A stretch of 64,000 nt of DNA from Chloroflexota bacterium (GTDB lineage Bacteria; Chloroflexota; Anaerolineae; Anaerolineales; Villigracilaceae), in contig JACRBJ010000027.1 of the NCBI GenBank assembly GCA_016234555.1, positions 1 to 64,000 on the forward strand, in the 5' to 3' direction. Under the pieces are notes generated by a model. The model saw only the letters and a program-made list of their open reading frames with translations, was not told the origin of the DNA and did no database searches. This document shows positions 1 through 64,000 of the stretch, one piece after another. The position numbers were made by a program, and so were the translations under genes. Numbering within the stretch: the first letter of the stretch is position 1; every line of letters starts with the position of its first letter.

Positions 1-1
1 C

Positions 2-121
2 TTCGGATGGTTAGGTCGTTACCGCCGTCTGGCTCGCGATTACGAGCACACCACATTATCCAGCGAAAGTATGGTGTATATCGCCAGCTCGCGACGTATG
101 CTGAAAATGCTTCCAACATGA
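2..121 (+). pseudogene. C-terminal end of an IS5-family (DDE) transposase, cut by the window edge
   Basis: Frame 2 reads FGWLGRYRRLARDYEHTTLSSESMVYIASSRRMLKMLPT*, the typical C-terminus of IS5/IS427-type transposases (RYRRLA-DYE ... SE-MIY-A--R-ML-RL). Confidence 0.8.
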
Positions 122-128
122 CTATTAA

Positions 129-314
129 ATCGCTCTCTTAGCGCACGCATCAGCCTATGAGGGCATAATTAAAGAATGGGATTTAAATAACTTTTCTCAC
201 CATACCCCACTGATCAGGTATCCGAGTAAAGAATTCCCGCAATATGTATCCACACATTATCATAGGCTAAAGAAGCTTCAAGCCAAACTCCAAGGTAGAA
301 AACTGGAGTTGTAA
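129..314 (+). pseudogene. Orphan coding-like fragment without a start codon
   Basis: Open frame IALLAHASAYEGIIKEWDLNNFSHHTPLIRYPSKEFPQYVSTHYHRLKKLQAKLQGRKLEL* ends at TAA 312-314; composition is protein-like but there is no ATG and the family is unknown. Confidence 0.3.
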
Positions 315-397
315 AATACAGAGTTATCTATGCCAAACTTTTATAATCGGTTTTTTTCTTATCGTAATTGATGTTGTATGGTATCTATTTTGAACAA

Positions 398-467
398 CCC
401 GAACAAACAGCGACACATCGTGGCGCACCTCGATAACGTCCAAGCGCGGTTGGCGTCGCTGCGGGAG
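398..467 (+). pseudogene. Remnant of type I restriction-modification specificity subunit (HsdS) C-terminal conserved helix, first half
   Basis: PEQ (398-406), one extra base (a407), then QRHIVAHLDNVQARLASLRE (408-467); matches the HsdS conserved signature PEQRRIVAYLD-LQA-V--L. Confidence 0.7.
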
Positions 468-517
468 CCCTCTCTGATCATCGAAATCAACGGAAACTTT
501 TCAGTGCACAAATACGA

Positions 518-1918
518 CTATTCAGTTCTTTCCTCAAACAAGCCGAGTTGTATCTTCGGAATTTCTGGCTTCTCTTCTACATCATCCCAAGTTAAATTGG
601 GATATTTGTTTTCCAAGAATTGAACAATAGCTATGTTCGTGAATTCAAATAATGGAGCAGGCAAATTATCTAATTTATACCATCCCCAGCCAACGTGTTT
701 GTCCGGTTCCTTTGTCTCAACTTCTCCCGTCCATGCCTCTACCAAAACACCTACCGACATAATTTGCTTGCTTCGCATCGATTCCTGCCATGTGTAATAA
801 AGAGAAACAGGTTTCGATTTCTTTAATATCAACCCGGTTTCCTCCAGTAATTCTCGTTTTGCGCACTGCTCTAAGCTCTCCCCCTCGTTTTGTTTTCCAC
901 CAGGAGCAGCAAAGTTCCCCTCAGCTACGCCATTAATTTTTCGCTGGCTTAATAGCATTTCCCTTTCACCCTGCACAGTCCTAATTACTAAAAGATTACA
1001 AGCTTTATTATATTTATTCTTTGTTGAATTTGATTTCGGCGTATCGCTACCTATGTAGATAGATGTTTGAGAGGAATTTTCGTCTTTAGACAACCAGTTG
1101 GGGCGATTCAATCTGAAAAATATCTTTTCTCCAGAAATCATATTAGTAAAAACATCAATTGGAAATTTGACCTCTTCAGTAAACCCTTTCCTTGCTCTTC
1201 GAGCAAAGCTTTTATACTCTTCGTCGTACTTGGTTTTCAAAATTCGATATTGTTCCAAATCCTCGGTCCGTCGGAATTTTTGACTCCATTGCTCTTTCCA
1301 TTCTTCAAATTTTTCTTTGTCCTTTTCAGTCAAAAGATCTTTTTCGGACCAAGGTAAGGAAATAGTGATGGTCGGTCTATATGCATCGATAGACCACTTT
1401 ATTAAATTACCTTTGTCATCAAACTCCCCTTCACTAATTTTCTCTACAAAAGGCAAAGCAAAGTTCGGGTATTTGCCACTCAAAACAAGTGAAATCAATA
1501 CTTTTACAACTAACTCTGGATAAATTTCCTCGTACTTATCTCTAAAATGCCAAAAAGTTCTTGAGTTAAGAATAGGCTTGCTGTCATCAGTTGACAATTC
1601 TAGCTTTTTCAGAGAGTGCCCAATCCGGAAACCACACAATTTCTGGAGATTAATTCGATCAAGAATTATTCTCTCAAGGGTACGTTCACTTGGCGAGATA
1701 TTCACCAAATAAGGCAAAGCCAATGCCTTAAAGTAGCTCGAAATTGGGACGCCATCATATTCACGATCTATCGCACCATCCAAAATCACACAACGCCAGT
1801 CAGTTAAATCGTATAGATCGGTAAGCCAATTAATAACCTTGTCAGACAAAATGTTATCTGGCAAAACATGAGAGTCAATCTCATCATAAGGAAATAGTGA
1901 AAGGTTATCTTGACTCAT
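518..1918 (-). CDS. Nudix hydrolase with an N-terminal transposase DUF772/InsH-N-like domain
   Basis: Nudix box GGKQNEGESLEQCAKRELLEETGL; N-terminal part has ISPSERTLERIILDRINLQKLCGFRIG...SRTFWHFRDKY resembling DUF772 (S-REL-E-L--NL-LRWFLG-----D-STLSRFR). Confidence 0.8.
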   Translation of the reverse strand: MSQDNLSLFPYDEIDSHVLPDNILSDKVINWLTDLYDLTDWRCVILDGAIDREYDGVPISSYFKALALPYLVNISPSERTLERIILDRINLQKLCGFRIGHSLKKLELSTDDSKPILNSRTFWHFRDKYEEIYPELVVKVLISLVLSGKYPNFALPFVEKISEGEFDDKGNLIKWSIDAYRPTITISLPWSEKDLLTEKDKEKFEEWKEQWSQKFRRTEDLEQYRILKTKYDEEYKSFARRARKGFTEEVKFPIDVFTNMISGEKIFFRLNRPNWLSKDENSSQTSIYIGSDTPKSNSTKNKYNKACNLLVIRTVQGEREMLLSQRKINGVAEGNFAAPGGKQNEGESLEQCAKRELLEETGLILKKSKPVSLYYTWQESMRSKQIMSVGVLVEAWTGEVETKEPDKHVGWGWYKLDNLPAPLFEFTNIAIVQFLENKYPNLTWDDVEEKPEIPKIQLGLFEERTE

Positions 1919-1932
1919 TTTTACGAATAGTC

Positions 1933-3069
1933 TCAGGTGCTTTCTCTTATGCCTTTTAAGAAAAGAACTACACCAACTGCTGCACCGACAATACTGGCTA
2001 TATGATCTGCATTATCTAGCCAAGGTAATTGTACATTAAAAAGGGTGCTGATGTTGATTATAAAAAGAGCAATTAATAGAGTAATTAATATTGCAAAAAA
2101 ATAAAAGATGGCTTTTCCTAGATCTAGTCTGTTTGGAATATCCGAGAAAACCTTAATGTCAAAAATGGATTCTGCTTCGTACCGCTGCGCCCTTTTCACT
2201 ACGACAGGAATTGGAAGACCTGTCAGTTCTTCCAAAACTCTTGGTGTGCTCTCCATAATCGATGCGCCACGAACATTTCTCTGTTGTATTTCCTCCAAAG
2301 AAAACCATTTGAATGTTTTACTTGTAAAATCGCCGCCCATTTGAATTTCCTTCTTAAGGTGTTCGTTTAGATCCAATTTAAGCTTACTAACCACTCGTGT
2401 TTCAATTGTGTAGAATGTAAGGGCCCCTTGTGATTTAGAAATTGATATGTATTCAATTGCGGGCGGGTTAATATTATTATCAATTTCGTAATCAATTGGT
2501 TCCAAATGTAATCGTTTTTTCATAGCCTTATGAACTAGTTCGTCGGTGGAATTTTCTCCTCTCATCCCGATTCCAATCAAATGGTATTCATTCCAACCCG
2601 GATGAAAAATATGCAAGAACACATCTTGATGTTTCCAGTTTTTTATTTGCCTGCCCTTAATAATTATATTTATCATCGTTCGATTGTGAATGGGAATTTC
2701 CGCTCCTTGCGACTCACTTCTAATCATCTCAAGGGATTTTGTAAATTCCCTAAAGTATCTTTTCTTTTCCTCGTCCCTCAAATTATGCAATACGGGGAAT
2801 GATAAATCTAAGCGTTCTTTCAGTGCACTAATGGCTAAGTGTGGATATTTCGAACTAATAATTACGTCTTCATCATCGCCAATTTCTACAAACCCGAGTA
2901 TGGCAAGAATCGAAAGAATACTAAGCACAACATCTTTCCCAGCTCCAGATACCTGGACGAGGTCATCTATTTTTTTTCTCTTTGGAAATTGGTCTACCTC
3001 GCCATCTTTTAGGGCGACTAGCACTTTAGAAATCAAAGGAAACAATGGGCTTAGAGATGAATTCAGCAT
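1933..3069 (-). CDS. Uncharacterised protein: winged-helix-like N-terminus, degenerate Nudix-like middle, two C-terminal TM helices
   Basis: 378-aa ORF; DDLVQVSGAGKDVVLSILSILAILGFVEI (wHTH-like); DVFLHIFHPGWNEYHLIGIGMRGE...HKAMKKRLHLEP...KWFSLEEIQQR (Nudix-like without catalytic box); hydrophobic AIFYFFAILITLLIALFII and IASIVGAAVGVVLFLKGI. Confidence 0.7.
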   Translation of the reverse strand: MLNSSLSPLFPLISKVLVALKDGEVDQFPKRKKIDDLVQVSGAGKDVVLSILSILAILGFVEIGDDEDVIISSKYPHLAISALKERLDLSFPVLHNLRDEEKKRYFREFTKSLEMIRSESQGAEIPIHNRTMINIIIKGRQIKNWKHQDVFLHIFHPGWNEYHLIGIGMRGENSTDELVHKAMKKRLHLEPIDYEIDNNINPPAIEYISISKSQGALTFYTIETRVVSKLKLDLNEHLKKEIQMGGDFTSKTFKWFSLEEIQQRNVRGASIMESTPRVLEELTGLPIPVVVKRAQRYEAESIFDIKVFSDIPNRLDLGKAIFYFFAILITLLIALFIINISTLFNVQLPWLDNADHIASIVGAAVGVVLFLKGIREST

Positions 3070-3088
3070 AAAAGCACCAACTATACGT

Positions 3089-4282
3089 TCATGTGTATTT
3101 TGAGATTTTTTTTATTGTTTCTTCCGCAACTTGACTAAGTGTACCGGAGGCATCAACAATTTCAAACGGAAAATCAAAGTAGTGCGATTTTACTATATCC
3201 AAATAAAGGGGGCGGAACTTCTTTAGGCTTTCAAATTTATCAAAAGGTGTCATTTTTGTTCCTCTGGCTAAAACTCGTTGCAAACAAATGTCCTCATTCG
3301 CATCGTAGAGAACAATGATGTCAGGTCTCGGAACAAAACTATGCACAAAATTGACAAGCAATCTTTCAAATTCGTTTTCACACTGATACACTAACATACT
3401 AATATAACTTCTAACAGATATAACAACCTTTCCCTTTTTCAAATCCTGAATTACTTTACCTTGAACTTGATTGTATCTATCCCCGATTATTGAATACAAA
3501 CGAAACATAGGGGAGCTTTCGGACAAATCTACTTTCGCCGAAGATTCTATATAAGCCTCAAAATCCCGATAAATCTGGGAGGGCTCTTTAATAATAGACA
3601 CCTCATACCCCTTATTTTCATAATACTCCCTAATAAGTTCTGCCTGACTATCCTTACCCGTTCCACTATTTCCTTCAAGGATAATGTATTTCCCAGTATA
3701 ACCACGGTCCATTTTTGGTTCCTGTGTAAGGAGAGCCGAAAACAAGTAAATGAATTTATTTTCCTTCTCTGCTAACCTAATTCCTTGAGAAGTAATTAAT
3801 TTTGAAAGTCTCTCTTTGAAAAGAGGATCGATTTTTGAGAACTCATCTATATTCAAATTCTCATATTCATTTCGCATAAAAAATCTAGCGAGTCCTGCAG
3901 CGCCTAGACTAGCTAAGATAAAAGCATCATTGATAATTTTCGCTTCTATCGAATCGGACAAATGGTCAACCTGAGGATTTAAATTATTCAAGACAGCCAC
4001 TGCTTTTTCTTGAGGAAAACCAATCTCCTGGAAAATACCCTTTATTTTTACTGGATCGAAATTATATACACTTGAAAATTCGAAATATTTCACCCCCGAC
4101 ATTCTCAAAATGGACAAGGCGCATATAATATCAATATCTCCCCCATACTCTTCATGAAGCAGACTGGCGTATTTTAGAATTCGAACGCGGAGCCATAATT
4201 CATGATCAGCATTTGTATCTAAATTCGAAACAGCGTCTAATAGAGGCCTTTCAAAGCTTGAGTTTGTTATATTGTCTGCCAA
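3089..4282 (-). CDS. Degenerate HD-like domain fused to a thymidylate kinase-like domain
   Basis: P-loop YIILEGNSGTGKDSQAELIREYYENKGYEV, DRYNQVQ, RPDIIVLYD and RVLARG (TMK family); N-terminal EAKIINDAFILASLGAAGLARFF resembles YpgQ-type HD proteins (DADRLDALGAIGIAR) without the acidic residues. Confidence 0.8.
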   Translation of the reverse strand: MADNITNSSFERPLLDAVSNLDTNADHELWLRVRILKYASLLHEEYGGDIDIICALSILRMSGVKYFEFSSVYNFDPVKIKGIFQEIGFPQEKAVAVLNNLNPQVDHLSDSIEAKIINDAFILASLGAAGLARFFMRNEYENLNIDEFSKIDPLFKERLSKLITSQGIRLAEKENKFIYLFSALLTQEPKMDRGYTGKYIILEGNSGTGKDSQAELIREYYENKGYEVSIIKEPSQIYRDFEAYIESSAKVDLSESSPMFRLYSIIGDRYNQVQGKVIQDLKKGKVVISVRSYISMLVYQCENEFERLLVNFVHSFVPRPDIIVLYDANEDICLQRVLARGTKMTPFDKFESLKKFRPLYLDIVKSHYFDFPFEIVDASGTLSQVAEETIKKISKYT

Positions 4283-4312
4283 ATGAACACCCTAGGATTT
4301 TGGTTTTAAGAA

Positions 4313-4335
4313 GTGTTAATAAAATTGCTTAACAC
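4313..4335. promoter_or_regulatory. 7-bp perfect inverted repeat upstream of the three-gene cassette
   Basis: GTGTTAA-N9-TTAACAC, about 30 nt upstream of the ATG at 4282 (-). Confidence 0.4.
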
Positions 4336-4361
4336 ATTATACACGATACGACCGCTACGGA

Positions 4362-4421
4362 AGAGAATTGTCCGCGCTGCTGCCGTCCGTGCTGGATAGG
4401 GTGCTCAAGAAAAATCTATGA
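4362..4421 (+). pseudogene. Remnant of HsdS C-terminal end, second half
   Basis: RELSALLPSVLDRVLKKNL* matches the canonical HsdS tail EELSALLPSVLDRAFKGEL; preceded by TTATEE in another frame (4350-4365, gaagagaattg). Confidence 0.7.
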
Positions 4422-5281
4422 TGCCAACATTAACCCAAAAACTCAAAGGTTTCCTTCAACTCTTCCGCCCCGAACTCCCCTTCTCTGCGGGAGTTTGTGT
4501 CTTCCTCGGCGAGATCGTGGCGCTGGGCGGGTTTCCGTCCCTGCGGGAGGCGGCGCTGGGCTTCGCCTGCGGATTTTTCATCTCAGGTTCCGCCCTCGTC
4601 TCGAACGATTATTTCGACCTCGAAGTGGACAAGGTCAACGCACCGCAGCGTCCGCTGCCATCGGGGATGGTGTCCCCGACAGAGGCGCTGCTCTTCGCCG
4701 CCTTCACCATGCTGGTGGGGCTGGCTGCCGCCTTCGCGATCAGCATCCCCGCCTTCGTTCTCTCCGTCATCTTTGGGATTATCGGCGTCCTGTACAACTG
4801 GAAATACAAACAGGCGGGACTGTTGGGCAATTTGATGGTCGCTTCCTCTGTGGGCATCACCTTCATCCTCGGCGGACTCGCCGTCGGTCAGCCGTTCAAC
4901 CCCATCGTCTGGTTCTTCAGTCTGACCGCGTTTTTGATCGACTTCGGCGAGGAAATCGCTGGCGACGCCATGGACATCGAAGGCGACAAGAAACGGGATT
5001 CCAAGTCCATTGCCATTAGAAAGGGAAAGAAATTTGCGCTGCGAATTTCGGCTGGGGCATTCCTGCTGGTGTTTCTGATCAGCTTTGTCCCCTACTTCAT
5101 GGGCTGGCTGGGAATCACCTACCTGGTCACCATCTGCGTGGCAAACGCGGTCACCCTCTTTTCCACCGTCAAACTGCTGAAAAGCCAGACACCCGCAGAG
5201 GGTCGCAAATACATGCGCTTTATTTACATGGGGGCAACCATTGGAATGCTGGCTTATATCCTCGCCCAGTTTTTGGCTTGA
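4418..5281 (+). CDS. UbiA family prenyltransferase (geranylgeranylglyceryl-phosphate synthase-like)
   Basis: NDYFDLEVDKVNAPQRPLPSG and GDAMDIEGDKKRDSKSIAIRKG aspartate motifs; multiple TM helices. Confidence 0.9.
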   Translation: MMPTLTQKLKGFLQLFRPELPFSAGVCVFLGEIVALGGFPSLREAALGFACGFFISGSALVSNDYFDLEVDKVNAPQRPLPSGMVSPTEALLFAAFTMLVGLAAAFAISIPAFVLSVIFGIIGVLYNWKYKQAGLLGNLMVASSVGITFILGGLAVGQPFNPIVWFFSLTAFLIDFGEEIAGDAMDIEGDKKRDSKSIAIRKGKKFALRISAGAFLLVFLISFVPYFMGWLGITYLVTICVANAVTLFSTVKLLKSQTPAEGRKYMRFIYMGATIGMLAYILAQFLA

Positions 5282-5283
5282 AG

Positions 5284-5862
5284 TCACATGGGTGATTGTG
5301 TATCGGGCTTATCGATCAGGTCGGTGACGCCGAAAACCTCTTCATAAAGAGCCAGCAACTCATCCGCTTTCAGCAGCCGAAGGTCCTGGTGTTCATCATC
5401 GAACTCCTTCCGACGTTCAAGCTGTGCAACCAAACGCTCGCGGAAATTGGGATTTTCCGAAGCAGGCAAAAGCACCTTCAATTCATGGATCATTTCCTTT
5501 GCCTTTTCAATCGCTGTCAGCGCGTCGGGCAGCGGGGTGGTTTCAGCGATCACTTCCTTGAGCAGTTTGCACTTATATTCGCGGCAAACATGCGGATAGT
5601 GCGGAGAGGTATGAATTGTGCATTGACCGTCCCAAAGCGGGCAGGGCAGGCTAAATCCCCGCTGGGTGGGATCGTCCCGAAATACCTTCAGTCCCCAAGA
5701 CTCGGCGCGGTCCAATTCAGATGGTCGGAGTTTTGCCCAGATGAACAAATGTCCGCTGCAACACAGCCCGCAGGATTTGCATAAGATATCTGCCGGGGAT
5801 TCGTTTGTTTCATCGATACCAGTCATATCAGAAATCATATCCCAGTCGGGATAAACTGGCAA
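5284..5862 (-). CDS. YkgJ-family cysteine cluster protein
   Basis: CKSCGLCCSGHLF...CPLWDGQCTIH...CREYKC cysteine cluster. Confidence 0.8.
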   Translation of the reverse strand: MPVYPDWDMISDMTGIDETNESPADILCKSCGLCCSGHLFIWAKLRPSELDRAESWGLKVFRDDPTQRGFSLPCPLWDGQCTIHTSPHYPHVCREYKCKLLKEVIAETTPLPDALTAIEKAKEMIHELKVLLPASENPNFRERLVAQLERRKEFDDEHQDLRLLKADELLALYEEVFGVTDLIDKPDTQSPM

Positions 5863-5961
5863 TCATGGCGGGATGCCCCGACAGGGTAAACCTGTCAAAA
5901 CTGTGTCAATTTTCCCCTTTGATTGACGCTGATTCCCTATTATGTTAATATTCGTTCCATC

Positions 5962-7539
5962 ATGGTCAACGCCCACACTTCCCGCGAAAACGAACTCAAC
6001 ATTCTCATCCGCGCCAAATACCCGATCCTGTACATCGTTTCGTGGGAGGAACGCCGCATCGAGCAGACCCTGCGTCAGGTGGCGGGACAGTTGCGGAAGA
6101 AGCTCTACGGCTGGAGCATCACCGACGGCATCCACCCGCTGGACGGCTACGACGGCGCAGTCCCAGACTCGTCGTCCTGCTCTCCGCTTCGGGCGCTGGA
6201 CATCATCTCCGCCTCGCAGGAATCCGCCATCTTCGTCCTGAAGGATTTCCATCCCTTCATCGATGACCGTCACCCACTGACCGACCAGCCCATCATCGTC
6301 CGCCGCCTGCGCGACATCACCAACCACCTCAAGGAAAGCCGCAAGACGCTCATCATCCTCTCGCCGCTTTTATATTTCCCTACCGAACTTGAAAAAGACA
6401 TCACTGTTTTGGATTACGCCCTGCCCACAGCGGATGAAATGACCCAGTCGCTGGAGCGCGTGGTGCGTTCGGCGCGTGAGGTCAGCGGGATGCAGGTGGA
6501 GTTGAACGACGAGATGCACGAGAAGATTCTCGCCGCCGCCCAGGGGCTGACCTGCACCGAAGCCGAAAACGTCTTCGCCAAGTCGCTGGTGATGACCCGC
6601 TCGCTGGACGTGGATGTCATCATCGCCGAGAAAAAGCAGATCATCCGCCGCTCGCAGATTTTGGAATACTTCGAAGCCGACGAGAACATGGAATACGTCG
6701 GCGGGATGAACCTGCTGAAGGAGTGGCTGGCGAAGCGCTCCCTGGCTTTCAGCGAACGCGCCCGCCTGTTTGGATTGCCGGAGCCGAAGGGGCTGCTTCT
6801 GCTTGGGGTGCAGGGAGCAGGCAAGAGCTTGATCGCGAAAGCCATCGGCAGTCAGTGGCGGCTTCCGCTTCTCCGCCTCGATCTGGGACGGCTGTTCAGC
6901 GAGCTGGTCGGCTCCTCCGAGCAAAACATGCGGACGGCGCTCAGCCTCGCCGAATCCGTTTCGCCCTGCCTGTTGTGGATCGACGAACTCGAAAAAGGGC
7001 TGGCTGGCATTGCCAGTTCGCACCTCTCGGACGCTGGCACCACCGCCCGCGTCTTCGGCAGTTTTCTGACCTGGATGCAGGAAAAGACCGCGCCCGTCTT
7101 CGTCATTGCCACCGCAAACGACATCAGCATTTTGCCGCCCGAAGCCCTGCGAAAAGGTCGCTTCGACGAAATCTTTTTCATCGACCTGCCCAACCTGACC
7201 GAGCGGCGCGACATCTTCGCCATCCACATCGCCAAGCGCGGACGCGACCCGCTGGGCTTCAATCTCGACGAACTGGCGCGGATCAGCAATAGTTTTTCGG
7301 GCGCGGAAATCGAGCAGGTGGTCATCTCGGCGTTGTATGACGCCTTCGAGGCGGGGCATGACCTGACCCAAGCCGACCTCGTCAAGGCGATCAAAGCCAC
7401 CATGCCGCTGGCGCAGACGATGGAGACGCAGGTCAACAGCCTGCGCAGTTGGGCGCGGACTCATTCCCGCCCCGCGTCTGCGGTAAACGCCCCCACCCAA
7501 CTCCCGCCCGCCACCGACCTGCGGCAGATTGAGTTATAA
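5962..7539 (+). CDS. AAA+ ATPase, Ycf46-like
   Basis: MVNAHTSRENELNILIRAKYPILYIVSWEE...; Walker A LLLGVQGAGKSLIAKAI, Walker B CLLWIDELEKGL, second region of homology RKGRFDEIFFIDLPN. The ORF-track start at 5923 is a TTG; ATG 5962 preferred. Confidence 0.9.
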   Translation: MVNAHTSRENELNILIRAKYPILYIVSWEERRIEQTLRQVAGQLRKKLYGWSITDGIHPLDGYDGAVPDSSSCSPLRALDIISASQESAIFVLKDFHPFIDDRHPLTDQPIIVRRLRDITNHLKESRKTLIILSPLLYFPTELEKDITVLDYALPTADEMTQSLERVVRSAREVSGMQVELNDEMHEKILAAAQGLTCTEAENVFAKSLVMTRSLDVDVIIAEKKQIIRRSQILEYFEADENMEYVGGMNLLKEWLAKRSLAFSERARLFGLPEPKGLLLLGVQGAGKSLIAKAIGSQWRLPLLRLDLGRLFSELVGSSEQNMRTALSLAESVSPCLLWIDELEKGLAGIASSHLSDAGTTARVFGSFLTWMQEKTAPVFVIATANDISILPPEALRKGRFDEIFFIDLPNLTERRDIFAIHIAKRGRDPLGFNLDELARISNSFSGAEIEQVVISALYDAFEAGHDLTQADLVKAIKATMPLAQTMETQVNSLRSWARTHSRPASAVNAPTQLPPATDLRQIEL

Positions 7540-7550
7540 AATCATCCAAT

Positions 7551-7583
7551 TGCTCTTTCGGGGGCTAAGCCCCCGAAAGAGCA
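7551..7583. repeat. Palindromic repeat family A, copy 1
   Basis: TGCTCTTTCGGGGGCT-A-AGCCCCCGAAAGAGCA, 16-bp perfect arms, 12 nt after the stop at 7539. Confidence 0.9.
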
Positions 7584-7596
7584 GAACTATTTCTTT

Positions 7597-8610
7597 ATGA
7601 AAACAATTTATCCCTTTCATAGTTTTCTCCGCCGCAAATTGGGGATGGTGGAACAAGTCATCACCGCCGCAGGGCTGGCTGTTTTGCTCTACGGCTTGAT
7701 GTGGTTCATCCCGTCCTACCCGCCCGATTGGGGAATTGTCATCGTGGTTGCGGTGTTCTTCCTCAGCATCGGCTCGCCAGTGGCGGGCTATTTTCTCGCT
7801 GTGCTTGCCGCCGCCTATCCGCTGTATCTGGTTTCGATTTATCTCGCCGTCGTCTTTCTGGCGATTGCGGTCATCGGGCAACATGCCTTCATCCAAAACC
7901 TCGGCGGCGTCTTGATGACCCTCGCCGCACCGCTCCTGAACGCCATCTACCTCTCGTGGACAATCCCCGTGCTGGGCGGTCTGTGGTGGGGACCCGCCGG
8001 CGGCGCGTTGATGGGCGGTCTCGCGGCGTTGTGGATGGAACTCGTCGCGGGGATGGTGTATCTCGCACCCGATCTACTCAAACTGATCGGGGTCCTGCCC
8101 GTCCTAGCAGACCCCGTAGCGAAGTTTGCCTCGGCGAACTCATTGGAGACCTTCCAGATTCTCTTCCTGCCGCTTGCGCCTGATTCTTCCACCCTGCTTT
8201 ATCACACCCTGCAAGTTGCGCTTTGGGCGTTCGTCGGCTGGGCGGTTGGCATGTTCAACGAAAAGGATTTCGTCCAGATCCGCAGACCGAGGTCGAGCGT
8301 CTTCCTCGTCGGCGGCGGGATTTTGGTCTTGGGAATCCTGCAGGTGGCGTTGAATCTCTGGCTGGGATCAGCCATCAGCGCGGACGTCCAAACCGCCATC
8401 GGCTTCACGGTCTTCTTTTCCTTCATCGCCGCCGTCCTGCTGGAAGTCGGACAATACTTCATCGAACATCCCCTGCCCGCCCCGGTGCAGCGGTCCGCGC
8501 CAATTCAGCTCGACGTGGACAATACCCCCGCCGCCATGTCTGTTCCGACCCTGCCCGATGCGCCCGCAGACGACAAACCTGACGACCTCATCATGCTGGA
8601 ATTGGATTAA
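7597..8610 (+). CDS. Multi-pass membrane protein of unknown function
   Basis: 337-aa ORF with many hydrophobic segments and an acidic soluble tail; spaced between the Ycf46-like and Ig-like genes. Confidence 0.75.
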   Translation: MKTIYPFHSFLRRKLGMVEQVITAAGLAVLLYGLMWFIPSYPPDWGIVIVVAVFFLSIGSPVAGYFLAVLAAAYPLYLVSIYLAVVFLAIAVIGQHAFIQNLGGVLMTLAAPLLNAIYLSWTIPVLGGLWWGPAGGALMGGLAALWMELVAGMVYLAPDLLKLIGVLPVLADPVAKFASANSLETFQILFLPLAPDSSTLLYHTLQVALWAFVGWAVGMFNEKDFVQIRRPRSSVFLVGGGILVLGILQVALNLWLGSAISADVQTAIGFTVFFSFIAAVLLEVGQYFIEHPLPAPVQRSAPIQLDVDNTPAAMSVPTLPDAPADDKPDDLIMLELD

Positions 8611-8625
8611 ACTTGTACCTCTGAC

Positions 8626-10341
8626 ATGCAACATCAGCAGCAACAGACCCCTCCCCGAATGCGACAGCGACGCCGAAGCTCCGGTGTGACTCTCACACCC
8701 GGCGTGCTGACCACTGCCATCAGCATTGGCGTGGTGGTCTTGATCGTCGCCATCACCTTTGTCGCGGACTGGATGCGGATTCCCGAACTCAGCCTTTCGG
8801 CGCAGGGACAGTTTGTCTCGCCCAACGGCGACGGCAGCTACGACATCTTCACGGTCAGCTACCGCCTCGCCGACAGCGCCCGCATCACTGCGCGGGTCTA
8901 CAGCGACCAGAACGTCGTCCGCACGCTGGCAAACGGTCAGAACGAATCCGCCGGGGAGCATTTCCTCGTGTGGGACGGGCGCAACGACGTCGGCGCGGTT
9001 GCGCCTGACGGCTTCTATCGCATCGAAGTCGTCGCTGCGGGGACGATGCGTTCCACGTCGCAAAGCGCGCAGGCGCAACTCGATACGCAACCGCCCACCG
9101 TCCAGCTTGCCAACCTGCCCGAAGGTGTGAGTGTCAACACGCCTAATTTGCAGATCGAAGGCGTCACCGAACCCGGCGCGATGATTTCGCTCAACGGCAC
9201 AGCCCAACCCCAGCGGGTGGATAACATCGGGCGATTCACTTTTCCGTTCAAATTGGTCGACGGCGCCAACAGCATCGACCTTCAGGCAATCGACCCGGCG
9301 GGGAACACGACCCGCCTTCAGCGCACCATCCAACTGGTGACAGAGCCGCCCGACATCAGCATCACCCGTCCGCTCGAAAACGAGTGGACCAACCAGCAGA
9401 TCGTCAGCATCGAAGGCGTCACCCGCCCCGGCGCCACGCTGACCGTCAACCAGCAAAGCGTCCGCGTGGAGGCGGATGGCAGTTTCCGCCACGAGTTGAT
9501 CCTCGACCAGGGAGCCAACGCCCTGCACTTTGTCGCCACCGACGAAGTGGGCAACATCGCCGTCCTCGACCGCGTTGTCCATTTGAAGGTCGGCGCGCTG
9601 CCGATTCAAGTCAACGTGCAGGATGGCGCGGTCATTGGCGACGCGAACCTGCAACTGACGGGCAAGGTGGAGCCGGGCAGTCTGGTGACGGTCAACGGGA
9701 TGGCGGTTCCGGTCAATGCCTTTGGCGACTTCCAAACCACCACCGCCCTGAACAGCGGCGACAACACCATCACCATCGAGGCGCGTGATCTGGCGGGCAA
9801 CGTCACCACGCTGGCGCGCCGCGTCACCTATCAACAAGGCGGCGGGGACTCGCTCGAACGCCTGAGCCGAAATCTGGAAAACCTGCCGATTTTGATTTTG
9901 CCCAGCATTTTGGCAATCGGCGCGATCCTGGCATTCACCTACCTGAGACAGAACCGCGTCTCGCTGGCGCTTTCGGTGGACCCGCCCACCTTTGTCCCCG
10001 GCTTGCCGGGCAGCGAAAAGAATCTGGTCATCCTGCTGGATTTGAGCAAAACCGCCCGCCTCTCGCTCGAAGTGCTAGACCAAAACGGAAACCTGCGCGC
10101 CAGCCTTGTGCAAAACCGCCGCAAGATCGGACGCCGTCACATCTTCCACTGGAACGGCTACGACGACCGTGGGATGCTCCTCCCCGCCGGTGACTACACC
10201 GTCCGCGCCGAAGCGGGCGCGCCGCCTTTGCAGGTCACCAGTTCCGTGCAAGTGCGGCTCGAACGCCCGCTCCAGCCGCAGGTGCAAACTCCCGCCTACA
10301 CCGGGCGGACGACGGTCTCAAACACAAGGCAGGATAGGTAA
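8626..10341 (+). CDS. Membrane-anchored protein with FlgD-Ig/bacterial Ig-like repeats
   Basis: N-terminal TM; FSPNGDG-like FVSPNGDGSYD; FlgD-like FLVWDGRNDVGAVAPDGFYRIEV and FHWNGYDDRGMLLPAGDYTVRAEA; repeated GVTEPGA-ISLNG / GVTRPGATLTVN / GKVEPGSLVTVNG. Confidence 0.85.
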   Translation: MQHQQQQTPPRMRQRRRSSGVTLTPGVLTTAISIGVVVLIVAITFVADWMRIPELSLSAQGQFVSPNGDGSYDIFTVSYRLADSARITARVYSDQNVVRTLANGQNESAGEHFLVWDGRNDVGAVAPDGFYRIEVVAAGTMRSTSQSAQAQLDTQPPTVQLANLPEGVSVNTPNLQIEGVTEPGAMISLNGTAQPQRVDNIGRFTFPFKLVDGANSIDLQAIDPAGNTTRLQRTIQLVTEPPDISITRPLENEWTNQQIVSIEGVTRPGATLTVNQQSVRVEADGSFRHELILDQGANALHFVATDEVGNIAVLDRVVHLKVGALPIQVNVQDGAVIGDANLQLTGKVEPGSLVTVNGMAVPVNAFGDFQTTTALNSGDNTITIEARDLAGNVTTLARRVTYQQGGGDSLERLSRNLENLPILILPSILAIGAILAFTYLRQNRVSLALSVDPPTFVPGLPGSEKNLVILLDLSKTARLSLEVLDQNGNLRASLVQNRRKIGRRHIFHWNGYDDRGMLLPAGDYTVRAEAGAPPLQVTSSVQVRLERPLQPQVQTPAYTGRTTVSNTRQDR

Positions 10342-10346
10342 AGAAA

Positions 10347-10395
10347 AAAACATGACACATCCCGAAGTTAATCCTTCGAGGATGTGTCATGTTTT
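10347..10395. terminator. Long hairpin downstream of the Ig-like gene
   Basis: AAAACATGACACATCC (10347-10362) pairs with GGATGTGTCATGTTTT (10380-10395), 16 bp perfect. Confidence 0.75.
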
Positions 10396-10424
10396 AAAGG
10401 CATTTGGACGCTGATTCACGCAGA

Positions 10425-10466
10425 AAACGCTGATTTTTCTTCACCTCATCAGCGAAATCAGCGTTT
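10425..10466. repeat. Inverted repeat of the CGCTGATTT...AAATCAGCG type
   Basis: AAACGCTGATTT (10425-10436) and AAATCAGCGTTT (10455-10466); outer GGACGC...GCGTCC also pairs. Confidence 0.75.
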
Positions 10467-10580
10467 CGCTTCGCGTGCGTCCAGATTAAATTCGGGGTTA
10501 GTCATGTTTTTTACCATGCCGCTGTAGGCGGCTCAATTCACAACCTTGCTTATTTTGATGTCATCAACCGGCTTGCAGAA

Positions 10581-11207
10581 TCACCCAAGCAATTCGCGGG
10601 CGAGGCGGGTGGCGCTGGAGGCGTCCGCCGCGAAACCGTCCGCGCCGATCTGGTTCGCAAAATCCTGGGTGACGGGCGCGCCGCCGACCATCACCTTGAC
10701 CTTGTCCCGCAGTCCAGCCGCCTTGAGCGCTTCGACCGTCACACCCATGTTGCTCATGGTGGTGGTCAACAACGCCGACATGCCGATAACCTGCGCGCCC
10801 CTGCCGACGGCGTCCACAAACGCCTGCGAAGGGACATCCACGCCGAGGTCCATGATCTCAAACCCCGCACCTTCGAGCATCATGGCGACGAGGTTCTTGC
10901 CGATGTCGTGCAGGTCGCCCTTGACCGTGCCAATGGCAACCTTGCCAGCGGATTCTGCTCCGCTGCTGACCAGATGCGGCTTGAGCAGCGCCAGACCAGT
11001 CTGCATGGCGCGGGCGGCAACCAGCATCTCAGGGACGAAGACCTCACCTTCCTCATATTGCCTGCCGACCTCGTCCATGGCGGGAATCAGAGCCTCCTTC
11101 AGGATGGTATCTGCGCTGACTCCCGCATCCAATGCCTCCTTGACGCCGGCTTCCACTGCGGGCGCAGCCCCTTCGATCACGTTATCAAAAATTTGTTTGA
11201 GTTCCAT
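10581..11207 (-). CDS. Corrinoid (B12-binding) methyltransferase protein
   Basis: MELKQIFDNVIEGAAPAVEAG...GTVKGDLHDIGKNLVAMMLEGAGFEIMDLGVDVP (DxHxxG cobalamin motif); start set at MELKQ. Confidence 0.9.
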   Translation of the reverse strand: MELKQIFDNVIEGAAPAVEAGVKEALDAGVSADTILKEALIPAMDEVGRQYEEGEVFVPEMLVAARAMQTGLALLKPHLVSSGAESAGKVAIGTVKGDLHDIGKNLVAMMLEGAGFEIMDLGVDVPSQAFVDAVGRGAQVIGMSALLTTTMSNMGVTVEALKAAGLRDKVKVMVGGAPVTQDFANQIGADGFAADASSATRLARELLG

Positions 11208-11403
11208 TTTTTCTCCAGAAGAGTGGGATTTGAAAGAAAACCCGACAGGCGGGGAACCGAGCCAGAAAATATTACCACAGGACATATCAATTTCAAAAAG
11301 GTTGGATGACCACCGCCCAACAGGGAGCTGGGACTTAATTCGCCGTTTGTGCGATAATCAGATGGTCATCACCGACAATTTGGAAATCACTGGAATTCCC
11401 CTG

Positions 11404-12708
11404 ATGTCTTTTGATCACACCCCCACCCCGCTTGTAAAACTCACCCACCCCGAGTGGAGCAAGAACGCCGTCATCTACCAGATCAACACCCGACAGTTCA
11501 CGCCCGAAGGGACGTTCAAAGCCGTCGAGGCGCATCTTCCCCGTCTAAAGGATTTGGGCGCGGATATCCTTTGGCTGATGCCCATCCACGAGATCGGACA
11601 GAAGAATCGCAAAGGCACACTCGGCAGTCCGTACGCAGTGAAGGATTATTACAGCGTCAACCCTGAGTTTGGCGCGCTCGAAGACCTCAAGCATTTCGTC
11701 CGCGCCGCGCATGAGTTGGGGATGCATGTCATTCTGGATTTCGTCCCCAACCACACCGCGTGGGACAGCGTTCTCGCGGGCGAACACCCCGACTGGTTTT
11801 CACGCAACTGGAAGGGCGATTTCCACCCCACCCCGTGGTGGGACTGGTCCGACATCATCGACCTCGACTACTCGAAGGTGGAAGTCCGCAAATATATTTC
11901 GGCGGCGATGCAGTATTGGGTTCGCGAGGCGGACATCGACGGCTACCGCTGCGACGTGGCTGGATTCGTCCCCACCGATTTTTGGAACGTGCTCCGCAAG
12001 GAGTTGGACGCCATCAAACCAGTTTTCATGCTGGCTGAATGGGAAGCCCGTGACCTGCACGCCGAAGCCTTCGACATGACCTACGCCTGGACCTGGTACG
12101 ACACGATGTTGAACATCGCCAAAGGCGAGTGGAATGTCAGTCATTTGTTCATCTACTATTCGTGGAACGAGAAAGCCTATCCCTTCGACATCATGCGGAT
12201 GCTCTTCGTCAGCAACCACGACAAGAACGCCTGGAACGGGACCCAGTTCGAGCAGTTCGGCGACGCAACCGAAGCTGTCATCGCGCTATCAGTCATCAGC
12301 GAGGGAATGCCGCTGGTCTACAACAGCCAGGAAGCGGGCGAACCGAAGCGCTTGTCCTTCTTCGAAAAAGACCCCATCGAGTGGAAGGAACATCCGATTG
12401 GGGCACTCTATAAAAAACTGTTTGCGCTCAAAAAGAAAAACACCGCCCTGTGGAATGCAGCTTGGGGTGCGCGGATGATTCACGTCCCGAACAGCGCTCC
12501 GCTCAAAGTGTTTAGTTTTGTGCGCCAGAATGAAAAGGACAAGGTCTTTGCAGTCTTCAACTTCTCCGCCGAACCGCAAAGCGTGACCTTTGAAGAAAGC
12601 CCCTTTCACGGAAAGTACGTCGAGTACATGAGCGGACGACCAGCCGAATTATCTGCCGCCTCGAAAATCGAAATTCAACCGTGGGACTACCGCATCTTCG
12701 TCAAATAG
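11404..12708 (+). CDS. Alpha-amylase family (GH13) glycosidase
   Basis: AVIYQINTRQFTPEGTFKAVEAHLPRLKDLGADILWLMPIHEIG; DFVPNHTAWDS; DGYRCDVAGFVP; FVSNHDKNAWNG. Confidence 0.9.
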   Translation: MSFDHTPTPLVKLTHPEWSKNAVIYQINTRQFTPEGTFKAVEAHLPRLKDLGADILWLMPIHEIGQKNRKGTLGSPYAVKDYYSVNPEFGALEDLKHFVRAAHELGMHVILDFVPNHTAWDSVLAGEHPDWFSRNWKGDFHPTPWWDWSDIIDLDYSKVEVRKYISAAMQYWVREADIDGYRCDVAGFVPTDFWNVLRKELDAIKPVFMLAEWEARDLHAEAFDMTYAWTWYDTMLNIAKGEWNVSHLFIYYSWNEKAYPFDIMRMLFVSNHDKNAWNGTQFEQFGDATEAVIALSVISEGMPLVYNSQEAGEPKRLSFFEKDPIEWKEHPIGALYKKLFALKKKNTALWNAAWGARMIHVPNSAPLKVFSFVRQNEKDKVFAVFNFSAEPQSVTFEESPFHGKYVEYMSGRPAELSAASKIEIQPWDYRIFVK

Positions 12709-12709
12709 C

Positions 12710-13861
12710 ATGGTTTATCTCATCATCGAATTCCTCGACGAACTGGTCTTCGGTATTGGCGAGACAGCTTGGCCCCTCATCCGTCGGGACATCCACCTGA
12801 CGTACACGCAGATCGGCTTGCTGATGAGTCTTCCGGGAATCATCGCCGCCTTCATCGAACCATTCCTCGGCATCCTCGGTGACGTGTGGAAGCGACGCCT
12901 GCTCATCCTCGGCGGCGGCGTGTTCTTCGTCATCTCACTTGCCCTGACCGCTGTCAGCAAAAGCTTTTTGCCACTACTGATTTCCTTCATCATTTTCTTC
13001 CCAGCCTCGGGCGCATTCGTCAGTCTCTCGCAAGCCACGCTTATGGACTCCGCTCCCGACCGCCATGCCCAAAACATGGCACGCTGGACTTCTGCTGGCT
13101 CGCTGGGAAATGTCCTCGGTCCGCTCCTGCTTGGTTTGTTTGTTTACTTCGGGTTGGGCTGGCGCGGGACCTATGCCATGCTTGCCGTAGTTTCGGCGGT
13201 ATGTCTGCTGGCGGCGTCTCGCCTTGTCCCACCCGACGACAGTTCCATCTCTCACCTGCCAAGTTTCAAAAGTGTTTTCGACGGGTTTCGTTCAGCAGTA
13301 TCCGCGCTCAAACGCCGCGAGGTCTGGCGTTGGCTGATCCTGCTCGAATTTTCCGACCTGATGCTCGACGTTTTTCTCGGCTTCCTTGCGCTCTATTTTG
13401 TGGATGTGGTCTCCGCCACCGACACGCAGGCGGGTATTGCCGTCACCCTCTGGCTGGCGCTCGGCATGTTGACCGACCTACTCTTCATCCCTTTCATCGA
13501 CCGCCAACCCGACAGCATGAAATTTCTGCGCCGAACGGCTGCGCTCGAGTTGATTGCTTTTTCAATTTTCCTGGTGGCACCGGGTTTTATCCCCAAACTG
13601 ATTGCAATTATCTTCGTCAACATTTTCAACACAGGTTGGTATCCGATTTTGAAGGGCAGTTTGTATTCAGCCCTGCCCGGTCAAAGCGCCAGCATCATGG
13701 CGATTGAATCCGTCACCACCCCGTTGGCAAAACTCCTTCCCCTGCTCGTTGGTCTGCTCGCGGATAAATTCGGCCTGGGCGTTGCCATCTGGCTCTTGTT
13801 GCTGGGTCCGCTTGCCCTTATGATTGGATTGCCACGTCAAAAGCTGGCAATCCTCGCATGA
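12710..13861 (+). CDS. MFS transporter
   Basis: 12-TM-like ORF, GDVWKRRLLILGG loop, starts right after the GH13 stop. Confidence 0.8.
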   Translation: MVYLIIEFLDELVFGIGETAWPLIRRDIHLTYTQIGLLMSLPGIIAAFIEPFLGILGDVWKRRLLILGGGVFFVISLALTAVSKSFLPLLISFIIFFPASGAFVSLSQATLMDSAPDRHAQNMARWTSAGSLGNVLGPLLLGLFVYFGLGWRGTYAMLAVVSAVCLLAASRLVPPDDSSISHLPSFKSVFDGFRSAVSALKRREVWRWLILLEFSDLMLDVFLGFLALYFVDVVSATDTQAGIAVTLWLALGMLTDLLFIPFIDRQPDSMKFLRRTAALELIAFSIFLVAPGFIPKLIAIIFVNIFNTGWYPILKGSLYSALPGQSASIMAIESVTTPLAKLLPLLVGLLADKFGLGVAIWLLLLGPLALMIGLPRQKLAILA

Positions 13862-15153
13862 ACACTTCTATCTATCTCCACATCCCCTTCTGCAAACACC
13901 GCTGCGCCTACTGCGACTTCAACACGTACGCAGGTCAGGAAGATTCGATTCCCGCCTATGTGGATGCGCTTATCAAAGAGATCGAATTTGTTGGGCGACA
14001 GCGAGACAGCGATTCAGAGAGTCAACAAGGCAACGATTCGACTACTCGACTATATGACTATTCGACTATTCATACGATTTTCTTTGGCGGCGGGACTCCT
14101 TCCCTGCTGACCGCGCCCCAGTTTGATTCCATTCTCCGAGCCTTAACCTCCGCCTTTGCCTTGACCGCTGACGCGGAGATCAGCATCGAAGCCAACCCCG
14201 GCACGCTCAACCTCCAAAAGTTGGAAGACCTTCGCAAAACTGGCATCAACCGCATCAGCCTCGGCGTGCAGTCTGCCAACACTGAAGAGTTGCGGATGCT
14301 TGAACGTATCCACGATTTTTTCACGGTCATCCAGTCTGTTACCGAGGCCAGAAAAGCGGGCTTCGATAACCTCAACCTCGACCTGATTTACGGTTTGCCC
14401 GAACAATCACTCGCCTCATGGAAAACCACTCTCTCTCGGATCATCGACCTTCACCCTGAACACATCTCCGCCTATGCCCTAACCCTCGAACATGGCACGC
14501 CCTTTGGGCGTTGGTCAACCAAAGGTCTGCTCCCCATCCCCGACCCCGACCTCGCCGCCGAGATGTATGAGTACGCGGAGGAGTTTCTAGAAGCAAATGG
14601 GTATGCGCATTATGAAATTTCGAACTGGGCAAGAGATGTCGAGGAAGGTCGAAAGTCGAAAGTCGAAAGTCCGACCTTTGACCTTCGACTTTCGACTCCT
14701 TCGTTTACCTGCCGCCACAACCTTCAATACTGGCATTCCCTCCCCTACCTTGCCTTCGGTGCGGGTGCACACGGATATGTGGACGGCTACCGTTATTCAA
14801 ACGTTCTGCGTATCAAAACTTATATTGACCGCCTTACCAATTCCCAATCTACCAATTTACCATTCCCCCTTTCTCCTGCAACTGTCAACCATCACAAGCA
14901 AACCAGACAGGATGATATTTCGGATTACATGATCAACAACCTGAGATTGACACAGGCTGGGGTTGCTGAATCAGATTTCAGGGAGAGGTTTGGGGTTGGG
15001 CTTTTGGATGTCTATCAAAAGGAAATCGAGGAGTTAATCCACCTGGGGTTGCTGGAATCAAAAACCTCCGAGGTCTTAAAGACCTCGGAGGTTTACAGGC
15101 TCACCAAACGCGGCAGGCTGCTGGGAAATCAAGTATTTGTAAAATTTGTTTAA
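13858..15153 (+). CDS. hemW: HemW-like radical SAM protein (heme chaperone / oxygen-independent CPO-like)
   Basis: MNTSIYLHIPFCKHRCAYCDFNTYAG (CxxxCxxC), TIFFGGGTPSLL, GVQSANTEELRMLERIHD, NLDLIYGLPEQSLASW. Confidence 0.95.
   Translation: MNTSIYLHIPFCKHRCAYCDFNTYAGQEDSIPAYVDALIKEIEFVGRQRDSDSESQQGNDSTTRLYDYSTIHTIFFGGGTPSLLTAPQFDSILRALTSAFALTADAEISIEANPGTLNLQKLEDLRKTGINRISLGVQSANTEELRMLERIHDFFTVIQSVTEARKAGFDNLNLDLIYGLPEQSLASWKTTLSRIIDLHPEHISAYALTLEHGTPFGRWSTKGLLPIPDPDLAAEMYEYAEEFLEANGYAHYEISNWARDVEEGRKSKVESPTFDLRLSTPSFTCRHNLQYWHSLPYLAFGAGAHGYVDGYRYSNVLRIKTYIDRLTNSQSTNLPFPLSPATVNHHKQTRQDDISDYMINNLRLTQAGVAESDFRERFGVGLLDVYQKEIEELIHLGLLESKTSEVLKTSEVYRLTKRGRLLGNQVFVKFV
13995..14074. repeat. Ten near-tandem octamers inside hemW
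   Basis: GCGACAGC GAGACAGC GATTCAGA GAGTCAAC AAGGCAAC GATTCGAC TACTCGAC TATATGAC TATTCGAC TATTCATA. Confidence 0.7.
14648..14699. repeat. Heptamer repeat with inverted half inside hemW
   Basis: GTCGAAA x3 + GTC, then CGACCTT TGACCTT CGACTTT CGACTCC. Confidence 0.85.
14834..14865. repeat. Octamer near-tandem repeat inside hemW
   Basis: TTACCAAT TCCCAATC TACCAATT TACCATTC. Confidence 0.6.
15062..15094. repeat. Perfect 15-bp-arm palindrome inside hemW, encodes KTSEVLKTSEVY
   Basis: AAACCTCCGAGGTCT-TAA-AGACCTCGGAGGTTT. Confidence 0.95.
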
Positions 15154-15163
15154 CACAATCAAA

Positions 15164-15196
15164 AAAGCCCTCCAAGCTTCAAACTCGGAGGGCTTT
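15164..15196. terminator. Bidirectional hairpin terminator between convergent hemW and ppdK
   Basis: AAAGCCCTCC (15164-15173) / GGAGGGCTTT (15187-15196) flanked by A and T tracts. Confidence 0.8.
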
Positions 15197-15222
15197 CTCA
15201 TTACTTATTACTCGTTACTGAC

Positions 15223-18093
15223 TTACTTCTTCTTCGCCACTTTCTTAACCGCCTTCTTCACAACCTTCTTAGCAGCGGGTTTCTTCGCAGCAACCTTCTT
15301 GACAACCTTCTTCGCAGCGGGCTTCTTTGCCGCAGCAGCCTTGGGGGCGGCGGGCTTGACAGCGTGGTCGAGAGCCGCATGGGCAGCTGCAAGGCGGGCA
15401 ATCGGCACACGGAAGGGCGAGCAGGAAACGTAGTTGTTGCCGATCATGAAGCACCATTCCACAGAGTTCGGGTCGCCGCCGTGTTCGCCGCAGATACCCA
15501 CTTCGAGGTTCGGGCGGGTGGCGCGTCCGTCGTTGATCGCCATCTGCATCAGCTTGCCGACGCCAGCGCGGTCAATTGTCTGGAAGGGATTGGTGGTGAG
15601 AATACCCTGTTCCTGGTAGGTGATGAGGAAGTTGCGTTCGGCATCATCGCGGGAATAGCCGTAGGTCATCTGGGTCAGGTCATTGGTACCAAAGGAGAAG
15701 AACTCAGCTTTGGTGGCGATTTCGCCAGCAGTGGCAGCGGCGCGCGGGATTTCGATCATCGTGCCGAATTTGTATTCGAACTTGATGTTCTTCTCAGCCA
15801 TCACAGCAGAGGCGATGCGCTCGAGGCGGGGTTGAATCCACTCGAGTTCCTTGACGGTGCCGGTGAGCGGGATCATCACTTCGGGCTTGACAGTAATTCC
15901 GCGCAGGGTGCAGTCGGCAGCGGCTTCCATGATCGCGCGGACTTGCATTTCCACGATTTCGGGCATGACAATGCTCAGGCGGACGCCGCGCAGACCCATC
16001 ATCGGGTTGGATTCGTGCATCCCCTTGATGGATTCGAGCAGGCTTTCCTTTGCTGCCAGTCCTTCGGTCTGACCCTTCACCTGCATCTCAATCACTTCGC
16101 GCAGGAGTTTTTCTTCGTCGGGCATGAACTCATGAAGCGGCGGATCGATCAGACGGATGATGACGGGATAGCCGTCCATCGCCTCGAAGAGACCGTCGAA
16201 GTCCTTGCGCTGGGAGGGCAGGAGTTTGTTGAGGGCGGCAGTGCGACCTTCGCTGGTTTCGGAGAGGATCATGTCCTGCACGATGGGCAGGCGTTCGGGT
16301 TCAAAGAACATGTGCTCGGTGCGGCAGAGACCGATACCCACGGCTCCATAGGAGCGGGCGCGCTGGGCGTCCTTGGGGTAATCGGCGTTCGCCCAAACTT
16401 GCAGACCGCGCATCGGCTTGCCGTTGGAGTCTACGCGGATGCCCTTGCGTGCGGAAACTTCGTCTGCCCAGGTGAGCAGGGTCATCAGTTCGGTCTGTTC
16501 TTCGAGCGAGGGAGTGGTCATCGGGATTTGACCGATGAAGACCTTGCCTGTAGTGCCGTCGACGGAAATCCATTCGCCTTCCTTGACGAGCTTGTCACCG
16601 ACCTGCATCTCGCGTTTTTCGAGATCAATCTTGATGGAGGAAGCGCCGACCACGCAGGGGATACCAAACTGGCGGGCGACCACTGCCGCATGGGAGGTGG
16701 CGCCACCTTCGCTGGTGAGCACGCCTTGGGCGGCGATCATGCCGTGAACGTCATCGGGCTTGGTGAAGGGGCGGACCATGACAGTCTTCTGTCCCTGTTC
16801 CTTCGCCATCTTTTCGGTGAGGTCGGCATCGAAATACACCTGACCAACAGCCGCGCCGGGGGAGGCGTTCACGCCCTTGGCGAGGAACTTGCCTTCCTTC
16901 TCGGCCTGGTTCATCGCAGCGGCGTCATATTGCGGGTGGAGCAGGGCATCGACCTGTTCGGGGGTGACGCGCTTGAGGGCTTCTTCCCTGGTGATGAGTT
17001 TTTCATTCGCCATATCCACAGCCATCTTGACGGCGGCTTTGGCGGTGCGCTTGCCAATACGGGTCTGGAGCATCCACAGTTTGCCGCGCTCGATGGTGAA
17101 CTCCACGTCCTGCATATCATGGTAGTGTTTTTCGAGTTTGGCGGTGATGTCCATGAACTGCTTGTAGGCGGCGGGCATCTGGTCGTTGAGGTGGACAATC
17201 GGGTCGGCATTACGGATGCCAGCCACCACGTCTTCGCCCTGGGCATTGATGAGGTACTCGCCCATCATCAACTTTTCGCCGGTGGAGGGATTGCGGGTGA
17301 ACGCCACGCCGGTGGCGGAGTCATCGCCCATGTTGCCGAACGCCATCGTGCAGATGTTGACAGCGGTGCCGAGGGTGTGCGAAATCTTTTCCTTGTTGCG
17401 GTAGTCAACAGCGCGTTTGCCGTTCCAGGACTTGAACACGGCTTCGGTCGCCAGTTCCAACTGCTTGAACGGGTCCTGGGGGAAGTCTTCGCCGGTCTTG
17501 CCTTTGTATGCTGCCTTGAACTTCTCGACGATTGCCTTCCAGTCCTCGGCGGTCATCTCGGTGTCAGTCTTGTAGCCCTTTTCGGCTTTGTACGCGGCGA
17601 GGGGATGCTCGAAGGGCTCATCGCCGGTTTCCATCACCACCGAGCCGAACATTTCGATCAGGCGGCGATAGGAGTCATACACGAAGCGCGGGTTGCCCGT
17701 CGCCTTGACCATGCCCTCGGCGACCTTGTCGGTCAGACCGATGTTGAGGATGGTGTCCATCATGCCGGGCATGGAGAATTTGGCGCCGGAACGGCAGGAA
17801 ACAAGCAGGGGGTTGGCGGGGTCGCCGAATTTCTTGCCAGTTGCCTTTTCGATGGCTTTAAGCGCCTTCAGTTCCTGGTCCCACATGCCGGCGGGGAATT
17901 TACCAGCCGTCTGGTAGGCGTTACAGGCTTCGGTGGTCACCGTAAAGAACGGAGGAACCGGCACACCCGCGCGTGTCATATCCATCAAACCCGCGCCCTT
18001 ACCGCCCACGATGGACTTTACGCCATCCCATGAGCCGCCAGCGAGTTTTTCAACTGCCTTGACCTCGCTGAAAAGATAAACCCATTGTTTCAT
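15223..18093 (-). CDS. ppdK: Pyruvate, phosphate dikinase with Lys/Ala-rich C-terminal tail
   Basis: MKQWVYLFSEVKAVEKLAGGSWDGVKSIVGGKGAGLMDM; GGATSHAAVVARQFGIPCVVG; GICGEHGGDPNSVEWC. Confidence 0.95.
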   Translation of the reverse strand: MKQWVYLFSEVKAVEKLAGGSWDGVKSIVGGKGAGLMDMTRAGVPVPPFFTVTTEACNAYQTAGKFPAGMWDQELKALKAIEKATGKKFGDPANPLLVSCRSGAKFSMPGMMDTILNIGLTDKVAEGMVKATGNPRFVYDSYRRLIEMFGSVVMETGDEPFEHPLAAYKAEKGYKTDTEMTAEDWKAIVEKFKAAYKGKTGEDFPQDPFKQLELATEAVFKSWNGKRAVDYRNKEKISHTLGTAVNICTMAFGNMGDDSATGVAFTRNPSTGEKLMMGEYLINAQGEDVVAGIRNADPIVHLNDQMPAAYKQFMDITAKLEKHYHDMQDVEFTIERGKLWMLQTRIGKRTAKAAVKMAVDMANEKLITREEALKRVTPEQVDALLHPQYDAAAMNQAEKEGKFLAKGVNASPGAAVGQVYFDADLTEKMAKEQGQKTVMVRPFTKPDDVHGMIAAQGVLTSEGGATSHAAVVARQFGIPCVVGASSIKIDLEKREMQVGDKLVKEGEWISVDGTTGKVFIGQIPMTTPSLEEQTELMTLLTWADEVSARKGIRVDSNGKPMRGLQVWANADYPKDAQRARSYGAVGIGLCRTEHMFFEPERLPIVQDMILSETSEGRTAALNKLLPSQRKDFDGLFEAMDGYPVIIRLIDPPLHEFMPDEEKLLREVIEMQVKGQTEGLAAKESLLESIKGMHESNPMMGLRGVRLSIVMPEIVEMQVRAIMEAAADCTLRGITVKPEVMIPLTGTVKELEWIQPRLERIASAVMAEKNIKFEYKFGTMIEIPRAAATAGEIATKAEFFSFGTNDLTQMTYGYSRDDAERNFLITYQEQGILTTNPFQTIDRAGVGKLMQMAINDGRATRPNLEVGICGEHGGDPNSVEWCFMIGNNYVSCSPFRVPIARLAAAHAALDHAVKPAAPKAAAAKKPAAKKVVKKVAAKKPAAKKVVKKAVKKVAKKK

Positions 18094-18383
18094 TTTAATC
18101 TCCTACAAAGTTGGAATTTTGAAAACCTCGGACCCCCCTGCTTGCGTATTTTTTCAATCCACAAAGACCTTCCGAAGTCCTTAGTTATGAAGATAACCGC
18201 CTGATATTTTACCAAAAAGGAGGAATTTCACAACGGGCAAAAATCACCAGCTTGTACTGCAAATAGACAGGAAATCGGGTATATCGCGCCTAAAATCACC
18301 ATATAAATTTCAGGTCGATTTGTAAATACATTGCAAAGTAAATTTATCGATAAATCAGGCATAATGAGCGCACGGAAAAAACT

Positions 18384-18815
18384 ATGTCTACAAAAATACT
18401 TGTAATCGACGACGACCTTGCAATTACCGACCTGATGAGCATGCTGCTGAAGACCCACGGCTTTGAAGTAATCACGACCAACAGCGGCGCGGAAGGCGTG
18501 CGCCTGGTTGCGGAAAAAAGCCCCCATGTTGTTTTATTGGATCTGATGATGCCGGACATGGACGGCTGGCAGGTAAGCAAGGCTATTCGGGCGTTTAGCG
18601 GTGTGCCCATCCTGATCCTCTCTGCCATCAACGACCCAGCCATGGTCGCAAGCGTTTTGGACGCCGGCGCCGACGACTTCCTCGTCAAGCCGGTGCCAAG
18701 CAGTGTGCTGGTTGCCCATATTCGCAAGACGGTCCGTCAGACTGGATCGCTGGAGCGGGTAAGCATAAAAAAAAATAGTCTCGTCTCGCCCAACACCCAA
18801 CCCATTCTTTCCTGA
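18384..18815 (+). CDS. Response regulator receiver-domain protein
   Basis: KILVIDDDLAITDLMSMLL...VVLLDLMMPDMDGWQV...DFLVKPV. Confidence 0.9.
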   Translation: MSTKILVIDDDLAITDLMSMLLKTHGFEVITTNSGAEGVRLVAEKSPHVVLLDLMMPDMDGWQVSKAIRAFSGVPILILSAINDPAMVASVLDAGADDFLVKPVPSSVLVAHIRKTVRQTGSLERVSIKKNSLVSPNTQPILS

Positions 18816-18838
18816 CCCACCACCTGTCCCAGGTTGAT

Positions 18839-18875
18839 AAAACACCCGCCGCTTTTCCAAAGTGACGGGTGTTTT
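18839..18875. terminator. Hairpin terminator between convergent genes
   Basis: AAAACACCCG (18839-18848) / CGGGTGTTTT (18866-18875). Confidence 0.8.
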
Positions 18876-18893
18876 GTTCTCTGCCGCAACGAG

Positions 18894-19661
18894 CTACTTG
18901 ACGAGCAGCCTCAACCCGTCGGCTGTTTTGCCTGCCGCTTCCATCATCGGCATGTGACCAATCCCCTGCAACTCAACCAATTGAGCAGACGGCAAAGCAT
19001 TTTTCATTTCCCGCGCGCGGTCAATGGGAATCAAGATATCCGCATCGCCGTGAATTATCACTACAGGGAAGGAAGCAGAAGAAAGATGGGAAAGCAAATT
19101 CTCGCGTTCCGCCATCGCCTTGAGCGCGCCGATCACGGCAGAGGGAGTCTGCCGTTCCATCAGCGGGCGGACAAACTCTTGTACCTTTGCATCGGCTGAA
19201 AGTTTGGGCGTCATCCCCTTGGCAACAACGCCCGCGCCTTTGTTAGCAACTTCGGCGGCGGTTTGATACCGTCCCGCTTTGCCTTCGGGTTTGTCGGCGG
19301 CGGCTTGAGATGCAACCAGCCCAAGCCCGCTCACCCGCTGGGGATATTTTTTGGCAAACGCGAGGGCGACGTATCCGCCCATGGAGTGACCTGCAATCGC
19401 AGTCTTTTCAATTCCCAGATGGTCGAGCAGACCCGCAAGGTCATCTGCCATGTCGGACATGGTGTAGGCAGTTTCCACGGTGGTGGACTGACCAAACCCG
19501 CGCAGGTCAGGCAGAATGAGGGTAAAGTCATCTTTCAGCAGGTTGGCGACATCGTTCCAAATCGTGTGATCCAGTGGATAGCCGTGAATCAACATCAACG
19601 GTGCTCCGCTACCCCATTTCTCGTAAGCCAAGGATATGTTATTGACCTGAATTTTTTCCAT
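18894..19661 (-). CDS. Alpha/beta hydrolase
   Basis: GAPLMLIHGYPLDHTIWNDV...IAGHSMGGYVALAFA...GDADILIPID...GIGHMPMMEA. Confidence 0.9.
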   Translation of the reverse strand: MEKIQVNNISLAYEKWGSGAPLMLIHGYPLDHTIWNDVANLLKDDFTLILPDLRGFGQSTTVETAYTMSDMADDLAGLLDHLGIEKTAIAGHSMGGYVALAFAKKYPQRVSGLGLVASQAAADKPEGKAGRYQTAAEVANKGAGVVAKGMTPKLSADAKVQEFVRPLMERQTPSAVIGALKAMAERENLLSHLSSASFPVVIIHGDADILIPIDRAREMKNALPSAQLVELQGIGHMPMMEAAGKTADGLRLLVK

Positions 19662-19673
19662 CCGTCTCTCCTT

Positions 19674-20210
19674 TCACTTCCACTTCACGTTGACCTTCAA
19701 CTTGCTGCCCAGCTTCGACTTGTAATAGATATGTCCATTGTCGCGCCCAAATTCAAAGACGCGGCGGGTGATGTCCACATCGGCTTTGCAGTATTCGGCG
19801 ACCTTGTCCAGTTCACCAGCGCGGAACCACTCGACGGCTTTCAGCCCATCTGCGGTCTTGTTTGCACCGAGGCTGGCGCTGGCAACGTTGTCGAGGCTGA
19901 TGCGGAACCCGAGAATCTGGTGCAGGTCAAAGAGCATGTCCAGCGTGGGGATGGAAGCAAAGCGCACGTCAGGAGCGTAAGGCTGGAGCACGCGGTAATC
20001 AAAGCCCTTCACGTTAAAGCCAACCACCTTCGTCGCGGACTTCAACTCCTGCACCAGTGCTGGGACATCCTGCTCCCAGTATACAGCGAAGTCGTTGCGT
20101 TCAGTTGACCATGTCACACCGCAGGCGACTTTCAACTTTTCAATGTTGTCCCGCCCGCCAACATCGTCAAAGAGGTTTTGGGTTTCGAGGTCAAAGAAAA
20201 CGTAGTTCAT
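19674..20210 (-). CDS. RNase H-like / DEDD 3'-5' exonuclease-like protein
   Basis: YVFFDLETQNLFDDVGG...VVGFNVKGFDYRVL...EYCKADVDITRRVFEFG. Confidence 0.8.
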   Translation of the reverse strand: MNYVFFDLETQNLFDDVGGRDNIEKLKVACGVTWSTERNDFAVYWEQDVPALVQELKSATKVVGFNVKGFDYRVLQPYAPDVRFASIPTLDMLFDLHQILGFRISLDNVASASLGANKTADGLKAVEWFRAGELDKVAEYCKADVDITRRVFEFGRDNGHIYYKSKLGSKLKVNVKWK

Positions 20211-20232
20211 GATTCACCTTTGTAACATACCT

Positions 20233-20263
20233 GCTCAAGCGGGGGCTAAGCCCCCGCTTGAGC
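20233..20263. repeat. Palindromic repeat family A, copy 2
   Basis: GCTCAAGCGGGGGCT-A-AGCCCCCGCTTGAGC, 15-bp perfect arms. Confidence 0.9.
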
Positions 20264-20268
20264 GAATT

Positions 20269-21921
20269 TCATTGGGTTTTCGCCAACTCCTCGCGGGCAA
20301 ACGCCAGCGCCTGATCGAGGGTTTCGATTTTTCCCGCCGCCTGATTCTCGCGGATGGACTCCAGCAACTGACCAACGGCTGGACCAGGCTTGATACCAAG
20401 TTCCCTCATCAGGATGTTGCCATCCAGCAGTCGCGGCGGGGAGACGACTTCTTCGGGTCTTTCAAAATAATTCTCCAACAGGATACGCGCGATGTCGAGA
20501 TGGACCGTCCAGCTTTCGACGGTCAGGGCGTGGGCGCGGGTGGCGCGGACGTCTGCAAGGGCTAGCAGGACGAGGTCGATGCCAGCCTGTCCGCTGTCGC
20601 GGAAAAAGCGATAGATGGCTTTACGCGAGGGAGTCTGCTTATCCCTTTCGAGGCGGTCGGCGAAAGCGTGGATCCGCATGTGGTTTTTGACGATCGTCCG
20701 CGCACGTTCCACTTCGTCGTTGCTGACGTTGAAGGAGCGCAGCCTTTTCGCAGCGACCTCCGCGCCTCTTTCTTCGTGGTCGAAAAAGCGGATACGCCCC
20801 GATTCCTCCACCGTTTTGGTTTCAGGCTTGCAGACGTCGTGATACAAGGCGGCGAAGAAAAACAAGGAACGCAACGAACGGTCAGAGTTGAGCGGCTCGG
20901 CAAAGTGTTTTGCGATCTGCTCGCGGTAACGTCCCAGCCGCAAGCCAAGCAGGCCCGTGAACATGTCGTTCGTCTTCTCGGCGTCGTAACCAACTTTCAG
21001 CGCGGAGATGGTCTGGTCGAGATAATCCAACACGGACAAAGTATGCGTCCAGACATCAAACATGTGCGGTTCGGACTGTGCCACACCCTTCATGGCGGAG
21101 AGTTCGGGCATGAGATACGTGAAGACTCCGAGCATTTCCAGCGCACGCATACAGGCATCCGGCTTGGGTCCGCTGAGCATTTTGAAAATCTCGTCGCGCA
21201 GGCGTTCGGGCGAGATGCGACCCAGTTCACTCGCGGATTGTTTCATCAACTCACGAGTGTTCTTTTCGATGTGGAAGTCGAGAGCCGCAGCCAGTCGCAC
21301 GGCACGCAAAATCCGCACGGGGTCGTCGAACAGGGATGTAGGCAAACAGGCACGGATGATTTTTGCACGCAAGTCCTTGCCGCCCTCAGTTGGATCAATG
21401 ATGGCGCCATCGCGCAGATTGTAGGCAATGGCGTTGATCGTGAAATCGCGTCCGCGCAAATCCGCCGTTAAATTCTCGCCACGATAAACCGCAAAATCAA
21501 GATAGGCGCGCGAGCCGTCTTCATTCGTGACAATCACCCGTCCCGTGTCGCGTTCATCATCTAAAGGGAGGAAGTCCGCGCCAAGGGCGTTGGCAACTTT
21601 TCGGGCAAGGGGTATGCCGTTCGCAGGCAGGGCGAAATCAAAATCAGGAGAAGGGCGGGAAAGTAAAAGGTCGCGCACCGCTCCGCCGACAAGATAAATC
21701 TCCTGATCGGGAGGCAGAACGTCCATGACTTTTTTTACCAACGGGGGAAGCGGAAACATGAAGATGATCTCTGGTCTTTCCTTGTGACGGCTTTGCTGGG
21801 AGGCATGCAGGGCTTGTTCGGGCGTATCTCCCTGCGCGATGACTTTTCCACGCAGGCGAGCCACCCAGCGTCCCACATAAGGCGAATGAGGATTCGATAA
21901 CCCGTCAGTCATTCTCCCCAC
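20269..21921 (-). CDS. CCA tRNA nucleotidyltransferase / poly(A) polymerase family with HD domain and DUF5678-like N-terminus
   Basis: YLVGGAVRDLLLSRPSPDFDFALP; RDFTINAIAYNL; LFFFAALYHDVCKPET; N-terminal YVGRWVARLRGKVIAQGDTPEQALHAS. Confidence 0.9.
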   Translation of the reverse strand: MGRMTDGLSNPHSPYVGRWVARLRGKVIAQGDTPEQALHASQQSRHKERPEIIFMFPLPPLVKKVMDVLPPDQEIYLVGGAVRDLLLSRPSPDFDFALPANGIPLARKVANALGADFLPLDDERDTGRVIVTNEDGSRAYLDFAVYRGENLTADLRGRDFTINAIAYNLRDGAIIDPTEGGKDLRAKIIRACLPTSLFDDPVRILRAVRLAAALDFHIEKNTRELMKQSASELGRISPERLRDEIFKMLSGPKPDACMRALEMLGVFTYLMPELSAMKGVAQSEPHMFDVWTHTLSVLDYLDQTISALKVGYDAEKTNDMFTGLLGLRLGRYREQIAKHFAEPLNSDRSLRSLFFFAALYHDVCKPETKTVEESGRIRFFDHEERGAEVAAKRLRSFNVSNDEVERARTIVKNHMRIHAFADRLERDKQTPSRKAIYRFFRDSGQAGIDLVLLALADVRATRAHALTVESWTVHLDIARILLENYFERPEEVVSPPRLLDGNILMRELGIKPGPAVGQLLESIRENQAAGKIETLDQALAFAREELAKTQ

Positions 21922-22339
21922 GCAAAACCTCTAAAAACGGAATCGCTTTGAGCACCATCACTCCGCGATATTCTCCGTTTAGCGAATCAAAGTGCGGGTC
22001 ATAGGTCACAAGATAATTTGCCCTGCCTTCCACAGCGCAGGCGACAATGACATTATCGTCAGGATCGGAGAGCAAGGCTTCAATTTTTTCTGAGGGGACT
22101 TCCACCCATTCTGCCAACACTGCCAGCGTCTCAACCAATGCCACAATCTTTTCTTCGTCTACGCTGTGATCCTGCAATTTTTCGGCGATTTCCTCCGCTA
22201 AAGGTGTGCAAATCAGCAAAATAAATTCACCTCGTTTCCAGCGTTCGAGCGCCTCACGGGTTGGGCTGGTCGGGCTTTTGCTGAGCGCGGCTGAGACAAA
22301 AACGTTCGTATCCAGTACGGCGCGGATGCTTTTAGTCAC
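21905..22339 (-). CDS. PIN-domain protein, putative toxin
   Basis: AVLDTNVFVSAAL...SDPDDNVIVACAVEGRANYLVTYDPHF. Confidence 0.85.
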   Translation of the reverse strand: MTKSIRAVLDTNVFVSAALSKSPTSPTREALERWKRGEFILLICTPLAEEIAEKLQDHSVDEEKIVALVETLAVLAEWVEVPSEKIEALLSDPDDNVIVACAVEGRANYLVTYDPHFDSLNGEYRGVMVLKAIPFLEVLRGEND

Positions 22340-22634
22340 TTTCCAACTCCCCCTCGATAGCCGTACCGTTCTCGATTGCCTGCGCGCGGATGGCGTCCAG
22401 TGTATCGCTGAATTTTTTCATCAGTTCTTCGCGCGGAAGATTGCTTGTTTCCGCCGCGCGCAATCTGGCGTGTGCCACAATTTCCTTTGCGGATTCACGG
22501 TTTGGGCGGGCGCGTTGCTTTTTCAGGGATTCGACGGTCTCAATGACAACAAGCAGTTCATTTTCCCGCAACTGCGCCACTTCAATCACGGCTTTGCGGA
22601 TTAAGTCCTGCGGGGCAAGCGCATTTGTTTCCAT
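22332..22634 (-). CDS. Putative antitoxin partner of the PIN protein
   Basis: 100-aa ORF overlapping the PIN start by 8 nt. Confidence 0.6.
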   Translation of the reverse strand: METNALAPQDLIRKAVIEVAQLRENELLVVIETVESLKKQRARPNRESAKEIVAHARLRAAETSNLPREELMKKFSDTLDAIRAQAIENGTAIEGELESD

Positions 22635-22687
22635 CGTTGCTCCATTTCCTTATAAAACACCAACTACACTCACGATAGTATAACAGC

Positions 22688-23251
22688 CTACTTCGGCGGC
22701 GTGTACTTCTCCAAATCCACCACGCCGACAAAATCCAGGTTGCGGTGGTATTCGTCGAGATCGAGTCCGTAGCCGAAGACAAATTTATTGGGGATGGTGA
22801 AGCCGAGGTAATCAATGGGGACATTGGCTTCACGGCGTTCGGGCTTGTCTAGCAGGGCGCAGACTTTGAGGGATTTCGGCTGGCGGGTCTTCAACAGGTC
22901 CAGCACGGAAGAAATGGTGTGACCGCTGTCCACGATATCCTCGACCAGCAGCACCTGCTGACCGCGGATGTCCATTTGCAGGTCGAGGGTCACACGGGCG
23001 GAGCCAGTGGACTCGCGCTTGCCCACGCCGTAGGACGAAACCGCCATAAAATCCATCTTGTGCGGCGAGGTGATGCTGCGACTCAAGTCCACCATGAAGG
23101 GCACTCCCCCACGCAGGATGCAAATCAACAACAGGTCGCCATCGGGGTAGTCCGCGCTGATTTGGACGCCGAGTTCCTTCACGCGGGCTTGCAGGGTTTG
23201 GGAGTCGATCAAAACTTCGGCGAGAACTTCTTGATAACTTTGCATTTTCAT
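22688..23251 (-). CDS. hpt: Hypoxanthine phosphoribosyltransferase
   Basis: LLLICILRGGVPFMVDLSR; VLLVEDIVDSGHTIS. Confidence 0.95.
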   Translation of the reverse strand: MKMQSYQEVLAEVLIDSQTLQARVKELGVQISADYPDGDLLLICILRGGVPFMVDLSRSITSPHKMDFMAVSSYGVGKRESTGSARVTLDLQMDIRGQQVLLVEDIVDSGHTISSVLDLLKTRQPKSLKVCALLDKPERREANVPIDYLGFTIPNKFVFGYGLDLDEYHRNLDFVGVVDLEKYTPPK

Positions 23252-23284
23252 TTCCTTACCTATCTATCTCGGTACTTCGCCCCG

Positions 23285-23854
23285 CTAGCGCGGGACCTCG
23301 TGATGGCGGCGACAGCGGGCTTCGTACAGTTCTGATGCGCCGACGATCACAACGGGGTCATCATACCGCGCGGGCTTGCCGTTGACCAGTCTTTGCGTGC
23401 GAGAGGCTTCGTCGCCACAGGTCATACAGATGGCGTGGAGTTTCGAGACGTGCTCCGCCACAGCCATCAGCGTGGGCATCGAGCCAAACGGTTCGCCGCG
23501 GAAGTCGGTGTCCAGACCGGCGACCAGCACCCGCACTCCGCGTGAGGCAAGCTCCTTTGCCACGTCCACCACTTCGGGGTCGAAGAATTGGGCTTCGTCG
23601 ATGCCGACAACTGTCGTATCCGCATCCAGCCTGGAGCGGATATCCGCAGCCTTTTCAACAGGAATCGCATCGAAGGTCGAACCAGTATGAGAGGCAACCT
23701 TCTCCACAGCATAGCGGATGTCAATCGCAGGCTTGAACACCTGCACCTTTTGCCTGGCGATGGTCGCCCGAACCAGCCGTCGGATCAACTCATCGGTCTT
23801 GCCGCTGAACATCGAACCGCAAATGACTTCAATCGAACCGTGTGTATGACGCAT
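23285..23854 (-). CDS. tdk: Thymidine kinase
   Basis: [34 protein letters not shown]-x2-C cluster; start set at MRHTHG. Confidence 0.95.
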
Positions 23855-23882
23855 ATCCACTCCCGAAAAAGAATATATTATG

Positions 23883-23977
23883 CCCTCGGTTGCACACCTG
23901 CCCTGGCGGGCGGTGCCAGGGAATTGCGCTTCCCACAGGGTAAAAAGGCGCAATTTGCGACCGTAATGGGTATAAAA
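23883..23977. repeat. Intergenic element B, copy 1 (interrupted)
   Basis: CCCTCGGT...AATTGCGC...GCAATTTGCGACCGTAATGGGTATAA; shares blocks with 29560-29616. Confidence 0.6.
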
Positions 23978-23979
23978 AC

Positions 23980-24003
23980 AGGCAGACGCTTTTGCATCTG
24001 CCT
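23980..24003. terminator. Hairpin downstream of rpmE
   Basis: AGGCAGACGC / GCATCTGCCT (one mismatch). Confidence 0.6.
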
Positions 24004-24048
24004 GCCTAGTTTACCTGAGAAATCTTTACCTGACAAAGCGCTGAAAGT

Positions 24049-24576
24049 CTATCCTTCGGCTTCGGGAGTTTCAGCAACTTCCGCCGACTTGGGAGCCTTG
24101 GGCGCTTTGGGAGCATCCGGAACTTCGGGGACTTCAAAACCCAGGGCGCGCAGCTTCTTCTTGGAAGCGGTCAGCGAGGATTGCCCAAAGCCGGGGACTT
24201 CAAGCATGGCGGCATTGCCTTCGCCGAGTTTCGCCAGTATCTGACCAATGGTCAGGATACCAGCCTTCTTCAGCGCATCGGTTGCGCGCGGAGAAAGGAC
24301 GAGGTCGTCAATCGAGCGGTCGGGCGAGGTCGCAGACTCTTCCTTGGCTTTCTGCTGTTCCACATAGGTCTGGCGGGCGGAAAGTTTCTTGTAGAAGCGA
24401 TCCACCTGACCTTCGACATCGAGGAGGCGGGCGGATTCACCGGTAAAGAACGGGTGACAATTCGAGCAAACGTCCACGCGCAGTTCCTTTTTGGTGGACA
24501 TGGTGACCCATGTCTTGCCACAGGAAGCGCAGGTGACGTTGGCTTCAAAGACGTTGGGATGGATTCCAGTTTTCAT
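24049..24576 (-). CDS. rpmE: Ribosomal protein L31 with C-terminal RNAP alpha-CTD-like helix-hairpin-helix domain
   Basis: [46 protein letters not shown] (L31) then [60 protein letters not shown] (alpha-CTD-like). Confidence 0.9.
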
Positions 24577-24578
24577 GA

Positions 24579-24839
24579 TTATTCCGCCTCGACAGGGACG
24601 ATATTCACGCGCTTGCGTCCGTGTATCACGTCGAACATCACGATCCCGTCTGCGATTGCGAAGAGGGTATCGTCCTTGCCGACCAAAACATTAAGACCCG
24701 GCTTGATCTTTGTGCCGCGCTGGCGGACAAGGATGTTGCCTGAAAGAACAAATTGACCGGCGTAACGCTTCACGCCCAAACGCTGCGAGTTGCTGTCACG
24801 ACCGTTGCGGGTTGAGCCGCCGCCTGTTTTATGTGCCAT
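24579..24839 (-). CDS. rpmA: Ribosomal protein L27
   Basis: [51 protein letters not shown]. Confidence 0.97.
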
Positions 24840-24865
24840 ATCTACCTCTCACTTTACTTATCGGG

Positions 24866-25177
24866 CTAACCGATGGATTCGATCATCAGGCGCGTGTAAA
24901 AGTGGCGGTGACCGCCCTTCACACGGATGCGTTTCTTGGGGCGATACTTGAAGGAAGTCACCTTCGGACCTTTGACGTGGTCCACCACCGAAGCGGAAAC
25001 CTTCACCCCGCTGACGGTGGGTGTGCCAACCATTACGTTATCTTCATCGGAGACGAGGAGGACGCGCTCGAAATCGAACTTTTCGCCCACTTCACGGGCA
25101 AGGCGATCCACGTCGATGGTGGAGCCTTCGACGGCACGGTACTGTTTGCCGCCGCTTTCGACGATTGCAATTTTCAT
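24866..25177 (-). CDS. rplU: Ribosomal protein L21
   Basis: MKIAIVESGGKQYRAVEGSTIDVDRL...KYRPKKRIRVKGGHRHFYTRLMI. Confidence 0.97.
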   Translation of the reverse strand: MKIAIVESGGKQYRAVEGSTIDVDRLAREVGEKFDFERVLLVSDEDNVMVGTPTVSGVKVSASVVDHVKGPKVTSFKYRPKKRIRVKGGHRHFYTRLMIESIG

Positions 25178-25225
25178 GATTTTCTCCAGTCATCACTTCG
25201 CCACATATCCCGCGGACACTTTCAA

Positions 25226-25248
25226 CCCTTCGATTTCGCTCAGGGCAA
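25226..25248. repeat. CTTCGAxxxxGCTCAGGxCA-type short repeat
   Basis: CCCTTCGATTTCGCTCAGGGCAA; related strings at 31559 and 56681. Confidence 0.5.
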
Positions 25249-25462
25249 GTCTACGCCGGACTGCGGGGAAGCTGGGTTAATTTAGCGGGCGGTATTATAC
25301 ATGCGGGAAGGCAGACCTGTCAACGATTTTGGAGAAGGGATTTGGCGCGATTCGGCGATTCAACAGGTCAGCAATTCAGCAGGGAGATAAAAATAAGCCG
25401 TTTCCTTTTGGGGAGAACGGCTTTTGTCCTCGCCGCCAGGGCGGCGTTGGAGCAGCTCCAGT

Positions 25463-25918
25463 TTACTTTGGCAGCATGCCCGTGATGGTTCTCGTCACAG
25501 ATTGAAGCTGGGCCGCGTGTCCCTTGATCTTATTCACATCGCCGGTGTTGAGTCCGGAGCGCACATCGGTGATGGTCTTGGAAGTGGTTGCTTCGTTGTC
25601 GATAATCTTCTGGGTGATGCTCTCCAGGTTAATGAGCAAATCCATCACGTTCTTGGGAACGACGGGCAGGTTCTTGAGGATGGGCAGCAGGACGTCCAAA
25701 ATCTGGTTGGCGATGCGGGCGTATTTGACCGTCAGCGTGTGGAGCGAGCCGATGGAACTGGTCAACTCGATGGCGATCTCCTGGATCGAGTCGATCATTT
25801 CCTTGTTCTGCTCGATGATCTTTGTGATGTCGGTGATCGAATCCGTCAGCTTGTCCGAAAATTTGACGAAGGAAGTCGGCTTGGCAGTTACAGCACTGGC
25901 TTTGACTGGTGTGGGCAT
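25463..25918 (-). CDS. Hypothetical helical (coiled-coil/phasin-like) protein
   Basis: 151-aa ORF, heptad-like FSDKLTDSITDITKIIEQNKEMIDSIQEIAIELTSSIG. Confidence 0.6.
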   Translation of the reverse strand: MPTPVKASAVTAKPTSFVKFSDKLTDSITDITKIIEQNKEMIDSIQEIAIELTSSIGSLHTLTVKYARIANQILDVLLPILKNLPVVPKNVMDLLINLESITQKIIDNEATTSKTITDVRSGLNTGDVNKIKGHAAQLQSVTRTITGMLPK

Positions 25919-26010
25919 GGAAATCTCCTTTGAAACGATGGAATGTAATTAACGTCAACTATACAACACTTCATTTTCAAAAACAACCTCAATTGTCAGT
26001 GACCGGGCAT

Positions 26011-27006
26011 TTACCTGATGCCGCCTCCAAACGGATCGCGTTCATCCATCAAAATAGTCCCTTCGGACATGACCCAGGCTTCGCCGGTAATCGTCGGGAT
26101 GATTCTATCTCCGTCAAGTTGGATGCTGCCCTCGAAGATACTGCCAACGACGCTTTGCTGTCTCCAAATTTGACCGACTTGCAACTTGCCATCACCATAT
26201 AGACAAGCCAGTTTTGCGCTGGTGCCCGTTCCGCAGGGTGAGCGGTCGTAGGCTTTACCCGGACAGAGGACAAAACTTTTGCTGTCCGCTTCGGGCGTGG
26301 ATGCGAATAACTCGACGTGGTCAACTTCCGCGCCGTTTGCGCCGGTGACGCCGTTCGCAGTCAACCGCTCGCGCACGCGCCACGCGAAGTCGGTCAGCGC
26401 TTCGAGGTTTTGCATGTTCACATCCATGCCGTGGTCGTGGACGAGGAAGAACCAGTTGCCGCCCCAAGCCACGTCACCGTGAACGGTTTTGCCGTCGATC
26501 TCGATGGGGATATGAGTCAGATAACGGTAGGCGGGGATATTCTTGACGGAGACTTTATTGGGGTAATCTGACCTCACCCCCGGCCCCTTATCATCCCCGA
26601 AGGGGGCTCTTGAGAGGAAAGGGGAGGCGTGGAGAGTCGCCTCCACCACCCCAACGGGAGTCTCGACTCGAATCACGCCAGGCTGGACTTTTCCTAAATA
26701 TGCCAATGATGCAATGAGACCGATGGTGCCGTGTCCGCACATGCCGAGGTAACCGACATTGTTGAAGAAGATGACACCGAATTCACAGGTCGGGTCGGCG
26801 GACGGGACAAGGTACGCGCCGACGAGCACGTCCGAGCCGCGGGGTTCGAGCAGGACGGTGCGGCGCAGGTCGTCGTGATGGGCTTTCAGCTTGGATAATT
26901 TATCAGCAACAGAACCAGTTCCGAGGTCAAAGGGCAGCGAGGTGATTAATCGCGTGGGTTCGCCGCCGGTGTGGGAATCCAAAAAGGGGATGTGTTTCAT
27001 ATGCAA
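26011..27006 (-). CDS. Proline racemase family protein, probable 4-hydroxyproline epimerase
   Basis: DSHTGGEPTRLI; MCGHGTIGL and DRSPCGTGTSAKLA (two catalytic Cys motifs). Confidence 0.9.
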   Translation of the reverse strand: MHMKHIPFLDSHTGGEPTRLITSLPFDLGTGSVADKLSKLKAHHDDLRRTVLLEPRGSDVLVGAYLVPSADPTCEFGVIFFNNVGYLGMCGHGTIGLIASLAYLGKVQPGVIRVETPVGVVEATLHASPFLSRAPFGDDKGPGVRSDYPNKVSVKNIPAYRYLTHIPIEIDGKTVHGDVAWGGNWFFLVHDHGMDVNMQNLEALTDFAWRVRERLTANGVTGANGAEVDHVELFASTPEADSKSFVLCPGKAYDRSPCGTGTSAKLACLYGDGKLQVGQIWRQQSVVGSIFEGSIQLDGDRIIPTITGEAWVMSEGTILMDERDPFGGGIR

Positions 27007-27016
27007 GGGTTGAACG

Positions 27017-27892
27017 TTAAACGTTCAACGTTTTGAAGATACGCTCAAATTCAGTTTTATCTTCGTTCGTCAGGGGCAAGAGGGGTTGACGAGGCGCGCC
27101 GACTTTGATGCCGCGCAGTTCGCAGCCGAGTTTGACTTTTTGGGTGTAGCCGCCGCTTTCCATGTTGCGGAGGAGCGGGAGGAGTACCTCCATGTGTTTG
27201 CGGGCTGCCACGAAGTCGTTGGCGAGCGCGGCTTCGAGGACGTTGTAATGTTCGAGCGGAGCGCAGGAGGCGGCGCCGCCAATCCATGAGGTCGTGCCCC
27301 ACAGGAAGTAGTCGAGCGCCTGATCGTCGGAGCCGCAGATCATTTGATAGCGGTCGCCGTAGCGCAGGCGGAACTCGTAAACGCGGGACATGTCGCTGGA
27401 GGCTTCCTTGATGCCGATGATGTGGTCGTGTTTTGCCAGACCGTCCATCACTTCGTAGCTGACTTCGGTACCCGCGCGCCAGGGGAAGTTGTAAAGCACG
27501 ATGGGAATTTTGACGGCTTTGGCGACGGCTTCATAATGCGCGAGCAATTCGCGTTGATTGGGACGCGAATACGGAGGGACGGCGACCATGAGCGCGTCGT
27601 AGCCCATTCCTTCGGCGATCTGCGAGTAGCGGACCACGTCGCGTGTGGCGCCAGAGTTGGTGCCTGCAATGAGCGTGGCACGCCCGTCCACTTTCTCTTT
27701 GACGAATTTGAAAATATCCAGCCGTTCGGCTTCGGTGAAGGCGTAGACTTCGCCCGTGGTGCCGCCTGGGACGAGTCCCGCGATCTTGTTGCGAATCAGG
27801 TATTCGATCAGTTGTTCAAGGACGGGGTAGTTGATGCTTTCGTCCGCGTTGAAGGGGGTGACGATGGGGGCGTATATTCCTTTGAGGTTCAT
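27017..27892 (-). CDS. DapA/dihydrodipicolinate synthase family aldolase
   Basis: GIYAPIVTPFNADESINYPVLEQLIEYLI; GLVPGGTTGEVYAFTEAER; YNFPWRAG; IGIKEASSD. Confidence 0.9.
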   Translation of the reverse strand: MNLKGIYAPIVTPFNADESINYPVLEQLIEYLIRNKIAGLVPGGTTGEVYAFTEAERLDIFKFVKEKVDGRATLIAGTNSGATRDVVRYSQIAEGMGYDALMVAVPPYSRPNQRELLAHYEAVAKAVKIPIVLYNFPWRAGTEVSYEVMDGLAKHDHIIGIKEASSDMSRVYEFRLRYGDRYQMICGSDDQALDYFLWGTTSWIGGAASCAPLEHYNVLEAALANDFVAARKHMEVLLPLLRNMESGGYTQKVKLGCELRGIKVGAPRQPLLPLTNEDKTEFERIFKTLNV

Positions 27893-27902
27893 AAATGCTC
27901 CA

Positions 27903-27926
27903 GTTTCAGGTGTCAGGTTTCAGGTT
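27903..27926. repeat. Heptamer near-tandem repeat
   Basis: GTTTCAG GTGTCAG GTTTCAG GTT. Confidence 0.6.
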
Positions 27927-28047
27927 GCGAACAGATAAATTGGGTAAGAGCAGAAACATTTTGCAGGTTTTGAGAGAACTTTATAACCATAAAGGATGAG
28001 ATTAAAATACACTAAAAGTGATTTTGGGGGGCCTTAGCAATACACTT

Positions 28048-29460
28048 TCACAACTTTATGACATCTGAAATCGAAGGAGCAATTACCAGACGAATGCCAA
28101 ATACAACGACATGTGATTCGTTATTGTCATAAACATAACGATAAGAACAACGCACCATCTTCTCACGATGAAAATATGAACCACCACGCAATACTCGGTG
28201 ATTAAGATCTTGTTCATTCTCGCGCCCGTCATTTGCTTGATATGGGTATCTTTTCATTAAGCTATGAGTCCATTCCCACAAATTGCCAGCCATGTCTGCA
28301 CAACCGTAAGGCGAATCCCCTTGTGGAGAATACTTATATACTGGTGTACTACTTCCTATAAATAAGCTGAGTAGTCTATTGTGTGAAGCTACATTACATT
28401 TTTGTCTATCAAATTCACTACCCCAGGGATATTCACGCCCATCAATACCGCGTGCGGCTTTTTCCCATTCAGATTCCGTTGGCAACCTTAAGACTAAACC
28501 AGAAGGCACGCTGCTATTAAGCAAGTTGTTTATCCAATTACAATAGCTTTTCGCATCGGCCCAATATGAAACTTGGACAGGATTATCTTTACTATTTTCC
28601 CAATTATCTTGTGGATGTTTAATTTTTACAGTTTTCGCATAAAAGCTATATTGTTCATTTGTCACAGGGAAGCGCGCCATCCAATAATCGTAAGGAATCA
28701 GTACAGTGTGTTGAGACTGCTCAATATCTTCGCCATCATTACTTCCCATTATGAATCCGCCTGCAGGCACGCGCATAAACTCCATACCGTTGGAAAGAAT
28801 GATTTTGTTTGCGCTAATCCATTCTGGGGTAGGATGTGCCGAAAATGTTGATGTTGGCATTTCGACAACAGGTTTTACATCTTTTTTCGACACTGGCGTT
28901 TCAATAGAAGGTTTCTTTTCTTTTATTTTCGATACTTTTTTAGAAGTGGGTTTTGCTATATCTTCAGGATATTTCTTTTCTTCAACTGACTTTTCTTCTA
29001 TTTTGGACGTAGGCCCTTCAATTTTCAAATCAAGTGAATCAGAGCGCCTTTTCAAACTAACCAATAACCTTTGAAATGCTCGTTCACGTTGCCCTTCAAA
29101 ATAATCAGCATATTGCCATGCACGCAATCGGCGTGGCGGTTCACATTCTTCCAAACGTACTGGGATAATATATAAAGTGCCTTCGGGTTTGTAATCAGCA
29201 AAATCCAGCACAATTCTTAATTCACGTTGAACATAACCTTCTTTGGTGATTGAACCTTTGGAAAGGCAAACGATGATCGCGTCAGCGGTTTCAACGGCTT
29301 TTTCGATCTCCATGTTCCAATCCTGCCCTGGGTAGAGTTCTTCTTCATCCAGCCAGGGTTGAATCCACGGTTCGGCGCACAGTTTTTGGTACAACTCGCG
29401 GACGGCGGGTTTGTCATTGCTGGAATGGCAGAGGAAGACGCGGAGAGGGCGAGAGGTCAT
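28048..29460 (-). CDS. TIR domain fused to formylglycine-generating enzyme (FGE/SUMF1) domain
   Basis: LRVFLCHSSNDKPAVRELYQKL...DAIIVCLSKGSITKEGYVQRELR (TIR); FMRVPAGGFIMGSNDGED...PVTNEQYSFYA...LRLPTESEWEKAARGIDGREYPWG...RVLRGGSYF (FGE). Confidence 0.9.
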   Translation of the reverse strand: MTSRPLRVFLCHSSNDKPAVRELYQKLCAEPWIQPWLDEEELYPGQDWNMEIEKAVETADAIIVCLSKGSITKEGYVQRELRIVLDFADYKPEGTLYIIPVRLEECEPPRRLRAWQYADYFEGQRERAFQRLLVSLKRRSDSLDLKIEGPTSKIEEKSVEEKKYPEDIAKPTSKKVSKIKEKKPSIETPVSKKDVKPVVEMPTSTFSAHPTPEWISANKIILSNGMEFMRVPAGGFIMGSNDGEDIEQSQHTVLIPYDYWMARFPVTNEQYSFYAKTVKIKHPQDNWENSKDNPVQVSYWADAKSYCNWINNLLNSSVPSGLVLRLPTESEWEKAARGIDGREYPWGSEFDRQKCNVASHNRLLSLFIGSSTPVYKYSPQGDSPYGCADMAGNLWEWTHSLMKRYPYQANDGRENEQDLNHRVLRGGSYFHREKMVRCSYRYVYDNNESHVVVFGIRLVIAPSISDVIKL

Positions 29461-29462
29461 AA

Positions 29463-29483
29463 GGATGAAGGATGAAGGATGAA
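29463..29483. repeat. Heptamer tandem repeat GGATGAA x3
   Basis: GGATGAAGGATGAAGGATGAA directly upstream of the TIR-FGE start. Confidence 0.8.
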
Positions 29484-29559
29484 TATATGTCGGGTCTCTG
29501 TGATTATAAGGTAAACGCAGTAGGGCGAGTAGGGCAGGCTCGCTCTTTTTGCCATGTGA

Positions 29560-29616
29560 TACCCTCGGTCACGAATTGCGCATCCTGGCACAATTTGTGA
29601 CCGTGATGGGTATAAT
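29560..29616. repeat. Intergenic element B, copy 2, immediately upstream of rsmG
   Basis: TACCCTCGGTCACGAATTGCGC...CACAATTTGTGACCGTGATGGGTATAAT; imperfectly palindromic, includes TATAAT. Confidence 0.6.
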
Positions 29617-29622
29617 CAGCAC

Positions 29623-30333
29623 ATGGAAAACCTGGCTCGCGAGGCTCTCTCTCTTTTCAACGTCCACCTGACAGGGAGACATATCCCTGCCCTTGCCGCA
29701 TACGAGCGCGAGCTTCTGGAGTGGAATCAGAAATTCAACCTGACCGCCATTCGGGACGTGGAGTCGATCCGCACCAAGCATTTTTTGGATTCGTTTTCCT
29801 GCGTGCAGGCGTGGAAAGCCAATCCGCCGCTGCGGCTCGTGGACGTGGGGACTGGTGCGGGGTTCCCGGGCATTCCCCTCAAAATCATCTATCCCGCCAT
29901 GCAGTTGACGCTGGTCGAATCTGTCGGCAAGAAAGCCAAATTCTGTCAGCACATTGTGGATATGCTGGGGCTGGAACACGTGACTGTGATTCATTCCCGC
30001 GCCGAAGACCTCGGTCAAAAGGCGGGACACCGCGAAGCGTATGATTGGGCTGTGGCACGGGCGGTGGCAAACCTCAACGTGTTGAGCGAGTACCTGCTTC
30101 CACTGGTCAAGGTGGGTGGGACGGTGCTAGCTCAAAAAGGCGAAAGCGGACCCGCCGAAGCGCAGTCCGCTGAGAAGGCGATGAAGCTATTGGGAGGCAA
30201 ACTGCGGAAGTTGATTCCCGTCAACCTGCCCGGCGTCGCCGACGACCGTTACCTCGTGCTGGTGGACAAAGTCGCCGCCACGCCGCCGAAGTATCCGCGC
30301 GCCGCGGGGATGGCGACGAAGATGCCTTTGTAG
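29623..30333 (+). CDS. rsmG: 16S rRNA (guanine-N7)-methyltransferase RsmG
   Basis: LLEWNQKFNLTAIRDVESIRTKHFLDSF; LVDVGTGAGFPGIPLKI; AVARAVANLNVLSEYLLPLVKVGG. Confidence 0.95.
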   Translation: MENLAREALSLFNVHLTGRHIPALAAYERELLEWNQKFNLTAIRDVESIRTKHFLDSFSCVQAWKANPPLRLVDVGTGAGFPGIPLKIIYPAMQLTLVESVGKKAKFCQHIVDMLGLEHVTVIHSRAEDLGQKAGHREAYDWAVARAVANLNVLSEYLLPLVKVGGTVLAQKGESGPAEAQSAEKAMKLLGGKLRKLIPVNLPGVADDRYLVLVDKVAATPPKYPRAAGMATKMPL

Positions 30334-30364
30334 GGGCGGATCGCGATCCGCCCCTACAAAGGCA
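30323..30364. repeat. Perfect 42-bp palindrome spanning the rsmG stop codon
   Basis: TGCCTTTGTAGGGGCGGATCG/CGATCCGCCCCTACAAAGGCA, 21-bp arms, no loop. Confidence 0.95.
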
Positions 30365-30368
30365 ATCA

Positions 30369-30734
30369 TCAACATTTTGTTTCATCTATAACAGTGATCT
30401 TATCTTCCTTATTGGGGATGATGCACAGGAATTCAAAAGGTTCGTCGCCGATGTTCTCGTAGAAATGCGGCACGCCTTCGGGGATGAAGACCACGTTCCC
30501 CTGTTTTACCTCGTAAATTTCCTCGCCAATTCCGATGCGGGCATGTCCACGCAGGACGTATTGTTCGTGCTCCACCGTGTTGGTGTGACGCGGCATCCCG
30601 CCGCCTGGGAGCATGGAAAATTTCCGTAGGGCAAAGTTGGGTCCCTCCTGTGAGGAAATCAACACCTGAATGGTGGTGTCCTTTCCAGCGGCGACGTTTT
30701 TTGCTTCGACTTCGTTTGAATGTTTGACGGTCAT
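30369..30734 (-). CDS. Cupin-domain protein
   Basis: MLPGGGMPRHTNTVEHEQYVLRGHARIGIGEEIYEVKQGNVVFIPEGVPHFYEN. Confidence 0.9.
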   Translation of the reverse strand: MTVKHSNEVEAKNVAAGKDTTIQVLISSQEGPNFALRKFSMLPGGGMPRHTNTVEHEQYVLRGHARIGIGEEIYEVKQGNVVFIPEGVPHFYENIGDEPFEFLCIIPNKEDKITVIDETKC

Positions 30735-30756
30735 GGTTACCTCTTTTTTTGATAAC

Positions 30757-30806
30757 GTAGTAACGACTTTAGTCGTTCGAGTAAGCGCGACTAAAGTCGC
30801 AACTAC
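30757..30806. repeat. Palindromic element GTAGT..CGACTTTAGTCG...CGACTAAAGTCG..ACTAC
   Basis: GTAGTAACGACTTTAGTCGTTCGAGTAAGCGCGACTAAAGTCGCAACTAC. Confidence 0.85.
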
Positions 30807-30812
30807 AGAAAA

Positions 30813-31445
30813 CTACAATCCATGCTGAATTGCAATCACCGCGGCTTGGGTCCTGTCCGATACTCCCAGCTTTTCCAAAATGGCGCTGACGTGATTCCGC
30901 ACCGTCCCTTCGGAGAGATGCAGTTGGGCGGCAATTTCGCTGTTGTTGACTCCTTTGGCGATCAGCCGCAAAACGTCCAGTTCGCGCTCGGTGAGTTTTT
31001 CGGTCAGGATGGAGGTGGGTTGGGTCTGTTTGCTGGCGACCTGGTTCAGCAGCTTGCCCGCGACGGCGGGATCGACGAAGGACTTGCCTTCCATCGTCCC
31101 GCGAATGGCTTCGACGATTTTCTGGCGCGGCGTATCCTTGAGCAAATATCCCGATGCCCCCGCGCGGATGGCGTCGAAGACCCACTCGTCGTCATCGTAG
31201 GTGGTGAGGACGAGGATTTTGATATTCGGAAACTTGGCGCGGATTTCACGGGTGGCTTCGATGCCGTTCATGATGGGCATTTTCAAATCCATCAGGATCA
31301 GGTCGGGCTGTTTTTTTGCGGCGAGTTCCAGCGCTTCCGCGCCGTCCTGCGCCGCGCCGACAACTTGAAAATCCTTCTCCAAATTGAGAAGCATTTCAAG
31401 CCCGTCGCGGATCACTGCCTGGTCGTCACAGAGGAGGATTTTCAT
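30813..31445 (-). CDS. NarL/LuxR-family response regulator
   Basis: MKILLCDDQAVIRDGLEMLLNLE...LTERELDVLRLIAKGVNNSEIAAQLHLSEGTVRNHVSAIL. Confidence 0.93.
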   Translation of the reverse strand: MKILLCDDQAVIRDGLEMLLNLEKDFQVVGAAQDGAEALELAAKKQPDLILMDLKMPIMNGIEATREIRAKFPNIKILVLTTYDDDEWVFDAIRAGASGYLLKDTPRQKIVEAIRGTMEGKSFVDPAVAGKLLNQVASKQTQPTSILTEKLTERELDVLRLIAKGVNNSEIAAQLHLSEGTVRNHVSAILEKLGVSDRTQAAVIAIQHGL

Positions 31446-31517
31446 GGGTAAATTCCTGACGATGGACGGCGGACCGTTGACCATGGTCTATCGTCCGCAG
31501 TCTGTCGTCTACTATCA

Positions 31518-32846
31518 TTATATCGTCAACACCACTTTTGTCCCTTTCCCCTTTTCATCCTTCGACGCGCTCAGGACAGGGCTTTTCACTTTCAACTTTC
31601 CACCCGCCAACTCGGCGCGTTCGCGCATCCCAACCAGCCCGAAGTGACCTGTGGACTCCCTGCCGTGCGGGTCGAAGCCGATGCCGTCATCTTCGATAGT
31701 GAGTGTGGTGACGTGACCGTCGTTTTCGAGGCGGATGCTGAAACTTTTGGCTTGCGAATGTTTGACGACGTTTTCGATGGATTCCTGCGCCACGCGGTAG
31801 ATGGTTTGCTCCACGTCCGGGCTGAGAGAAGGCATGGGATTTTTCAGGTCAACTGTCAGCTTGAGGTGGGAGCGAACGGCGGCAGATTCAGCCGCGCGCT
31901 GAATCGCCAGTCCCAAGCCCATATCCTCCAGCGCATTCGAGCGCAGGGCTTTGAGCGCACGGCGGGTTTCGTCCACGCCGATTCGGGTCGCATCCAAAGA
32001 TTTATCCAACAGCTCGCGGGATTTGTTCTGGTCGATGTCGAAATAGGCTTTAGCGGTTTCGAGCGAGACAGAGATGGCGGTGAGCGAATGGGCAAGCGTA
32101 TCGTGGAGTTCGCGGGCGAGACGGTTGCGCTCGCGGCTGACGGTGAGTTGCTCCAGGGTGGAGGCATAGTGCGTGAGGTTGGCGTTCGCTTCGCGGAGAG
32201 ATTCGCTCTGTCCGCGCAGACGGGCGACCAGCAGGCTGATGAAAACTCCCACCGCGATGAAACTGATCGCGCGGATGACGGCGATGAAAAAGAAAACGAT
32301 AACATTTGAACGCGCCATCGGGCTGAAATAGATCAGGCTCAATTCCAGCACAGTGGCGGCGACGCTGAACAGGATGACGTGCGACAGTTCATATTCCCAA
32401 GCCACCAGAACCAGCGCGACGAAAAGGATGGGCAGTTGACGAAGCGCCATGCCCTCGGCGTTGGCAAGCGGACCATTTGGAAAGCGCGGCGTGACAAAGA
32501 CATTGATAAGAATTGGCGCGGTGGAAATGGCAAGCAGGAGCAACGGATAAAAAAACTTCCCCAATTTTCTTTGAGCTTCTTCCCAATGGGCAAGCGCAAG
32601 AAAGGCAAACGCCACCAATCCGTTGGCGGCGTAGAAAAGATAAACGGGTCGGAAGGGGTCGCGGGGAAGGCGCGGCGGGATGGGCTGTCCTTGAATCCCC
32701 TGTTGCAGGGGCGGAATTTGCGCGAGCGGGAGTCCCATCTGGGTGTACAACACGAAATCCATCAGCGCCATGGCGACGAGAAAACCGATCCAAATCCATG
32801 CGGCGATGCGGAGGAAGCGGGTTGAGTCCTGGGTGGGCATGTGCAA
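31518..32846 (-). CDS. Sensor histidine kinase (NarX/DesK-type HisKA_3)
   Basis: RNRLARELHDTLAHSLTAISVSLETAK; TIEDDGIGFDP; GLVGMRERAELAGGKL; N-terminal TM segments. Confidence 0.92.
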   Translation of the reverse strand: MHMPTQDSTRFLRIAAWIWIGFLVAMALMDFVLYTQMGLPLAQIPPLQQGIQGQPIPPRLPRDPFRPVYLFYAANGLVAFAFLALAHWEEAQRKLGKFFYPLLLLAISTAPILINVFVTPRFPNGPLANAEGMALRQLPILFVALVLVAWEYELSHVILFSVAATVLELSLIYFSPMARSNVIVFFFIAVIRAISFIAVGVFISLLVARLRGQSESLREANANLTHYASTLEQLTVSRERNRLARELHDTLAHSLTAISVSLETAKAYFDIDQNKSRELLDKSLDATRIGVDETRRALKALRSNALEDMGLGLAIQRAAESAAVRSHLKLTVDLKNPMPSLSPDVEQTIYRVAQESIENVVKHSQAKSFSIRLENDGHVTTLTIEDDGIGFDPHGRESTGHFGLVGMRERAELAGGKLKVKSPVLSASKDEKGKGTKVVLTI

Positions 32847-32975
32847 ATCTTATCACGAAGAGATCCGCCTGACTTATGCTCGTCGTCATGATTTTCACAC
32901 AGTATCCATGACAGGTGTCATGGGTGGATGCAGCAAATGGTGACTGGCTTCACTCTCAGTTTTTGGTGGGGAAAA

Positions 32976-33010
32976 GTAAGATGTGAGAAGTGAAAAGTGA
33001 GAAGTAAAAA
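32976..33010. repeat. Heptamer near-tandem repeat (5 units)
   Basis: GTAAGAT GTGAGAA GTGAAAA GTGAGAA GTAAAAA, 11 nt before the GT39 ATG. Confidence 0.75.
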
Positions 33011-33021
33011 GGAATCAACAA

Positions 33022-35313
33022 ATGACAACAGCAACCCTTCCCTCGAACCCCCCGTTTTTGAAGAGGAACCTCTTCCTCAGCGTGACGGTTTCCACCGTTC
33101 TCGTCATCCTCATCATGGCGTTTTCGCTTGGACTTCATCTTTATAACATCGAGTCCATCGGCGACGCGAACGCCTATTACACGGCGGCGGTCAAATCGAT
33201 GCTGCAATCGTGGAGCAACTTCTTCTTCGTGGCGGCGGAGCCTGGCGGCTCCGTCACGGTGGACAAGCCTCCGCTGGGCTTGTGGATCGAAGCGGTCTTC
33301 GCCTACTTCCTCGGTGTGAGCGGATTCAGCACGTCGCTGCCCAACATCCTCGCGGGCGTGTTCGGGATTCCCCTGCTGTACGCGATGGTCAAAAAATACA
33401 TGGGCAAACTCGCGGGCTTGGTCGCAGCTTTCATCATGGCGATCACGCCAGTCTTTGTCGCCACCAACCGCAACAACACGATGGACGGTTTGCTGGTCTT
33501 CTTTTTGCTCCTCGCTGCGTGGGCGTTCATCCAAGCCACCGAAAGGAAAAGCCTGCTCTGGCTTCTGGTCGGCGCGTTCATCGTCGGGCTTGGTTTCAAC
33601 GTCAAAATGATGCAAGCCTTTTTGCCGCTGCCCGCTTTTTACGCGCTGTATTTTTTCGGCTCGCAGGAAGGCTGGCTGCAAAAGGTTTTCAACCTCGGCA
33701 TCGCCACCGCCCTGCTGATTGGCGTTTCGCTCTCGTGGGCTGTCGTTGTGGATTTGGTCCCCGCCGACTCGCGCCCGTACATCGGCTCCAGCGACGACAA
33801 CTCTGTGATGGGATTGATCTTTGGTCACAACGGGATTTCGCGGCTGGGGAATCTGCGCGGCGGCGGAGGTGGACAGACTCCGCCCAAGGCTGGTTCCAAC
33901 CCTCAGCAGGGGACTCGTCCCGGCGGCGCGCCGCAAGAGGCATTGGACGCCTGTGCCAATTTGACAGAGGGAACATCCTGCTCGTTCACACAGGCAAACG
34001 GCAATACCATCAACGGTTCTTGCATCACACCTCCCAATTTGAATGCGCTGGCTTGCGCCCCTCAGGGGATGAATCAGCCCAATGGACAGAATCAACTTCT
34101 AGGGCGGCAAACTGCTCCGCAACAGGCGGTGGACGCCTGTGCCGAGTCAACTCAGGGAGCGGCTTGTTCATTCAATCTGCAAAACGGGAACACGATTAAT
34201 GGCTCGTGCATTATTCCGCCCAACTCCACAGACTTGACTTGCGCTCCGCAGGGAATGATTCCCCAAGGTCAGCAAGGGCAGGGGCAGCCTCCGAATGGAC
34301 AGGGCGGAACTCCATTCAGTCAGGAGACTGGCACGCCAGGAGTCTTCCGTTTCTTCACCCAGCCGTTGTCCAAGCAGATGTCGTGGCTGCTGCCGTTTGC
34401 CTTGATTGGCGTTTTGATTGCGCTCTTCGCTTCGCGGGTTCAATTGCCAGTCGAGTCGGGCACGCACAAGGCGTTGATTTTGTGGGGCGGTTGGCTGTTG
34501 ACTTGCGTGGTGTTCTTCAGCATGGTCTCTGGAATATTCCACTCGTATTACGCCATCATGCTGGCTCCCCCGCTGGGCGCGATGGTCGGCATCGGCTTTG
34601 CTCAACTCTGGTCGTGGGGCGCGGATAAAAAATGGGCGGGCGCGGCGCTGGCAATCTCGGCGGCAGTGACGATTGGCTTCCAATATTTTGCTTCGGCGCA
34701 GTACAACGAGTTCTCGTGGTGGATGCTCGTCAGCACGGCACTGCTTGGCTTGGGAATCGCGCTGATGTTTATCAAGCAAAGACTTGCTTATCTTACGGTG
34801 CTGGCGGCGATGTGCATCATCCCGTTTTACTGGACTGTGATGACGGTTGCGTCCAGCGCGAACCAAAACCTGCCCACCGCATACTCTGGCGGCTACCAGC
34901 AGGTTGGACCAGACGGGATCAATCGTCCACGACAGCCTGGCGGGCAGGGACGGGGCATGGATGAAGATATGCTAACCTTCCTCGAAGAGAATACAAAGGA
35001 TGTTGAATACCTGCTGGCAGTCCCGTCCGCGCAGAACGGCTCGACGCTGGTTCTGCAAACAGGTCGCCCTGTACTGTTTATGGGCGGGTTTAGCGGCGGC
35101 GATCAAGTGGTCACGGCGGAGGATTTGTCCGCGATGGTGGCAAACGGTGAACTGCGCTACGTCCTCTACGGCGGTGATCGCGGCGGCAAGCAGGATATTT
35201 CCAACTGGCTGCAAACCTCCTGCTCGCCTGTAACTCAGTTCAGTCAGGTCACAGGTCCAGCGGGGCGGCAGGGCGAGGGAAATATGGGAATGACTTTGTT
35301 CGAATGCAAATAG
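33022..35313 (+). CDS. GT39 (ArnT/PMT-like) membrane glycosyltransferase with two internal Cys-rich modules
   Basis: GDANAYYTAAVKSMLQSW...SVTVDKPPLGLWIEA...TNRNNTMDGLLVFFLLLAAW; multiple TM; modules PQEALDACANLTEGTSCSF... and PQQAVDACAESTQGAACSF... Confidence 0.88.
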   Translation: MTTATLPSNPPFLKRNLFLSVTVSTVLVILIMAFSLGLHLYNIESIGDANAYYTAAVKSMLQSWSNFFFVAAEPGGSVTVDKPPLGLWIEAVFAYFLGVSGFSTSLPNILAGVFGIPLLYAMVKKYMGKLAGLVAAFIMAITPVFVATNRNNTMDGLLVFFLLLAAWAFIQATERKSLLWLLVGAFIVGLGFNVKMMQAFLPLPAFYALYFFGSQEGWLQKVFNLGIATALLIGVSLSWAVVVDLVPADSRPYIGSSDDNSVMGLIFGHNGISRLGNLRGGGGGQTPPKAGSNPQQGTRPGGAPQEALDACANLTEGTSCSFTQANGNTINGSCITPPNLNALACAPQGMNQPNGQNQLLGRQTAPQQAVDACAESTQGAACSFNLQNGNTINGSCIIPPNSTDLTCAPQGMIPQGQQGQGQPPNGQGGTPFSQETGTPGVFRFFTQPLSKQMSWLLPFALIGVLIALFASRVQLPVESGTHKALILWGGWLLTCVVFFSMVSGIFHSYYAIMLAPPLGAMVGIGFAQLWSWGADKKWAGAALAISAAVTIGFQYFASAQYNEFSWWMLVSTALLGLGIALMFIKQRLAYLTVLAAMCIIPFYWTVMTVASSANQNLPTAYSGGYQQVGPDGINRPRQPGGQGRGMDEDMLTFLEENTKDVEYLLAVPSAQNGSTLVLQTGRPVLFMGGFSGGDQVVTAEDLSAMVANGELRYVLYGGDRGGKQDISNWLQTSCSPVTQFSQVTGPAGRQGEGNMGMTLFECK

Positions 35314-35320
35314 GGTATTT

Positions 35321-35351
35321 GCTCAGTCGAGGGCTAAGCCCTCGACTGAGC
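35321..35351. repeat. Palindromic repeat family A, copy 3
   Basis: GCTCAGTCGAGGGCT-A-AGCCCTCGACTGAGC, 15-bp perfect arms, 8 nt after a stop codon. Confidence 0.9.
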
Positions 35352-35482
35352 GGCATGACGCCTGTCATGGATGGCTATGAAAAATTTCATGGAGTTTTCG
35401 TCCATTCGATGATTGCAGGCACTCACCCCAAAATCTTTGCGGCTATAAAATCGAGTCAACTCAACTTTAGAAGGAGAACATC

Positions 35483-37108
35483 ATGAAAACCTTGTTACCG
35501 TTTGTTTTGATCGCGTTGCTTCTTTCGGCATGTGGGATGCCCGTTCCGCCGCCGTCGGGTGGAACAACTCAGGGAGCGCAACCAGCCCAGAGCGCGACGT
35601 CCAAACCAGCTACTGCGGTGGCGTCGGCTCCAGCGTCGTCCCAGCCTGACAGCGCGGAATCAACCTCCCTTTCTTATCCCATCGTGGATACTGCACAGGC
35701 GACTTGCTATGACAACAACAATGTTATCGCTTGCCCCGAAACCGGTTCCGCCTTTGCAGGTCAGGATGGAAGTTATCAGGGACTCGCGCCCTCGTACCGC
35801 GACAATGGCGATGGGACGGTCAGTGACCTCGTGACGGGGTCGATGTGGACGCAGTCGCCCGATTTGAACGGTGACGGGACGATCAACGTCCAGGATAAAC
35901 AGACTTTCAGCGGCGCGCAAACTTATGCAGACACGCTGATCTTTTCGGGCTACGACGACTGGCGCGTGCCGACCATCAAGGAACTGTACTCGCTGATGAA
36001 TTTCAACGGCTACACTGGGATGGGCGATTTTAGCTCCGTGCCTGCGGATGCCGTGCCTTACCTCGACACGAATTACTTTGACTTTGGCTACGGCGATACT
36101 TCGGCTGGCGAGCGTTACATCGACGCGCAGTTTGCCACCACCACCAAATACGTCAGCACGACGATGAACGACAACAAGACCATGTTCGGTGTGAACTTTG
36201 CCGATGGGCGCATCAAGGGCTACGGGCTGGACGACCACGGCAAGGGAGAAAAGACTTTCTACGTTTTGTTCGTGCGCGGCGCATCGAATTATGGCGTGAA
36301 CAATTTTGTGGATAACGGCAACGGGACAATTACCGACAACGCCACGGGCTTGACCTGGATGCAGGAAGACAGCGGTGCGTTGATTTCGGGAACCATCGTC
36401 AGCGGCGGATTGAACTGGCAGGAAGCCCTCAACTGGTGCGAGTCGCTCGATTACGCGGGCGCGACCGATTGGCGTCTGCCCGACATCAAGGAGTTGCACA
36501 GCATCGTGGATTACACCCGCTCGCCCGATACCACCAACTCCGCCGCGATTGACCCGCTCTTCGAATCCACCTACCTGGCGAATGGCATCAACAATAACGG
36601 TTATCCCAACTACGGTCATTATTGGAGCAGCACCACCCACCTCGACGGCATGAACGCCGAAGCCCGCGCGGCATACATCGCCTTCGGCGAAGCGCAGGGT
36701 TTGATGAATGGCACGATGATGGATGTTCACGGGGCGGGGGCACAGCGCAGTGACATGAAGAGCGGCGACCCGTCGCAACTGCCTGTCGGGCAGGGTCCAC
36801 AGGGCGATGTGCAAAGCATCTACAACCTTGCACGCTGCGTGCGTGGTGGGACGACTGTAAACCTCTCAGGCTACACGGGCGCTGCCACATCCAGCAGACA
36901 GGAACAGCCTTTACAGAATGGTCAACCAGCACAGGGAAGTCAACCTCAAGGCGGTCAGCCGCCACAGGAAGCGATTGACACTTGTTCGGGTTTGACTCAG
37001 GGAACGGCTTGTTCGATCAACACACCGAATGGCGTGGTCAGCGGAACGTGTGGTGCGCCACCCAATGTAAGTCAACTGGCTTGTATCCCCGCAGGCGGAA
37101 CGCCTTAA
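35483..37108 (+). CDS. DUF1566-type lipoprotein with C-terminal Cys-rich module
   Basis: Lipobox MKTLLPFVLIALLLSACG; DNGDGTVSDLVTGSMW and DNGNGTITDNATGLTWMQ; WRLPDIKELHSIVDY; C-terminal PQEAIDTCSGLTQGTACSINTPNGVVSGTCGAPPNVSQLACIPAG. Confidence 0.88.
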   Translation: MKTLLPFVLIALLLSACGMPVPPPSGGTTQGAQPAQSATSKPATAVASAPASSQPDSAESTSLSYPIVDTAQATCYDNNNVIACPETGSAFAGQDGSYQGLAPSYRDNGDGTVSDLVTGSMWTQSPDLNGDGTINVQDKQTFSGAQTYADTLIFSGYDDWRVPTIKELYSLMNFNGYTGMGDFSSVPADAVPYLDTNYFDFGYGDTSAGERYIDAQFATTTKYVSTTMNDNKTMFGVNFADGRIKGYGLDDHGKGEKTFYVLFVRGASNYGVNNFVDNGNGTITDNATGLTWMQEDSGALISGTIVSGGLNWQEALNWCESLDYAGATDWRLPDIKELHSIVDYTRSPDTTNSAAIDPLFESTYLANGINNNGYPNYGHYWSSTTHLDGMNAEARAAYIAFGEAQGLMNGTMMDVHGAGAQRSDMKSGDPSQLPVGQGPQGDVQSIYNLARCVRGGTTVNLSGYTGAATSSRQEQPLQNGQPAQGSQPQGGQPPQEAIDTCSGLTQGTACSINTPNGVVSGTCGAPPNVSQLACIPAGGTP

Positions 37109-37119
37109 AGATAATCTAC

Positions 37120-37148
37120 GCTCTGGAGGGGCTAAGCCCCTCCAGAGC
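37120..37148. repeat. Palindromic repeat family A, copy 4
   Basis: GCTCTGGAGGGGCT-A-AGCCCCTCCAGAGC, 14-bp perfect arms, 12 nt after a stop codon. Confidence 0.9.
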
Positions 37149-37155
37149 AAGGCTT

Positions 37156-38871
37156 TTATTTGCTCAACGTTTCGTAAAACGAGGGCGGCAAATCAGCAAC
37201 GCGATAGATGTGGATCGGATACGCGCCTTTGACCTGGATCGAATATTCGGGCTCAATTGATTCCAATGCCTGCACAAAGAGAGCAGTTCTCTCCGTCCGC
37301 AAGCCAAACGCGTCATTGATCACGATGTAATCCGACTGCGCCAGTCGCTCCAACACGGAACCCATGTCAGGCTCCTCCATAAAAAGCGGATTGAGGATGA
37401 TCGTCCGCCCTGGGAAGAAGTATGAAAAAGGTCCGCGCCCACGAAAAGCAAACACATTCAGGTTTTTTGCATCTGGCTTTTGTGCCAGGTATGCTGCTGC
37501 GTGCTCAAAACCTTCTCCGTAATCGGACATGTACTCTCTGCCGGTGACCCCATTCCAAATCGGATTGGAATAGACATAGTAATATGGATAATAAGCGAAC
37601 GCGCCTGCCAGTTGCAAACAGATGAGAAGGGCGGCAGTTCCTGTGATTGCCCAACTTCCCAACCTGGTCTGTGACCACTTTTCTGCCAGCCACCCAAACA
37701 GGGATGCCCAGCCCAGAGCTGCAATCATGTCAATGCTGACGTGACTGGCAATGATGTAATGCGGTGAATTCCTGCCCTTTGCAAGGCTGAACAACAGGAT
37801 GAACATGAAGGCATTGAACAGCAGGTAAATGAACATTTTTTTGGAGATCGTAAAGAAACGCCCCTCCTCTCGAAACAGGAGGAAAACACATGCCAGCAAA
37901 AATCCCGCCCAACTGACGGGTGTGGCGCGCCAGATAATGCTTTTTGCAAACCCCTGCAGATCGGTTGCGGTCGCCGCCAGTTTGAATGAGGAGGTCTGAA
38001 CTTCATGCGTCACCTGCAGTCGCGCTCCCTGAAAGGCATAGCTGAAGGCGTTGCCATATACCTCGTAGAGCATTTTGCCCGGCGCAACCCACATCCCGGG
38101 CCAGAGGATAAAATACACAAGCGCCAGCAAGCCGAGCCAGATGCCGAATATTTTCAGGTGATCCAACAGGGAGGATTTGAGTCCGTGCTCTTTTGTTTTC
38201 TCAAAGACGGAAACCGTCAGCATCAGCCCAATTACCGGGAACATCGCCATGGCGGAGGATTTGGTCAACTGTGCAAGAGCCGCACAGGCGGCGGAGGCGA
38301 AGAGGTAGTACCATTTCCTCCTGCGGTCCAGGTAGACCATCAATCCCAAAATGGAACCCAGCACAAAAAAGGCAACCATCGCTTCATGGCTGAGGACGCG
38401 CGAATGCCCTAAGAAATATGGCGCGCTGGATGTGAGGACGGTAACAAGGAATGCTTTTTCGTCCCCGAACAAAACCGAGAGCAATTGGAAAATGATCAGC
38501 GCAAAGAGCGCAATCAACGCCACCTGAAACAGGCGGGCAAGATACAACAGGTACATGGGATCATGCCCATGCTCGATTAGGAAGGGATCAAACTTTTCCT
38601 TGTCCACATCGAAATAGCCTTGACCAAATCCGCGATAATCGGGGAAATCCACAAGAAAGGCGGCAGTAATCAGGGACATGGTGGTCACGGCGGGGTGATA
38701 TTCGTAGACCGTGTTTTCGAGTTCGCGCTGACCCAGGGCATAGTAATAATTCGCGCCGACGGAAAGCCAGAACGGTTCATCGAGCGTGACGAAGGAATCA
38801 AGGGAGGACAGGCGCGGCGCAAGCGTCAGAATTAGCAGAAGGGAGGCGAGGATAAGTTTGCGAGATTTCAT
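37156..38871 (-). CDS. GT39-like membrane glycosyltransferase
   Basis: DEPFWLSVGANYYYALGQRELENTVYEYHPAVTTM; many TM; start set at MKSRKLIL. Confidence 0.85.
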   Translation of the reverse strand: MKSRKLILASLLLILTLAPRLSSLDSFVTLDEPFWLSVGANYYYALGQRELENTVYEYHPAVTTMSLITAAFLVDFPDYRGFGQGYFDVDKEKFDPFLIEHGHDPMYLLYLARLFQVALIALFALIIFQLLSVLFGDEKAFLVTVLTSSAPYFLGHSRVLSHEAMVAFFVLGSILGLMVYLDRRRKWYYLFASAACAALAQLTKSSAMAMFPVIGLMLTVSVFEKTKEHGLKSSLLDHLKIFGIWLGLLALVYFILWPGMWVAPGKMLYEVYGNAFSYAFQGARLQVTHEVQTSSFKLAATATDLQGFAKSIIWRATPVSWAGFLLACVFLLFREEGRFFTISKKMFIYLLFNAFMFILLFSLAKGRNSPHYIIASHVSIDMIAALGWASLFGWLAEKWSQTRLGSWAITGTAALLICLQLAGAFAYYPYYYVYSNPIWNGVTGREYMSDYGEGFEHAAAYLAQKPDAKNLNVFAFRGRGPFSYFFPGRTIILNPLFMEEPDMGSVLERLAQSDYIVINDAFGLRTERTALFVQALESIEPEYSIQVKGAYPIHIYRVADLPPSFYETLSK

Positions 38872-38878
38872 CCTAAAT

Positions 38879-40531
38879 TTACTCGTCGAAAAATTCAGGG
38901 GGGATGTCCGCCACGCGATAGATTTCGACGTGGGGGGTGGCATACAGTTCGATCACATATTCAGGAGTCAGTTCCTTTAAAAGCGGCAGCCTTTCCTCCA
39001 ACCCGGAGTAGACGACGAGATAGTCAGACCGTTTCAACTCGTCCACCAGTTGGGGTTTGTCCTCGAATAATACGGGCTTGAAGAGCAGGGTCTCACCGGG
39101 ATAGTAGTAACTGAAACTGCGCCCGAAATAAACCAGGGCGGTCTGGTTTTCCGCATCGGGCTTTTGGGCAAGGTAGGCGGCAGCCTCCTCCATTTGTTCA
39201 CCGTAAAAGAAGAAACGAGGTCTGCCCGTCATGGACAACATGATGGGACTTAGGTAGGTGAAGTAATACGGACCGGTAAAAAGGAGTGGTGCAGAGTGGG
39301 CAAGCAGTATCAGCGAAAATAGAATTGGTCGAATACCTCTCCTGGCAATGGCGCGCAGGAGAAAAACCCAGCCCAGCGCGGCGGCAAACTCGATGCCGTA
39401 ATACGCGGCGAGGACGTAGTGCGGCTGGTTGCGTCCCTGCACAAGGGAAAACATACCGACGCAGGCAAGCGTTTCCAACAGCAGAAAAGCAATGATGTAC
39501 TTTGCCAGCGGGGGAATCAAATCACGGTTCTTGTGGAAAATAAAACCAACTGCCAACAGTAAACCGATCCAGGTCAGCGGGGTTGTCCGCCAGGCAATCG
39601 AGACGGCAAAATTGCCCAATTCCTGTCCCATGGAGGAGAAGTTGAAGTTCGAGGGATTCAATTCCTGTCGAACGGAGAGCCGCGCCCCCTGGAAGGCGTA
39701 ACTGAAGGCATTGCCGTACACTTCGTAGAGCATTTTGCCCGGCGCGACCCACATCCCGGGCCATGCAATGAAATAAACGACAAGAAATATCCCGACCCAA
39801 ATGAGATAAGTTTTGAACAGGGCACCCCAGTTGAATTTGCGCGTCTCACGCCATTTGGCGAATATCCACACGAAAACCATCACCGCCGCCACAGGAAACA
39901 ACACAATCGCCGAGGACTTGGTGAGGTTGGCAAAGGCGGCAGACCCAGCCGACAGAACCAGCAACCCAATCCGGGGTTTGGCAAAGAGGTAAGCTGTCAG
40001 CGCAAGCACAGTCAGCAGGGAGAAGAGTCCCACCATGCTTTCGTGGTTCAACATCCGCGACTGACCGAACAGGTACGGGGCAAAGGAGGTCAGCAGGAGG
40101 ACGGCGAGGGCGGTCCATTCATCCAGCATGTACCGCAGAAGGAAAAATGCCGCGAGGAATAAAAACACATTGAGCAGCACTTGAAAGAAACGCGCCCACC
40201 ACAACAGCGCCAGCGGGTCTTTCCCGTGCTCCACAAGATAGGTATCGAAGGATGTCTTTTCCTGCTGGAAATAGCCGTTCATCATGCCGCGATATTCGGG
40301 GAAGTACGCCAGCATGGCGGCGGTGCCGATCCACATGGTAGTGACGGCGGGATGATACTCGTAGACCGTGTTCTCGAATTCGCGGTGCGTGAGGGCATAA
40401 TAATAGTTCGCCCCCACCACCAGCCAGAAAGGCTCGTCGGCGGCGGTGAACTTTGTGAGTTCCACCAGGCGCGGCGCAAGCATGACGAGGATAAGAAGAA
40501 GCAGGATCAGGGGACGGGAGATTTTTTTCAT
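38879..40531 (-). CDS. GT39-like membrane glycosyltransferase, paralogue of the adjacent gene
   Basis: DEPFWLVVGANYYYALTHREFENTVYEYHPAVTTMW; start set at MKKISRPLIL. Confidence 0.85.
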   Translation of the reverse strand: MKKISRPLILLLLILVMLAPRLVELTKFTAADEPFWLVVGANYYYALTHREFENTVYEYHPAVTTMWIGTAAMLAYFPEYRGMMNGYFQQEKTSFDTYLVEHGKDPLALLWWARFFQVLLNVFLFLAAFFLLRYMLDEWTALAVLLLTSFAPYLFGQSRMLNHESMVGLFSLLTVLALTAYLFAKPRIGLLVLSAGSAAFANLTKSSAIVLFPVAAVMVFVWIFAKWRETRKFNWGALFKTYLIWVGIFLVVYFIAWPGMWVAPGKMLYEVYGNAFSYAFQGARLSVRQELNPSNFNFSSMGQELGNFAVSIAWRTTPLTWIGLLLAVGFIFHKNRDLIPPLAKYIIAFLLLETLACVGMFSLVQGRNQPHYVLAAYYGIEFAAALGWVFLLRAIARRGIRPILFSLILLAHSAPLLFTGPYYFTYLSPIMLSMTGRPRFFFYGEQMEEAAAYLAQKPDAENQTALVYFGRSFSYYYPGETLLFKPVLFEDKPQLVDELKRSDYLVVYSGLEERLPLLKELTPEYVIELYATPHVEIYRVADIPPEFFDE

Positions 40532-40540
40532 GGCAAAAGG

Positions 40541-40597
40541 ATTATACCAAGCGGGATTCAAGCTACGGCATTAAATTCCGACCGCTCTTGGTATAAT
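40541..40597. promoter_or_regulatory. Symmetric divergent promoter region
   Basis: ATTATACCAAG (40541-40551) and CTTGGTATAAT (40587-40597), 11-bp inverted repeat giving TATAAT on both strands. Confidence 0.6.
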
Positions 40598-40606
40598 TCC
40601 AGCCCT

Positions 40607-41926
40607 ATGGAAAAGAAATACCACATCTGGACCGAAGGCTGCCAAATGAACGTTGCCGACTCGCAGCGGGTTGGTTCATCGTTGGAGCACCTCGGCTATT
40701 CCCTTACCGAAAAACCCGAAGACGCGGACGTTATTGTCTTGAACACCTGCGTGGTGCGCCAATCCGCCGAGGATAAGGCGATTGGGCGCGTGAGTTCGTT
40801 CAAAAAGCTCAAAGAGAAAAATCCCGATTTGATTATCAACCTGATGGGATGTCTGGTGGGAGTGCGCGGCGCGGAGAAACTCAAAGCGCGGCTGCCCTAC
40901 GTGGACGTTTTCTCCCCGCCGTCTGATCCTGGTCCGTTGATTTCTCACCTCACCCAGGGCGAAGTCCACTCGATGGAGGATGCCGAAACCGCCCGCCGCT
41001 TCCTGATCCTGGACGATGAGTTGATCCTCCCCCAAGCCGAGCAGGGTAAGCTCGTCAGCGCGCATGTACCGGTGGTATACGGCTGTTCACACGCCTGCAC
41101 CTTTTGCATCATCCCATCCAAACGCGGCGGAGAACGCTCCCGCCCTGTCGGCGACATTGTAGCCGAAGTCCGCTCGCTGGCAAAACAGGGTGTAAAGGAA
41201 GTGACCCTGCTTGGACAGATCGTTGACCGCTACGGCAAGGACGTCCCCGATGGACCCAATCTCGCGGCACTCCTGCGTTTGATTCATGAAGTGGAAGGCA
41301 TCGAACGCATCCGCTTCCTGACTTCGCATCCCAACTACTTTGGCGACGATCTGATCGACGCCATTGCCGAGCTTCCACGAGTCATGCCGCACATCGAACT
41401 CCCCATTCAGGCGGGCGACGACGAAGTGCTGGTCAACATGAAGCGTGGATACACGCAGCAAGATTACCGCAACCTCGTGACAAATATCCGCGAGCGGATT
41501 CCCGACTGCTCGATTGCCACCGACATCATCGTCGGCTTCCCCGGTGAGACCGAAGCGCAGTTCATGGAAACCTACCGCGTCCTCGCCGACCTGAAACTGG
41601 ATGTGGCTCACCTGGCGCGATACTCCGTCCGCGAGGGAACCGTCGCCACCCGCCGCATGGAGGACAACGTCACCGAGGAAGAAAAGATGCGCCGCTTCCG
41701 CATGTTGGAAGATTTGCAGGAGGAAGTCGTCGCTGAGATCAATAAAAAATATCTCGGTGAAACTGTGGAAGTTCTATTTGAGGAAAAGGTCAAGCGCCGC
41801 TGGAAGGGACGCACCCCCACCAACAAAATCGTCTTCGTCGAGACGGAGGATGCCCTGCGCGGCAAACTGCTCCCCGTCACCGTCACCTGGACGGGACCGT
41901 GGTCGATGCAGGCGGTGTTGAAGTAA
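40607..41926 (+). CDS. miaB: tRNA-2-methylthio-N6-dimethylallyladenosine synthase
   Basis: YHIWTEGCQMNVADSQRV; VVYGCSHACTFCIIPSKRGGERSRP; C-terminal TRAM-like region. Confidence 0.93.
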   Translation: MEKKYHIWTEGCQMNVADSQRVGSSLEHLGYSLTEKPEDADVIVLNTCVVRQSAEDKAIGRVSSFKKLKEKNPDLIINLMGCLVGVRGAEKLKARLPYVDVFSPPSDPGPLISHLTQGEVHSMEDAETARRFLILDDELILPQAEQGKLVSAHVPVVYGCSHACTFCIIPSKRGGERSRPVGDIVAEVRSLAKQGVKEVTLLGQIVDRYGKDVPDGPNLAALLRLIHEVEGIERIRFLTSHPNYFGDDLIDAIAELPRVMPHIELPIQAGDDEVLVNMKRGYTQQDYRNLVTNIRERIPDCSIATDIIVGFPGETEAQFMETYRVLADLKLDVAHLARYSVREGTVATRRMEDNVTEEEKMRRFRMLEDLQEEVVAEINKKYLGETVEVLFEEKVKRRWKGRTPTNKIVFVETEDALRGKLLPVTVTWTGPWSMQAVLK

Positions 41927-41930
41927 ACCA

Positions 41931-41959
41931 GTGACAGTCAATTTGAAATTGACTGTCAC
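41931..41959. terminator. Perfect hairpin after miaB
   Basis: GTGACAGTCAATTT-G-AAATTGACTGTCAC, 14-bp arms. Confidence 0.75.
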
Positions 41960-41985
41960 CTTTCATTTTGTGGCATAATCGCCGC

Positions 41986-43221
41986 ATGACTTATTCGGCG
42001 GCAATCATCGGCGGTGGACCTGCGGGGTTGATGGCGGCAGAGGTATTAATTGAGCAGGGGGTGAAAGTGGATGTGTACGATTCCATGCCATCATTGGGAC
42101 GCAAGTTTTTGATGGCTGGCAGGGGCGGATTAAACCTGACGCACTCGGAGCCTTTCGAGCAATTCATCTCCCGTTACGGAAAGCGAAAAAACGAAGTCCA
42201 AAAATGGCTGACGGATTTCACGCCCGACGACTTGCGCGAGTGGACAGGCGGACTTGGCGTCGAAACTTTTGTCGGCACGTCGGGACGGGTGTTTCCTGTC
42301 GGGATGAAGACCAGTCCCCTGCTAAGAGCGTGGCTCAAGCGGTTGGCTGATTCTGGCGTGGAGTTTCATCTGCGCCACAGATGGGTCGGTTGGAACGCAG
42401 ATAGATCTTTGAAATTTGAAACGTCCGAAGGCGAGAAAACGCTCCACGCGGATGCGGTGATACTCGCTTTGGGCGGAGGCAGTTGGGCAAGACTCGGCTC
42501 GGACGGGGCATGGGTAAAATGGCTGGATCAGGCTGGGGCGGAGGTCAAGCCGTTGAAGCCGTCCAACTGCGGGTTCGACGTCAAATGGAGTCCGCACTTT
42601 CAGGAAAAGTTCGATGGTCAACCCATAAAATCGGTGGCGCTGTCGTTTGGGGAATTTCACCGGCAGGGAGAATTTATCGTCACCAAAGACGGCGTGGAAG
42701 GAAGTTTGATCTACGCGGCGTCGGCATCCATCCGCGACGAGATCGAAGCCAGGGGGGAAACAGTCATCACGTTGGACATGTCGCCAGACCGCAGCGAGGA
42801 ATGGCTGGTGGAAAAACTATCCAAGCCGCGCGGCTCGCGTTCGATGTCGAGTCATCTTGAGAAGACGATTGGCTTGAAAGGCGTGAAGGTTGGATTGCTG
42901 TATGAATTCATGTCGAAAGAAGATTTTACCTACCCGGAGCGGATCGCGGCTTTCGTCAAGCGGATGCCCATCCCGTTGGTCGCGCCGCGCCCGTTGGATG
43001 AAGCCATCAGCAGCGCGGGCGGCGTGACCTTCGAGTCGCTGGATGAAAACCTGATGCTGCGTTCAATGCCGGGGATTTTTTGTGCGGGCGAAATGCTGGA
43101 TTGGGAAGCGCCGACGGGCGGCTACATGCTGACTGCGTGTTTCGCCAGTGGTCGCGCGGCGGCGGCAGGAGTGTTAAAATGGTGGGGCAAGGCGAATCCA
43201 TCGATGTCACCAAAATTCTAA
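41986..43221 (+). CDS. NAD(P)/FAD-dependent oxidoreductase (HI0933-like flavoprotein)
   Basis: MTYSAAIIGGGPAGLMAAEVL; GRGGLNLTHSE; AGGVTFESLDENLMLRSMPGIFCAGEMLDWEAPTGGYMLT. Confidence 0.92.
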   Translation: MTYSAAIIGGGPAGLMAAEVLIEQGVKVDVYDSMPSLGRKFLMAGRGGLNLTHSEPFEQFISRYGKRKNEVQKWLTDFTPDDLREWTGGLGVETFVGTSGRVFPVGMKTSPLLRAWLKRLADSGVEFHLRHRWVGWNADRSLKFETSEGEKTLHADAVILALGGGSWARLGSDGAWVKWLDQAGAEVKPLKPSNCGFDVKWSPHFQEKFDGQPIKSVALSFGEFHRQGEFIVTKDGVEGSLIYAASASIRDEIEARGETVITLDMSPDRSEEWLVEKLSKPRGSRSMSSHLEKTIGLKGVKVGLLYEFMSKEDFTYPERIAAFVKRMPIPLVAPRPLDEAISSAGGVTFESLDENLMLRSMPGIFCAGEMLDWEAPTGGYMLTACFASGRAAAAGVLKWWGKANPSMSPKF

Positions 43222-43237
43222 AAAGGAAGGCAGAACC

Positions 43238-43666
43238 ATGGAAGACAGAATCAAGATTCAGGAATTGATCGCTCATTTCGCCAACAGTTTCGATGTGAAA
43301 GACTGGGAGGGATTGCAGTCCTGCTTCACCGACGTCATTCTTTCAGACTATTCCGACCTGCGCGGCACGCCGCCCGAGAAGATCTCGGTCAAGGAATATG
43401 TGAGGCTGCGCCGCGAGGGACTGGACCCGTTGAAGATCCAGCACCTAGTCAGCAATTACGAAATCAAGTTCATCGACTCGGTCACCGCCACATGCCGCGC
43501 TTCGATGGTCGTCTGGCGCAAAACCGACAAGGAAAATTTCACCACCCATTGCATGTACACATTCAAGGTGGTTGCTCAGGGACCTGAGTGGAAGATTTCC
43601 GAGATCACACAAAAGGTCTTGTGGAACGAGGGGACACCATCCATCTATAAAGGTGCGAAGAGTTAG
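43238..43666 (+). CDS. SnoaL/NTF2-like protein
   Basis: IQELIAHFANSFDVKDWEGLQSCFTD...ISDITQ-like C-terminus typical of SnoaL_4. Confidence 0.8.
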   Translation: MEDRIKIQELIAHFANSFDVKDWEGLQSCFTDVILSDYSDLRGTPPEKISVKEYVRLRREGLDPLKIQHLVSNYEIKFIDSVTATCRASMVVWRKTDKENFTTHCMYTFKVVAQGPEWKISEITQKVLWNEGTPSIYKGAKS

Positions 43667-43785
43667 GTTAACCGCAAAGAACGAGTGGGCAGTACTTCCC
43701 TGAACTATTCACCGCCGCAATATTCCGCCTGCTACGGCGGAATATTGCGGCGGGCAAGCAGGGATGAAGCAGATAATAAAATAGA

Positions 43786-46362
43786 ATGGCCTTTGGAGAA
43801 TTGATGTTTAAAAACGGTCCTGGCCTTCGTTTCAGGCTATTTATTTATTTAGCAAGTATTGAGTTTCTATTGTCAGGAACCATCACCGCTTTCCTAGCTG
43901 TAAGGCAAGGTCTTGAAGCTACACTGATAATCTCAATATTGATTGCTTTTGCAGGATTGTCAGGCATTTTTATCCCGGTTTTGCTAAAGCAAAGGGATAA
44001 TATTGAAAAAAGAGTAATGGATATTTCAAAGGGAATGATTGTCCGATCACTCCCTTTTATCATCATTTTTCTTTTGGCTGCATTTTTTTGTTTTGCAAAC
44101 CCAGACGCCCATACTGCTCTATTGTTATCCCCTCTATTTGTATGTGGTTGGCTAATTGGAGTGGAACTTCTTCTGTTGTTTGACCCAGCTCAATCATACG
44201 AAGAAGGCGGGAGCGTACGTCCGGCAGACAGCAAAAAGAAGGTGATCGGGATCACAAGCGCACTTCTTGCCTATGGTTTTTTACTGCTTCCTTCTCATAT
44301 CCCCACATGGCTTGATGGCATTCCCTGGGACACGTCAATCGAGTTCGTATTTGGCGCGTTTGCCTTACCATTGATTTTTATAACCGGGTGGAAATTTTTC
44401 GCGAAGCGTTTTTATATTTTCTCATTTGGTTTTCTACTCCTTGTGAAATTCGTTCTCTTTAGTCTCCTTCCGCAGGCAGGCCTGGGAATTTACGCCTTCA
44501 GCAACGAAGAGTCTTTTTTAACCAGCCAGTGGGAAAGAAGCTACCAGACACTTGCAATTCCCGGCTATACAGAGGTCATCAACCGTCCATATTATGGACT
44601 GCGCGAATTTCCAATAGAATGGATAAATAAACGCTTTGGTTTCGAGGAAAACGAGTTTTGGCTCAAGCTGGAATTAAGTGGATACATCAATTTACAAAAG
44701 AATGAAAGGCTAGTATTTATAGCGCAAGGGGCAAGAAGCATCCAAGTGGAGTTTCTGGACACAAACACACAAGAAACCGTTCCCATCGAATTTATCGAGA
44801 AAATCGAGGATGCCAACGATAAATTATATGAGTCCATTCCAAATACCCGCGAGGTAAAAATTCAGGGCACACTCCTTTTCGATATATACGGAACAATGCG
44901 GCTGGAACCAATCATCTTATATGCTGATGGCTCGACAAAATCTCCTTTTAAATCTACAAGAATATGGACCACGTTGGATGGCGCAAATTATCCTGTAAAC
45001 CAGGTAAACACCTTTAGCTTAATCCTGGATACGCTGAGCCTTTTGTTCATGAGTTTGATTCTTGTCGGACTATCTATTGGGATACGCACCTTGTGGAAGG
45101 ATGGAAAAATTTCGATGATCGACCTTTATCTTGCGTCATCGGGACTACCATTATTTTTCGTCGTCATGCTGGTTCATAAACAATATATGAATGTTTTGGC
45201 GCTATCAATTCTCCTTGTTTTCTTCGCCGTGAAGTCGATAGAACTATCCTTGCGCCAATGCCACATGTCAGGAAAAGTATTTCTATTCTCCGTCGGCATC
45301 GCGACGCTGTTCATGTTCATTGCCCTGGATATACACGAACTCCGCATGGTTAATAGCTTCCCAACATTCCATGATGGGCACGAGTATCAGATATTTGCGC
45401 ATAATATCTATGTAAACCAGGATATTTTCCTCGTGAATACGCCGCCCCGGGCCTACAAGGTGCTTTTTCCATATATCGTCGGTGCCCTTCATGTTCTGTT
45501 TGGGCAGTCGGTAACGCCACAATTATTTTTTTACGCCTGGTGTGCCGTGTTGAGCAGCGCCATTCTCATCGAAATAGCGAAGGAACTTCGCATGACCATA
45601 AAAGCATCGCTCATCGCCGCGGTCTACTACCTTTTGACATTATTCCTGCCTTCGCTTTACATGTACTATTTCCGCTTTGGCTTGATAGAACCCTTCTCGA
45701 CAGCCTCGCTGTTCCTCACAATTTACTTTGCCATAAAACGACAGCGTTTCAACATGTTTCTGACAGGCATGGTCACAGTCCTTCTGCGGCTCGACTATCT
45801 TGGAATTACTTTCTCGGCAATCCTGCTCATGTCCGACCCAATGGTCGGCGCGCAAAAAGCCACCTGGGTGCAATTTTTCGACTGGCTAAAGAAAAGCTGG
45901 AAACTTCTTATAGCCTACGCCGTAGCTCTCTGCCTGCCAGCTTTTATCTTTGTCTTGGGATATTTCCTATTTACTCCTGATTACAAGTTGAATGCCGCCG
46001 ACACAGATCAAACCTCGTTGATGAGCGTCGTCGAAGGCATGGTCAGAGTGATTGCCGGTGGCACCCCCGGAGATTTGCGCGAAAAAATTTCAGATGCCCC
46101 CACAGACGTGTTCTTGATATACCTGCCCCTGCTGTTTGGTTTCTCACTCGTGCTCGCGTCCGTTTTTCTTCGCACAGGAATTTTGAAACAGCTTGACCTG
46201 CGCCTGGGACTGATTGCCCTGAGCCTTTTACCAGCCTATATTTTTGTACGCCCCACCGTTTACCTTCCACGTTTTAGCCTGCCACTCCTTCCCATTGACC
46301 TGATTCTGATCAGTTTATTTTTACATCAACTCAGGCAATGGAAATTGCCCAACTTCAAATGA
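43786..46362 (+). CDS. Large multi-pass membrane protein (possible glycosyltransferase-like), uncharacterised
   Basis: 858-aa ORF, about 15 or more hydrophobic segments; DGHEYQIFAHNIYVNQDIFL loop after a TM block. Confidence 0.75.
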   Translation: MAFGELMFKNGPGLRFRLFIYLASIEFLLSGTITAFLAVRQGLEATLIISILIAFAGLSGIFIPVLLKQRDNIEKRVMDISKGMIVRSLPFIIIFLLAAFFCFANPDAHTALLLSPLFVCGWLIGVELLLLFDPAQSYEEGGSVRPADSKKKVIGITSALLAYGFLLLPSHIPTWLDGIPWDTSIEFVFGAFALPLIFITGWKFFAKRFYIFSFGFLLLVKFVLFSLLPQAGLGIYAFSNEESFLTSQWERSYQTLAIPGYTEVINRPYYGLREFPIEWINKRFGFEENEFWLKLELSGYINLQKNERLVFIAQGARSIQVEFLDTNTQETVPIEFIEKIEDANDKLYESIPNTREVKIQGTLLFDIYGTMRLEPIILYADGSTKSPFKSTRIWTTLDGANYPVNQVNTFSLILDTLSLLFMSLILVGLSIGIRTLWKDGKISMIDLYLASSGLPLFFVVMLVHKQYMNVLALSILLVFFAVKSIELSLRQCHMSGKVFLFSVGIATLFMFIALDIHELRMVNSFPTFHDGHEYQIFAHNIYVNQDIFLVNTPPRAYKVLFPYIVGALHVLFGQSVTPQLFFYAWCAVLSSAILIEIAKELRMTIKASLIAAVYYLLTLFLPSLYMYYFRFGLIEPFSTASLFLTIYFAIKRQRFNMFLTGMVTVLLRLDYLGITFSAILLMSDPMVGAQKATWVQFFDWLKKSWKLLIAYAVALCLPAFIFVLGYFLFTPDYKLNAADTDQTSLMSVVEGMVRVIAGGTPGDLREKISDAPTDVFLIYLPLLFGFSLVLASVFLRTGILKQLDLRLGLIALSLLPAYIFVRPTVYLPRFSLPLLPIDLILISLFLHQLRQWKLPNFK

Positions 46363-46787
46363 TGACGAACTGTCCCGAATGCGGCGCGACGAATACCCTC
46401 TGCAAACCCCGCTTTGACGATTTCCTCGTTTTGGAATTCACAGATGCGGACTATGGTGCCGTCCACCACCTGACCGTCACCGCATACATGCTCCAGCACT
46501 CCAGCAAGTTGACCCGCGAAGGCTGGCTCCACATGCGCGGACTGCTGCGCGAATTCCTCGTGGAGGACAAGCCGCCTCAATACGTCCGCAGACAAAACAG
46601 GGATCTGGTGGACAGCGGCAAGCGCAAATTCAAGATTTCATCAAAGGACGGCTTGCCTGTCATTCAAAAATCCACGTGGACGATGACGATTCTCGATGTC
46701 CGCGCGGAGAATGCAGACGCCTATTGTGAAGATGTGTCCGCGTGGGCAAGGGCGGTATTGGAAGAGGCAGAGCAAATTATGATATGA
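46359..46787 (+). CDS. DUF5946-like protein
   Basis: MMTNCPECGATNTLCKPRFDDFLVLEFTDADYGAVHHLTVTAYMLQHSSKLTREGW; ATGA overlap with the previous gene. Confidence 0.75.
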   Translation: MMTNCPECGATNTLCKPRFDDFLVLEFTDADYGAVHHLTVTAYMLQHSSKLTREGWLHMRGLLREFLVEDKPPQYVRRQNRDLVDSGKRKFKISSKDGLPVIQKSTWTMTILDVRAENADAYCEDVSAWARAVLEEAEQIMI

Positions 46788-46886
46788 TGCCGACATTGCG
46801 ATGATCGCACAATTTTGAGAAAGCTCGACGAAGAGTTCCCAAGAAAACCATAGTGCTTGATGACAAAGTAGGTAAGGGTCAATTGT

Positions 46887-47795
46887 ATGTTCAAGATATT
46901 TTGCGACGAAACTTGGACAAGTCAGAGTGAATATAAAAATGTAAAAATCCCCTATATTGTGTTTTATGGGATTATGCTTGAACAATCACATGAAGAGGCG
47001 TTGTTGCAAAGGATAGATTCGCTCAAGAGGCAAAGGGGATTATTCTCTTTAGAGAAAAACGTACCAATCGAAATCAAATGGCAAAAAGCCGAAGAAGAGT
47101 GGAAATCTGCCAGAAAGTTAAATCGCCAAAACCGATACGAAGATTTTTTGAATATTTTCTTTGATGAATTACAAACCAAAAGAATATCTTTTGGTTATAT
47201 GTTTATGGAGAAGAACGAATACGATAATAGGGAAAAAGAATTTCTAAAGGTTCAGAATGACAACAAGCAAAACTTCTTTTTCATGCTTTATTTCCAATTT
47301 CTTTATCACTGCTTTATAAAAAATCAAGTCAAACAACAGCCTTATGAAGTCTGGATAGATAATCATGATATGGGCGGCGAAGGTCAACAGTATGAAATTG
47401 GAAGGCTTAGGGAGATACTGAACAAAAGGATTTATAAAGACCACACTGTAAAGAATCAAATGTGGTTATCGGACGACATGCGAAAGAGCCTAGTTGATTC
47501 CACTCAACTGGTCAGCTTGGCGGAGTCGAAAAATGAGCCACTGGTTCAACTTTCTGACTTATGCGCAGGTTGTGTAAGGTATATTCTCGAAAACCAGATT
47601 GCGCCTCCAAACGCAGGAGGTCAAATGACTTTGTTTGATTCAAATCAGCCTAAAGAGTTGTTGAGCGGAAAAGATTCCTTGACTGATTATTTTTATCGGA
47701 GATTGAGAGAGATAAAAGGATATGGGGACTTGAATTTACTAAGTATCTCTTATCATCATAGGTTTAGTATCTTTCCGTTTTCCTATAAAAAATAA
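46887..47795 (+). CDS. DUF3800-like (RNase H-fold) protein
   Basis: FKIFCDETWTSQSEYKNVKIPYIVFYGIML...LVSLAESKNEPLVQLSDLCAGCVRYILEN. Confidence 0.8.
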   Translation: MFKIFCDETWTSQSEYKNVKIPYIVFYGIMLEQSHEEALLQRIDSLKRQRGLFSLEKNVPIEIKWQKAEEEWKSARKLNRQNRYEDFLNIFFDELQTKRISFGYMFMEKNEYDNREKEFLKVQNDNKQNFFFMLYFQFLYHCFIKNQVKQQPYEVWIDNHDMGGEGQQYEIGRLREILNKRIYKDHTVKNQMWLSDDMRKSLVDSTQLVSLAESKNEPLVQLSDLCAGCVRYILENQIAPPNAGGQMTLFDSNQPKELLSGKDSLTDYFYRRLREIKGYGDLNLLSISYHHRFSIFPFSYKK

Positions 47796-47836
47796 CTCTT
47801 GCCTCACTTCTACCCAAGGATACCCTCATTTCATCT

Positions 47837-49240
47837 ATGATAAACTTGCCGCCAGTACACAAACTGGAACGCGCAATGAAACAATCCCTGCAAACCGCAT
47901 TCAAAACCTGGCTCGGACTCACCCTGCTGGTCATCGCCAGCCTGGTCGTGATTTATCTCCGCAACGGTATGACGGGACTGGAGCTTTTCATCCAGAGCTG
48001 GCCCCTGTCCAACCTGGCTGTGACGTTGGCTTCCACCGCCTTCGTCTGGGTGTTGACGGGCGTTCTGCTTTCCCTGCTTGCAAATCAAAAAATCCACAAG
48101 GGGAATCTCTGGCTTACGGCGGGATTCTTCCTCGTCATGTTCATCTATCTCGGCATCCTGCGCGAGCGCTTCCGCTACGGCGACTATCACTACTACCTCG
48201 ACGCCGCCGCCGCCCTTGCCAAGGGACAACCCCTGCCCGACAGTTATCTCTACCTGCCGCTTTGGGCGTCTCTGCTCCAGTTCCTCGTCCCGCTTGGTGA
48301 CCAGGGCTTCATGATCATCCTGTGGATTGTCAATGTCCTCGCCCTCGCTGCTTTGTACTTCCTGCTTGTTACCGTCCTCCAACGCTACGGTTTTTCAGGT
48401 CGCCTTGCGGTTGTCATCACCATCCTCTTCCTGCTCATCAACACCCCGCTCATGCGGACTTTGGGATTTATCCAGGTCAATCTGCTGACGTTGGACTTGA
48501 TTCTGCTCAGCCTCGTCATTTATCCCAAACAGGAATTCCTATCCGCGCTGGCGCTGGCGTTTGCCGTCCACGTGAAGACGTCCCCCGCCGTGCTGGTTCT
48601 CGCCTTCCTGCTGGAGTTCAACTGGCGCTGGCTGTTTTGGTTCGCGGTTAGTTTCCTCGCCATCGGACTTTTCCCCGTCGTCACAAACGGTGTTTCGCTC
48701 TACCAGCAATTCCTGACCAACACCTTCCTGCTGACCCAAATCCCCGACACGAATTTCCACGAGACCTCCTTTGACTCCTTCCTGCGTTTTCTCAATCCCT
48801 TCCTTGGGATTCAAATCGCACAGACCCGTCTCATAGCGCTTGCCGCAAAAGCCTTGCTCCTGTTTGCCTCTCTCGCGGTGATGGCGCAATCAGTCAGCAG
48901 TCAATCGTTCAACAAAGAGAACCGCCTGCTGAACGCCGTCCCGCCGCTGTTCGTGCTGATGACCCTCGCCTCCCCCATCGTCTGGGACCATCACGGGCTT
49001 TTCACCGCCCTTGCTTTTCTGCTCATGCTCAAGCGCATCCACTCCCCGTCCGCGTGGGTTTGGTTTGGCTTCGCCTACTTCCTCGAATTCGTCCTGCCCT
49101 CCTTCGACTTCTTCCCCTGGTCGTACGGTCGCCTCATCGCGCCGCTCATCGTCCTCTGGCTGATGTGGCGCACCGCGAAGAACGACGAATCGCCCTTCAT
49201 CGCGTCGGCAAATGGCTGGCTTGCAAAAATTGCCTCTTGA
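47837..49240 (+). CDS. GT87/DUF2029-like membrane mannosyltransferase
   Basis: RFRYGDYHYYLDAAAALAKGQPLPDSYLYLPLWASLLQFLVPLG; YPKQEFLSALALAFAVHVKTSPAVLVLAFLLEFNWRWL. Confidence 0.82.
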   Translation: MINLPPVHKLERAMKQSLQTAFKTWLGLTLLVIASLVVIYLRNGMTGLELFIQSWPLSNLAVTLASTAFVWVLTGVLLSLLANQKIHKGNLWLTAGFFLVMFIYLGILRERFRYGDYHYYLDAAAALAKGQPLPDSYLYLPLWASLLQFLVPLGDQGFMIILWIVNVLALAALYFLLVTVLQRYGFSGRLAVVITILFLLINTPLMRTLGFIQVNLLTLDLILLSLVIYPKQEFLSALALAFAVHVKTSPAVLVLAFLLEFNWRWLFWFAVSFLAIGLFPVVTNGVSLYQQFLTNTFLLTQIPDTNFHETSFDSFLRFLNPFLGIQIAQTRLIALAAKALLLFASLAVMAQSVSSQSFNKENRLLNAVPPLFVLMTLASPIVWDHHGLFTALAFLLMLKRIHSPSAWVWFGFAYFLEFVLPSFDFFPWSYGRLIAPLIVLWLMWRTAKNDESPFIASANGWLAKIAS

Positions 49241-49241
49241 A

Positions 49242-50999
49242 ATGAAGAAGTATCTTTCCACCGTTGTCCTTGCCACCATCCTGCTTGCGGGCTTGCTGAC
49301 CTTCAACCAATACGGCGACAGTTGGGATGACCGCTCGCTGCAAAAGTACGCCGCCAAATCCCTCAACGCCTACATCACCTTTCCGCAGCAAGGCAAAGTC
49401 AACATCGAACGAGAAGGCCTCGGCTACTACGGTCCCTCCTTCGTGATGACGGTTACCGCACTCTCCAACGCGCTCGACTTCCTCCCCCTCTCCAATCCCG
49501 ACCTGCGCCACCTGCTCTACTTCCTCACCTACTTTGCAGGTGTCGTCGCCTTTCACTCGCTTGCCAAACGCTGGCTAAGCGACCTCCCCGCCCTTGGCGC
49601 CACCGTCCTCTACGCCACCCAACCCCTGCTCTGGGGACACGCCTTCATCAACCCCAAAGACACGCCCTTTCTTTCCCTTTTTTTGATCTCCCTTGCTTTG
49701 GGATTTAATTTTTTTGACAAATTGCCCGCGGAATCTGGTCCACGCCCAAGCCGAATCCAACTACTTTTGACCGCGCTTTGGGTTGGTTCTGTTTTCTCGT
49801 TGTTTGTCTTCACCGAAAGTTTTTACAACCTCATCGCCAGCCTTGTCCAATCCGCGCATTCTGGGAACGCCAACGTCGTCTCGCTGATCGCCTCCGACAT
49901 CCTCACTGCCAATCCAGAGATTTACATCCAAAAATATTTCGTCCTCTTCCTCCGCGCCCGCGCCATCTTCTTCATCCTGTTTACCTGTCTACTTGTTTAC
50001 CTGTACCGCCCGTATTCTGCATTCTTCACTCTCCCTTCTGCATTTCTTCTCGGCTTCACCACCTCCACCCGAATCCTCGGACCCTTTGCCGGCGTCCTCG
50101 TCGCCTGCTACGCCTTGCGGACAAAAGGCAAACGCGCCATTCCATCCCTCATTGCCTACTCCCTCCTCTCCCTCATCTCCACCTATCTCACCTGGCCCTA
50201 CTTGTGGCTGAATCCTGTCGGGCATTTCATCGAAAGTTTCAAGGAAATGTCCCTCTACCCCTGGAAGGGAGTTGTCCTCTTCAACGGCACCAACTACCAA
50301 ATTACCAATTTACCAACGGCATATCTCCCTGTTCTGCTTGCCATCCAGTTGACCGAACCCGTCTGGGCGTTGTCCCTGGTTGGATGGTGGGTATCTATTC
50401 TTCGTAGGGGCGAAGCACGCTTCGCCCATTTGATGGAATCATCCCTGCTATGGTTCGTCCTCCCGTTGACCGCGTTCATCGTCCTGAAAATCGCCCTGTA
50501 CGATAACTTCCGCCAGATCCTCTTCATCCTGCCGCCGATATTTTTAATGGCTGGAGTTGCATTCGAGGCGGTAAAGCAAGTAAAATGGCAAGCCGCGTTG
50601 ATTGGGTTGTGTCTCATTCCAAACCTGCTTGGCATTGTGTCGCTGCATCCTTACGAGTATATTTATTACAACCGTTTCATCGGCGGCGTGGACGGCGCTG
50701 TGGGACGCTTCGAGCTGGATTACTGGGTCACGTCCTACCGCGAGGCGGCGGAGTATATCAACGGCGTGGCTTCGCCGAATGCCAGCATTTGGGTGGAGGG
50801 ACCCGCCAACCTGTTCACCCCGTTCACGCGCGAGGACTTGAAAATCTACTCGCCCAACGAAGCGGAGCGCGCCGAAAGTTATGAATACATCGTGGCGGCA
50901 ACCCGCTACAACTTCGACAAGACCTCCTATCCCGATGCGGAGATTGTATATAAAATCAAGCGCGGCGATGCCGTGCTGACGGTCATCAAAAAACCGTAA
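49242..50999 (+). CDS. GT39-like membrane glycosyltransferase
   Basis: FNQYGDSWDDRSLQKYAAKSL; ATVLYATQPLLWGHAFINPKDTPFLSLFLISL; TM-rich; start set at MKKYLS (TGAAATG). Confidence 0.82.
   Translation: MKKYLSTVVLATILLAGLLTFNQYGDSWDDRSLQKYAAKSLNAYITFPQQGKVNIEREGLGYYGPSFVMTVTALSNALDFLPLSNPDLRHLLYFLTYFAGVVAFHSLAKRWLSDLPALGATVLYATQPLLWGHAFINPKDTPFLSLFLISLALGFNFFDKLPAESGPRPSRIQLLLTALWVGSVFSLFVFTESFYNLIASLVQSAHSGNANVVSLIASDILTANPEIYIQKYFVLFLRARAIFFILFTCLLVYLYRPYSAFFTLPSAFLLGFTTSTRILGPFAGVLVACYALRTKGKRAIPSLIAYSLLSLISTYLTWPYLWLNPVGHFIESFKEMSLYPWKGVVLFNGTNYQITNLPTAYLPVLLAIQLTEPVWALSLVGWWVSILRRGEARFAHLMESSLLWFVLPLTAFIVLKIALYDNFRQILFILPPIFLMAGVAFEAVKQVKWQAALIGLCLIPNLLGIVSLHPYEYIYYNRFIGGVDGAVGRFELDYWVTSYREAAEYINGVASPNASIWVEGPANLFTPFTREDLKIYSPNEAERAESYEYIVAATRYNFDKTSYPDAEIVYKIKRGDAVLTVIKKP
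49978..50042. repeat. Octamer then heptamer near-tandem repeats inside the GT39 gene
   Basis: TGTTTACC TGTCTACT TGTTTACC TGTACC; TTCTGCA TTCTTCA CTCTCCC TTCTGCA. Confidence 0.65.
50408..50427. repeat. GTAGGGGCG-type palindrome inside a CDS
   Basis: GTAGGGGCGAAGC-AC-GCTTCGCCC; 9-bp arms 50408-50416/50419-50427. Confidence 0.75.
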
Positions 51000-51005
51000 A
51001 TTCCT

Positions 51006-51036
51006 GCTCCATCAGAGGCTAAGCCCCCGATGGAGC
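51006..51036. repeat. Palindromic repeat family A, copy 5 (two mismatches)
   Basis: GCTCCATCAGAGGCT-A-AGCCCCCGATGGAGC, 7 nt after the stop at 50999. Confidence 0.85.
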
Positions 51037-51051
51037 GAATACAGAGAGAAC

Positions 51052-52917
51052 ATGAACCTATTGGAAATCCTTTCACAAAAAACCTTACTGGCAGACGGCG
51101 CGATGGGAACCATGCTCCACGCGCGCGGCATGAGTTTCGCAAATTGCTTCGACGAACTCAACCTGACCAACCCCGCCGCCGTGGCGGACATTCACCGCGA
51201 ATACATCGAGGCGGGTGCGCAGTTGATCATCACCAACACCTTCGGGGCAAACCGCTTCAAGCTGGGCAAGCACGGATTGGAAAACCGTCTGGTCGAGATC
51301 AACCGCGCAGGAGTGGAACTGGCGCGGCGGGCGGTGGCGGCATCCTTCAAGGAAGGCGTGCTGGTGGCTGGTGACGTGGGTCCGCTGGGCGTGCGCATCG
51401 CCCCGTACGGACGAGTCAAACCCGAAGAGGCACGCGCAGCATTTGCCGAGCAGGTTCAAGCGCTGGCAGATGCCGGCGTGGATTTGATCGTCATCGAGAC
51501 CATGAGCGACCTGTACGAAATTCAGGAAGCCATCCACGCGGCAAAATCGATTGCAGGGGCGGATGGCCGCCCGCCCCTACCTGTCATTGCATCCGTCACC
51601 TTCACCCGCGATGACCGCACCCTCCTCGGCGACTCTCCCTCCCAAGTGGCGCAAAAAATCCACGAGGCGGGTGCAGACGTGATTGGCGTCAACTGTTCTG
51701 GCGGACCATCACAACTGCTCCGCATCCTCAAACAAATGAAACAGGCTGTGCCAGACGGAAAGTTCTGGGTCAAGCCAAACGCGGGCTGGCCCGAACAGGT
51801 GGGCGGACGCATCATGTATCCCGCCGACGCGGAGTACTTCGGCAACTACGCCATTGCCTTCCGCGAGGCGGGCGCAAACATCGTCGGCGGCTGCTGCGGA
51901 ACCACACCCCAACACATCGCCGCGATGAAAAAGGCGTTTGAAGTCACTCCCTTCCAGGCTTCGGAAGTCTTGGAGACTTCGGAAGTCTCAGACATTGAAG
52001 AGACGGACAAAGAGCAGCCCACTCAACTGGCGCAAAAACTTGCGGCGGGGAAATTCTCCATCTGCGTCGAGATGGACCCGCCGCGCGGACTCTCGACTCA
52101 CAAACTGTTGGCGGGCGCGTCCCTGCTCCACGACGCGGGCGCGGACGTTATCAACGTGGCAGATAGCCCGATGGCGCGGATGCGAATGTCCGCGTGGGCG
52201 GTTTGTGATTTGGTCCAGCGCAAAATTGGAGTCGAAACTACCCTGCACTTCCCCACCCGTGGAAGAAATCTTCTGCGCGTGCAAGGCGACCTGCTTGCCG
52301 CTCACGCCATCGGCTTGCGGAATATCTTCGTCGTCATGGGCGACCCGACTTCGATTGGCGACTATCCCGAAGCCACCGACAACTATGATCTTGTCCCGTC
52401 GGGCTTGGTCAAACTCATCAAGCAGGGATTCAACATGGGAGTGGACCACTCCGGCACGAGCATCGGCCAACCGACAAATTTCTTCGTCGGCGCGGCGCTC
52501 AGCCTCTGCCCGAAGGACATGGATAACGAAGTCAAGAACCTGCATCGCAAGGTCAAAGCCGGTGCGGACTTTTTCCTCACCCAGCCCATCTACCGTCCGA
52601 CGGATGGGCCCAACCTGATCCAAGCCTACGAAGCGAAGCACGGCAAGCTGGATAAGCCGATTCTGGCAGACATCCTGCCGCTGGTCAGCCCGAAGCACGT
52701 CAACTTTTTGCACAACGAAGTCCCCGGCGTCTTCATCCCCGACGAGGCACGGCGGCGGATCGAAGAAGCTGGCGACGCGGAGCGCGGCTCAAAGGTTGGC
52801 GTGGAACTGGCTGTCGAGTTGATCCAGCAGATCAAGGGTTGGGCGAGCGGCGTCTATTTCATGCCGCAGTTCCACCGCTACGATATGGTCGCCGACATCA
52901 TCGAAAGGGTCAAATAG
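51052..52917 (+). CDS. Bifunctional homocysteine S-methyltransferase / methylenetetrahydrofolate reductase
   Basis: LADGAMGTMLHARG; NTFGANRFKL; GGCCGTTPQHI; CVEMDPPRGLSTHKLL; TTLHFPTRGRNLLRVQGDLLAAHAIGLRNIFVVMGDP. Confidence 0.93.
   Translation: MNLLEILSQKTLLADGAMGTMLHARGMSFANCFDELNLTNPAAVADIHREYIEAGAQLIITNTFGANRFKLGKHGLENRLVEINRAGVELARRAVAASFKEGVLVAGDVGPLGVRIAPYGRVKPEEARAAFAEQVQALADAGVDLIVIETMSDLYEIQEAIHAAKSIAGADGRPPLPVIASVTFTRDDRTLLGDSPSQVAQKIHEAGADVIGVNCSGGPSQLLRILKQMKQAVPDGKFWVKPNAGWPEQVGGRIMYPADAEYFGNYAIAFREAGANIVGGCCGTTPQHIAAMKKAFEVTPFQASEVLETSEVSDIEETDKEQPTQLAQKLAAGKFSICVEMDPPRGLSTHKLLAGASLLHDAGADVINVADSPMARMRMSAWAVCDLVQRKIGVETTLHFPTRGRNLLRVQGDLLAAHAIGLRNIFVVMGDPTSIGDYPEATDNYDLVPSGLVKLIKQGFNMGVDHSGTSIGQPTNFFVGAALSLCPKDMDNEVKNLHRKVKAGADFFLTQPIYRPTDGPNLIQAYEAKHGKLDKPILADILPLVSPKHVNFLHNEVPGVFIPDEARRRIEEAGDAERGSKVGVELAVELIQQIKGWASGVYFMPQFHRYDMVADIIERVK
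51555..51578. repeat. GGGGCGG...CCGCCCC palindrome inside the methyltransferase gene
   Basis: AGGGGCGG (51555-51562) / CCGCCCCT (51571-51578), encodes AGADGRPPLP. Confidence 0.75.
51959..51988. repeat. CTTCGGAAGTCT duplicated element inside the methyltransferase/MTHFR linker
   Basis: CTTCGGAAGTCT-TGGAGA-CTTCGGAAGTCT, encodes ASEVLETSEV. Confidence 0.85.
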
Positions 52918-52919
52918 GC

Positions 52920-53342
52920 ATGTGGAGAAATTATCTCCAGCGGATTGTTTTGATCGCCGTTGCGATTCTGGCTATCAAAACAGGCATCGCAAACCTCAGG
53001 TTCGGCATCGGGATATACAGCCACGACGAGGCGGTCACGATCTGGGATGAGCGCCTCGCCAACCTGACCGCACTTATTCCCTTCGAGCGTGGCTTCGTTG
53101 GATATGTTTCGGCGGAGGACATCCCCGGCGCAGTCTTTGAGCCGGACGATGTGGAGGGTGAGTTCGTCCTCACGCAATACGCCATCGCGCCGTTGATCCT
53201 TGTCCGAGGGGCGGAGCAGGAGTGGAACTTGCTGAACCTCGATCCCGAAAGCTACGAGAAGTGGATGCGGGAAAATTCCGCCGAATTCAAGCTTGTCGGC
53301 TCCGGCGGCAGCGTGTATCTGGTGAAGCGGGTGGAGCAATGA
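52920..53342 (+). CDS. Hypothetical single-TM protein
   Basis: MWRNYLQRIVLIAVAILAIKTG...; ATGA overlap with the downstream gene. Confidence 0.65.
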   Translation: MWRNYLQRIVLIAVAILAIKTGIANLRFGIGIYSHDEAVTIWDERLANLTALIPFERGFVGYVSAEDIPGAVFEPDDVEGEFVLTQYAIAPLILVRGAEQEWNLLNLDPESYEKWMRENSAEFKLVGSGGSVYLVKRVEQ

Positions 53343-54721
53343 GCGTTCTAGCCCTCCTGGCATTCAGCCTGCCCGTGTTAACGGGCGTATCAATTACCCA
53401 CATCCTATGGGCTGACAAAAACAATCCGTTCGACTGGATTCTCAAACTATCGTTGGGCATCGGCGTGGGACTTGGCATTTCATCCCTGTCCTATTTTGTG
53501 TACCTGATAATCTTTGCCGGCAGTCCATACTTTTTGTATGTGGAACTGTTATTTCTTTTGGCGGCGCTGGGTGTGGCATACCTGAACTATAGAAACTCAG
53601 CACACATCCCCTCGCCGCGACTGAAGCTCGACCTTCCGCAAATCGCAATCCTGCTGGTCGCGGTGGTTGTGTCTGTCGCCACTTTTCTTGGCGTTGCCAG
53701 TTATGGCTACCAGAGAATTCGCGGCGATTGGGACACGTGGATGATATTCAACCGCTCCGCTCGCTTCCTTTACCGTGCGCCGCAAACCTGGCAGGATGCC
53801 TTCTCACCCGACATGGACCTCGTCTTTCACGCGGACTATCCCCCGCTTGTGGCTTTGAACATCGCCGCCCAGTGGGATGTGCTGGACGAGGAAACGGCAT
53901 TCGTGCCGATGCTTCAGGGACTTCTGTTCTCCTTCGCCACCCTGGGATTATGCTTTGGCGCGCTCACCGGACTCAAGTCACCGGGGCAGGCGGGGCTTGG
54001 CTTGATCCTGCTGGCTGGAGTCAGCTTTCTGCGCGAGGGCGGCAGGCAAACGGCAGACGTGCCACTGGCTTTTTACATGCTCGCCTTCGTCACATTCCTG
54101 TTCTTTTATTATCGTGAAAAAAGAACCATCCTGATGGCTTTCGCCGGCTTCATGGCGGGGCTGGCAGCCTGGACAAAGAACGAAGGCATGTTCTTCCTGC
54201 TTGGGTCTGCTGGCGTCATCACCCTTATCGCACTTTGGCAACGTTCATTCCGGGATGTGCTTTTCTACCTTGTCGGGGCGCTTCTGCCGCTGACCGCAGT
54301 CCTTTATTTCAAATTCCAAATCGCGCCTTCGAGCGAATTCCTCAGCGCCGGGTGGAGTACAATTATCCAGCGCCTGACGGATATGTCCCGTCATCAGATG
54401 ATATTCGGCTCTTTCAAAAATTATTTCCTTCACGGCGGCGGCTGGTATGGCATCGGCATCTTCGTAATCCTGGGCGCGTACCTTCTCCTGTTTTACTCAC
54501 GCAACAGGGAAAACTCCACCGCGGTACTGGCAAGTCTTGCCATCCTTGTGTTGCAGGTCATGGGATACTACCTCGTTTACCTGATCTCCCCCTATGACTT
54601 GAAATGGCACATCGGCTTTTCGCTCGGACGGCTTTTCGACCAGGTCTACCCGGCGGCTGTTCTCGCCGTGCTGGCAGCGACTCGAACTCCGGAGACGGCT
54701 TTCTCATCCACATCGGAATGA
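53339..54721 (+). CDS. Multi-pass membrane protein, glycosyltransferase-like
   Basis: RGDWDTWMIFNRSARFLYRAPQTWQDAFSPDMDLVFHADYPPLVALNIAAQW; many TM; start at MSVLALL. Confidence 0.75.
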   Translation: MSVLALLAFSLPVLTGVSITHILWADKNNPFDWILKLSLGIGVGLGISSLSYFVYLIIFAGSPYFLYVELLFLLAALGVAYLNYRNSAHIPSPRLKLDLPQIAILLVAVVVSVATFLGVASYGYQRIRGDWDTWMIFNRSARFLYRAPQTWQDAFSPDMDLVFHADYPPLVALNIAAQWDVLDEETAFVPMLQGLLFSFATLGLCFGALTGLKSPGQAGLGLILLAGVSFLREGGRQTADVPLAFYMLAFVTFLFFYYREKRTILMAFAGFMAGLAAWTKNEGMFFLLGSAGVITLIALWQRSFRDVLFYLVGALLPLTAVLYFKFQIAPSSEFLSAGWSTIIQRLTDMSRHQMIFGSFKNYFLHGGGWYGIGIFVILGAYLLLFYSRNRENSTAVLASLAILVLQVMGYYLVYLISPYDLKWHIGFSLGRLFDQVYPAAVLAVLAATRTPETAFSSTSE

Positions 54722-54733
54722 AAAGGTGAACTC

Positions 54734-55510
54734 ATGCTTCTCACCATCGACATCGGCAATACCAACCTGACCCTCGGTCTTTATGAAGGCGAGCAACTCG
54801 GCGCGCACTGGCGTCTCGCCACCGACCACAACCGCATGCCCGATGAATACGGCTTGCAGTTTCTGGGTCTGCTTCAAAACGCGGGCAAAACGCTTGGCGA
54901 CATTCACGGCATCTCACTGGCTTCGGTGGTGCCGCCCCTGACCGGGCGCGTGATCCAAGCCTGTCGCGAATATCTCAGGCAGGAGCCGCTGGTTGTGGAT
55001 GCGGGAGTCAAGACCGGCATCAAAGTCCGCTACGAGGACCCCAAAGCTGTCGGCGCGGATCGCATCTGCGATGCGGTTGCCGTGCTGAAGCTCTACGGCG
55101 GACCCGCCTGCGTGGTGGATTTCGGAACCGCCACCACCTTCAACGCCGTCACCAAAGAGGGCGAATACCTTGGAGGGGCGATCACAGCCGGGGTCAATCT
55201 CGCCGCTGAAAGCTTGTTCACCCGCGCCGCCAAACTGCCTCGCATCGATTTGCAGCGCCCGCCGTCCGTCATCGGGCGCAACACCATCCACGCCATGCAA
55301 TCGGGACTGCTCTTCGGCTACGTCAGCATGGTCGAGGGGATGGTGGCAAGGTTCAAGGTCGAGTTGGGAAGCGGGATGAAGGTCATCGCCACCGGCGGCA
55401 TGGCGGAGGTCATCGCAAAGGAAACCCAGGTCGTGGACTTCATCGCCCCCTGGCTCACGCTCGACGGATTGCAAATGATCTGGGAACTCAATCACCAGCC
55501 GGGAAATTAA
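54734..55510 (+). CDS. coaX: Type III pantothenate kinase
   Basis: MLLTIDIGNTNLTLGLYEG; GADRICDAVAVLKLYGGPACVVDFGTATTFNAV; GAITAGVNLAAESLFTRAAKLP. Confidence 0.95.
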   Translation: MLLTIDIGNTNLTLGLYEGEQLGAHWRLATDHNRMPDEYGLQFLGLLQNAGKTLGDIHGISLASVVPPLTGRVIQACREYLRQEPLVVDAGVKTGIKVRYEDPKAVGADRICDAVAVLKLYGGPACVVDFGTATTFNAVTKEGEYLGGAITAGVNLAAESLFTRAAKLPRIDLQRPPSVIGRNTIHAMQSGLLFGYVSMVEGMVARFKVELGSGMKVIATGGMAEVIAKETQVVDFIAPWLTLDGLQMIWELNHQPGN

Positions 55511-55551
55511 TGCTCTCGCGGCGCGAATTTTGAATGAAACAAAGGAATTGA

Positions 55552-56526
55552 ATGAAAAAAGTAGTTATCTTATCTTTGGGGATTTCCATTTTATTGTCTG
55601 CATGTGGGGCAGGTGTGTTTGCCAGGTCGCTTCCAACAGCGACGATCACGGTAACGCCGTCCCCGACCGTCACATCCACCATCACTCCCACCTCCACCAT
55701 CACCCCGACCTTTACCGCGTCGCCCATCCCCACTCCCACCTGGGTTCATCAGGGACCCGATGCCGCGCTTGTGCCGATCATCCTCTATCACCGCATCGCC
55801 GTTTCCCCGGATGAAGGGACTGCCTACAAAAGTCCATATTATGTGAAGCCCGAAATATTCGACCAGGAGATGAAACTCCTGCACGATTGGGGCTACACCA
55901 CCATCACCACCGAGTTGCTGATCAAAGCCATCAAGGAGGGCGCCGACCTGCCGCCGCGTCCCATTGTCATTTCCTTCGATGACGGTCATTTGAACAATTA
56001 CACCGCCGCGTTCCCCATCATGCAAAAATATGGGTTTACAGGCGTGCTGTACATTGTCGGCAATTACATGGGTGCGGAGAATTACATGACCGCCGAACAG
56101 ATCAAGGAAATGGCTGCCGCCGGCTGGGAGGTGGGGAGTCACACCATGAGCCACGCCTACCTGACCTCGCTGGAGCCGCAGCGCCAAAGATATGAGGTGG
56201 TTGAGTCCCGCACGCTGCTGGAGTCCACGCTGGGGGTGCCGGTACTGACCATCGCCTACCCCTTCGGCGTCAGCGACACCGGCGTAGTGGACTACACCCA
56301 ATTTGCCGGTTACATCGGCGGCATGGGCTTGGGGTATACCCACGATCAATTGATAACGAATTTATACAGCTTGCAGCGGCGCGACGTCAAGGGGACCTAC
56401 GACATCAGGCAGTTTGCGTCTTTCCTGCCCTGGCAGGGCGACCCAGCCTTTTTACCGACCAACACACCCACGTCCACGGCAACGCCCTCCCGCACGCCCA
56501 TCCCAACCTACACCTGGGTTCCATGA
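55552..56526 (+). CDS. Polysaccharide deacetylase (NodB) lipoprotein with Pro/Thr-rich linkers
   Basis: Lipobox ILLSACG; PIVISFDDGHLNNYTAAFPIMQKYGFTGVLYIVGNYM; GWEVGSHTMSHAYLTSL; PTATITVTPSPTVTSTITPTST linker. Confidence 0.92.
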   Translation: MKKVVILSLGISILLSACGAGVFARSLPTATITVTPSPTVTSTITPTSTITPTFTASPIPTPTWVHQGPDAALVPIILYHRIAVSPDEGTAYKSPYYVKPEIFDQEMKLLHDWGYTTITTELLIKAIKEGADLPPRPIVISFDDGHLNNYTAAFPIMQKYGFTGVLYIVGNYMGAENYMTAEQIKEMAAAGWEVGSHTMSHAYLTSLEPQRQRYEVVESRTLLESTLGVPVLTIAYPFGVSDTGVVDYTQFAGYIGGMGLGYTHDQLITNLYSLQRRDVKGTYDIRQFASFLPWQGDPAFLPTNTPTSTATPSRTPIPTYTWVP

Positions 56527-56567
56527 CCTATATGGCGATTTGTCGCCTTTTCCTTTTGCCCCATAAA

Positions 56568-56596
56568 AAAACAGCCACCGTTGAGGTGGCTGTTTT
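56568..56596. terminator. Bidirectional hairpin terminator
   Basis: AAAACAGCCACC (56568-56579) / GGTGGCTGTTTT (56585-56596). Confidence 0.85.
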
Positions 56597-56602
56597 AGGG
56601 AG

Positions 56603-56675
56603 TGCCCCCACGGGAATTCGAATCCCGGTTTAAGCCTTGAGAGGGCTTCGTCCTGGGCCACTAGACGATGGGGGC
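56603..56675 (-). tRNA. tRNA-Glu (anticodon CTC)
   Basis: GCCCCCATCGTCTAGTGGCCCAGGACGAAGCC-CTCTCAA-GGCTTAAACCGGGATTCGAATTCCCGTGGGGGCA; complete cloverleaf, CTC at the anticodon position. Confidence 0.93.
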
Positions 56676-56772
56676 TTGCTTGTGTTGAGCCTGTCGAAAC
56701 AAGCGGGGAGCATTGTATCACCCCTATTTTTAGCCGTCAACGAAAAAGATAACGCAATTTAAAACAGGGGAT

Positions 56773-57558
56773 TTACCGCACGCGGCGTTTCCACTCTTCC
56801 TTCAATTGCAATTCACGCGGACTTAAGCCTGAGTCAAGCGCGAGGAAGTCGGTCAGCAGGCGGTTGAACTGGTTGGGGTTGTCGATCATCGGGAAGTGTC
56901 CCGTGCCTTCGAGGTTGATCTGGTGCATGTGACCCGGCAGCGCCTCCGTTCTTTCCTGGGAGGGTATGGAGATGCCGGGGTCATTGGGACCGTACACAAA
57001 CAGGCATGGCACGCCAAGTCCGCGGATTTCCGGGAAAAGATTCGCATTCGCCTGGATGTCCGCCATCGAGGCGGCAACCGCCCTTGTATCCGCCTTGGCT
57101 GCATCAGAAAGGGCGGCATCGGGGGTGCGCCCGCCCAGCCAGTCCACCAGTTCGGGGATCGGCGCGGTTCTCATACGGGTATGGATCGAAGCGTAGTCAA
57201 AGGGCCAGTTGATCGCCATCATGCGGTCCACAGTTTGGGGCCATTGCTTGAGATATGAAAAAGCAACTGCCGCCCCAAGGTTATGTCCAACCAGCGCGAC
57301 TTTGCCGATTCCCATCTCTTCGAGGAAGCGTTTGATCAGGTCTGCCTGACGGTCCAGGGAATAACGCAGCGGGTCATGCTGGGTGTCGCCAAATCCGAAC
57401 AGGTCGAGCGCATAAGCGCGGAACGACGTGGATGCGATCTGCATGGCGTTAATCCAATATCGCCATGAACCGACCCAGCCATGCAGGAAGATGATGGGGC
57501 GTCCCCGTCCCAAAGCTTCGTAATGCACCATCGAACCGTCAAGTATGATTGCGCTCAT
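56773..57558 (-). CDS. Alpha/beta hydrolase
   Basis: GRPIIFLHGWVGSWRYWINAM; ALVGHNLGAAVAFSYL; GTGHFPMIDNPNQFN. Confidence 0.9.
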   Translation of the reverse strand: MSAIILDGSMVHYEALGRGRPIIFLHGWVGSWRYWINAMQIASTSFRAYALDLFGFGDTQHDPLRYSLDRQADLIKRFLEEMGIGKVALVGHNLGAAVAFSYLKQWPQTVDRMMAINWPFDYASIHTRMRTAPIPELVDWLGGRTPDAALSDAAKADTRAVAASMADIQANANLFPEIRGLGVPCLFVYGPNDPGISIPSQERTEALPGHMHQINLEGTGHFPMIDNPNQFNRLLTDFLALDSGLSPRELQLKEEWKRRVR

Positions 57559-57567
57559 CGTTGATTG

Positions 57568-57942
57568 TTATTTTCCAAATTTTGCCAGAATGGTCTTTAC
57601 ACGTTCCGAAAGCTGGTTGGGCGCAAAAGGTTTGAGCAGGTATTCCTCCGCGCCGGCGTCGAGTCCAGTTTGTATTTCGGCGTCCTGTCCCTTGGCGGAA
57701 AGGAATACCACGGGAATGTCCTTGAGTTTTGCATCCGCCTTCATCGCGCGGCAGGCGTCATAGCCGGTCATCTTTGGCATGCGCACATCCATGATGATAA
57801 TGTCGGGAACAATCTGGGAAGCCTGTTGAAGCGCCTCTTCGCCGTTGGAAGTAGCCGTAACCTCATGCCCCGCAAAACGCAGGGTGAAGGCAACAAGTTC
57901 ACGAATATCGGGTTCGTCTTCTGCGATCAAGATTCTTGCCAT
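57568..57942 (-). CDS. Response regulator receiver protein
   Basis: RILIAEDEPDIRELVAFTLRF; DIIIMDVRMPKMTGYDACRAM; YLLKPFAPNQL. Confidence 0.93.
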   Translation of the reverse strand: MARILIAEDEPDIRELVAFTLRFAGHEVTATSNGEEALQQASQIVPDIIIMDVRMPKMTGYDACRAMKADAKLKDIPVVFLSAKGQDAEIQTGLDAGAEEYLLKPFAPNQLSERVKTILAKFGK

Positions 57943-60900
57943 TCAAGCTCCATTATTTAAAATCGGCAGGGTGAAGGAGAAGGTGCTTCCCTCGCCCGGC
58001 ACACCCGTGCTTCTCATCCAAATTCGACCCTTGTGCATTTCGACCAGTTGACGAACGATGGGCAGTCCCAGACCCGTTCCGGGCGTGGCAAGGACGAGCG
58101 GGTGTTCGCCGCGGAAGAAACGCTCGAAGACGCGAGCCTGATCCTCGGGCGCAATGCCCACGCCATTGTCCTGGACATCCACCTGAACCTCGCCGTTCTG
58201 CTGGTGGATGTTGATGCGGATGGACCCGTTACCGGGCGTGTAGTTGTAGGCGTTGTCAACCAAGTTGCCCATGATTTGCCTGATGCGCTCCCCATCGCCG
58301 ATCACAGGGGATATCTTTGTGGGCGCATCCAGCGAGAGCGCCATGGGCTTGTTCTCCTGCTGCGAGCGGCGCAGGGTTTCGGTGATGATCTCTTCGGCAA
58401 TCTCGCGCAGGTTCACAGACTGTGGGCTGAGCGTGACGCGCCCGGCTTCGATCCTCGAAATGTCGAGCAGGTCATTCACAAGGATGTTGAGCCGGTCAAT
58501 GTTATTGCGGACGATTTCCAGGAAGTGCATTTGGTTCTCGTCCAGGGCGCCCGCCGCACCCATTGTCAGGATGTCCACATATCCCTTGATGGCTGTCATC
58601 GGGGTACGCAACTCGTGGCTGACCGTCGCCACAAATTCGGATTTCAGGCGATCCACTTCCACTTCACGGGTAATATCACGGAAGATGGAAACCGTGCCAA
58701 GGAAGTCGTTTTGCAGGATCACAGGCGCAAGGTGGACAAGCGCAATACGTTCGTTTTCCAGTTCCAACTGTTCGGCATACATTTCGCCGGACTGGTATGC
58801 AGACGGGTCCTCAGACCAGTGACGGATGGTTTCCATCCACGTGTTTGCAGATTTTCCAAACAAACCGCCAAAGGATTCGAGGGGATTCCCAAGCAGTTTG
58901 GATTTTTCGAGAGCAAGGATGCGCTCGGTGGAGGAATTGACGAAGGTAATGCGGTTGCCCGTGCCGGTGACCAGCACTCCGTCTGCCACCGCCTCCAGGA
59001 TGGCTTGCGAGCGGCTGGCATCCTCCTGTTCCTTGCGAAGCATCACGCCGAGGCGTTCCGCCTGGTCGCGGATCAATTCGTACAGGTGGGCATTGTTGAT
59101 CGCCACCGCCACCTGTCCGCCGATGGCTCTCACAAGGTTCAGCATTTCGACGCTGAATGAATTCGCCTCGCGCTGAAAGACCATCAACACGCCGATCACG
59201 TCCTCGCCAACCTGCATGGGGACGACGATGGCGCTGCGGTGATCCTGCCCGGATCTGGAGCTTCGCATCCAGCGCGGATCCTGGTGGAGATCGTGCGCCA
59301 ACACGGATTCGCGGTTTTGCACAACCCAGCCTGCGAGTCCCTCCCCCACTCGCAAGGTGAACGAACGTCCGCTTGGCTCGCTTCGGTCTGTCAGGTAGCC
59401 ATAGCCTGCGCGGTAGTGGAGCAGATTATCCTCCGCGTGCAACAGCATGATGGTACCCTGCTCGGCGCCGACAGCCTCGTTCAACAGTGACAGGGTACGG
59501 TTAAGGGCGCGGTCCAGGTCGAGACTGGAGGACACTTCGGTGAGGATACGCAACAGGGTTTCGGTGTTTTGCTGTTCACGCTGCAACTGGGCGGTACGCT
59601 CAACCACGCGGATTTCAAGCTGAGAGGCGAGGTTTTGGGTCTCGGCAAACAACCGTCCGTTTTGGATGGCGACGATTGCCTGGTTTGCAAGCGTGCCCAA
59701 GATCTGCACATCCTCTTCGGTGTACATTCCCGGCTGATACCCCTGGGCAGAGAGCATACCCAGAGACCTGCCGCTTAGAATCATGGGGACCGCCACAATG
59801 GACTGGGTCTCCTGATCCTCCTCGGCGGCCTGCACGGTGCTTAACTTGTTTGCTTCTTCAAGCGAAGTGGCAAGAAGCGGCTTGCCGCTTCGAATGACCT
59901 GACTGCTCATTCCCTGCCCAAATGGGATGCGCTCTCCCGGAAGGCGTCTTCCGCGGTCGAACATGTAGACGGCATCCACCTCGTTCCTGTCGACATCGAG
60001 CAGGGTGATGACAAATGCGTCCAACGGCATGAGGCGCTCCGCCGCTTTGTGCACCGCGATATAGACCTCTTCGGGATCGAGGGCGCTGATATGGGAGCTG
60101 GTCTCATTCAGAATGGCAAACCGCTCGGCAGTGCGCACGGAGGATTGGAACAGGCGCGCGTTTTCAAGCGCCACCGTCGCCTGGCTGGTGATGGTTCGGG
60201 CAATTTCAAGCTCGTTCAAGCCAAAACGATTTTCGCCCGTCATCTGGGCAAAGACAAGGGCTGTCAGGTTTTGACCACTGGTGAGCGGAAGAACCAGGAG
60301 GGCGGTTGTATCCTCGCCGAGCATCTCCATCAACGGGGCGAGGTCCGGTTCGCTGCGTGCGTCGTCCGTGTTGAAAATGCTTTGTGATTCGCGCAGGCGG
60401 TTGAAGATGAGCGCATCGGGCAGGAGGCGCGGAAGTTTGATGCGCGCCCGCGGGGCGGATATCCTCCAGTATGCCTGATTCCGCTCAAAGGTCACAACTG
60501 AAATGCGCTGCGCTCCCAGTCCCCTGAGCAATTCGGTGGCAGTCAGGTTCAAGATCTGGTCTGTGTCGAGCAAACCGGTCAGGGCGGAGGCGAAGCGGTT
60601 GAGGGTCGTGAGGCGCTGTGACCGCTGGTCCAGTTCGGTGGCGCGGTTCACGCTGTCTTCAAATAAGCGGGCATTGTCAAGCGAAACCGCGGACTGGCTG
60701 GCAAAGGTCAAACCGACCTGCAACTGTTCACGGGTATAGAAATGCGCCTGCCATTTTTCGACCGCCAGCACGCCAACCAGTTCGCCTTTGGAGATCAGCG
60801 GAATACCCAGCCAGGACAGGTGCGGATTCCCCACCGGCGGGAAACGCGGGTCTTCACGTACATCGTGGACGGAGATGGGCTGCCCGGTCTGCGCCATTTC

Positions 60901-63900
60901 CTTGAAGAGGGCGCTGTCTTGCACATACACGGACAAGCCAAGACGTTGTTCTGCGTCTGCAAATCCGCGCGCAGAGGCAACCGAAAGACGGTCCTTCTCG
61001 CGCAGCCATAACGTGGCTGTATCGTATGGAAGGATCGGCACCAACTGGTCGAGCAGGGAATTGATCAATTCGTCGCTGCTCAGGCTCGAGGTAAGGGAGG
61101 CGGCCGCGTTGTTCAAGGCATGCAGTTGCGCGGCGCGTTCCTGCGTGGTCTGCACCAGGCGGACATTGTCGAGGGAGAGCGCGATCTGTTGTGTGAGGGA
61201 CAGCAACAGGGCTTCGTCCTCCGCAAGGAAGGCTGCGGTTGCATTGAAATTATCCAACACCAGCACGCCCATGCTCTGGTCGGCTGTAATGATCGGGACA
61301 AGCAGGCTGGACACCGGCAGGCGTCCGCCTGTTGCCTGGCGATAAATGGCAAGATTCTCAGCGCTTAGGTTGTAGTCGCGCACAAAGTTGATTTCATCCA
61401 CACGACGGGCAGTTTTATTCAGGAACACGGTGCCGGGTAACGCCTCGCCTGGGCGGTATCGAATTTCCATCATGCTGCCGTTGTCAGCATAACCCGAAGC
61501 CGCACGGGGGGTGAGCATTTCCGTCTGCGTATCCCAGACCAGCGCCACACCCGCATGAGCATGTTGGAGGACGCGGCGCGAGCTGTCGAGCAGCGATTTG
61601 AGAATCGCATCCGGGTCCATGCCTGAAAGTTGGCGGCTGAAATCGAGCAGGAGGTTCACCTCGTCGAGACGGCGGCGTGTCTGGCTGAGCAGGGAGATAT
61701 TTTGCAGGATCAGCGATGCCTGCTGCGAAATTTGCAGGTATACCTTGCGGTCTTCGTCAGTAAAGTCCGGCATTGATTCGGGGCTGATGGCAAGCATCGC
61801 CGCGACCGTCTTGCTTTCGACCTGTACAGGCAGGCAGATCACGCTTTTCGCGCGCAGCGAAGTCAACAGAGACGCATCATGCCATTCCTCGTTTTCGTCG
61901 AGGTTGGAAATGAGGATGGGGTCGCCGCTCTGCAGGCAGGCTCGCAGCGGGTTGCGCTGACCAAACAGGGATTCCACATTGGTGGAACGGGGCAGGCTGC
62001 CAAGCACATGCAGCAACCGCGCGCCGTCAACTGTATTTTCCGCCACAAGCGCAATGGACATTCCCAACTGGGTCAACGTCTCGCGTCCAAGCGCAAATAG
62101 GGCGGAAGACGCATCGAGCTGTCGGCTGACGGATTTGGTGATCGCCAGACCTGCGCGGACGCGCTGGGTGCGCTGGTCGAGTTTATACAATGAGATGGTT
62201 TGCTCCAGGTCCTTGTGAAGCAAAATGGGCAGGTTGTTTTGCGTGCTGTCGATCAACTTCTGCTGGCGCTGCAAGCCGGAGGAAAGTGCGTCGATGCGTG
62301 AGCGCAATTCGCCCTGCCGCAGTGTATTGTTGACCACCAACGCGGCTTGCGCGGCAAACACCTCCACCGTTTCGATGGTCGCCTTGTCGGGGCGCAAGTT
62401 GTTCGACGGGTTATCCAGACTGATCAAGCCGACAACGTCCCCTTCCGAGTTTTCGAGTGGGACGAGCAAAGAGTCGTTCACATTCCATGAATTGGGCTGT
62501 TGGACTGCGGGCGTGGGAACGTCCACGGTGACGGAATGCACATCCGACTGGATGACCGGGGCTTCGTCACTTGGAATGAAGTATGAACGGCTTACCCTAA
62601 ACTCCGGCTGCATGAGTTTTTTCACACCCGGAAGCGGCTGCTTGCGTGACAGTAATTCATTAAGGGTTTCCTGCGGGATACCCGTTGCAGTGACGCGCCG
62701 TAAGAGACCCGTCTCATCCACGATGCTTATCAATACCACGCGGAACGGCGTGGAATCACGAATGCCGCGCGCAATCACCTGTAAAGCCTGGTCGAGCGGC
62801 TGGTCGTGACCCAGGTCGTAACTTACATCTGCAAGGCGGACGAGGGTGTCCGCCCGGCGGCGCATCAACTCGGCGCGCCTTTTCTCGGACTGGTACCGCT
62901 GCGCATTGTTCAAGGCGATGCCCGCCTGCACAACCAGGGTCTGCAACAGTTCCGCCGCCTCCGGTTTGAAGAAATTGAAGCGCGTCGAGTGCAGGCTGAT
63001 CAAGCCAATGGCATGCGTTTGATAGGTGATCGGCGCAATCATTGCGGAACGCACACCATCATGGGGCGAGCCTCCCCACTCTTGTAGAAAGTCTCCGACA
63101 ACCAGCAATTCCCTCTTTCGCAATACATCCTGTTCGATTGGGAACAGCTCCCGGTTGCCCTCGCAGCCCACGGAAAATTCGACCATCGGGTTGTCCAGGG
63201 CGCGTTCCTGGTCCAGCAGGAGGACGGAGGAACAATCTGCCTGGCTGATGCGCAAACTTTCGTCATGGATGATTCTGAGCAGGTGTTTGAGGTCGAGCGA
63301 TGCGCTCAATTCCCTGTTGATGCGGGCGACAGCGGAGAACTGCTCCACGCGGCTGCGCAATGAGTCGTCGGTCTGGGCGTGCAGGTCGGCGGATTCAACC
63401 GCAGAAGCCAGCTGGCCCGCGGCGGTATCGACAGCTTGAAGGTCATAGGAATTGAAGTGGTCGGTCTTGAAGCTTCCCAACATCAACTCGCCAATGCTGC
63501 GTTCGCGGACCACCAACGGGACGATGATCGCCGACTCAATGAGAAGCGTGGTCGAGAATGGACGATAAACGGATAATACGCGCCTGTCTGTGCTGAGACG
63601 CCCGGAAAGGAACGGCTTCTGGCTGCCGGATACCGTGTATCGATAATTCGGGTCATCCATGAAAATTTGAATTACGGAATTGCTGACCTCATCCGAAATG
63701 CCATACGTAGACTCGCGGCGCAGGCGCAACTCGCCGCGCGACTCATCCATCAGGAAGATCGCACCCACATCCGCCTGGAAAAGATTCACCAATTCCTGTA
63801 TCGAGTATTTTAGAATTTCCTCCACGGTGGCGGAGGAACTCGCAAGGCTGGCAATGCGCCGCAAGGCATCGGAACGCTGGGCGCGCGCGCGCGCCTGTTG

Positions 63901-64000
63901 CACCAGCAGAATATTCTCTATGATCGCCGCCGCCTGGTTCGACACAATATTCATCAGGCGCAATTCTTCCGGGGTAAAGGGGGACGCACCGTGTTGGTGA
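57943..64000 (-). CDS. Giant multi-GAF (about 9 full plus 1 partial) PAS sensor histidine kinase, 5' end beyond the window
   Basis: Repeated GAF C-terminal signatures (QAAAIIEN, QAGIALNNAQ, QAALVVNN, QASLILQN, QIALSLDN, QSAVSLDN, QATVALEN, QAIVAIQN, QVAVAINN); HisKA VATVSHELRTPMTAIKGY; HATPase VQDNGVGIAPEDQARVFERFFRG. Frame stays open to the window edge (HQHGASPFTPEELRLMNIVSN). Confidence 0.95.
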   Translation of the reverse strand, partial: HQHGASPFTPEELRLMNIVSNQAAAIIENILLVQQARARAQRSDALRRIASLASSSATVEEILKYSIQELVNLFQADVGAIFLMDESRGELRLRRESTYGISDEVSNSVIQIFMDDPNYRYTVSGSQKPFLSGRLSTDRRVLSVYRPFSTTLLIESAIIVPLVVRERSIGELMLGSFKTDHFNSYDLQAVDTAAGQLASAVESADLHAQTDDSLRSRVEQFSAVARINRELSASLDLKHLLRIIHDESLRISQADCSSVLLLDQERALDNPMVEFSVGCEGNRELFPIEQDVLRKRELLVVGDFLQEWGGSPHDGVRSAMIAPITYQTHAIGLISLHSTRFNFFKPEAAELLQTLVVQAGIALNNAQRYQSEKRRAELMRRRADTLVRLADVSYDLGHDQPLDQALQVIARGIRDSTPFRVVLISIVDETGLLRRVTATGIPQETLNELLSRKQPLPGVKKLMQPEFRVSRSYFIPSDEAPVIQSDVHSVTVDVPTPAVQQPNSWNVNDSLLVPLENSEGDVVGLISLDNPSNNLRPDKATIETVEVFAAQAALVVNNTLRQGELRSRIDALSSGLQRQQKLIDSTQNNLPILLHKDLEQTISLYKLDQRTQRVRAGLAITKSVSRQLDASSALFALGRETLTQLGMSIALVAENTVDGARLLHVLGSLPRSTNVESLFGQRNPLRACLQSGDPILISNLDENEEWHDASLLTSLRAKSVICLPVQVESKTVAAMLAISPESMPDFTDEDRKVYLQISQQASLILQNISLLSQTRRRLDEVNLLLDFSRQLSGMDPDAILKSLLDSSRRVLQHAHAGVALVWDTQTEMLTPRAASGYADNGSMMEIRYRPGEALPGTVFLNKTARRVDEINFVRDYNLSAENLAIYRQATGGRLPVSSLLVPIITADQSMGVLVLDNFNATAAFLAEDEALLLSLTQQIALSLDNVRLVQTTQERAAQLHALNNAAASLTSSLSSDELINSLLDQLVPILPYDTATLWLREKDRLSVASARGFADAEQRLGLSVYVQDSALFKEMAQTGQPISVHDVREDPRFPPVGNPHLSWLGIPLISKGELVGVLAVEKWQAHFYTREQLQVGLTFASQSAVSLDNARLFEDSVNRATELDQRSQRLTTLNRFASALTGLLDTDQILNLTATELLRGLGAQRISVVTFERNQAYWRISAPRARIKLPRLLPDALIFNRLRESQSIFNTDDARSEPDLAPLMEMLGEDTTALLVLPLTSGQNLTALVFAQMTGENRFGLNELEIARTITSQATVALENARLFQSSVRTAERFAILNETSSHISALDPEEVYIAVHKAAERLMPLDAFVITLLDVDRNEVDAVYMFDRGRRLPGERIPFGQGMSSQVIRSGKPLLATSLEEANKLSTVQAAEEDQETQSIVAVPMILSGRSLGMLSAQGYQPGMYTEEDVQILGTLANQAIVAIQNGRLFAETQNLASQLEIRVVERTAQLQREQQNTETLLRILTEVSSSLDLDRALNRTLSLLNEAVGAEQGTIMLLHAEDNLLHYRAGYGYLTDRSEPSGRSFTLRVGEGLAGWVVQNRESVLAHDLHQDPRWMRSSRSGQDHRSAIVVPMQVGEDVIGVLMVFQREANSFSVEMLNLVRAIGGQVAVAINNAHLYELIRDQAERLGVMLRKEQEDASRSQAILEAVADGVLVTGTGNRITFVNSSTERILALEKSKLLGNPLESFGGLFGKSANTWMETIRHWSEDPSAYQSGEMYAEQLELENERIALVHLAPVILQNDFLGTVSIFRDITREVEVDRLKSEFVATVSHELRTPMTAIKGYVDILTMGAAGALDENQMHFLEIVRNNIDRLNILVNDLLDISRIEAGRVTLSPQSVNLREIAEEIITETLRRSQQENKPMALSLDAPTKISPVIGDGERIRQIMGNLVDNAYNYTPGNGSIRINIHQQNGEVQVDVQDNGVGIAPEDQARVFERFFRGEHPLVLATPGTGLGLPIVRQLVEMHKGRIWMRSTGVPGEGSTFSFTLPILNNGA

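What the first reader, a model, noticed from the sequence alone, without database searches (positions are those of the whole stretch)
7551..7583. Palindrome family A: five copies with conserved GGCTAAGCC core, GCTC/GAGC ends and covarying arms
Copies at 7551-7583, 20233-20263, 35321-35351, 37120-37148 and 51006-51036. All are GCTC-(variable)-GGCT-A-AGCC-(complementary variable)-GAGC. The variable arm changes on both sides (TTTCGGG, AAGCGGG, AGTCGAG, TGGAG, CATCAGA), so pairing is kept while sequence is not; the last copy has two mismatches. All lie within about 5-25 nt of a stop codon. Covariation plus position points to a structural element (terminator, mRNA 3'-end stabiliser, or REP/BIME-like mobile palindrome).
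Basis: seen in the sequence. Interest (0 to 1): 0.75.

Follow-up and report, generated by a model that had tools for sequence, protein, structure and literature searches.

The report
Transposase-linked repeat palindromes after stop codons
Five 29-31-base DNA hairpins just after stop codons belong to a mobile repeat family spread through some Anaerolineales (Chloroflexota) genomes by a small "REP" transposase; this is a real, untagged variant of a known kind of bacterial repeat, not a set of ordinary transcription terminators.

Summary
All five palindromes exist as described, lie 5-12 nt from a stop codon, and are not chance. The window's genome (an Anaerolineales-type Chloroflexota MAG, 5.8 Mb) holds 28 exact-pattern copies and about 55-59 in all. 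Mid-stem pairs covary strongly (0 of 500 shuffles), while the apex (GGGGCTAAGCCCC) and foot (GCTC/GAGC) barely change. Copies sit in tandem spacers or convergent 3' ends, almost never between divergent genes. The family is patchy: 17 of 57 same-genus genomes, 0 of 24 from other families of the order. In four genomes a 183-aa REP-associated tyrosine transposase (RAYT) is flanked on both sides by family A palindromes. These RAYTs form one clade, just downstream of the same ABC-F gene; other RAYT clades carry other palindromes. Family A is therefore a RAYT-linked REP family, probably mobilised as folded single-stranded DNA. It is unusual in lacking the GTAG/CGTC tag, in occurring as single copies, and in its freely varying but paired mid-stem. 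The window's genome shows no cognate RAYT, so its copies look orphaned. A terminator role is unlikely (3 of 72 tandem copies have a T-tract). Any RNA role is untested.

The parts
7551..7583 (.). family A palindrome, 15 bp arms, TAA apex; 12 nt after the stop of the AAA-ATPase gene (5923-7539 +), before the gene at 7597 +
   Evidence: at this spot G079 has an unrelated 98-nt stretch
20233..20263 (.). family A palindrome, 14 bp arms; between two minus-strand genes, 5 nt after the stop of the CCA-adding-type nucleotidyltransferase gene (20269-21921 -)
   Evidence: site lacks family A in G078
35321..35351 (.). family A palindrome, 14 bp arms (A-T pair near the apex: CGAGGG/CCCTCG); 7 nt after the stop of the mannosyltransferase-like gene (33022-35313 +)
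37120..37148 (.). family A palindrome, 29-nt form with 13 bp arms; between convergent genes ending at 37108 (+) and 37156 (-)
51006..51036 (.). family A palindrome with two A-C mismatches; 6 nt after the stop of 49212-50999 (+), upstream of the homocysteine methyltransferase/MTHFR gene (51052 +)
   Evidence: orthologous copy, also imperfect, in G078

Best explanation
Family A is a REP family: short non-autonomous palindromes mobilised by a cognate RAYT (TnpA_REP-type HUH/tyrosine transposase). Shown here: dispersed copies, patchy distribution, site turnover between close relatives, palindromes on both sides of every member found of one RAYT clade, and stem covariation. Inferred: the displaced single strand folds into a 14-bp hairpin with a TAA triloop. 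The transposase reads the invariant apex and probably the GCTC/GAGC foot as sequence, and the mid-stem only as a paired helix. Mid-stem pairs can then drift only as compensated pairs. Copies survive where they do least harm, in the few nucleotides between a stop codon and the next gene. In the window's genome the family appears to have outlived its RAYT.
For: 28 exact copies in the genome with 0 in the control, about 55-59 with a covariance model. Covariation: 97.6% of cells paired, 8 pairs with changes on both sides, 51 such cells, 0/500 shuffles as high, slid controls far lower; mutual information up to 1.57 bits at mid-stem pairs over 147 copies. RAYT: a 183-aa protein scoring 94 bits against NCBIfam NF047646 REP_Tyr_transpos (cut-off 80), flanked by family A palindromes in G026, G078, G064 and G067. 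RAYT tree: family A clade supported 100/99, and every RAYT clade has its own palindrome type with the minimum number of label changes. All four RAYTs lie just 3' of the same ABC-F gene, as expected of vertically inherited RAYTs (PMC8049555). Patchiness: 17 of 57 genus members carry copies, and all four RAYT-A genomes are among them (hypergeometric 0.006). Turnover: sites 20233 and 7552 lack family A in relatives that are 81-93% identical around them, and only about 11 of about 55 copies have an orthologous copy among those fetched from G078. Published biochemistry of perfect-palindrome REPs: a loop base is essential, exchanging stem bases for their complements has mild effects, and a mid-stem mismatch almost abolishes cleavage (PMC8266576).
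Against: No RAYT of this clade was found in the window's own genome, nor in G070 and G002, which carry tens of copies. No clean empty site with a precise insertion boundary or target preference was recovered. There is no GTAG/CGTC tag. No activity has been measured. One orthologous pair shows a compensated double change in place (L019/L277), which fits selection or templated correction at the site as well as transposition.
Confidence: 0.88

Rival explanations
1. The palindromes are intrinsic (or U-tract-less) transcription terminators.
For: Very stable hairpins (mean RNA energy -26.9 kcal/mol) just after stop codons; 14 of 97 classifiable copies lie between convergent genes.
Against: Only 3 of 72 tandem copies have 6 or more T in 8 nt downstream. 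About 80% lie between co-directional genes, often in 47-60 nt spacers directly before the next start codon. Most genomes of the same genus lack the motif altogether. Terminators do not explain the RAYT association.
Confidence: 0.05
2. Copies now act as RNA elements (3'-end protection from exonucleases, or ribosome stalling close to the stop codon), and selection for the RNA hairpin keeps the arms complementary.
For: 78% of copies with a measurable distance lie within 15 nt of a stop codon (73 of 93, from the lists), the range in which E. coli REPs are reported to stall ribosomes (as cited in PMC12306157). Almost no copies lie in divergent spacers (4 of 97, P about 1.5e-13). L019/L277 shows an in-place compensated pair change. 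Copies persist in a genome without a detected RAYT of the clade.
Against: Both strand orientations are used equally (35 A vs 41 T). Other orthologous copies carry mismatches (L007, L017, L048). Position is also explained by purifying selection against insertion elsewhere. GT/TG wobble pairs are rare at mid-stem, although RNA selection should tolerate them.
Confidence: 0.25
3. Covariation is made by a mutational process: hairpin-templated (quasi-palindrome) correction copies one arm onto the other, with no selection on pairing.
For: Mid-stem pairs 5-8 change freely yet are 94-97% Watson-Crick, with few wobble intermediates.
Against: Mismatches do persist at pairs 9-12 and in orthologous copies; the mechanism does not explain conservation of apex and foot or the RAYT link.
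Confidence: 0.12

Closest known systems
GTAG-tagged REPs and their RAYTs/TnpA_REP (Stenotrophomonas, Pseudomonas, E. coli)
   Same: Short extragenic palindromes, dispersed, just 3' of ORFs and mostly between unidirectional or convergent genes; stem subfamilies with complementary changes; RAYT flanked by two copies (PMC2817692, PMC3733652).
   Different: No GT[AG]G foot (0 of 147 in the 5' flank); no REPIN/BIME pairs; longer perfect stem (14 bp) with both ends conserved and the middle hypervariable; tens rather than hundreds of copies.
TnpA_Y1 subclass 2.6 (and class 3) with 'atypical secondary structures' (PMC6006769)
   Same: Class 2 Y-xxx-NP tyrosine motif and H-u-H motif; for 2.6, untagged hairpins flanking the gene with copies elsewhere in the genome.
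   Different: Y motif here is Y[IT]H[YH]NP with a WED/WGD motif rather than YIH[QN]NP with WQ; host is Chloroflexota, not mainly Bacteroidetes. Placement in that published tree was not tested.
'Double foot' REPs of TnpA_Y1 subclass 2.4 (PMC6006769)
   Same: Symmetrical conserved feet at both ends of a long stem.
   Different: The feet are GCTC/GAGC and not GTAG/CTAC; the Y motif differs.

Membership tests
RAYT-associated REP (REPtron), general class | Short (20-40 nt) palindrome dispersed in intergenic space | tested here: met
   29-33 nt; about 55-59 copies; 52 of 55 G000 loci placed outside predicted genes
RAYT-associated REP (REPtron), general class | RAYT/TnpA_REP gene flanked on both sides by the palindrome | tested here: met
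   four RAYTs in G026, G078, G064, G067; NF047646 hit above cut-off. Not found in the window's own genome
RAYT-associated REP (REPtron), general class | Each RAYT clade has its own palindrome family | tested here: met
   10 label changes, the minimum; RAYT-A clade 100/99
RAYT-associated REP (REPtron), general class | RAYT cleaves or binds the folded single-stranded palindrome | not testable with these tools
   needs an in vitro assay
GTAG/CGTC-tagged REP superfamilies | Unpaired GTAG or CGTC tag at one end | tested here: not met
   GT[AG]G in the 8-nt 5' flank: 0 of 147; CGTC 4, at chance level; no tag beside the RAYT-flanking copies
REPIN / BIME | Palindromes in closely spaced inverted pairs | tested here: not met
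   0 of 92 copies have another family A core within 400 bp; the only clustering seen is around the RAYT in G026
Intrinsic terminator | GC hairpin followed by a T-tract at operon ends | tested here: not met
   3 of 72 tandem copies with a T-tract; most copies between co-directional genes
Rfam families | Match above gathering score | tested here: not met
   only a tRNA in the window
TnpA_Y1 subclass 2.6 | RAYT falls within that subclass of the published tree | not tested
   only motifs were compared with the published table

The most novel reading that the evidence does not exclude
In the window's genome the family has lost its transposase and has been taken over by the host as an intercistronic RNA or DNA element, with palindromy maintained at individual sites by compensatory change.
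Probability: 0.15. Interest if true: 0.6.

Novelty: new variant of a known kind. Interest (0 to 1): 0.42.

Why it matters
It gives Chloroflexota a RAYT/REP pair with a natural mutational experiment built in: within one genome about twenty different mid-stems coexist with a fixed apex and foot, which predicts what the transposase reads as sequence and what it reads only as a helix. It also shows that covarying hairpins after stop codons can be mobile-element footprints rather than functional RNA, a caution for covariation-based RNA discovery.

Tried and rejected
The AlphaFold model of RAYT-A from three sequences was poor (mean pLDDT 39.5) and was not taken further. No PDB relative was found by sequence. 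RAYTs of the window's own genome were examined as candidate partners: two (L061, L062) are flanked by other palindromes (AGACCTCCGAGG and AGGTGACAGTCACC types), so they are not the cognate transposase. Strand orientation of the loop was examined as a signal and rejected. A precise target site was looked for in flank conservation: only AT-richness and a weak pyrimidine bias before the foot were seen. A literature search for the core sequence found nothing.

Full report
Observation. The five copies are present exactly as described, and the pattern has no match in 100 dinucleotide shuffles of the window. Distances to the nearest stop codon are 5-12 nt. The copy at 51006 has two A-C mismatches and the other four are perfect. 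The apex is better read as a TAA triloop closed by C-G than as a single-base loop; the RNA fold of a typical copy is 14 pairs plus 3.

Extent. In the whole genome the exact pattern has 28 copies (15 forward, 13 reverse), with none in the reversed control. A covariance model built from 20 distinct copies finds about 55-59 loci; hits are listed on both strands because the element is a palindrome, and the weakest few are doubtful. Ends vary slightly (GTTC/GAAC, GCTT/AAGC), again on both sides.

Covariation. On 33 distinct copies from this genome, 97.6% of cells form standard pairs, 8 of 14 pairs have changes on both sides, and no shuffle of 500 reached any of the five measures; sliding the partners by 1-3 columns destroys the signal. 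The innermost pair never varies and the other apex pairs hardly do, while the fifth to eighth pairs carry most of the compensated changes. Over 147 copies from several genomes the same mid-stem pairs reach up to 1.57 bits of mutual information (these copies were picked by a script that required the apex and good pairing, so it says nothing about the apex itself). These are related repeats, so the shuffles are not strict probabilities, but many different pair types at the same position argue for repeated compensated change.

Position. With a simple home-made gene caller, 79 of 97 classifiable copies in G000 and G078 lie between co-directional genes, 14 between convergent and 4 between divergent genes, against about 34 expected divergent from intergenic length in the window (P about 1.5e-13). 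Three further G000 copies fall inside predicted genes. In tandem spacers the median distance to the stop is 9 nt, against 18.6 for random placement in the same spacers. Of 93 copies with a measurable stop distance 73 lie within 15 nt (lists). Many spacers are only 47-60 nt long, little more than the element itself.

Distribution. Copies occur in 17 of 57 genomes of the genus and in none of 24 genomes from other families of the order. Named hits are mostly Anaerolineales/Chloroflexi MAGs; a few single hits in other phyla were not examined, and some are expected by chance for so loose a pattern.

The transposase. In G026 a 183-aa ORF is flanked by family A palindromes on both sides. It matches NCBIfam REP-associated tyrosine transposase above cut-off and Pfam Y1_Tnp. 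Its only close relatives in the genus, in G078, G064 and G067 (66-72% identity), are each flanked on both sides by family A palindromes with different mid-stems. All four lie directly after the same ABC-F gene, so the RAYT is inherited in place. A tree of 27 RAYTs of the genus puts these four in one clade (100/99), and each clade has its own palindrome type. The window's genome gave no hit to this RAYT. Its assembly is fragmented (101 contigs), so loss is likely but not proven.

Turnover. At site 20233 the closely related G078 has a different sequence. At 7552 G079 has an unrelated 98-nt stretch. At 51006 G078 has an orthologous, also imperfect copy, G016 has another palindrome (AGACCCTAAAGGTTT type), and G025 and G019 have only a short spacer. 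About 11 of the G000 copies have an orthologous family A copy among those fetched from G078, some decayed, one with a compensated double change (L019/L277), one probably an independent insertion (L008/L275).

Mechanism. By analogy with TnpA_REP, the element acts as folded single-stranded DNA. Published work on perfect-palindrome REPs shows an essential loop base, mild effects of exchanging stem bases for their complements, and near loss of cleavage on a mid-stem mismatch (PMC8266576). That is the conservation pattern seen here: fixed apex, paired but free mid-stem. The fixed GCTC/GAGC foot may replace the missing GTAG tag; this last step is conjecture.

Comparison with the known. 3'-end position, complementary stem variants and RAYT coupling are all described for GTAG REPs (PMC2817692, PMC3733652), so the principal features are not new. 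What differs is the absence of any tag, strictly single copies, conserved paired feet, and a hypervariable middle. Untagged hairpins are known beside TnpA_Y1 subclass 2.6 (PMC6006769); whether RAYT-A belongs there was not tested. I found no description of this sequence.

Rivals. Terminators are unlikely. A present-day RNA role (3'-end protection or ribosome stalling near the stop) is compatible with the position and cannot be excluded; it would be a secondary effect of a mobile element. Hairpin-templated correction could contribute to the covariation.

Noticed in passing
window 15062-15094 and 41931-41959: Two other perfect palindromes with triloops resemble the palindromes flanking two RAYTs of the same genome (L061: AGACCTCCGAGG type; L062: AGGTGACAGTCACC type), so the genome holds several REP families at once.
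   Followed up: partly
window 30323-30364 and 30757-30806: Further palindromes of the GTAGGGGCG and GACTTTAGTCG types; similar hairpins flank other RAYTs in the genus (L135, L133).
   Followed up: partly
window 50999-51052 and orthologous spacers in L239-L257: The same stop-codon spacer holds different palindromic repeats in different genomes and is only a few nucleotides long in others, a serial landing site.
   Followed up: partly
L059 and similar hits: A conserved protein with a Y1_Tnp-like domain in an open frame of about 530-600 codons (811 in G000) occurs in most genomes of the genus; by size it is not a RAYT and its role is unknown.
   Followed up: no
L105 5747-9306: Four family A-type palindromes cluster within 3.6 kb around the RAYT in G026, one with a variant apex (GGGGGTTCAACCCCC).
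   Followed up: partly
window 56568-56596: A terminator-like hairpin (AAAACAGCCACC...GGTGGCTGTTTT) next to tRNA-Glu.
   Followed up: no

Follow-up and report, generated by a model that had tools for sequence, protein, structure and literature searches.

The gene under study, hemW, codes for the radical SAM heme chaperone and lies at positions 13858-15153 (+) of the window, which is the whole stretch of 64,000 nucleotides that was analysed. Its reading frame of 431 aa is intact and gave the only match in the 5.8 Mb genome, no second copy being found there. The product scores 291.9 bits against TIGR00539 (cut-off 205.4), carries the radical SAM motif CxxxCxxC as C12, C16 and C19, and contains HNxxYW, which we take to be a marker of HemW, in the form HNLQYW, with H287, N288, Y291 and W292 invariant across 48 HemW sequences. 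Compared to the relative L036, substitutions were distributed over the three codon positions as 36/19/120, and this third-position bias indicates that hemW is under purifying selection. With a single copy, an open frame and this substitution pattern, the gene is no pseudogene. Within the family, 93 of 99 genomes gave a HemW match, and the solved structure closest by sequence is that of coproporphyrinogen III oxidase (1olt).

The neighbouring gene at 15223-18093 (-) looks, from its sequence alone, like one for pyruvate phosphate dikinase, and its product has a Lys/Ala-rich, histone-like C-terminal tail, KPAAKKVVKKVAAKKPAAKKVVKK, for which a 42-nt tandem repeat at 15252-15334 codes. At the start of the window, positions 1-4400 are almost devoid of coding sequence according to the ad hoc gene caller, with one ORF of 58 aa, and no RNA family was detected there by Rfam at the gathering threshold; over the whole window the same search returned only one tRNA.

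Four in-frame repeat insertions of different types had been predicted within hemW. The first falls in the loop formed by residues 47-72 (13996-14073, +), which exceeds the shortest orthologues by approximately 16 aa. The octamers claimed at 13995-14074 are indeed present, in degenerate form and as two types, one AGTCAGCG-like at 13999-14024 and the other ACTATTCG-like at 14033-14073. Identity at lag 8 is 49/72, a value attained in approximately 9 of 100,000 genome windows, and TRF recognised only 4.5 copies at 78%. At site 2 (14643-14698, +), GTCGAAA heptamers add 21 aa with respect to orthologues with an empty loop. Here the array with an inverted half, expected at 14648-14699, was recovered as a direct half at 14648-14671 and an inverted half at 14673-14696, the arms being 88% complementary and TRF giving a period of 7 with 95% matches. 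For site 3 (14834-14865, +), the proposal of inserted ACCAATT-type octamers held only in part. A degenerate ACCAATT-like repeat can be seen, with a weak lag-8 identity of 15/24 that is met by 0.11% of genome windows and closely followed by lag 7 at 14. The loop measures 15 aa, as compared to 14-15 aa in repeat-free orthologues, so that nothing has been inserted and site 3 is repeat-like sequence within a pre-existing loop. Site 4 (15062-15094, +) is the perfect palindrome that had been described, a double palindrome of 33 nt with two 16-nt arms flanking 1 nt; it encodes KTSEVLKTSEV, adds 7 aa and represents a REPIN-like dispersed element. HemW alignments showed that all segments stay in frame between conserved blocks, and the four insertions are thus reduced to three length-adding segments, at sites 1, 2 and 4.

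The segments were mapped on an AlphaFold2 model of HemW obtained from 48 sequences, with a mean pLDDT of 84.9, as the original prediction had suggested. Site 1 is located within a low-confidence stretch (block means of 57-60), and residues 264-276 of site 2 have a pLDDT below 50 and are predicted to be disordered. Site 3 is modelled as coil, and site 4 as the turn joining strands 399-403 and 411-415. The positions of the four sites in the model fit tolerated surface loops.

Orthologues were examined in an additional set of 80 named HemW loci, nearly all from Anaerolineales or unplaced Chloroflexi MAGs; 79 HemW relatives entered the comparison of loop families with the tree. In all relatives it is mainly these four loops that vary in length. 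The shortest loops at sites 1-4 have approximately 14, 6, 14 and 6 aa, versus 31, 27, 15 and 13 aa in the hemW of the window. The alignment gave a divided answer to the question whether orthologues share these segments: the four loops are common to the orthologues, yet they are filled with different repeat families. Repeat-free orthologues exist, and many orthologues have the empty loop. At site 2 alone the relatives carry AAGGATG, GTCGAAA, GTGGACG-type, GAATGCA-type and AACGTTG-type repeats. A repeat-family classifier was positive in 30/79, 46/79 and 38/79 HemWs at sites 1, 2 and 3, respectively, against a background of 13/790 conserved 72-nt pieces and 0.5-1.8% of shuffled loops. With the loops left out of the HemW tree, the minimum number of family-label changes at these sites was 28, 40 and 30, as compared to 28.0, 41.7 and 33.9 after shuffling of the labels; families in loops 1-3 are replaced so fast that almost no memory of them is kept in the tree. 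Site 4 is the only one with some tree memory, its palindrome label requiring 17 changes versus 26.4 after shuffling. The turnover is also evident between close relatives. L046 and L057 are 95% identical in conserved residues, and site 2 is occupied in the one (26 aa) and empty in the other (6 aa), while in L085 and L097, with 96% identity, a GTCGAAA-type array is swapped for an AAGGATG-type one. Loop 2 of the hemW of L104 holds another palindrome, CCTGACAGGTCTCAAAGACCTTTCAGG, and loop 4 is thus not the only one with a palindrome.

The palindrome of site 4 is dispersed, with seven exact copies in the genome and none of the reversed control pattern, and it occurs in 13 of the 21 genomes of the genus. 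Among palindromes with arms of at least 12 nt, 79 of 85 are intergenic; the site 4 copy lies inside hemW. Palindromes of the same family at G000:C4 17187-17219 and 17827-17859 flank a Y1_Tnp gene (17442-17777, locus L287), whose coding sequence itself contains one palindrome half-site (C4:17593). The sole family match of this transposase is NF047646 (REP-associated tyrosine transposase), with 57.4 bits, under the cut-off of 80. Other Y1 genes in the genus are flanked by other palindrome families; the GACTTCCGAAGTC variant, which is found in some HemWs, flanks the Y1 gene at G239:C59. A GACTTCCGAAGTC-type palindrome was also observed inside that Y1 transposase match (locus L299, record 3869-3901). 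No GTAG or CGTC tag adjoins 15062-15094. In the 15 HemWs with the 13-aa form, the two arms covary strongly, with 29 double-changed cells versus a shuffled mean of 10.4, and none of the seven double-changed pairs showed a one-sided or G-U intermediate. This suggests replacement at the DNA level or hairpin-templated copying of the arms instead of slow RNA compensation.

Genome-wide statistics were obtained on 856 kb, window included, of the 5.8 Mb, with the ad hoc gene caller. An unbiased scan of this sample revealed 15 period-7 arrays, 11 of them within called genes, while there were none in shuffled sequence and none at periods 4, 5, 9, 10 or 13. Among tandem repeats here heptamers prevail, even though their length is not divisible by three. 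The 15 arrays belong to about 7 families, out of more than 1000 possible heptamer classes. When the sample was searched with 14 families, allowing at most 2 mismatches in 18, 41 genic places in 30 of 723 genes (approximately 4%) and 43 intergenic places were found; reversed units gave 7 places in all. With a coding fraction of 0.85, arrays are denser per base between genes. Three further places in the window illustrate the range: an intergenic AAGGATG array at 29461-29483 (+), of the family that fills hemW site 2 in relatives, a CACTTTC-family match at 31582-31604 (-) near the C-terminus of the gene at 31518-32846 (-), and a GAATGCA/GAATGAA-family match at 50014-50032 (+) inside the gene at 49212-50999 (+). 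Array-bearing genes include mutS, mutS2, mutL, dnaE, copA, cca and that of a GFO/IDH oxidoreductase. The notion that hemW tolerates and accumulates repeats therefore stands as far as in-frame tolerance is concerned, but hemW is not special in this respect, since about 30 of the 723 called genes carry arrays. Like HemW, three MutS2 loops switch families among congeners of approximately 78-85% identity. In cca, coding for CCA nucleotidyltransferase, an insertion was ruled out because the place is equal in length in all congeners aligned, and some arrays thus replace sequence instead of adding to it.

Enrichment of 11-mers in the genome sample was observed for sites 2 and 4 and was absent for sites 1 and 3, for which reason dispersal of the octamers does not follow from that test; matches to the octamer families do occur elsewhere in the sample. 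Samples of 400 kb from two genomes from elsewhere in the phylum contained no genic heptamer arrays, and a few were present in the congener G008. Exact AAGGATG arrays were detected in 15 of 151 genomes, belonging to this family and two distant Chloroflexota families, with more than 100 matches in some. This distribution is patchy: G116, G124, G132 and G182, from the two distant families, have 78 to 116 exact matches per genome, and most of the phylum has none. Searches of open-access literature gave no report of such in-gene repeats in Anaerolineales.

As neither 7 nor 8 has a factor in common with 3, any array of such units reads as the same cyclic peptide of 7 or 8 aa in all three frames of a strand. 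If one frame is free of stops, all three are, and the array can enter in any phase. Among the genic families with one stop-free strand, that orientation was always the one read, 22:0 with three places counted twice, although this is no independent proof of translation, since being within a called ORF already forces the array to be open; in families open on both strands the orientation was balanced (13:16). Judging by open frames and conservation, the loops would be translated, and they would probably also be harmless. The family found at hemW site 2 is related to what each genome contains elsewhere. Carriers of AAGGATG at this site have 71, 51, 9 and 3 copies elsewhere, versus a median of about 2 (p 0.009), and GTCGAAA likewise tracks the genome's own copies (p 0.014), both values coming from a small test on 30 genomes, uncorrected for relatedness. 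This match to the pool makes copying from repeats of the same genome more likely than growth that is purely local.

The best reading of the hemW segments is that disordered loops tolerate two kinds of sequence, short tandem repeats of STRR-like type and a palindrome that is REPIN-like. Our preferred account, to which we assign a probability of roughly 0.65, is that members of a heptamer and octamer pool are copied into tolerant places, protein loops among them, with the REPIN-like palindrome added at loop 4. Short tandem repeat families with units of 7 or 8 nt, often arranged with an inverted half behind the direct one, would make up the pool of the genome, and arrays would repeatedly be copied into, lost from or exchanged at tolerant places, including surface loops of coding genes. 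Inside a gene, an array would survive only if the net change in length is a multiple of three and the strand that is read is free of stops. Loops 1-3 of HemW would be three such places, and loop 4 would hold a distinct element, a REPIN-like double palindrome probably mobilised by a REP-type (Y1/HUH) transposase of the genus. Heptamers may be copied by microhomology template switching or short-tract conversion. No mobiliser for them was found, and arrays that leave the length unchanged, as at site 3 and in cca, are not accounted for by simple insertion. The phenomenon is real and family-wide in these uncultured Chloroflexota, with hemW as one good example; the movement of the heptamers is the weakest point of the account.

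Several known systems resemble these repeats. In cyanobacterial STRR heptamers, and in GGGGA(C/T)T and GGGAATC of Nostoc and Xanthomonas (PMC4692102), the units are also of 7 nt and form several families of degenerate, dispersed tandem arrays, some with inverted halves, all of which we found here; approximately one third of one such family in Nostoc lies within genes (PMC4692102). The present units are different, however, approximately half of the detected copies are genic, core repair genes included, and at a given loop one family is exchanged for another between close relatives. The segments had been likened to Rickettsia palindromic elements, each family of which consists of discrete elements approximately 150 bp long that encode a conserved peptide (Ogata et al. 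2000, reviewed in PMC10969869). The likeness holds in effect, given that repeats are inserted in frame in unrelated coding genes and have related copies elsewhere in the genome. It fails for the elements as such, since here there are variable-length arrays of 7- and 8-nt units, with neither a fixed size nor a common peptide and with length, phase and boundaries varying in the HemW loops, next to a separate 33-nt palindrome linked to a REP-type transposase. Site 4 is similar to the REPIN/RAYT system (PMC3116915): its inverted double palindrome is dispersed and is also found on either side of a Y1 transposase gene. It differs in the missing GTAG/CGTC tag, in a transposase below the NCBIfam RAYT cut-off and in having a copy inside coding sequence, an extragenic location being expected of REPINs. 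RAYT-like genes with untagged inverted repeats on both sides have been described, as have intragenic GTAG/CGTC REPs, also in replication and repair genes, and TIRtrons (PMC3733652). The in-ORF tandem repeats of Borgs, like ours, evolve fast and create disordered protein segments, but their unit lengths are all divisible by three (PMC9879509), versus 7 and 8 here.

Among the other explanations, arrays could have grown in place from chance seeds by replication slippage and hairpin-templated misreplication, without any movement between loci, the recurrence of the same families being due to heptamers that are more prone to slippage or remain free of stops. The over-representation of heptamers among longer repeats in many bacteria, for which polymerase-contact slippage has been proposed (PMC4692102), is in line with this, the inverted halves fit template switching, and the arrays without change in length fit in-place change. 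Yet growth from chance seeds leaves the restriction to about 7 families, the agreement between the hemW family and the one amplified in the same genome, and complete family swaps at high flank identity poorly explained, and we regard local slippage alone as possible but unlikely. We also hold it unlikely that an active process overwrites variable loops from the heptamer pool, so that the loops of HemW, MutS2, MutL and DnaE are rewritten cassette-like in every species; if this were true, units of 7 or 8 nt, being frame-independent, would make the rewriting survivable.

The arrays might also be selected for a function, either as DNA or RNA sites (binding, hairpins) or as protein loops tuning HemW and the repair enzymes. 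While the covariation of the site 4 arms and the reuse of the same loops across the family speak for selection, the loops change in sequence, family and length at the pace expected of random labels, the loop is empty in many orthologues, site 2 is predicted to be disordered, and the lack of intermediates at site 4 indicates replacement and not compensation in RNA, making this explanation very improbable. Even less credit is due to discrete mobile palindromic elements of the Rickettsia type, each one unit with its own in-frame peptide: in-frame insertion in many unrelated genes, palindromic halves and dispersal would be expected from them, but arrays of varying length and phase, without fixed peptide or boundaries, would not, and the palindrome has only 33 nt and is mostly intergenic. 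Finally, the source is a MAG with 7.7% contamination, which could point to an assembly error, or the gene might be a pseudogene or have its segments removed or bypassed before or during translation. Such an artefact is hardly conceivable when some 80 independent assemblies show the same pattern, as do single-contig genomes, e.g., G062 and G008, when the codon-position bias is strong, and when nearly all frames are open, as they would not have to be if the segments were removed. Translational bypassing was rejected, as bypassed inserts need be neither in frame nor stop-free.

In most bacteria repeats of this kind stay between genes, and tandem repeats within genes normally have units divisible by three. 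Here the units are of 7 and 8 nt, they are about equally common in core genes and in intergenic DNA, and the content of the loops is exchanged between close relatives. In these proteins, loop sequence is of little phylogenetic value and can lead alignments and trees astray. The genomes offer a natural and datable source of new disordered protein segments, in which sites can be compared in the occupied, empty and swapped state and the movement of heptamer repeats becomes directly testable.
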